IMG/VR virus record: IMGVR_UViG_3300020160_003144
Location: 1 to 26,523 of that record
DNA length: 26,523 nt
Origin: a virus
Strand: one strand, 5' to 3'
The translations under genes and the position numbers were made by a program. Shown here in pieces: positions 1-26,523 of the stretch. The notes beneath the pieces were generated by a model. That model was given only the letters and a program-made list of their open reading frames with translations, was not told where the DNA came from and searched no databases. Each line of letters opens with the position of its first letter. Position 1 is the first letter of the stretch.

Positions 1-2606
1 ACCAAAATCCAAGGGTAAAAAGTTGCAGTGTAAGACGAATCAATTCCTGTTCCGTCCAAATTATCGACTGACTCTTGTGGGTAGATTATTTCATACTGAC
101 TACCTCCGTCAGGAGTATACATATTGTAGTCAGGTGTTGTCACAATATAAACTGAATCTGCTCTTTGTTGTTCAACAAGACCAATCGCAGCTTCACACAA
201 ATTAGAGTTGTTTACATAATCAATACTTGCTGTTGCAAACAAATTGATGTTCGTTGATTCAGGATTATCAAATGTTAACATACCTAACAAGTAAGCGTAG
301 TAGTCAGAGTTTGCAAAGTCTTGTGTGTTGTTTGCCACCACAATTCTTTTGAATGTACCGTCACCAGTTGCGTTAGGGTATCTAACTGATGGGTAAGCTC
401 CTTGTAAGTAACCTGAAGCACCAAGTGCAAATCTATCCTGATTTGTTCTAAACTCTCTATATGCATCCCATCCGTCAAAACCTCCTTGAAAACAGAAAGT
501 AAACTTTCTTGAGAATAAGAAATAATAAGGATTATCTTGAGTGTCAGGGTCGTCTGTAAAATCAGCAACTCCACAAATAAATGCAGACTGACCACTTGTT
601 ACATAACCATCAGAGATTGTAACAACAGTTGCCCCTGAATCCATATGAAATCCCTGAGTTAAATAATTCCAAGGAGCGGATTCGGTAGCTAAATACCAAT
701 TTGTAACCGGATTTTGTTTACCTTTGTATTGTAACAAGTCAGAGTCGATACCTAATGAACTCGACATTCCCAAATAAGTTCTTCTTACAACATCACCCGA
801 TGAAGTTGTTATATTTGAACCACCAGCAGTTGTACCAAACGGAGGGTCAAAAACAGTCTCACCTGGGAAAAAATATTTGTTTTTAATTATTGGAAAAGGG
901 GAAGGGTTTGTAGCGGTTTCATAAACACGTGACTCCAATCCGTAGAATCCACACGGAAGTGCGTCAACGGGTGCTTCATCAGCCATCTCAATCATAATGA
1001 ATGTTGAATTTAAAGGAAATTCACCATTTGAAGAACCAATCTTTTTACCAACAAAACTGTTAGAAAATGGGTCCATAGTACAATTAGTATATTTTTCGTA
1101 AACAACAGGATTTGCATCTGTGTCAAAGAAATCTCTAACCAAAACATCGAAAGTCATATTACCAAACGAAATATTTTGAATAGAAATTTTAATTTCAGTA
1201 TTAGCAGAATCTCCATCAGAAATTGAAAAAAATCTGAAAAGTTTGTAAACTTGATTACCTCTTAATTCAGAAACAACATAAGGAGTTTTTGGAGTTTGGT
1301 ACTTTTCCAAATACCAAGCTATAGAAGTTGTTGATGATGTGTCCCTCGCTTCAGGTAACGCTACTAAATCACAGTTTAAACCACGAATGTAACCTTTATT
1401 GTATCCATAATTTAACAATCCTGGATAAGATTCCTCAACAAACAAAGGTGTTGTAAATCTAGATTTACCAAAATTTGTAAGACCTAATACTTTTGTAATG
1501 TAGTTAGTGTCGTTAGATTGGAATGAGCAATCAAATGTAAAACCAGAGCCTTGATAAGTTACACCACTAATTTGGAATGGCGCGAATGGTGATTGAGTAA
1601 CACCTGAGTACGCTCCCGAACAGTTCATAACAACATCAGTCAATCCAGTAACTTGATAGTTCATACCGTGGTCATTTGAATCGTAAAGGGAAATACCTCT
1701 CGAACGTAGAGTTCCAACTACTAAATTATTATAGTCAGTAAAAGCGGTTCCACTGAGTGTGTAAACACTTCCTGAAACTGTACCTGTAAAAGTACCCGAA
1801 GCACCTGTAATATAGTTAGTAACTGCATAGTTCCAAGAATATCCTGAGTAATCATTGTCTGTATAGTTGTTAAAAGTTGCGTAATACCAAGGGTCATTAT
1901 TACCGTCGGTCAACTCAGCATCATCAATATTTAAATTATCACAACCGAATACATTACTTAATGTTGTGTAAGTTCCGTCTAAGTTTGCGTAACCCGATGG
2001 GGATACACTACCATAAACGTTTACAGTACTAGCAGAAAGTGATGTGTTACCTGATATTGATTGTATAAATGTTAAGAAATCTGAAGAATAAGTTGATGTT
2101 GAACCATCATTCAATGTGTATTGAATGTTCAAATCATTATTTACCAAAGTAGGTAATGCACTTGTAAACGAAATTGAAGTACCTACTGAAGAACCTGTGA
2201 ATGTTGCCGACCAATTAGTTACACCAACATTCAAACCAACTGTGGTACCGTCCACATTGGCAACAACTCTGATAGACCAAGAAGGACCCGCGTCATAACC
2301 CGATAAACCAAGAACTCTTGTTACAAAAAGTTGGTTAGATTGTTGTAAATAAGATTTAGCGATGTAAGCAGCTTCGTACTTTGGGATTTGTGTGCCTATA
2401 AATTTTACAGGTTCAGTCCCTCCAAAGAAACTTTGGAACTCATCGTAATTTGTGATAAAAATTGGTTCGAAAGCTGGACCTTTTAAAGTCTCACCTACAA
2501 CACCCAAAGTGGTTACACCCACGCTCTGTGCTACAAATGATAAATCTGTTTCGGATGTATAAACTCCAGGTGATACAAAAACCTTTGAATTAACTTGTGT
2601 TGCCAT
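1..2606 (-). CDS. Tail sheath protein, T4 gp18-like (C-terminus off the left edge)
   Basis: This encodes the contractile sheath subunit that surrounds the tail tube and shortens on infection. The frame is open from the ATG at 2604-2606 to the window edge, giving about 868 visible codons and no stop. The N-terminus MATQVNSKVFVSPGVY, then TTLGVVGETLKGPAF, matches the sheath pattern 'SPGV...E...G..G....GPA'. The last visible part (NPESTNINLFATASI, then FYPWIL at the edge) matches the central sheath domain and the start of the conserved C-terminal domain. T4 gp18 has 659 residues, so this protein is already longer. The extra length is in the middle and is rich in Ser, Gly and Thr, suggesting inserted surface domains. 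The gene lies downstream of gp14- and gp15-like genes, as in T4. A TATTTAT element lies 33 bases upstream of the start. The family call is firm; the exact C-terminus cannot be seen. Confidence 0.9.
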   Translation of the reverse strand, partial: MATQVNSKVFVSPGVYTSETDLSFVAQSVGVTTLGVVGETLKGPAFEPIFITNYDEFQSFFGGTEPVKFIGTQIPKYEAAYIAKSYLQQSNQLFVTRVLGLSGYDAGPSWSIRVVANVDGTTVGLNVGVTNWSATFTGSSVGTSISFTSALPTLVNNDLNIQYTLNDGSTSTYSSDFLTFIQSISGNTSLSASTVNVYGSVSPSGYANLDGTYTTLSNVFGCDNLNIDDAELTDGNNDPWYYATFNNYTDNDYSGYSWNYAVTNYITGASGTFTGTVSGSVYTLSGTAFTDYNNLVVGTLRSRGISLYDSNDHGMNYQVTGLTDVVMNCSGAYSGVTQSPFAPFQISGVTYQGSGFTFDCSFQSNDTNYITKVLGLTNFGKSRFTTPLFVEESYPGLLNYGYNKGYIRGLNCDLVALPEARDTSSTTSIAWYLEKYQTPKTPYVVSELRGNQVYKLFRFFSISDGDSANTEIKISIQNISFGNMTFDVLVRDFFDTDANPVVYEKYTNCTMDPFSNSFVGKKIGSSNGEFPLNSTFIMIEMADEAPVDALPCGFYGLESRVYETATNPSPFPIIKNKYFFPGETVFDPPFGTTAGGSNITTSSGDVVRRTYLGMSSSLGIDSDLLQYKGKQNPVTNWYLATESAPWNYLTQGFHMDSGATVVTISDGYVTSGQSAFICGVADFTDDPDTQDNPYYFLFSRKFTFCFQGGFDGWDAYREFRTNQDRFALGASGYLQGAYPSVRYPNATGDGTFKRIVVANNTQDFANSDYYAYLLGMLTFDNPESTNINLFATASIDYVNNSNLCEAAIGLVEQQRADSVYIVTTPDYNMYTPDGGSQYEIIYPQESVDNLDGTGIDSSYTATFYPWIL

Positions 2607-2639
2607 TCGTTATTATTTTCTTGATGTTATTTATTTCTT

Positions 2640-2649
2640 GATAAATATT
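2640..2649 (-). promoter_or_regulatory. TATTTAT element upstream of tail sheath gene
   Basis: In sense orientation the site reads AATATTTATC, 33 bases before the sheath ATG. It shares the core TATTTAT with eight other sites in this window that precede the first gene of a block. A second A/T-rich stretch, AAATAAATAA, follows it closer to the gene. Its function (promoter or RNA element) is inferred from recurrence only. Confidence 0.4.
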
Positions 2650-2727
2650 AGAATAAAATACAAAAAACTTGACTTTTAAATATGTATTTGTAAACAGGCG
2701 CCTTTTTTTCTGCCTTTTTTCTACCTT

Positions 2728-2892
2728 ATGGAAAAACCCCTTAATAATATCAAGAACATAAAGATTTCAACAGAGTCTCATTTATTACTAAAAAAACACT
2801 GTAATAAACACGGACTTAAAATTCATAAGTTTTTAGAAAAACTTATTTTTGAAAAATGCAAAGAAATTAAAGATGTCTACGGTGAAGATTAA
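2728..2892 (+). CDS. Small ribbon-helix-helix (Arc/MetJ-type) DNA-binding protein
   Basis: This 54-codon ORF runs from ATG 2728 to TAA 2890-2892. The protein begins MEKPLNNIKNIKISTESHLL. A short strand (NIKISTES) precedes two predicted helices (about residues 18-30 and 32-48, containing KIHKFLEKLIFEKC). This is the ribbon-helix-helix plan of small dimeric repressors such as Arc, CopG and many phage regulators, so it is probably a sequence-specific DNA binder. It is transcribed against the tail genes on both sides. Its stop overlaps the convergent stop of the gp15-like gene: both use the palindrome TTAA at 2889-2892. No Shine-Dalgarno is visible. The target is unknown; the fold call rests on pattern and composition only. 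Confidence 0.65.
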   Translation: MEKPLNNIKNIKISTESHLLLKKHCNKHGLKIHKFLEKLIFEKCKEIKDVYGED

Positions 2893-3932
2893 ACTAACTT
2901 TGCAGTAAAATCTACTTGTGCGACTTCACCAACAATATCTTTGGTTACTTCAATTAAAATTGTATCTGAGGTATTGAGTTGTATTTTATTCAAATCAGAA
3001 CCGTAAAAACTCCCATTGATATAAACATCAAATGTGTCAACATTAAGTGTTGAATCCAAATTCAAATCTACTCTATAGTCAATGACATCACTCAAGGACG
3101 TGTTTCCTGAAGTGTATAAAAAATTAAAAGGAAATTGGTCAGGATTTGGGGGTGTTGGTTTTCTGTATTTGTTAGAAGCTAATTGGGTGTCTACTTCATA
3201 TAATTGTAAAACCCTACTAACGGCTGGTTTAACTTTGAATTCTTCCTCGTCTATTAGATAACCTAACATAGTAAAGTCATAACTTTGAACGTAGAATTTT
3301 CTTTTTTCCAAATCCAAAACCGATTGGTCGGTGATATTCGTATTGATAATTGGTACGTACTGCCCTTTGATAAAAGTATAAGCTTGTCTTGAAGCAAAAG
3401 TTTGTAACACATTTTTATTGAATGTATTAAGTTCCCTCATACGATTACAGATAATTTTTATCTGATAATTTATATCAACAGGTACAGGTTGTGGAATAGT
3501 ATAAACATCATAACCTTTCATATTTCCATTCCAAGTCGGGACCGTTGCATAATAAAATTGTTTCCTTACAGGAATTGTATATTGTGTCGAAGGATTAGTT
3601 CCATATTTTACCTCAGGTATCCTAACAACCGTCACAAACGGTGGTAACACGTTAAAGTCAGGGTCTTTGAAGTTCCAAGTTTCTGTAAACTGTGACCAGT
3701 TCTGAGTTGTTATTATTTTGTCAACCACAGGAACTTTTTGTCCCGAAACTATTGTTTCCAATTCTGTCTTAACAAAATCGAGCATACCTTGGTCTAAGTC
3801 AGCGTGCAATACTGACTTCGGTAAATAAGTCCCATCTTTGTTGATGTATTCCAATAATTCCTCCCTTCTTGCAGAAAGAATCTTTGGTGGAACTAAATCA
3901 ATACTTGGTTTTACTTGTTTTGGAAATGCCAT
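2889..3932 (-). CDS. Tail completion / sheath terminator protein, probable T4 gp15-like
   Basis: This protein of 347 residues probably caps the tail tube and sheath and connects the tail to the neck. Visible features are a central segment with KIICNRMRELNTFNKNVLQ and, near residues 215-240, YDFTMLGYLIDEEEFKVKPA, a signature I associate with gp15-type proteins of large T4-like phages. The last 80 residues form a β-rich domain (DVYINGSFYGSDLNKIQL) that T4 gp15 (272 residues) lacks. The start codon overlaps the stop of the gp14-like gene by one base (TAATG), suggesting translational coupling, and the sheath gene follows downstream. This order matches T4 genes 14-15-18. Similarity to gp15 is by position and general pattern, so the specific name is tentative; a virion tail role is more secure. 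Confidence 0.6.
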   Translation of the reverse strand: MAFPKQVKPSIDLVPPKILSARREELLEYINKDGTYLPKSVLHADLDQGMLDFVKTELETIVSGQKVPVVDKIITTQNWSQFTETWNFKDPDFNVLPPFVTVVRIPEVKYGTNPSTQYTIPVRKQFYYATVPTWNGNMKGYDVYTIPQPVPVDINYQIKIICNRMRELNTFNKNVLQTFASRQAYTFIKGQYVPIINTNITDQSVLDLEKRKFYVQSYDFTMLGYLIDEEEFKVKPAVSRVLQLYEVDTQLASNKYRKPTPPNPDQFPFNFLYTSGNTSLSDVIDYRVDLNLDSTLNVDTFDVYINGSFYGSDLNKIQLNTSDTILIEVTKDIVGEVAQVDFTAKLV

Positions 3933-4447
3933 TAGTTACCATCAAATTCATTTATGTTTACAGGAGTAGCAATAATGGTCCTGTAAAAAGGTTTATATCC
4001 ACCATAGGTGTGTTTATTATCCGAAACCACCCTTCCATCATCTGCAACAGAATAATATCTAACTTTACTTTCCGTCTCATAATATCCTATGTAATCACCC
4101 ATCATAATATCCACACCAAGTTCATTCAAATAAGATTGATAAACAGAGAACTTCATATTACCTGGTTCATTTTGTTCTATTCTACTTCCACCCAAATAAC
4201 CTGCGGTTGGGGCTAAAATTTGTACTAAACCTTTAATTTCAACAGGGGCCAAGAAATTAATTCCACCTTCTAAAGCCTCACCATATACATCATCATTTCT
4301 TGTTTTGTATCTATCAATACGGTAAAGTATAACAGTAAAATTCATATCTCCCTCGAGCCACTCCTGACCCATAGAAATATCTAAGGCATAATCTTCACCA
4401 CCAAAAAATTTACCAAGTCTTGTAATGGGGACTAGTTTATCGGTCAT
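3932..4447 (-). CDS. Neck / head-closure protein, probable T4 gp14-like
   Basis: This protein of 171 residues begins MTDKLVPITRLGKFF. The ATG at 4445-4447 is preferred over an upstream TTG at 4462, because that extension would put the conserved TATTTAT element inside the coding sequence. The segment ILYRIDRYKTRNDDVYGEAL followed by β-rich sequence (VEIKGLVQILAP, FSVYQSYLNELGV, MGDYIGYYETESKVRYYSV) has the plan of gp14-like neck proteins: an 'R.....D..YGE' stretch, then a β-barrel with a 'GD.I.Y' turn. Such proteins close the portal after packaging and dock the tail. The one-base overlap with the gp15-like gene supports a shared tail-joining role. The exact homologue remains an inference. Confidence 0.55.
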   Translation of the reverse strand: MTDKLVPITRLGKFFGGEDYALDISMGQEWLEGDMNFTVILYRIDRYKTRNDDVYGEALEGGINFLAPVEIKGLVQILAPTAGYLGGSRIEQNEPGNMKFSVYQSYLNELGVDIMMGDYIGYYETESKVRYYSVADDGRVVSDNKHTYGGYKPFYRTIIATPVNINEFDGN

Positions 4448-4465
4448 ATTGATAAATACCAATAT
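4446..4465 (-). promoter_or_regulatory. Start-site hairpin with GTATTTAT loop before gp14-like gene
   Basis: In sense orientation, arms ATATTG and CAATAT (6 bp, perfect) flank the 8-base loop GTATTTAT. The 3' arm includes the A and T of the start codon at 4447. The same core precedes eight other genes. If transcribed, the hairpin would mask the start codon; if not, the core could act as a promoter element. The inverted repeat is seen directly; the function is inferred. Confidence 0.45.
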
Positions 4466-4507
4466 TCTGATTATTATTACGTAAAGTATATCTGAGTGTC
4501 AGTGATT

Positions 4508-6253
4508 ATGACTATAGAAAGCAAAGCTATAAAAATTTTGGAGGAATATCAGGGGGCAAACAATTACATCCTGAATCTAAAATCTAAACTAGAAAAAAAC
4601 CCAAAATTTTTTCCAACAAGGAGCCAGTGTGATTACATTTTTACAAATAAAGATGTTGTACCTAAGGTTGCTCGTAAATGGGTTCTTTTGGATTCTTACT
4701 TTGCTCAGAAGTTAGCTGATGAAAAATTCTTAATGACAATTCCTGAAAAAATTTGGATTGAAAAACTTTTATCTGAAACTGACAAGGCATATCACATATG
4801 GGGTAAATTTGGTGATTATCAGGAAATACACGACATATGGATACCTAAAGTCGCAATTATTAAAGACAATAAAGTTGAAATCGAAAAAATAGACTATTCT
4901 AAATACATACATAGACCTCCTTTAGAACATCAAAAAATTGCGGTAGAGTCTCTGTTAAAAAATAAAAAATTTATTTTAGCTGATGATATGGGATTGGGTA
5001 AAACAACATCAACCATTATTGCAGCGCTTGAAGCCGGCGCAAAGAAAATTTTAATTATTTGCCCAGCATCTTTGAAAATAAACTGGGAGAGAGAATTTTG
5101 GTTGTATTCAAACAAAAAAACTTTTGTTTGTGATGGTAAAAATTTTTCTGAAGATGCAGAAATATTGATTATGAATTATGACATCATCAAAAACTTTCAC
5201 GACCCTAAAGACAAAACAAATTCAAAAATTTTCAATTCAAATATTGATTTGGTAATCATAGATGAAGCTCACTACATTCAAAATGTTCAAGCCCAAAGAA
5301 CAAAATTAATCAATGATTTAGTTAAAAACGTTGAAAGGTTGTGGTTACTTACAGGAACACCAATGACCTCAAGACCAATTAATTATTTTAACCTTTTATC
5401 TTTGGTTGATTCACCTGTAGCGAAGAATTGGATGGCATACGTAGTTCGGTACTGTTCGGGATATCAATTCAAAGTAGGACCTCGGAAAGTGTGGAATGTT
5501 ATGGGAGCCTCCCATTTAGAAGAATTAAGAGATAGAACCTCAGCGACGGTACTAAGGCGATTAAAAGAAGACGTTTTGGATTTACCAGATAAAATTATTA
5601 CACCAGTTTACTTAAGATTAAAATCAAAAGTTTACGAAGAATTGATGGGAGATTATTTCAATTGGTATGAAAAAAACCCTGATGAAAGTAAAAACCTCTC
5701 TCTTCAGTTCACAAAATTAACACAAGTTAGACAAGTTCTTGCTGAAGAAAAAACATCTCACACAATCGAACTTGCCGAAAACATTATAGAACAGGGAAAA
5801 AAAGTTATCATTTTTTGTAATTTTACAAAATCTTTAGAAACAATATGTGAACATTTTGGTAAAGCAGCAGTTAGATTGGATGGTTCAATGTCCAAAATAC
5901 AAAGACAAGATTCTGTGGATAGATTCCAAGAAGATGAAAAAGTCAAAGTATTTGTAGGAAATATAAAAGCAGCCGGTGTTGGTATTACTTTAACCGCAGC
6001 TGAAGCTGTTATTATGAACGATTTGTCATTCCTACCATCAGACCACTCACAATCAGAAGACCGAGCATACCGTTACGGACAAAAAAATAATGTGTTAGTA
6101 TATTACCCGATTTTTGAAAATACAATCGAAGGTATTATCTACGATATATTAAATGCCAAGAAAAAAATTATTGGAACTGTGATGGGTGATATCCAACAAG
6201 ATGAGACAAATGTTGTTGAAGAAATTTTGAAACTAATTAACAAACAAAGATAA
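4508..6253 (+). CDS. SNF2-family DEAH helicase / DNA translocase
   Basis: This ATP-dependent DNA translocase of the SNF2 branch of superfamily 2 probably remodels replication forks or recombination intermediates, or displaces bound proteins. From the ATG at 4508 it has 581 residues; in-frame GTGs at 4496 and 4502 are possible earlier starts. Counting from 4496, motif I is DDMGLGKTTS (about 163-172), motif II DEAH (256-259), motif III TGTP (286-289), and motif VI QSEDRAYRYGQK (519-530), the SNF2 form of the arginine-finger motif. The first 130 residues form a phage-type N-terminal region with no recognised motif. The gene is divergent from the tail module and has no TATTTAT element in its leader, so it may be expressed at another time. 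Many large phages encode such an enzyme. It is not T4 UvsW, although the role could overlap. Confidence 0.9.
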   Translation: MTIESKAIKILEEYQGANNYILNLKSKLEKNPKFFPTRSQCDYIFTNKDVVPKVARKWVLLDSYFAQKLADEKFLMTIPEKIWIEKLLSETDKAYHIWGKFGDYQEIHDIWIPKVAIIKDNKVEIEKIDYSKYIHRPPLEHQKIAVESLLKNKKFILADDMGLGKTTSTIIAALEAGAKKILIICPASLKINWEREFWLYSNKKTFVCDGKNFSEDAEILIMNYDIIKNFHDPKDKTNSKIFNSNIDLVIIDEAHYIQNVQAQRTKLINDLVKNVERLWLLTGTPMTSRPINYFNLLSLVDSPVAKNWMAYVVRYCSGYQFKVGPRKVWNVMGASHLEELRDRTSATVLRRLKEDVLDLPDKIITPVYLRLKSKVYEELMGDYFNWYEKNPDESKNLSLQFTKLTQVRQVLAEEKTSHTIELAENIIEQGKKVIIFCNFTKSLETICEHFGKAAVRLDGSMSKIQRQDSVDRFQEDEKVKVFVGNIKAAGVGITLTAAEAVIMNDLSFLPSDHSQSEDRAYRYGQKNNVLVYYPIFENTIEGIIYDILNAKKKIIGTVMGDIQQDETNVVEEILKLINKQR

Positions 6254-6261
6254 AGAGTATG

Positions 6262-6281
6262 TTCCTGTTATTTATAAGGAA
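6262..6281 (+). promoter_or_regulatory. TATTTAT element in inverted repeat before SOD-fusion gene
   Basis: Arms TTCCT (6262-6266) and AGGAA (6277-6281) flank GTTATTTATA. The core ends 17 bases before the ATG at 6293. AAGGAAATACCTT follows immediately and can form a second small hairpin. The A/G-rich AAGGAA is also the closest thing to a ribosome binding site here. Confidence 0.4.
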
Positions 6282-6292
6282 ATACCTTTAAT

Positions 6293-7831
6293 ATGCAACA
6301 TCTACAAGAATCAATACAAAAAGTAGAGAAAGAGATTCTACAAGAAAAAAAGAAAGAAGAGGTGAAAGGTTTATTATCCGAAATGAAAAAAATCGGAATT
6401 GAAAAATTACCTTACTCGTATTCAGCCCTGAAAAGATTTATCGACCCAGAAACAATGAATGTTCATTATAACAAACATTACAAAGGGTACGTCAACAAAC
6501 TCAACAAATTAATTCAAAAAAGAAAAGGTGACGACGATTTAGAAAAGATTATTAGAAACATTTCTAGATTCCCAAAATCTGTTCGTAACAACGCTGGAGG
6601 GGCGTTCAACCACGCACTCTTTTGGAATATGTTGTCTCCTGAAGAGATTGAGATAGGTCCTGAAATGAAATCAAGAATTATCAAAGACTTCACCTCAATA
6701 GATAAATTCAAAAAAGAATTTTCCAAAATAGCAACCGAAAGATTTGGTTCTGGTTGGGTTTGGGTTGTTCTGACCAAAAAGGGGACACTCAAAATTATGT
6801 CGACACCGAATCAGGATAATCCGCTGATGAATGTAATTGAAGATGGGGGATTTCCTCTTTTAGGTTTGGACGTTTGGGAACACGCTTATTATTTGAAATA
6901 CAAAAACAGACGAGATGAATATATCAAAAACTTTTGGACAGTTGTAAACTGGAAATTTGTTGAGGATATGTACAAAATGAAAACCGAATCTAATCTGATT
7001 CAGGAACAATCTCTAAAACATTTGATTAATGAATCTAAGTCATCTTTTTGTACATCAGGGGAAAAAGAATTTTACAGGATGTTAATACAAAACAAAGCAA
7101 TAAAAAACATATATTCCAACGGTATAAGAAAAATTCTTAAAGACACATTCGAAAGTAATTGGAAACCTGCGACAAAAGATGAAATGTCAGGAATTTATGA
7201 ATTAGAAATATTTCCAAGTGATGAAAAAGGGAGGTCAATTATTAATAAGCTAGACACAAATTTTTCAGTTCTTTGTTTTTTTGTAAAAGATATGAATAGA
7301 GTTTTGAAATCACAAGATATAGAAGAACTCAATTTTTTCACAACTCCCGCAAATCAAGAAAAAGAAATAAAAAGAATGCTCAATTATATCGAAAAATATA
7401 GTAACAGGATTTTTGACCCAAAGAGTGCAATTTTCAAAAATATTTTTGATGTTCTAACAAAAAAACATCAAATAGGTGAAGACCGCGAAGATTATGCAAA
7501 AAAAATTATTTCGGTAAATTTACCCGAATCTGTTGTAAACAAAGTTGGTCGATTAGGGTCTAAAGAAGACGCATTCAAAAAAATTGATTTAGAAATCACG
7601 ATTGGTGGTAATACAAAAAAAGCACAAGTTAAAGGTTTTATGGAACTAATACCTTCAGAGGGTAAAGTTGTCGTAACAGGTGCTGGCGACACTGTAAAAT
7701 ACCCGAACATAGATTGGATGGTGTTTGTTAACTTACAACGAAAAAAAGTTGTGATTTTTGAAAACACTGGTAATGTTGTTATGGGTAATTACGTTTTTGA
7801 CGAAAACGCGATGATTTACAATTTAGGTTGA
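6293..7831 (+). CDS. Mn-type superoxide dismutase fused to an unrecognised C-terminal region (possible PD-(D/E)XK fold)
   Basis: Residues about 35-228 are a complete Fe/Mn superoxide dismutase (2 superoxide to O2 and H2O2). Metal ligands are visible at H58 (VHYNKHYKGYV), H107 (NNAGGAFNHALFW), D193 and H197 (DVWEHAYYLKY). G103 and Q174 (STPNQDNPL) are the residues typical of the Mn rather than the Fe enzyme. The usual family length is about 200 residues; this protein has 512. The first 34 residues are Lys/Glu-rich and helical. Residues about 230-512 match no family I recognise. Around 418-490, an acidic residue (D432), then QVK (445-447) and further strands resemble a PD-(D/E)XK nuclease core with Q in place of E, but this is weak. 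The gene lies between the helicase and a neck-protein gene and has a TATTTAT element. A virion-carried enzyme is possible. Confidence 0.85.
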   Translation: MQHLQESIQKVEKEILQEKKKEEVKGLLSEMKKIGIEKLPYSYSALKRFIDPETMNVHYNKHYKGYVNKLNKLIQKRKGDDDLEKIIRNISRFPKSVRNNAGGAFNHALFWNMLSPEEIEIGPEMKSRIIKDFTSIDKFKKEFSKIATERFGSGWVWVVLTKKGTLKIMSTPNQDNPLMNVIEDGGFPLLGLDVWEHAYYLKYKNRRDEYIKNFWTVVNWKFVEDMYKMKTESNLIQEQSLKHLINESKSSFCTSGEKEFYRMLIQNKAIKNIYSNGIRKILKDTFESNWKPATKDEMSGIYELEIFPSDEKGRSIINKLDTNFSVLCFFVKDMNRVLKSQDIEELNFFTTPANQEKEIKRMLNYIEKYSNRIFDPKSAIFKNIFDVLTKKHQIGEDREDYAKKIISVNLPESVVNKVGRLGSKEDAFKKIDLEITIGGNTKKAQVKGFMELIPSEGKVVVTGAGDTVKYPNIDWMVFVNLQRKKVVIFENTGNVVMGNYVFDENAMIYNLG

Positions 7832-7836
7832 TACTA

Positions 7837-7846
7837 ACTATTTATA
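7837..7846 (+). promoter_or_regulatory. TATTTAT element before neck-protein gene
   Basis: ACTATTTATA ends three bases before the ATG at 7850 (ACTATTTATAGGTATG). It lies in the short gap after the SOD-fusion stop. Read on the other strand it is TATAAATAGT, close to the T4 late-promoter core but pointing away from the gene. Confidence 0.4.
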
Positions 7847-7849
7847 GGT

Positions 7850-8968
7850 ATGTCAGCAATACCTGAACCAGAAAGAAGTAAAATCTATACACGAATCAAA
7901 CACCAATTAGGTGCACCATTACGTAGTGTAGAATTGGAAGATGAAATGATGGATTCTCTGATGGAATTATCAATTCAAGATTACGAACAATATGTTTTAG
8001 ATTGGTTAATTGAATCTCAATGGGTTAACTTAGTTAACCTGAATATGAGTGAAAAGTCTGTCGCAAATGCTCTTATAACAAGAACATTTAACTTAGAAGA
8101 CCAATACTCTTACGCATATTCGAAAATTGTGGGTTTACAAACTGTAGGACCTTGGACATTGAAAAAAGATTATTTTATCTTAAGTGGTGGTGTTCAAACA
8201 TACGAAATCCCCGCAGGTCGTGAGGTTAACGAACTTCTATGGTTTTCCAACCAACCATTTCAAAATTTAGCTATTATGGGTACGACCGACTTTGGTTTTG
8301 GTGGTTTAGGATTAGGTGCCAATCAGGCTGGATTTGCACAATTTGGCAATACAGGTTCGTACTTTATGTTAAGTGGTTTTGATTATTTAATTAGATATCA
8401 AGAAGCCAATATTCTTAATAGAATATTGGGAGGTTCCCTTACATATAGAATTACAGGGTTACCCGATGGAAAAAGATTAGTTCACCTTTATAATACCCCT
8501 GGTGGTAGATTTAATTGGAATTCCTATTCAAGTTATGAGGGGAATGCTGTTTGGTATTGGTATTACGATGTTGATGGAGACAGTAGAAAATCTTGTCTTA
8601 GAGATAATCCCGATGTTATTAAATTACCATCCGATGTTCCAATTGAGGAACTTTCTTGGGAAGACTTAAATACACCCGCACAACAATGGGTTCGTAGGTG
8701 GTTCACCGCCTATTGTAAAGAAACTTTAGCAAGGGTTAGAGGAAAGTATTCGGGTAATCTAAAAACACCCGATTCTGAACTAATTATGGACTATACATCG
8801 TTAGCAACAGAATCTAAAGATGAAAAATCTAAATTAGAAGAAGAATTGAAATTGCGTCTCGAAAGACTTCGTCCTGAAAAACAAATGGAAAAAGAAGCAA
8901 TCATCGCAGAAAATCTTAACAAACAAATGAAATACAGAGCAATGCCTCGTCAAATCTACGTAATTTAA
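7850..8968 (+). CDS. Neck / head-tail connector protein, probable T4 gp13-like
   Basis: This protein of 372 residues is probably one of the proteins that join the filled head to the tail. The N-terminus (KIYTRIKHQLGAPLRSVELE, then an acidic helix) has the plan of connector proteins: a short helical start, then 'LG.P...VEL'. The middle is Gly/Phe/Tyr-rich (GFGGLGLGANQAGF). The C-terminal 100 residues contain RVRGKYSGNL, a long charged helix (about 312-350, SKLEEELKLRLERLRPE) and a basic end. These are features I associate with gp13-type neck proteins of marine T4-like phages, where an 'R.RGKY' segment precedes 'EG..EK..L.EEL'. It sits on the opposite strand from the gp14- and gp15-like genes, unlike T4. 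The virion role is likely; the exact name is tentative. Confidence 0.55.
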   Translation: MSAIPEPERSKIYTRIKHQLGAPLRSVELEDEMMDSLMELSIQDYEQYVLDWLIESQWVNLVNLNMSEKSVANALITRTFNLEDQYSYAYSKIVGLQTVGPWTLKKDYFILSGGVQTYEIPAGREVNELLWFSNQPFQNLAIMGTTDFGFGGLGLGANQAGFAQFGNTGSYFMLSGFDYLIRYQEANILNRILGGSLTYRITGLPDGKRLVHLYNTPGGRFNWNSYSSYEGNAVWYWYYDVDGDSRKSCLRDNPDVIKLPSDVPIEELSWEDLNTPAQQWVRRWFTAYCKETLARVRGKYSGNLKTPDSELIMDYTSLATESKDEKSKLEEELKLRLERLRPEKQMEKEAIIAENLNKQMKYRAMPRQIYVI

Positions 8969-8972
8969 AAAT

Positions 8973-9308
8973 ATGGCAGTTTTAAAAAGTATACCATCAC
9001 AAAGAATAATTGGGGGTAAGGTTATCAATACCTCAGAATTATCTATAGTATCAGAGTCATTCTACGAAACACACGGTGAAGCCTGTATAATTGTAAGGGA
9101 AACACCTTTTTGTAAAATTAGACTTGATAGTTTATCCACAGACCACACAGTAATAAAAGCTTTAACTAAAGTTTTGATAATCCCTGATGTCGGAAAAATT
9201 GATGAAAATTACGACGAAATTGACTTAGGTTGGGGAGCTTGTGTAGAGTTTCGTTACGCGACTGGAAATTGGTATATTATATCATCTGACGGTCTTAAGA
9301 ATTCGTAA
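8973..9308 (+). CDS. Small probable virion protein, unknown function
   Basis: This protein of 111 residues is predicted to be mostly β-strand. It starts four bases after the neck-protein stop, so the two are co-transcribed. The C-terminal segment (WGACVEFRYATGNWYIISSD, then GLKNS) resembles the end of small β-barrel or fibre-type phage domains in which an aromatic 'VEF....NWYI.SS.G' closes the fold. No catalytic motif is visible. The leader (TTTAAAAATATG) has no Shine-Dalgarno. The last 14 bases overlap the convergent end of the HsdS-like gene. The assignment to the virion comes from position and composition. Confidence 0.6.
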   Translation: MAVLKSIPSQRIIGGKVINTSELSIVSESFYETHGEACIIVRETPFCKIRLDSLSTDHTVIKALTKVLIIPDVGKIDENYDEIDLGWGACVEFRYATGNWYIISSDGLKNS

Positions 9309-9582
9309 TAGAGATATTCTCTAAATCACGAATTTTAATATTCTTCAATCCAGTTGTTCCGTGAGATAACTCAGCAATCTTACCTTGGTTTGCAAGATAT
9401 TCAAACACATAGTAAAGATAGTCGGGTAAAACCAAATCAGGACGTGTAACAGTAACCCCAATATGTTCAGGAGAAAATTCACGAGTGGGTCTTCCAACAG
9501 TAGTTTCACCACCTTTACGGATTAACCAAAAATTGGCGTCGGGATTGTTAACACTAAAATCAACTATGTGTTTCAACTTCAT
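9295..9582 (-). CDS. Small protein resembling part of a type I restriction specificity subunit (HsdS-like)
   Basis: This protein of 95 residues starts at the ATG at 9580-9582 (MKLKHIVDFSV), which overlaps the end of the DNA polymerase gene by 23 bases. The same frame is open further upstream, but that part lies over polymerase codons and is unlikely to be used. The segment FWLIRKGGETTVGRP, then SPEHIGVTVTRPDLVLPDYL, YYVFEYLANQGKIAELSHGT and TGLKNIKIRDLENISI follows the conserved end of an HsdS target-recognition domain: 'P.YL.Y.l......i..l..GtT..nI....l..i.i'. In HsdS, two such units choose the methylation target. Here there is one half-unit and no HsdM or HsdR, so it may act as a DNA-binding or anti-restriction protein. 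The similarity is by eye; the function is unknown. Confidence 0.6.
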   Translation of the reverse strand: MKLKHIVDFSVNNPDANFWLIRKGGETTVGRPTREFSPEHIGVTVTRPDLVLPDYLYYVFEYLANQGKIAELSHGTTGLKNIKIRDLENISITNS

Positions 9583-12430
9583 AACTGTAAATATACTGCT
9601 CCCAACCTTCTTCCGCCAAATCATACATATACATTGGGTCAAGTCCTCTTCTTTTCCAATAGTCAATTTCTCCATCCGACATTTGCATAACCTCTTCCAA
9701 ATCGTCTTGGTCACCATTACCAAGTGGTAGACCGTTGATTAACTCACATTGAGTTCCTGTAAATAAACCCCTGTCTTCAGGTTTGTCAACTAACAGAGCA
9801 TTTCTTACATCTTCTTTAAAAACCACCATCAAAGGCTCAATTCGTTTATTAAATGTTGTAATTGCTCGAGGAACATTGTAAGGTCCGGTCATATTGGGAT
9901 TATTTTCCAAATCATCTGGTTCCAATATGTAACAATTTAATCTGATTATAGATTCTAAGTTGTCAGGGGGAAGTTGTCCAAAATGTTTCTCGTAATATTC
10001 TGAATCTTCGTTTCTCCAACCACTTTTTAGTTTACCAACTTTTTGTACATCTCCGTGGGATGCCTTTGCACCGTTATTGACATACATAATCAAATCACCC
10101 AAATTAACGTTCATCTTGTGTGTAATAGCCAATTCCATATGAGCTTGACGTGACATTAATGAACCCGCTTTTGTTTTCTGTGTACACCTTTTTTTATAAT
10201 CATCAAGTGTTTGTTTCACCTTAGCTTTTTGTGCAATTTTAGCTAATGGTATTTGTTGATTATAAATTATGTCTATGTATTGATAGTAATATTCAACAAA
10301 TTCTTTACCATTACCCTGTAATAATAATTTTATTCCTTTGTCAAGAAACTCCTCGATATAACCTGGTAATCTCTTTGATTTGATAGTGTTACCAACTAAT
10401 TTAATTTTACCCTTATCTGTAAGAAGCGCATAGTTTTTACGAGCAATATTGATACAGGATGGCCATATACCATCAGTGTCAAGTGCCATTTCTCCCCTCA
10501 TAAAGATATCATTGTATTCAGCAACATCGGCTTCGGCACCTTCATAAACTTTCCCCTCTTTAACTTTCCAATTCAATCCCTTACCGACATATCTGTGAGA
10601 ATTAATATCGTCAGGAGAAGAGAAGTTAACACCGTCAGTATCCATCACAAGTGGAATATAACCTCGAGTCATAAAGAACTTAATCATCTGACGTAGGTAT
10701 TGTCGACCTGTACAGGTAATTTGTTCACCCATATACATATCACCCCAAGCAAATACCTGAGGAGCCGACAATGCACCAAACATCGAGTTAATAAAGATTT
10801 TAATTGGTAACTGTTTGTTATTGTATGTTGCTGCTAAGTGGGGGTTTGTTTTTTCATTTTGTTCCGCCAACTGTTTGTACATAATACGAGTGTCACGGAA
10901 GTACTTCAACATTCCTTTCATCGCACCTGTCACATCACATTGAGGAAACACATCGTGAACTAACTGAATTGATGGATACAGAGATGAAAAGTCGAGTTTC
11001 AAAACATTCTTTGAATACCCAACCTTAAGAAGACGTGACAAACCACCAACAAAATCCGTCTTTGTTTGTTTAACAGGAATTGCAAGGTTGTGTTTATAAC
11101 TCCAAGCCAACATCAACATTTTCCACAAAGTCGCGGTCCCCATAGTGGACACTCTCTCATAGGTAGTAGGAATCATAGATGCAAGTAAAAATGATGCCTG
11201 ATTGAATTCTTTGTCAACCTTGAGAGTTTCTTCTAAGTCATCTTGTAGGTATCTTTCTACTAACTCGGCACCATTGGATAATATATAGGTGTCTGGAAAT
11301 TTTTTATCTAAATCAACAAAGTCTCCTTTTTTTCTATATTCACCATTTTTTAGGTTTAACCAATATTCTTTTTTTTCCTGATACATTTTACCTATTGAAT
11401 CGTGTCCAATATAAACTCGGTCTGGTTCTTTAACGTTTGTATATTCTGCAATGTATTTCAAACCCGCAGATTTGATTGATGAGTTGATTGCCTGTGCACG
11501 TCTTACAGCGTGAATAATATCAATAACGTTATAACCCCAAATTGAAGTTTGTATGAAGTCCTCAACTTCGTTCGCAAGTTTCAACATATTTTTCTTTTGG
11601 GTAATAGAATGTTCAGGGTGAAGTGATTTACAGACCTTTTTGATATTGATACCTAAAATTTTACATCTTTCGTGAATCCAATACCAGTCAAAGTTTGCCG
11701 AATTATATCCACCAATAATACTAGGTTTTAATTCATTAATCACATTAAAAAACTCGATAATACCCTTTTTTTCATCCTCTTCATTAATACATTCGATGAT
11801 TTTATTGTATCCTTTATTAGTACGAATTCCAATCATAAAGATTCGACCGTCCTTAGGTTCTAATGACGTTGTTTCTAAGTCATATACCAAACGGCTTACA
11901 TCGTCGTAATCCTCAAACCCCTTGAAAAGACGTTTTTGTTTCGCAATAAAGTATTGCTCAACGGGGGGTAAAATCATAATTTTATCTTTATATTTCTCAC
12001 CCCAAGGGTCTGCACCACCATCTCTGAAAAATTGAATGAGACTTCTATACCCTTTTAAACATTTGACCATAAAGGTCAACCCTTTTTCCATTCTTTCATC
12101 TCCGTGAGTATCTAATTTCTCAATCACAATACCGTGTTGGGACATAGCTTCCTTTTGATGGGTTTTGGAATTATTGTAAAAGTTTAAACCTTTTAGGTCA
12201 CCAACCCAACAAAAGGCTATGAATGAATCCTTTCGGATTTCTTTTCCCTTACCAGGAATTTCCTTAATTTTAAAGATGGAGTCTGAAGCGTAGTCAAATT
12301 CTACCGCAACAATAAATTCTTCAGGGTCATTACCTTCCAAGAATTCTTTGATTTCTTGTTGTTCAATCATACTATAAGTTTTACCGAGTAACACATTTTC
12401 TTCCACACCGTGTGGAGTTTGTCTTCTCAT
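9560..12430 (-). CDS. Family B DNA polymerase (T4 gp43-type) with 3'-5' proofreading exonuclease
   Basis: This is the replicative DNA polymerase, 956 residues from the first ATG (T4 gp43 has 898). Exonuclease motifs: Exo I YDLETTSLEP (about 183-192; D184, E186), Exo II GYNSANFDW (241-249), Exo III YLQDDLEETL (394-403). Polymerase motifs: A LDFSSLYPSIQ (479-489), B KIFINSMFGALSAP (544-557), C MDTDG (596-600), which holds the two catalytic aspartates. All catalytic residues are present, so it should be active. The start is uncertain: ATG 12430, GTG 12394 and ATG 12370 are in frame, and a 15-base palindrome lies between the first two. A TATTTAT element lies 41 bases upstream of the first. The HsdS-like gene overlaps its 3' end. 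Confidence 0.97.
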   Translation of the reverse strand: MRRQTPHGVEENVLLGKTYSMIEQQEIKEFLEGNDPEEFIVAVEFDYASDSIFKIKEIPGKGKEIRKDSFIAFCWVGDLKGLNFYNNSKTHQKEAMSQHGIVIEKLDTHGDERMEKGLTFMVKCLKGYRSLIQFFRDGGADPWGEKYKDKIMILPPVEQYFIAKQKRLFKGFEDYDDVSRLVYDLETTSLEPKDGRIFMIGIRTNKGYNKIIECINEEDEKKGIIEFFNVINELKPSIIGGYNSANFDWYWIHERCKILGINIKKVCKSLHPEHSITQKKNMLKLANEVEDFIQTSIWGYNVIDIIHAVRRAQAINSSIKSAGLKYIAEYTNVKEPDRVYIGHDSIGKMYQEKKEYWLNLKNGEYRKKGDFVDLDKKFPDTYILSNGAELVERYLQDDLEETLKVDKEFNQASFLLASMIPTTYERVSTMGTATLWKMLMLAWSYKHNLAIPVKQTKTDFVGGLSRLLKVGYSKNVLKLDFSSLYPSIQLVHDVFPQCDVTGAMKGMLKYFRDTRIMYKQLAEQNEKTNPHLAATYNNKQLPIKIFINSMFGALSAPQVFAWGDMYMGEQITCTGRQYLRQMIKFFMTRGYIPLVMDTDGVNFSSPDDINSHRYVGKGLNWKVKEGKVYEGAEADVAEYNDIFMRGEMALDTDGIWPSCINIARKNYALLTDKGKIKLVGNTIKSKRLPGYIEEFLDKGIKLLLQGNGKEFVEYYYQYIDIIYNQQIPLAKIAQKAKVKQTLDDYKKRCTQKTKAGSLMSRQAHMELAITHKMNVNLGDLIMYVNNGAKASHGDVQKVGKLKSGWRNEDSEYYEKHFGQLPPDNLESIIRLNCYILEPDDLENNPNMTGPYNVPRAITTFNKRIEPLMVVFKEDVRNALLVDKPEDRGLFTGTQCELINGLPLGNGDQDDLEEVMQMSDGEIDYWKRRGLDPMYMYDLAEEGWEQYIYSYEVETHS
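12402..12416. promoter_or_regulatory. 15-base palindrome at the start of the polymerase gene
   Basis: TCCACAC and GTGTGGA are perfect complements around one central base. In the sense strand it lies 14 bases after the first ATG, or eight bases upstream of an alternative GTG start at 12394. T4 polymerase represses its own translation by binding a hairpin at its ribosome binding site; a similar operator is possible here but unproven. Encoding a palindrome by chance cannot be excluded. Confidence 0.3.
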
Positions 12431-12471
12431 TCAATTACAAAGATAGAATGATAAACTCAATATGTCAAATA

Positions 12472-12481
12472 GTATAAATAA
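12472..12481 (-). promoter_or_regulatory. TATTTAT element upstream of DNA polymerase gene
   Basis: Sense reading is TTATTTATAC, 41 bases before the polymerase ATG, in the 77-base gap after the stop at 12508. It is the most distant member of the nine-site set and the weakest match. Confidence 0.3.
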
Positions 12482-12507
12482 TGTAAACTGTTTGCCCCGT
12501 TATAAAA

Positions 12508-12885
12508 TTAACAACAAGCAGTTTCAGAAATAAAACTGTCTTCTACATTTACATATAATTCTTCACGTATCGGGACAATCAAGTTACCGTCAGCATTTTT
12601 AATTAAAAATTGCCCTTGGTATCTTCCTGGAGTATTTGTGTCTCTAGCAGTAAATTTATAATAGATATAGTATTCTGTTGGTGCACCCGGTGTCAAAATT
12701 AAACTTACTATTGAGCAAGGAGCTGAAACAATTTTTGGAATACCTGTTTGTACATTTATCATAGAAAAATAAATTGTTGAAACCTCCAAAAGTTCCATCA
12801 GTTCCAAATAACCAGAACGACCATCCTTAACAACCTGCATTTTTAATACAGGTAACGTCGCATTTTTCCTAATAAAGAATTCCAT
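12508..12885 (-). CDS. Small probable virion protein, unknown function
   Basis: This protein of 125 residues, predicted β-rich, begins MEFFIRKNATLPVLKMQVV and ends with ETACC. The middle contains IYFSMINVQTGIPKIVSAPC and PGRYQGQFLIKNADGNLIVP. The layout, an opening 'I.k.atlPvl.m.v..dgr' strand then 'G.Y.g.F.i....G....PI.e.l.v.v', resembles the N-terminal β-sandwich of baseplate or receptor-binding proteins such as BppU, but the match is loose. It has its own TATTTAT hairpin directly before the ATG, so it is probably expressed like the structural genes even though it follows the glycosyltransferases. No catalytic motif is visible. Confidence 0.6.
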   Translation of the reverse strand: MEFFIRKNATLPVLKMQVVKDGRSGYLELMELLEVSTIYFSMINVQTGIPKIVSAPCSIVSLILTPGAPTEYYIYYKFTARDTNTPGRYQGQFLIKNADGNLIVPIREELYVNVEDSFISETACC

Positions 12886-12904
12886 ACATAGATAAATACT
12901 ATGT
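12886..12904 (-). promoter_or_regulatory. Start-site hairpin with TATTTAT loop
   Basis: In sense orientation, arms ACATAG and CTATGT (6 bp, perfect) flank the 7-base loop TATTTAT. The 3' arm ends at the base next to the ATG at 12885, and the 5' arm touches the stop codon of the upstream glycosyltransferase gene (12904-12906). The architecture matches the hairpin at 4446-4465 although the stem sequences differ, so the loop is the conserved part. Confidence 0.5.
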
Positions 12905-14580
12905 TATGACTCTTTTCTTAAATTAGCATCATAATGGTCAAACCTATTGTGTTCAGTTGGTGTTGCAAACAATAGTGCGGATTTTATATTTCCCTTTTTA
13001 CCTTCCTGATAAATGTAACTCATCCAAGTTTGTTCAAAAGGTCTCTCCCATTTAGTAGTTAGGAACATTTTTTCATTACCGTATTTTGTAACAACTTGAG
13101 GCCAATTACAATAGTATACTTCACCAATTCCAAATGATGTTCCTTCAAGAGTATGTACCCCGTTGAATTTGGTTCTCGGAGCATTAGGGTCAAGCCCTTG
13201 TACAGGTAAAGAATTTTTTTCTGGCCAAAATTCTTCTCTAACACTTTGTGGTACATTATACCAAGACCATTGAACTCCATTGTCACCAAAAAATTCTGAG
13301 TAATTCAATTTTAAAAAATCCAAAGAATAATTTTTAGTAATTCTCATAGATTTATCGTATAAGTTTTTAATCTTCCTAACAAATCCGTTTCTGCAAGAAA
13401 TATCTTCACCTACATAAAAAAACATATCATCCTCAAAAAACCAATAAAAATCAAAGGCGTGTTCTTTAGCGTGTTCAGCAATCCATTGTCTTCCTCCGCA
13501 AATCCCAAGGTTATCTTTTTTAATATGTTCAAATCCGTGTAGGGAACAAAGTTCAGAATATTTTTGGGTTGTGGTTAAATCAGATGAATTATCCAACAAA
13601 TATTTTTTTGGTTTTTCTAAAAAGTTTGAATCATATAGACTCATTGATTTTATTAAAGTTTCAAATTGATTTGGACTGTTAAATGTTATAACATAAAGTG
13701 CAGTGTTATTAACATCTAAATTTCTATATGAAACTTCACCCGCAATATTTTTTATTACACAAGTGTCATTTTTTGCATTTTCACAAAAAGTAGAAATTAA
13801 ACCATTTCCATCAATTTGGTGATAATCAAATAAGTCAGGGTGTCTATATAACATAATACTGAATAAAGACTCCTCAGTACCCATCAAATTATTGTTAAGG
13901 GTTTCACTTATTAAATTATAGTAAATTCCGTTAGCGTCCGATATCATACTTTTTAATCCCCCAAACAAACCACCTCTACAAACAAATTTTACATCTTGAC
14001 CAGCATAACTATTAATTCTTGGATATGTAAACCCGTGAATTTCAGTTTCAGCATCGTAAGGAAAAGCCACAAAACCGAACTTTGGAAATAGTTTATCAAA
14101 TTTATTTTGTATTTTATCGTGAGTAAAATAACCCCAATGTACAGTGTTGGTTATACCAGCATCAATCCAAAACATATGTGTTGAATCAAATTTGTCAAAA
14201 ATTCTAGCATCGTGAAGTAAAAACATTTTTGACATAACAAGGGGGTTGTACATATCCAATTTTGCTTGCGTTGATTCGGGTAACCAACCAGATTGACTGT
14301 ACCATTCGGGATTAGTTCTGATGTTTTGAATTTTATCATAAAATTCATTTTTAAACCAATCTTGATGTCTTGTTATAAATTGAGTGTTTTCATCATTTCT
14401 GTTTGGTTGAGAAAAAACAAAATCTTTTAATTCTTCATCACCAAAAATTATGAAATTACTTTCCGATTTTAAGAGTTCGGAAAATTTTTGTAAATAATGG
14501 TCGTACGAACGTGACCAACCTTCTGTTAATGCGTCCCGTCTAATATTCCAAAGACCAGTAACTAATGTTATTTTACTCAT
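12904..14580 (-). CDS. Two-domain glycosyltransferase: HtrL/YibB-like plus second GT-A domain
   Basis: This protein of 558 residues has two likely catalytic domains. Residues 1-265 look like the HtrL/YibB (WlaTC) family: SKITLVTGLWNIRRDAL at the start, NPLVMSKMFLLHDA (112-125), FWIDAG (137-142), GGLFGG (203-208) and TEESLFSIMLYRHPDLF (235-251). Residues about 294-550 look like a second GT-A fold: ALYVITFNSPNQFETLI, then LGICGGRQWIAEHA and a DXD-like FFEDD (381-385), the usual metal and nucleotide-sugar site. A bifunctional enzyme could add two sugars in turn. Its start overlaps the end of the preceding HtrL-like gene by eight bases, so the two are probably coupled in translation. Donor and acceptor are not readable from sequence. 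The neighbouring Thr-rich proteins or host surface glycans are candidate acceptors. Confidence 0.75.
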   Translation of the reverse strand: MSKITLVTGLWNIRRDALTEGWSRSYDHYLQKFSELLKSESNFIIFGDEELKDFVFSQPNRNDENTQFITRHQDWFKNEFYDKIQNIRTNPEWYSQSGWLPESTQAKLDMYNPLVMSKMFLLHDARIFDKFDSTHMFWIDAGITNTVHWGYFTHDKIQNKFDKLFPKFGFVAFPYDAETEIHGFTYPRINSYAGQDVKFVCRGGLFGGLKSMISDANGIYYNLISETLNNNLMGTEESLFSIMLYRHPDLFDYHQIDGNGLISTFCENAKNDTCVIKNIAGEVSYRNLDVNNTALYVITFNSPNQFETLIKSMSLYDSNFLEKPKKYLLDNSSDLTTTQKYSELCSLHGFEHIKKDNLGICGGRQWIAEHAKEHAFDFYWFFEDDMFFYVGEDISCRNGFVRKIKNLYDKSMRITKNYSLDFLKLNYSEFFGDNGVQWSWYNVPQSVREEFWPEKNSLPVQGLDPNAPRTKFNGVHTLEGTSFGIGEVYYCNWPQVVTKYGNEKMFLTTKWERPFEQTWMSYIYQEGKKGNIKSALLFATPTEHNRFDHYDANLRKES

Positions 14581-15454
14581 TTATATTGTTTAATTCTTCT
14601 AAAATTTTATAGAAACTTTTGTTTTGTTCAAAATAACTGTCGGGAGTTTCCTTTGGAGCGTTATCTCTGCACCACCAAGTTTCAAAATATTTGTGTTTAA
14701 AAAGTTCGGGATGATTGTAAAACATCAAGGTCATAAATAACTCTTCAGGAAAAGGTCTCTTATCAGTTTCGATAATCCTTTGAGAATAGTCTTCAAAAAG
14801 TGGTACTATTGTTTCCCACAACTGACGTTTACCACCAAACATTCCACCTATTACGTGTAACATTCTATCATAATTTGTATACCACTTTGGGTCAACTGTC
14901 TGTGACCAAAAATTTCTATCATTTTCTTTAGCAAAAACAACAAATTTGTTCTCTGAAAACTCACACAGATTTTTTAAAAATGTGTTATTAAATAAAGGAC
15001 TCTCATAAAACTGTCTCGGACCGTTAGGTTGTGAAAGATACTTGTTTGGTATTAACCCACTGTGAGAAAGACCTGCATCAATCCAAAAATAATAGTCGTA
15101 GGATTTATCTTCATCCCAAAACCAAGAAAATTTTTGATATTGTATTTCAAAACATCTATCACTTTTTTTAGCCTGTTCGTAGTCTTTGTATTGTTGTAGT
15201 AACGGTTGGTATTTTGTTTGTTTCAAATCGAATAAAACAAATTTTAACTTTGATTCAGAGATATTATTTTCTTCATAAAAATATTCTTTTAGTCTTACAA
15301 TTTCTGTTTCAGATGTATAACAAATGAAATCAGCATCAGTCATTTTTAAAAGTGATAGTAGTGAGTGCATATAATGACCAAATCTAGATGGTCTTCCACC
15401 CATTTCTGTACCCCATAGGTTACCATATATACAGGTAATAAATTTAATTTTCAT
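14573..15454 (-). CDS. HtrL/YibB-like glycosyltransferase
   Basis: This protein of 293 residues starts at the ATG at 15452-15454 (MKIKFITCIYGNLWGTEMGG). The frame is open further upstream, but that extension lies inside the GT25-like gene. FWIDAG, GGMFGG and PFPEELFMTLMFYNHPELF occur in the same order as in the first domain of the next protein, so the two are paralogous. Family members are bacterial proteins of the LPS and capsule type; few are characterised. It overlaps the upstream GT25-like gene by 11 bases and the downstream gene by eight, so it belongs to a tightly coupled set. The specific reaction is unknown. Confidence 0.7.
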   Translation of the reverse strand: MKIKFITCIYGNLWGTEMGGRPSRFGHYMHSLLSLLKMTDADFICYTSETEIVRLKEYFYEENNISESKLKFVLFDLKQTKYQPLLQQYKDYEQAKKSDRCFEIQYQKFSWFWDEDKSYDYYFWIDAGLSHSGLIPNKYLSQPNGPRQFYESPLFNNTFLKNLCEFSENKFVVFAKENDRNFWSQTVDPKWYTNYDRMLHVIGGMFGGKRQLWETIVPLFEDYSQRIIETDKRPFPEELFMTLMFYNHPELFKHKYFETWWCRDNAPKETPDSYFEQNKSFYKILEELNNINE

Positions 15455-16181
15455 ATATAAATTCCTTATGAATTCCTTGTTCTTTAAATTTTTTATTTTC
15501 ATTAATATTGAGAAACTCTGTGGGTATTTTTGTTCTCGAGTATAAATTCCAATTGTAAGTTTGTCCGTAAAAGTTATTACAAATTTGTTGTGACACATCT
15601 GACCAATCATTCCCTAATTGGGGGGCGATAGGTAGTATAGGACAATAACTTTGTTTTTTCTGATACACTTTTTGATATAGATAGTCATCAATAGCGTAAA
15701 ATCTCCAATTTTCATTTTCCTCAATTTTAATCACATCATCGTATGATGATTCGTGATATAAAATCATATTAGTTGCAAAAATTCCTCTATGTTCAGGACC
15801 TGCTGGTGGAAAATTAGAAATATCAATTAGTAGTGGACTATTTTCACTTCTATTGACAGGACGATTTAAAGTTGGCGCCAAATTGAATATTGCATATTCT
15901 AAATTTTTACATTCGTTTTCAATTTTGTTAAGAAGAGATTTTGCATAAGGCATAACTGTACAATCATCTTCAACAATCAAAACTTCTTTATAACCCCGTT
16001 CTTTTGCAATTTTTAAAATTGATGTATGAGAATACGTACAACCAACGTGACTATTTTTGTCAATTGCTTTGAACAACTCAAAATCCCAACCAAGATAGTC
16101 TAACTCCTTTTTTGTTGACTCTAATCTATCAGGTCTCCTTTCGAGATTGATAACAAACTTTGGTATATCTTTAAAAACCAT
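15444..16181 (-). CDS. GT25-like glycosyltransferase
   Basis: This protein of 245 residues has the marks of family GT25 (LPS β-galactosyltransferases and collagen galactosyltransferases): INLERRPDRLESTKKEL (about 11-27), GCTYSHTSILKIAKERGYKE (47-66) and VLIVEDDCTV (67-76), where EDD is the metal and donor site. The family usually transfers galactose from UDP-galactose. The start overlaps the last base of the GT60-like stop (TAATG), a sign of coupled translation. In eukaryotes GT25 enzymes modify hydroxylysine in collagen; in bacteria they modify lipooligosaccharide. Here it could extend a sugar laid down by the upstream enzyme, which is inference from gene order. Confidence 0.85.
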   Translation of the reverse strand: MVFKDIPKFVINLERRPDRLESTKKELDYLGWDFELFKAIDKNSHVGCTYSHTSILKIAKERGYKEVLIVEDDCTVMPYAKSLLNKIENECKNLEYAIFNLAPTLNRPVNRSENSPLLIDISNFPPAGPEHRGIFATNMILYHESSYDDVIKIEENENWRFYAIDDYLYQKVYQKKQSYCPILPIAPQLGNDWSDVSQQICNNFYGQTYNWNLYSRTKIPTEFLNINENKKFKEQGIHKEFIYEN

Positions 16182-17428
16182 TATAGATTTCCTGTTAATC
16201 TATCGCACCAACCTTTTGATGCTGAGTAAGGCCAAACAACCCAATATTTAGGTTTAACCGAAGTTTGGAATTCTCTCCAAATTTTACAATATCCATCAGG
16301 GTCTCTCATCATAGATGCAATTTCATTTTTATCGGCATCTTTTCTAAAAATAGTTTCATCATCAGGTCCGTGGAATGCAACTACCCAATAATCATAATCT
16401 TTTTCAGGAACAGAACTATATCCAACATCAATACAATGTTTAAATACTTGAGCAAAATCTAATTTCCAATCATCTTCGGAAACATAGTTGTAAGGATTTG
16501 GTGCATAATTTTTGTCCAAAGTGTATTGTTGTACGGCTCTTTTTTCGAACAACAATCCTGAGTATTTTTCGTAATCTCTTAAAGTTCTAATAGTTCCGAA
16601 ACCATAAGGACCATCGTGTCCCTCTTGTGTTTCTCCATCCATTCCAAACAACTTTCTATTTGTAAGGTGTGAATGATTGTTTTTATCTACCCATTGTTTG
16701 TCATCATCCCATTGTTTTGTTCTTCCCTTACGTGTATACTCGTGCCAAATCAATGGTTTGTGGGGATGAAATAAATCGTAACCCCAAGTGTATGCTCGAG
16801 CAGCAATTGAAATTTCTTCACCGTGAAAATAATACTCAGGGTTGTGTTGAACTTCTTTAGAAAATTCTCCAACGGTAAAACAGTAATGTGCTGAATAGAA
16901 TCTTGCGGTTACAGGTTCTTTCAATTCTTGCCAACCTGGAATTGTTTCGGGTAAAAAGAAAACAGCTCCCTCAGGGATGAATCTATCAAAAACCATTCTC
17001 CAAGGTTCCTGAACCCTACCTGTAGGGTCATTCTCAGGGTCAAATGATGAAACATATCCCGTTAACAAAGGTTTAGAGTGTCCTTTTTTCTGAAGTTGTT
17101 TAATCATCTTAATCATTTCGTCATCCCAATTAGGTGCGAAACGCATATGAGAGTCTATTTGCAAAGTATACTCTTCATTTTCGTAAAGTTGTTGTGTTAA
17201 ATTTCTTGCCCAACAAACACCTTTAGATTCTTCGTAAGGAATATCTAAAACTCTAAATCTTTTATCTTTTGAAAACTCATCTAAGTTGTCAAAACCATCA
17301 TCTTTTTGAAATTGTCTCGCAATACCAAATCTTAAATTTTTTGGCCTTTTAGCATTTTCCAACATATTTTTGATGGTTGGAACTAATTCAGGGTCTCTGT
17401 AGGAAGCTATCTGTACAAATATTTTCAT
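16181..17428 (-). CDS. GT60-like polypeptide GlcNAc-transferase homologue
   Basis: This protein of 415 residues matches the GlcNAc-transferase family of Skp1 hydroxyproline GlcNAc-transferase and trypanosome mucin O-GlcNAc-transferase (CAZy GT60). Visible motifs: IFVQIASYRDPELVPTIKNM (3-22), GVCWARNLTQQLY (70-82), TLQIDSHMRFAPNWD (88-102, with DSH in place of DXD), YFHGEEISIAARAYTWGYD (200-218) and WHEYTR (228-233). Residues about 310-415 are an extra C-terminal region not seen in the core family. The eukaryotic relatives transfer GlcNAc from UDP-GlcNAc to hydroxyproline or threonine. This is the first gene of a four-gene block and starts 23 bases after an intrinsic terminator that follows the Thr/Pro-repeat genes. 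The family call is good; substrate is inferred. Confidence 0.85.
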   Translation of the reverse strand: MKIFVQIASYRDPELVPTIKNMLENAKRPKNLRFGIARQFQKDDGFDNLDEFSKDKRFRVLDIPYEESKGVCWARNLTQQLYENEEYTLQIDSHMRFAPNWDDEMIKMIKQLQKKGHSKPLLTGYVSSFDPENDPTGRVQEPWRMVFDRFIPEGAVFFLPETIPGWQELKEPVTARFYSAHYCFTVGEFSKEVQHNPEYYFHGEEISIAARAYTWGYDLFHPHKPLIWHEYTRKGRTKQWDDDKQWVDKNNHSHLTNRKLFGMDGETQEGHDGPYGFGTIRTLRDYEKYSGLLFEKRAVQQYTLDKNYAPNPYNYVSEDDWKLDFAQVFKHCIDVGYSSVPEKDYDYWVVAFHGPDDETIFRKDADKNEIASMMRDPDGYCKIWREFQTSVKPKYWVVWPYSASKGWCDRLTGNL

Positions 17429-17445
17429 TACTCTTTTTTTGTAAA

Positions 17446-17477
17446 AATAAAAAACCCTCCTATAAAGTGGAGGGTTT
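17446..17477 (-). terminator. Intrinsic terminator between Thr/Pro-repeat gene and glycosyltransferase block
   Basis: In sense orientation, AAACCCTCC, an 8-base loop and GGAGGGTTT form a 9-bp perfect stem followed by TTTATTTTT. It lies 25 bases after the stop of the Thr/Pro-repeat gene and just before the GT60-like start. On the plus strand the stem is followed only by TTTC, so the signal is directional for the minus strand. Confidence 0.85.
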
Positions 17478-17502
17478 CTAGTTAACTATATTTAAATTTT
17501 TT

Positions 17503-18741
17503 TTAACAAGGTACAGACGAAGAAATTTCACCACTACCTCCTGTGACTTCATAAGCAAAAACTCCATTGGAATAGAAACCATTAACCACAGGAATTGAAG
17601 TCGCAATGTCTTGATAAAGGAAGTCTCCGATATTTGGACCTACTGGTGTATTCAATGGTGCATAAACGCTACTTGGGGCAGTTGCGTAATCAACACAAGC
17701 GTCATTTGATGTTGCTCCTGAGCCTAAAGTATATTCCCAATGGTTTCTTGTTGGTGTTGGAGTTTGAGTTGTAGTTGGTGTTTGAGTTTGAGTATTTGTT
17801 TGTGTTGGAGTGTTAGTTACTGTATTTGTTGGAGTAGGTGTGTTTGTAGAGGTATTAGTTGGTGTTTGAGTATTTGTTGTAGTATTAGTTGGAGTTGGGG
17901 TGTTTGTAGAAGTATTAGTTGGTGTCTGAGTATTCGTTGCAGTATTTGTTGGTGTGTTAGTTGGTGTAGGTGTATTAGTTGGTGTAGGTGTCAATGTTGG
18001 ACACAAAATATAATCAACAACTAATCCATTCGAATCTAATTCTACAACAACATTATTATACTCATAGAAACCTGTCATATTGATTGTTACAGGTCCTACA
18101 GCGTTATTGTAGAAATATAGGTTTTCATCAAAGTTAATATCATTACCATAAATTGTTGATGAACCAAATAGTTCAGAACAAGCTTGCAATTCAGTTGCTC
18201 CTGAGAATCCTGCAAACGCATATCTAACTAAATTTGTTGGACTTGGTGTTTGAGTTTGTGTTGAAGTGTTTGTTGGTGTTGGTGTATTTGTACCCGTGTT
18301 AGTCGGTGTTACAGAGCTTGTATTAGTTGGCGTTACTGTACTTGTATTTGTCGGTGTTACCGTGCTAGTGTTTGTAGGGGTTGGTGTTGGTGTTGATGTT
18401 AAAGTTGTGGTTGTAGTTGGTGTTTGTGTATTTGTAGGGGTTGGAGTATTTGTATTAGTTGTGGTTGTAGTATTTGTAGGTGTAACAGTTGGTGATGGTG
18501 TAAAGGATGGTGTTGGGGTGTTTGAAGATGTTGGGGTTACGGGCGGAAATACCCCATAATCGACAATCGTGAAATTATCATATAAAGCCGCTTGGAAAGT
18601 TCCATTAACCAACCAAATGTTTCTTACTTGATTTGGTTCAAGTACAATATCGTACTCCCACATATTATTTGAACACTCCTGATATGAAAACACCAAGATA
18701 CCTGAAGTGTTATTAGTCAAAACATATTTTCTACACGCCAT
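17503..18741 (-). CDS. Mucin-like Thr/Pro-repeat virion protein with three globular modules
   Basis: This protein of 412 residues is probably a fibre, adhesin or head/tail decoration protein. Globular modules lie at 1-66, 171-247 and 333-412. They are joined by two long Thr/Pro/Asn linkers (67-170 and 248-332) made of variants of TPTNT and TPTPTNTST. The second and third modules are related to each other: both have 'SGAT...AC......SS..Y', then LY, GFY and a final Cys. No signal peptide or membrane segment is visible, so it is probably assembled into the virion rather than secreted. The start follows a TATTTAT element, and an intrinsic terminator follows the stop. The linkers are dense in potential O-glycosylation threonines, and glycosyltransferase genes follow directly. 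The host receptor or other role is not readable. Confidence 0.75.
   Translation of the reverse strand: MACRKYVLTNNTSGILVFSYQECSNNMWEYDIVLEPNQVRNIWLVNGTFQAALYDNFTIVDYGVFPPVTPTSSNTPTPSFTPSPTVTPTNTTTTTNTNTPTPTNTQTPTTTTTLTSTPTPTPTNTSTVTPTNTSTVTPTNTSSVTPTNTGTNTPTPTNTSTQTQTPSPTNLVRYAFAGFSGATELQACSELFGSSTIYGNDINFDENLYFYNNAVGPVTINMTGFYEYNNVVVELDSNGLVVDYILCPTLTPTPTNTPTPTNTPTNTATNTQTPTNTSTNTPTPTNTTTNTQTPTNTSTNTPTPTNTVTNTPTQTNTQTQTPTTTQTPTPTRNHWEYTLGSGATSNDACVDYATAPSSVYAPLNTPVGPNIGDFLYQDIATSIPVVNGFYSNGVFAYEVTGGSGEISSSVPC
17746..18000 (-). repeat. Thr/Pro/Asn-coding tandem repeat, linker 2
   Basis: Imperfect tandem units coding TPTNT/TPTPTNT, residues 248-332 of the gene at 17503-18741. The plus strand is nearly all G and T. 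Units differ at third codon positions, so selection is on the protein rather than recent DNA copying, although slippage could change linker length. Confidence 0.9.
18232..18543 (-). repeat. Thr/Pro/Asn-coding tandem repeat, linker 1
   Basis: Residues 67-170 of the same protein. Includes three near-identical 24-base units coding variants of TSTVTPTN (around residues 124-147) and more degenerate flanks. Confidence 0.9.
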
Positions 18742-18752
18742 TTTTTTTTAAT

Positions 18753-18761
18753 AATAAATAC
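18753..18761 (-). promoter_or_regulatory. TATTTAT element before Thr/Pro-repeat gene
   Basis: Sense reading is GTATTTATT, 11 bases before the ATG at 18741, followed by an A-rich run. It is in the 96-base gap (18742-18837) after the upstream fibre gene. The rest of that gap shows no clear terminator. Confidence 0.4.
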
Positions 18762-18837
18762 TCAGAAAAAGTAAACTAGTTAGATTTTTTATAAAATTTT
18801 AGTTAAAGTCCGTATTGAAGTTTTGTGTTGTTCTCAA

Positions 18838-21303
18838 TTAACTTGTAGGAGTAGGAGTTACAGTTTGTGTTGGCGTTGGAGTTGGCGTAGGTGTTTTAGT
18901 GTTTGTTGGGGTTACGGTTTGGGTTGGTGTTACAGTTTTGGTTGGAGTTTGTGTTCTCGTAGCCGTGGCCGTAGGAGTCATTGCAAATTCACAAGGGAAA
19001 CTTTGAGCTTCAATATAAATTGCAAAGTCATATAGGAATGTAACATTTGTAAATGTCATCGTACCTGACCCAATAGTTTCTATCTCTTGACAGAAATAAT
19101 AACCCAAAGAATCGTGGAAACCTATTGAGTTACCTAACAGACCTGTCTCATAACCAATTACCATTGTGTAAGTACCAAATTGATTCGTTTGGAACAAACC
19201 ACTATATCCTGTGTCGATTGGGAAATCAGTGCCAGAAACAAATTGAATACTTGCGGTATTGAACGTTAGACTTGTAATTGTCATTCCGTTGGCATTGTTG
19301 AACAACTGAATATCTTGGAATATCAAGTTTGGTGTTCTTGTAACGGTAGGTGTGTTTGTTGCGGTTGGTGTAATCGTTGCAGTATTTGTAGGTGTTGGAG
19401 TGCTAGTTCTCGTAGGCGTTGGTGTTAAATAAACAACTGGTACAATCGCACCACAATTGTAACAATCTGGGTCAATTAGATTGTATCTTGTCTTCAATAA
19501 ATTAAAGTTGTGTTTAATCATCGAAGCATCTAAAGGTTCAGTGTACATTCTAAATGCGCTGATATCCCCAATAAAACTTCCACCAAAAATTTCTTCAAGT
19601 TTGATATTAGTTGTCAGACCTGAATAAACTGTGTGAGTTAAATCCTCAGTAGTTAAGCATTCAGGGTCTTGTTGGTAAACAATATCCAAAACATCTTCAG
19701 GACATCCACCCGAAAAAGTCAAATTATCTTTAAGTCCTTGTGTTCCGCCACCTAAAGAAATGTTAAACGGCACACCTACCTGTTTTTCTTTATAAGTGTC
19801 AAGTGGTCTACAAACAATTTCCTCGAAATCATCAACAGTCATATAAATCCTACCGTTGATAAAAACTTTCAATTTACCTAATCTATATTCTTTTTGTTGA
19901 ATCCAATAATCAGAAATACCAACATTGATTGTTGTTACTGGTTTGTCTTTGGGGTCGTGTGTTATTGGAGGAATGACCAAACTGACACTATTGTTTGCTG
20001 GTGTGGCAGTATAAATTGTTTCAACAGTCTGACCATTTCCACCAAGACTATATTGGTCTTTACAGTCCAAATAGTTATCTCTTTGGAACACAACGTCAAC
20101 CTGAACCCAATGTTCATTTTGTACATAAGTTGTGCCCGAACAAAAATCAAAAATACCTTTTGTTGAACACCATTCAATTACAGTTGTTCCTGTTACAAAT
20201 GTTGTTCCCGTATCACAAGTACCTGTAGTTACGCAACTTCCTGTAACAAGAAATTCTTTTACACATACACGGGGATTTCCCGTATCTCCACTTAACCTAA
20301 CAGACATTGCGTTTGACACTCCGTCCCATAATGGGTCCAATTCAGGATACTTGGCAAAAACTGTACAATTACACGCACAACCACAATTACAACTTTGAGA
20401 TGTCCCACCTGATTGTTGATAAACGTGAATACATTGGGATGAACCTGTATATCCCGTGGTATGACAAGCACAAGTTTTCATACAACTTAACCCTTCAGTA
20501 ACACGTGTATAACCCGAGTCACTTGAGGGATGACCATCAGGATAGTGATAAAATTTATTTTCGGCTCTCGTACCCAAATAAAAAAAAGTTCCTTTGTTAT
20601 TTGGATATCGATTATTAAGACCAACGTTTGTATCTCCTGTCCAACGATATTTTAATAAGAATTCTGCAGTCCAACCCAAATCTTGTCTCACAGGCCATAC
20701 CTCGTAGTCATATCCTTCCAATTTCCAAAACCCTTGAAAGAATCCCCCTTGAAGAGTTGCAATTGTACCAACGTTTCCTGGTTCGTAATTCCAAGTGATT
20801 GGATAGTTGTATGAATCATCATTCCACAATCTGTTTGCCCCTGTAGTATTTCCCGAAATAGGATGCATTTTGAATCTTCTGTCGTATTTGTATCTATTGT
20901 AGGTTTCAGCCGATGAAGTGTATAAACCTGTAGTTGCAGTAATTGAAACACCAGACATAACTGTTGTCAGTTGGTTATCAATACCCGTTAACCCTACATC
21001 ACAAATAGTATGAGCACAAACACAAAAGTTTGGGTCAATATCTGTTGGATTGTAATAATTTTCTGAAACAATTGTCTGATAATCAAAATTATCATAGTTT
21101 GGTGCAACAGTTGTTCCTGTAGAATTAAAATCGAATTTAAAAGGCATCCTATTACCATCCTCCTCAGCAATCAAAAGTGGTGAGAAAATTACTTCCTCGT
21201 GGTAATCTTTTTCATCTGAAGCTAAACAAAAATCCGTGACCTGATTGAAGGGTATCAATCCGAGTCTACGGTAGTTGTACTGGTTAATATTTTGATATGC
21301 CAT
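18838..21303 (-). CDS. Large fibre-like virion protein: LamG-like domain with Thr/Pro linkers
   Basis: This protein of 821 residues is a probable tail fibre or adhesin. Residues about 180-605 look like a concanavalin A/LamG-like β-sandwich: GFFQGFWKLEGYDYEVW, WTAEFLLKYRW, LGKLKVFINGRIYMTVDDFE (476-494) and GDISAFRMYTEPLDASMIKH (579-598) are the usual strand-and-'R.Y...L' pattern. A Cys-rich insert lies at 274-313, with alternating cysteines (CNCGCACNC, 305-313). A Thr/Pro linker (626-659) leads to a β-rich module (660-775), and the protein ends in a Thr/Pro tail (776-821) that stops without a closing domain. LamG-like domains in phage fibres usually bind glycans. A TATTTAT element lies nine bases before the ATG. 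It is the first gene of the minus-strand block. Confidence 0.75.
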   Translation of the reverse strand: MAYQNINQYNYRRLGLIPFNQVTDFCLASDEKDYHEEVIFSPLLIAEEDGNRMPFKFDFNSTGTTVAPNYDNFDYQTIVSENYYNPTDIDPNFCVCAHTICDVGLTGIDNQLTTVMSGVSITATTGLYTSSAETYNRYKYDRRFKMHPISGNTTGANRLWNDDSYNYPITWNYEPGNVGTIATLQGGFFQGFWKLEGYDYEVWPVRQDLGWTAEFLLKYRWTGDTNVGLNNRYPNNKGTFFYLGTRAENKFYHYPDGHPSSDSGYTRVTEGLSCMKTCACHTTGYTGSSQCIHVYQQSGGTSQSCNCGCACNCTVFAKYPELDPLWDGVSNAMSVRLSGDTGNPRVCVKEFLVTGSCVTTGTCDTGTTFVTGTTVIEWCSTKGIFDFCSGTTYVQNEHWVQVDVVFQRDNYLDCKDQYSLGGNGQTVETIYTATPANNSVSLVIPPITHDPKDKPVTTINVGISDYWIQQKEYRLGKLKVFINGRIYMTVDDFEEIVCRPLDTYKEKQVGVPFNISLGGGTQGLKDNLTFSGGCPEDVLDIVYQQDPECLTTEDLTHTVYSGLTTNIKLEEIFGGSFIGDISAFRMYTEPLDASMIKHNFNLLKTRYNLIDPDCYNCGAIVPVVYLTPTPTRTSTPTPTNTATITPTATNTPTVTRTPNLIFQDIQLFNNANGMTITSLTFNTASIQFVSGTDFPIDTGYSGLFQTNQFGTYTMVIGYETGLLGNSIGFHDSLGYYFCQEIETIGSGTMTFTNVTFLYDFAIYIEAQSFPCEFAMTPTATATRTQTPTKTVTPTQTVTPTNTKTPTPTPTPTQTVTPTPTS
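18841..18978 (-). repeat. Thr/Pro-coding repeat at the C-terminus of the fibre-like protein
   Basis: Residues 776-821, variants of TPTQTVTPT and TPTPTPT, ending at the stop codon. It is unusual for such a linker to be the end of a protein, since in the neighbouring gene each one connects folded modules. Confidence 0.85.
19327..19428 (-). repeat. Thr/Pro-coding repeat, internal linker of the fibre-like protein
   Basis: Residues 626-659, variants of TPTPTRT and TATITPTATN, joining the LamG-like domain to the next module. Confidence 0.85.
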
Positions 21304-21312
21304 AAACTAATT

Positions 21313-21322
21313 GATAAATACC
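21313..21322 (-). promoter_or_regulatory. TATTTAT element before fibre-like gene
   Basis: Sense reading is GGTATTTATC, nine bases before the ATG at 21303. It is identical in ten bases to the site before the gp14-like gene. It is one of a divergent pair in the 51-base gap 21304-21354. Confidence 0.45.
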
Positions 21323-21332
21323 TTGTGAAGAT

Positions 21333-21342
21333 GTATTTATAG
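21333..21342 (+). promoter_or_regulatory. TATTTAT element before gene at 21355
   Basis: GTATTTATAG ends 12 bases before the ATG at 21355. With the site at 21313-21322 it forms a divergent pair in which each copy is in sense orientation for its own gene, which fixes the direction of the motif. Confidence 0.45.
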
Positions 21343-21354
21343 ATAAAAAAACCA

Positions 21355-22152
21355 ATGATTAAACTTAACGAAGAATACTTTGACTCTCGTTACTACTTTT
21401 TGTTGAGAGAAAAAAAAGACGGAGGACACTTGTGGTTTTCAGTTTCCACTACTCTTGCGGAGGCTCGTGAGCAAGATGACTACGTAAAATTCCCGAAAGA
21501 TATGGTCAACAGAGTTCAAAAATATTTGGATAAATTGGTCAAAATTAAAAAGCCAAAAACTCAAAAAGAAGTTAAAAGTGAATTGGAAGAGTTAGTTGAT
21601 GGGGATGGTTCTATGAATAGTTCTAGAATTCCCATTCTCGACCCAAGACTTTTCCCAAAAAGAACTATGGACCAAACTGTAGTTGCAACAACTCAACCAG
21701 GCGGATATTTATTTCGAGCTACACGTGGTGGTAGAACGTATTATTCCGAAAGTGAAGTTAAAGAAGAAGATATGTCAGCGGCTTTTGGTTATGAAGAAAC
21801 GAAAGATTTACCACCAAAAGAAACAATTAAAGTTCTGAAAAAAATGGGTGTTGATAATGCCGTTAAAAGGGCAAAAGAGTTCGGTAAAGACCCAAAAATA
21901 AATCAGGGTAAAAGAAAAAAAGGTTCGAAAATGAGAATTCGTTTACAAGAAAAAGATGAACTTGATGAGGCTCGTAAACAAGAAATGCAAAAATTAGTTA
22001 GGGAAATTTTAATTAAAAAGAAAAAGGGAAAAGATTTGACTAATAAAAAAGAATTGGATGACTTATCTCAAAATAAAAACAGTGAAAATATTTTGAAAAA
22101 AATAGGAAAACAACTGAAAAATAATATTATCGATTCCAAAGATGAACAATAG
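21355..22152 (+). CDS. Unknown phage protein, charged C-terminus
   Basis: I do not recognise this protein of 265 residues. It begins MIKLNEEYFDSRYYFLLREK. The middle has a Gly/Arg-rich stretch (YLFRATRGGRTYYSESEVKE). From about residue 150 onward the sequence is very rich in Lys, Glu and Asp and probably helical, with RKQEMQKLVREILIKKKKG. That short helix, ending 'REIL', recurs in looser form in the protein at 23316-23888 (DLKKMIKEAVREVMMEN). It is the first gene of a plus-strand series of short, tightly spaced genes and has a TATTTAT element, so it is likely to be virion-related or assembly-related. Its stop overlaps the next start by 11 bases. Confidence 0.55.
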   Translation: MIKLNEEYFDSRYYFLLREKKDGGHLWFSVSTTLAEAREQDDYVKFPKDMVNRVQKYLDKLVKIKKPKTQKEVKSELEELVDGDGSMNSSRIPILDPRLFPKRTMDQTVVATTQPGGYLFRATRGGRTYYSESEVKEEDMSAAFGYEETKDLPPKETIKVLKKMGVDNAVKRAKEFGKDPKINQGKRKKGSKMRIRLQEKDELDEARKQEMQKLVREILIKKKKGKDLTNKKELDDLSQNKNSENILKKIGKQLKNNIIDSKDEQ

Positions 22153-22627
22153 TCTTTACGATACAAATTTGGGTGTTATTGAGATTCCTGATACATTAAG
22201 GGACCATCTTCGTATTTGCTTTTCACAATGCAATGGTGCTAACGAAAATATAGAAGGTTTCAAAAGAAACCAAGAATTACAATCTCAAAAACAAATAAAT
22301 TACAAACAACTAAAAAGGATAAAAAATTTTTTTGACAATTACGAAGGAACACAAGAGGAATTTCCTTGGATTTTAAATGGTGGTGGTGTAATGAAAGGTT
22401 GGGTTGAAAACTCACTGAATCTTATGAGAGACAACGCAAAAAAACATATGGACACAAGACCCGAAGACCCAAAACTTTCTCACTCTGACTTAAAAAACGA
22501 TATATCTTCACTACAAAGACCTTCACAACAACACAAAAAAACTTCAGAAAAACACGCAACCTCTGTTTTTGAATCCGAAATAGTATCAAGCCTGAAAAGA
22601 ATAAACGAAATAATCTCCAAAATTTAA
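22142..22627 (+). CDS. Unknown phage protein
   Basis: I do not recognise this protein of 161 residues, mostly helical and polar. It begins MNNSLYDTNLGVIEIPDTLR and contains a central QINYKQLKRIKNFFDNYEGT and GGGVMKGWVENSLNLMRDNA, then a Ser/Lys/His-rich tail ending SLKRINEIISKI. No catalytic motif or membrane segment is visible. The start lies inside the end of the preceding gene (11-base overlap), which favours coupled expression and a related role. Confidence 0.55.
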   Translation: MNNSLYDTNLGVIEIPDTLRDHLRICFSQCNGANENIEGFKRNQELQSQKQINYKQLKRIKNFFDNYEGTQEEFPWILNGGGVMKGWVENSLNLMRDNAKKHMDTRPEDPKLSHSDLKNDISSLQRPSQQHKKTSEKHATSVFESEIVSSLKRINEIISKI

Positions 22628-22630
22628 AAT

Positions 22631-22930
22631 ATGTCAAGCTCAAATCCTTACAGTATTGATTTAAGTCAAACTGAACCAAATCAATTAACAGCAATTGCAG
22701 ATGCTGAGAGAAAAAAACTTATTACTCGTAACGACTTTGCAGATAATGTAGACGAATATGGTGTTACCAATTCACAAGCTCTTGCAGATGGTGATGATAT
22801 GGGTAGAGGTACTGGTATTTTTTTAGACGTTTATAATGATAATGGTGGAACCATTGTTGATATTGCAGAAAGAAAAAATGAAATAAAAATCAACAAATTT
22901 AATAAGTCTAAAACTTATCCAAACTTTTAA
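22631..22930 (+). CDS. Unknown small phage protein
   Basis: This protein of 99 residues is acidic and rich in Asn and Asp. It begins MSSSNPYSIDLSQTEPNQLT and contains GDDMGRGTGIFLDVYNDNGG. It starts three bases after the previous stop (TTTAAAATATG, no Shine-Dalgarno), and its stop overlaps the next start by one base (TAATG). The composition suggests a small structural or assembly protein, but there is no recognisable domain. Confidence 0.5.
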   Translation: MSSSNPYSIDLSQTEPNQLTAIADAERKKLITRNDFADNVDEYGVTNSQALADGDDMGRGTGIFLDVYNDNGGTIVDIAERKNEIKINKFNKSKTYPNF

Positions 22931-23310
22931 TGAAACTCACAAGTGTTTTTAAAGGGTTGTTAAATGAAATCGCGTCACTCGATTCGATTCAGGATGCAAT
23001 CAAAAAAAAACAAGTTTGTATTATATACTATGACGGTGATGAACCAGGTGGTAAAGGATTAAGACAAATTGAACCAGTTTGTTTGGGTCGGAGTTTAAAA
23101 AACAATCTTGTCTTACGCGCTTGGGATGAAGAGGGTGCTTCCCATAGGGGGTATTTAGGTACAAGACCAATGCCAGGGTGGAGATTATTCAAAGTAGACA
23201 AAATACTATCGTTCAAACCAACAGGTGAGGTTTTCACAGCAGCAAAACCAAATTATAACCCAAGTGGTGACAAAAGTATGACTTCAGTTATTATTAATGC
23301 TAAATTCTAA
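22930..23310 (+). CDS. Stand-alone WYL-like domain protein
   Basis: This protein of 126 residues resembles the WYL ligand-sensing domain found in many bacterial regulators: AIKKKQVCIIYYDGDEPGGK (about 23-42), LRQIEPVCLGRSLKNNLVLR (44-63), AWDEEGASHRGYLG and GWRLFKVDKILSFKPTGEVF. This gives the order of strands 'I.Y', 'R.IEP..LG', 'LRAWD', and 'W+LF.+D+I'. Unlike the usual regulators, there is no N-terminal DNA-binding helix-turn-helix. The N-terminus MKLTSVFKGLLNEI is a short amphipathic helix that could be a capsid-targeting peptide, since T4 internal proteins carry a similar cleavable start. The one-base overlap with the previous gene suggests coupling. Its ligand and role are unknown. Confidence 0.65.
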   Translation: MKLTSVFKGLLNEIASLDSIQDAIKKKQVCIIYYDGDEPGGKGLRQIEPVCLGRSLKNNLVLRAWDEEGASHRGYLGTRPMPGWRLFKVDKILSFKPTGEVFTAAKPNYNPSGDKSMTSVIINAKF

Positions 23311-23315
23311 TAAAA

Positions 23316-23888
23316 ATGGATATTGAAAAACTAATGTTGTCCAAAGCCATAATGGATAAACACAACCAAATGGGTAGAGGTCAGGCTACAAACTCTTTAC
23401 CATCAATGCAACTTGAGAACTACGAAGTTCCTCAAGCAAAATATAATATACCCCAAGAAATGTTGGAAAGTGTTCCAAGACCTATGGCACCTCCAATGTC
23501 CAATCCTTCTAAGGGATTTGCAAAACCATCAGTTGACGCAATCAAAAATTCACGTCTACCAGATGAAATAAAAAAACTTATGATTGAACACCCAATCGAT
23601 ACTCCTAATAGTATGTCAGGGCCAACACTTTCAGATGATTTAGTAGAGAAAGCAGCAAGATTGATGAAGAATAATTTGTTTGAAGAACAAAAAAATCCTA
23701 CAAGTAAGTCTCAACCAATTCCGCAGTCATCAGATTTAAAAAAGATGATTAAAGAGGCTGTGAGAGAAGTTATGATGGAAAACAATATGTTAGTAGAATC
23801 AACCGAAAAGACCACCGACACCTTTAAATTCCAAGTTGGGAAACACATTTTTGAAGGTAAGTTGACAAAGATAAAAAAATTATCATAG
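23316..23888 (+). CDS. Unknown phage protein, possible head or scaffold component
   Basis: This protein of 190 residues is rich in Pro, Met and Lys in its first half (SVPRPMAPPMSNPSKGFAKP) and so probably disordered there. The last 55 residues are more ordered: a helix DLKKMIKEAVREVMMEN followed by a β-rich end (DTFKFQVGKHIFEGKLTKIK). The helix resembles one in the protein at 21355-22152. No catalytic residues are seen. It starts five bases after the previous stop and is the last of five tightly spaced genes. The role is unknown; a scaffold or packaging role is only a guess from its position. Confidence 0.5.
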   Translation: MDIEKLMLSKAIMDKHNQMGRGQATNSLPSMQLENYEVPQAKYNIPQEMLESVPRPMAPPMSNPSKGFAKPSVDAIKNSRLPDEIKKLMIEHPIDTPNSMSGPTLSDDLVEKAARLMKNNLFEEQKNPTSKSQPIPQSSDLKKMIKEAVREVMMENNMLVESTEKTTDTFKFQVGKHIFEGKLTKIKKLS

Positions 23889-23919
23889 TCCTTTCTTAAG
23901 TCAGACATATTTCCTATAT

Positions 23920-23934
23920 TTTGTTTTAAACAAA
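23920..23934. promoter_or_regulatory. 15-base palindrome upstream of glycosyltransferase gene
   Basis: TTTGTTT and AAACAAA are perfect complements around one base, nine bases before the ATG at 23944, in a 55-base gap with no TATTTAT element. It may be an operator or promoter region. A/T-only palindromes are common in such DNA, so the call is weak. Confidence 0.25.
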
Positions 23935-23943
23935 GTATTATAT

Positions 23944-25158
23944 ATGTCAAAAATCAATGTATTATGTATTCCATCCGACCGTTCAGGTGTTGGTAAATTT
24001 CGTTCAGTAGAACCTCACGTTTTTTTACAACAGAAATACCCTGAAGATTTTTTTGTCGAGATAGATTACCAACCACCATTTGACAATTTAGATTTCTATA
24101 AAAAATATCAAATTGTACATTTCCATAGAAGTATCAGTCCAAATTTCGAAGCATCTTACGAACTTGTTGGGAAGTTAAATAAAATGGGTATTATCACAAT
24201 TTGTGATATCGATGATTATTGGGCACCGACAAAAGACCATCCTATTCACGACATTATTATGTATCATAAAATCAACGAGAAAATTGTTGAGAGTCTAAGA
24301 GGTGCACAATATATCACAACAACCACAAAAGTTTTTGCTGACGAAATTAAAAAAATTAATAAAAACGTTATCGTTTTTCCAAACGCAATCAATCCCCAAG
24401 AACCACAGTTTAAAGAGATTACAGAAGAATCTGATAAAGTCAGGATTGGATGGTTGGGAGGTTCTTCACATATTGCCGACTTAAAATTGTTAGACAAGTC
24501 ATTTAATAAATTAATTCATCTTAAGGATAAAACACAATACGTACTTTGTGGTTTTGACACTCGTGGAACTATCACTGAAATTAACTCTGCGACAGGAGAA
24601 CAAAATCAAAGACCAATTAAACCTGAAGAATCGGTTTGGGCTCGTTATGAGGAAATCTTTACACAAAACTATAAAACAATTTCTGATGAGTTCAAATCCA
24701 AACTAATGAAATTTGAACAATTGGACTATCCTGAGTTTGCTGACCAACCATATAGAAGAGTTTGGACTTTACCTGTAACATCTTACGCTAAGAACTATTC
24801 TAAATTTGACGTTTCTTTAGCTCCAATCAAAAACCATATGTTTAATAGAATGAAGTCACAACTAAAAGTTATTGAGGCAGGATTTTACAAAAAAGCAATA
24901 GTTGCTTCCAAAATTGGTCCATATACCATAGATTTGAAACATTGTTTGGACAAAGGACAATTTATTAACGGCAATGCTATGTTAGTTGATGAATTTGATA
25001 ATGTTCACGGTTGGGCAAAATATTTGGAAAAATTAATCAAAAATCCTAATTTGGTTAAAGATATGGGTGAAAGATTATATGAGACCGTAAAGGACCAATA
25101 TGATTTGAATAACGTAACAAAAGAACGTGCTGAGTTTTACAAAAGTTTAATTAAATAA
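23944..25158 (+). CDS. GT-B fold glycosyltransferase, GT4-like
   Basis: This protein of 404 residues looks like a GT-B glycosyltransferase. The N-terminal half has MSKINVLCIPSDRSGVGKFR and an IVHFHRSISPN turn; the C-terminal half has VRIGWLGGSSHIADLKLLDK (about 166-185), a typical 'I.W.GG..H..DL' donor-domain start, and NRMKSQLKVIEAGFYKKAIV (about 301-320), the 'K..E....g.p.v.S' donor-binding loop with KVIEAG. The donor and acceptor are unknown. The gene is separated from the minus-strand glycosyltransferase block but could serve the same product. It is followed after one base by the exonuclease gene. A role in altering host surface or phage glycans is inference. Confidence 0.75.
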   Translation: MSKINVLCIPSDRSGVGKFRSVEPHVFLQQKYPEDFFVEIDYQPPFDNLDFYKKYQIVHFHRSISPNFEASYELVGKLNKMGIITICDIDDYWAPTKDHPIHDIIMYHKINEKIVESLRGAQYITTTTKVFADEIKKINKNVIVFPNAINPQEPQFKEITEESDKVRIGWLGGSSHIADLKLLDKSFNKLIHLKDKTQYVLCGFDTRGTITEINSATGEQNQRPIKPEESVWARYEEIFTQNYKTISDEFKSKLMKFEQLDYPEFADQPYRRVWTLPVTSYAKNYSKFDVSLAPIKNHMFNRMKSQLKVIEAGFYKKAIVASKIGPYTIDLKHCLDKGQFINGNAMLVDEFDNVHGWAKYLEKLIKNPNLVKDMGERLYETVKDQYDLNNVTKERAEFYKSLIK

Positions 25159-25159
25159 A

Positions 25160-25870
25160 ATGATAAAAATACCAATACATAAAATCTTGTTTTTAGACAT
25201 CGAAACTGTTGGTCTCGAAAAAGACTACGATGAATGTGTAAAAAAACACCCTTTGATTTCACATCAATTTGACAACTACTTTGATTGGTTTTTGAAAAGG
25301 TTTCCTGAAGATAAAGAAATTGTTGATGACCAAAAAAATAAAGTATTTGCATCAAGAGCGGCATTAGTTCCTGAGTTTGCAAAAATTATTTGTTTGAGTG
25401 TCGCATTTGTTATGGAAAATGGAGATATTAAAAAACAAAGTTTTTCTAACGACAATGAAAGAGATTTATTAATTGATTGTCAAAAATTGCTTGACAGATG
25501 TGGTAGATTAGATTTTTGGTTGTGTGGTCATAATTTAAAAAACTTTGATATTCCAATGTTAGCAAAAAGAATGATAATAAATGGATTAGAACCACCATCA
25601 ATCTTACCATCATATGACACCAAACCTTGGGAAATGAAAGTCATTGATACAAGAGAAATTTGGCAATACGGTGCTTATACTCACATCGGTTCCTTAGATT
25701 TATTGTGTGCCTGTATGGAAGTTCCAACATCAAAGGCTGGTGAAGTAACTGGAGATAAAGTTCACCAAGCATATTGGTATGAAAATAAATTAAAAGAAAT
25801 TACTGAATATTGTGAAAGAGATGTTCAGGTATTAATAGATGTAGTACAAAAATTAAAACAATTATTATGA
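25160..25870 (+). CDS. DnaQ-like 3'-5' exonuclease
   Basis: This protein of 236 residues is a predicted DEDD-family 3'-5' exonuclease related to the proofreading domain of family B polymerases. Exo I is LFLDIETVGL (about 9-18), Exo II is CGHNLKNFDIPML (near 129-141), and Exo III is EYCERDVQVL (near 219-228), with Y, R and D in the usual 'Y...D' order. Separate exonucleases of this kind occur beside the phage polymerase set and may act in repair, recombination or nucleotide recycling. The last codons overlap the dUTPase start by four bases (ATGA), suggesting coupled translation of two DNA-metabolism proteins. Confidence 0.85.
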   Translation: MIKIPIHKILFLDIETVGLEKDYDECVKKHPLISHQFDNYFDWFLKRFPEDKEIVDDQKNKVFASRAALVPEFAKIICLSVAFVMENGDIKKQSFSNDNERDLLIDCQKLLDRCGRLDFWLCGHNLKNFDIPMLAKRMIINGLEPPSILPSYDTKPWEMKVIDTREIWQYGAYTHIGSLDLLCACMEVPTSKAGEVTGDKVHQAYWYENKLKEITEYCERDVQVLIDVVQKLKQLL

Positions 25871-26481
25871 ACGACACTGAATTACACGAAGACTTCGAAT
25901 TAAATGAAGAAGTAAAAAACTTGTTCGAGGAGATAAAAAAAATAGGACAAAACGAAGGTGATGAAATGACAAAAGAAATTGAAGAACGTTTAGGTTTTTC
26001 TCTTCACGAATTTGAATCAGCACTTTATGACGCTCTTAACAAAAAACCAATAATTTACAAAAAATTACATCCAGATGCCGTTGAGCCATCTTATGCATAC
26101 GAGACTGATTCAGGATTTGATTTGTTATCGGTTGAACAAATTCAATTTTTACCTTTCGAAAGAAAATTAGTACCAACAGGTTTATCTTTTAGTATACCAG
26201 AAGGTTTTGAAATCCAAATTAGAACCAAAAGTGGATTGGCTTTAAAACAAGGACTTGTGGTTTTGAACAGTCCTGGTACAATTGACCAAGGTTATACTGG
26301 CGAAATAAAAGTAATATTAATGAATATGAATAACACCCCAATGACTGTAAACAAAGGCCAAAAAATTGCACAAGGTGTTCTATGTTCTGTTGAGTCAGGG
26401 AAAAAAATATATTTTGAAGAAACTTCTGAAATTGAAGAAAAAGATAGAAATGATAATGGATTTGGTTCAACAGGAATTTAA
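25867..26481 (+). CDS. dut: dUTPase (trimeric type) with an N-terminal helical extension
   Basis: This enzyme converts dUTP to dUMP and pyrophosphate, limiting uracil in DNA and feeding dTMP synthesis. The five trimeric-dUTPase motifs are present: I YETDSGFDLL, II RTKSGLALKQGL, III LNSPGTIDQGYTGEIKVILM, IV GQKIAQGVL, V RNDNGFGSTG at the C-terminus. Motif III holds the catalytic Asp and Tyr. The family core is about 140-150 residues. This protein has 204, the extra being an acidic helical N-terminus (residues 1-57, with EDFELNEEVKNLFEEIKKIG). An ATG inside the extension (about residue 35, DEMTKEI) could be a secondary start. The extension may bind a partner or be disordered. Confidence 0.93.
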   Translation: MNDTELHEDFELNEEVKNLFEEIKKIGQNEGDEMTKEIEERLGFSLHEFESALYDALNKKPIIYKKLHPDAVEPSYAYETDSGFDLLSVEQIQFLPFERKLVPTGLSFSIPEGFEIQIRTKSGLALKQGLVVLNSPGTIDQGYTGEIKVILMNMNNTPMTVNKGQKIAQGVLCSVESGKKIYFEETSEIEEKDRNDNGFGSTGI

Positions 26482-26482
26482 T

Positions 26483-26523
26483 ATGGAATTAAATTATATA
26501 CAAAACCTAAGTCCAATTTTACC
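26483..26523 (+). CDS. Start of a further gene, cut by the right edge
   Basis: An ATG one base after the dUTPase stop opens a frame read as MELNYIQNLSPIL with no stop before the edge. The tight spacing matches the rest of this series, so it is probably the next co-transcribed gene. Only 13 codons are visible, so nothing can be said of its function. Confidence 0.45.
   Translation, partial: MELNYIQNLSPIL

Follow-up and report, generated by a model that had tools for sequence, protein, structure and literature searches.

Why should a phage gene placed between a helicase and a neck protein join a superoxide dismutase (SOD) to a second, longer region in one chain? The question arises in a stretch of 26,523 nucleotides, called the window here, from the IMG/VR virus record IMGVR_UViG_3300020160_003144. 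An earlier note, made from the letters alone, had described the gene as an SOD domain fused to a region of unknown nature beside a neck-protein gene, and had raised the possibility of an enzyme that is packaged and processed. The neck-protein gene does adjoin, by a weak profile match, and the layout of the locus is collected in Table 1. Elsewhere in the window, two large proteins with long TPTPTNT-type repeats (17503-18741 and 18838-21303) are probable fibres or adhesins. A glycosyltransferase gene cluster occupies 12904-17428, and its member at 12904-14580 has an HtrL_YibB domain followed by a weak match to a TET-associated glycosyltransferase; another glycosyltransferase lies at 23944-25158.

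Table 1. Features of the SOD-nuclease locus, in window coordinates; G001 is a 171-kb relative, and fractions refer to non-redundant homologues.
Feature	Position	Strand	Basis
TATTTATA, late-promoter-like element, 24 bases 5' of the start codon	6269..6276	+	Sense-strand enrichment in G001
Whole ORF, 512 aa: leader, Mn-type SOD, linker and predicted PD-(D/E)XK nuclease	6293..7831	+	Full-length homologues in viral contigs
N-terminal leader, residues 1-30, last three L28-S29-E30, then M31	6293..6382	+	E30 50/50; low pLDDT
Fe/Mn superoxide dismutase domain, Mn type, residues 31-234 (Pfam 36-225)	6383..6994	+	Pfam, PDB relatives, invariant residues
Linker, residues 235-247, tandem (L/I)xE sites	6995..7033	+	E247 50/50; low pLDDT
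Predicted C-terminal nuclease, residues 248-512: helical half about 248-375, PD-(D/E)XK core about 390-512	7034..7828	+	AF2, Foldseek
E399, predicted catalytic Glu, in a long helix	7487..7489	+	50/50; SOD-less forms too
D432, predicted metal-binding Asp	7586..7588	+	50/50
Q445-V446-K447, (D/E/Q)xK strand motif	7625..7633	+	Q445 and K447 50/50
SNF2-type DNA helicase, neighbour	4496..6253	+	Pfam SNF2-rel_dom E 4e-27; order same in relatives
Head-tail adaptor (neck) protein, neighbour	7850..8968	+	PHROG 211 E 2e-10, weak; order same in SOD-containing and SOD-less relatives

The Pfam profiles Sod_Fe_N (residues 36-115, E 5e-22) and Sod_Fe_C (residues 124-225, E 4e-40) both scored over their cut-offs, and a PDB search returned Mn/Fe SODs as the closest solved structures (3tjt, E 5e-59). 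The metal ligands H58, H107, D193 and H197 and the Mn-type Gly/Gln pair, G103 and Q174, which the earlier note had reported as kept, were found identical in 50 of 50 non-redundant homologues, and the same holds for the gateway residues H62/Y66 and for W155, W157 and E196. Since all these residues are invariant, the domain is unlike a disabled SOD, in which the full set would not be expected, and the prediction that this part should be active fits its active-looking sequence. By both Pfam domains, the ligands and the Gly/Gln pair, the domain is classified as an intact member of the Fe/Mn SOD family, of the Mn type; what sets it apart from that family is the leader on one side and the nuclease domain on the other. 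A metal preference for Mn is suggested by G103 and Q174, by analogy alone. The remark that phage-encoded SODs are uncommon applies to isolates, in which a few standalone genes occur in Pseudomonas and Vibrio jumbo phages, but not to uncultured Far-T4 phages, in which the fusion is common. The SODs of Callisto (PA5oct-like group) and Vibrio phage 2.275.O are standalone genes of about 180-190 aa. The best INPHARED SOD matches, filed as Staphylococcus, Enterococcus and Salmonella phages, are ordinary-looking bacterial SODs, probably from contaminated or mis-filed records, and were excluded; host contamination is likely for OR850012, OR844989, OR846594 and similar phage-named records. Also set aside was the SOD of the freshwater record MW462191, a standalone gene amid bacterial-looking metabolic genes.

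The C-terminal region had no usable sequence match in Pfam, PHROGs, PDB or INPHARED, but its fold is recognizable. Matches to FliG_N, ACT_phage and MC4, weak and differing between homologues, were rejected, as was a match of 12 of 35 members to PHROG 14585 (best E 2e-5), itself without known function. An AlphaFold2 model built from 35 homologues (pLDDT 89.7, pTM 0.83) and a Foldseek search refuted the idea of a featureless region: the second half matched I-Ssp6803I (2ost) with probability 1.00 and E 1e-4, and further PDB folds were those of archaeal Hjc resolvases and the SPARDA nuclease (DREN). E399, D432, Q445 and K447 are invariant in the 50 homologues and in SOD-less forms of the gene; in the model, D432 starts a strand and Q445-x-K447 lies on the next. 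The catalytic set of the SPARDA nuclease, D41, Q60 and K62, has the same D/Q-x-K arrangement (PMC12205087). Because the modelled fold, the invariant E/D/QxK residues and the SPARDA parallel coincide, we assign the region to the PD-(D/E)XK nucleases, as a sequence family not described before that has an additional helical half. The core fold and the D...QxK residue set are those of I-Ssp6803I, Hjc and the SPARDA DREN; the conserved helical half before the core, and the absence of a detectable Pfam or PDB sequence match, set it apart from them. No significant sequence match to a described PD-(D/E)XK family was found in Pfam, PDB or the named PHROGs, a point of supporting weight only in so diverse a superfamily. 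A pattern scan of the bacterial and archaeal genome collection found the nuclease domain neither in a prophage nor elsewhere in a host genome. The BFVD entry A0A8D9CCA0 (uncultured marine phage, 1113 aa) contains, judged by fold, this nuclease domain (TM 0.84) and is possibly a larger polyprotein with other cargo.

What would connect the two enzymes to the virus particle is the sequence around the SOD. The T4 prohead protease gp21 cleaves after L/I-X-E (PMC9026906), and the earlier note had seen a likeness to such sites in LKHLINES at the domain junction. This stretch indeed lies at residues 241-248 and the likeness is conserved family-wide on both SOD borders, but a second site, at residues 28-30, had been missed. 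E30 and E247 are each present in 50 of 50 non-redundant homologues. At P3, Leu and Ile occur 27 and 23 times at the first site and 34 and 16 times at the second (I245-N246-E247, then S248), and P2 takes 10 and 8 residue types, respectively. A further family site at 235-237 has Glu at 237 in 48/50 and lies one residue on in the window protein, as I236-Q237-E238. Of the 512 columns, nine hold a near-invariant Glu. Three of these (30, 237 and 247) belong to an (L/I)xE whose middle residue varies freely; the only other near-invariant Glu in such a context is the catalytic SOD Glu196, where the middle residue is an invariant Trp. The motif is short and occurs ten times in the window protein; being so prone to chance, it leaves the border sites to stand out by conservation and position alone. 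In the full-length model, pLDDT falls below 50 only at residues 1-9, 14-43 and 233-249, and because the conserved sites at the SOD borders fall in these sole segments, this was counted for processing.

A matching protease was found in related phages: gp21 scored above cut-off in 7 of 14 long related contigs, with the same catalytic His and Ser as in T4, and gp23 was detected in 9 of the 14; these searches concern relatives, as the 26.5-kb window does not cover the head-gene region. The N-terminus of gp23 in the relatives reads ...NQASYLINE/A (the slash marks a predicted cut), resembling LINE/S of the SOD-nuclease protein. LINE/A is a putative maturation site, placed by motif; the automatic alignment to T4 gapped that stretch. 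T4 gp23 is cut after a Glu, at what is by motif the corresponding position. The conserved (L/I)xE sites on both borders of the SOD thus suggest packing into the virus particle and splitting there. As a separate observation, different ORFs of G001 (L181-L189; 105382+, 125705+ and 126638+) and of a further contig, G007 (L190-L194; 59753+), have a common leader like MKKxxxLTESDLxxIIxRVIxEQ, ending in (L/I/M)xE; it may direct further packaged proteins to the capsid or mark them for processing. An N-terminus of the form MK[IV]LI[ST]E[SN]... is repeated on unrelated small ORFs (L187, G001 126045+; L190, G007 6094- and 6543-).

The timing of expression is compatible with a structural role. The upstream element that the earlier note had seen as common to this gene and structural genes is TATTTATA, which also precedes tail, scaffold and portal ORFs. 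In G001 it stands upstream of 23 of 168 ORFs in the sense orientation, against 5 antisense and 2.7 expected, and the counterpart gene there has it at -25. Together with the downstream neck gene, the element points to late expression of the SOD-nuclease gene. The motif is directional, late-promoter-like and found before many ORFs in the window, G001 and G007; T4 uses TATAAATA instead.

We consider it fairly probable that the product of this Far-T4 phage gene is a polyprotein, made late and processed in the prohead, which loses its leader and yields a free SOD and a free nuclease. The 512-aa precursor would be made late, and its leader of about 30 residues would take it into the prohead core, like the capsid-targeting propeptides of T4 internal proteins. 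A gp21-type maturation protease would then cut after the (L/I)xE sites that flank the SOD, removing the leader and leaving a free Mn-SOD (about residues 31-235/247) and a separate PD-(D/E)XK nuclease (248-512). The SOD would remain with the DNA, where it would guard the packaged genome from superoxide, or else it would pass into the host at injection and act in the newly infected cell; protection of this sort has been proposed for the virion SOD of chlorovirus PBCV-1 (PMC7019647). The nuclease would most likely process phage DNA at head filling, by debranching of the Hjc or endonuclease VII kind, with co-injection as the alternative. We infer packaging, cleavage, injection and both enzymatic activities from the features described above. 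In T4, N-terminal propeptides direct internal proteins to the head, and the capsid-targeting sequence packages and delivers fused EcoRI and staphylococcal nucleases (PMC9026906), so a packaged nuclease would be feasible here. On the other side, an active nuclease in the head could be a hazard to the phage's own DNA, which counts against the model.

The history of the locus bears on how far this account can be taken. The gene is placed between the SNF2-type helicase and the neck gene in both of the long relatives that were read completely, with the SOD present in one and absent in the other. SOD-less loci numbered 13 in the first nuclease scan, with more in the next, and on the nuclease-domain tree well-supported branches make it necessary to assume three changes of SOD state; the SOD was lost about three times, with the nuclease retained. 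In L222/L223 the deletion left a scar consisting of the leader, SINE/MKKIEIEKL (the first SOD residues) and then IISE/GKS, so that both sites are kept; it is in frame, was confirmed in two long contigs, and no SOD was found elsewhere in either. The SOD-less L112 group keeps a leader of about 30 residues and one LxE before the nuclease. In one SOD-less subclade, the leader is very short and the site has decayed in several members (L126 STE, L201 PTE, L212 LIQ), with the nuclease intact; a shortened leader, a lost LxE and an intact nuclease were noted for L158 as well as for these three. The nuclease in that subclade would thus have no need of processing, and because its function does not depend on processing everywhere, the packaging model as a whole is not put higher than stated above. 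Among 15 long contigs, each has one copy of the nuclease and 10 have the SOD; as these contigs were picked via the nuclease or the fusion, the 15/15 is a statement on copy number and not on universality in the phage group. Judged from these comparisons, it is the nuclease that stays constant in the gene, and not the SOD.

This constancy would also be expected if the nuclease were a Holliday-junction or branch resolver that acts in the infected cell at the packaging motor and replaces T4 endonuclease VII, with the SOD as a passenger and virion entry unneeded. The Hjc-like fold, the single copy per contig and the persistence of SOD-less forms with decayed sites are in its favour. So is the distribution of endonuclease VII, which was detected in the T4 control (E 4e-23) and in none of eight Far-T4 contigs above cut-off, although endonuclease VII is the resolvase family that was searched for there; in T4, the enzyme associates with packaging proteins (PMC10893049). 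The 512-aa protein itself had no Pfam match to the Endonuclease_7 domain (T4 endonuclease VII, gp49). T4 gp4 (head closure) was rejected as a counterpart, the relatives having no credible homologue. Against a resolvase confined to the cell, the top fold match is a homing endonuclease and the fold alone does not give the substrate, and the two invariant gp21-type sites around the SOD would be left unexplained. We regard this explanation as unlikely, yet deserving of attention. Within the packaging model, the Hjc-like fold, endonuclease VII below cut-off in relatives and the tie of the T4 enzyme to packaging proteins are the reasons why we lean, by analogy, towards DNA processing at packaging as the role of the nuclease.

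More doubtful is a bifunctional enzyme of the ordinary intracellular kind, in which an auxiliary SOD expressed late is joined to a nuclease and the product is never packaged or cut; the LxE motifs would then be structural or accidental. Several phages have standalone SOD genes, which can act as auxiliary genes, and the ten copies in this one protein illustrate how common LxE is by chance. However, Glu and Leu/Ile are invariant amid variable neighbours at the two domain borders only, and the border sites survive in the deletion scar. That the fusion is an artefact, two adjacent genes joined by sequencing or assembly error, can be dismissed as practically impossible, as no support for it was found and independent contigs rule it out: every one of the 267 SOD loci that could be tested, drawn from many metagenomes, has SOD and nuclease in one ORF (two more are truncated within it), among relatives 50-100% identical, which also upholds the fusion as first reported.

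The preferred reading, a packaged and processed precursor, concerns a widespread gene. Scans of IMG/VR with the whole protein found 483 relatives; with the nuclease they found at least 399 and with the SOD at least 540, and the fusion is present in hundreds of uncultured Far-T4 contigs. By their T4-type gp23 and gp21, the phages of this group are classified as Far-T4-like; their major capsid protein shares no more than 41-45% identity with the closest public phage records. Far-T4 phages are almost uncultured. They are common in lakes and seas (PMC4360716), and Far-T4 studies predict Bacteroidetes hosts, with superoxide absent from both accounts (PMC4360716, PMC7198788). No description of the SOD-nuclease fusion was found in the literature searched. 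The UniProt entry A0A6J5L953, named 'superoxide dismutase' (uncultured Caudovirales phage, 501 aa), superposes on the nuclease model with TM 0.87 and is, by its length and automatic name, probably the same fusion; its presence in the structure library means that such a sequence is public, though undescribed in that literature.

Several packaged viral proteins offer comparisons. With the T4 internal proteins and Alt, the SOD-nuclease protein shares a leader ending in L/I-X-E, as in the internal-protein propeptides, a late-type signal and gp21 in related phages; the leader here is longer, the chain holds two folded enzymes with sites flanking the first, and its place in the virion is predicted. 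The chlorovirus PBCV-1 has a late Cu/Zn SOD that is packaged in the virion and, according to the excerpted text of PMC7019647, is thought to lower early superoxide. That is likewise a late viral SOD, though packaging is only predicted here; it is of the unrelated Cu/Zn type and from an algal virus, and the same excerpt mentions neither a fused nuclease nor processing sites. Polyvalent phage proteins combine disparate enzymatic domains in one chain and are predicted to be packaged and injected (PMC5512222). The SOD and nuclease make a comparable combination, but processing of polyvalent proteins is attributed to metallopeptidase domains rather than gp21 sites, and the term 'superoxide' is absent from that work (PMC5512222).

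Together, our results leave us evenly divided on whether, in Far-T4 phages, a single precursor brings both the antioxidant enzyme and the nuclease into the particle, is split by the head-maturation protease and has its products delivered with the DNA. If so, this would be a phage-delivered superoxide defence at infection, or a capsid-held antioxidant suited to sunlit waters, and, next to that of the chloroviruses, a second type of viral SOD carried in virions. Preparation for oxidative chemistry would then begin in the particle itself and would not have to wait for gene expression. The nuclease persists in forms with and without the SOD, which points to a lasting function in this phage group, one absent from the family databases.
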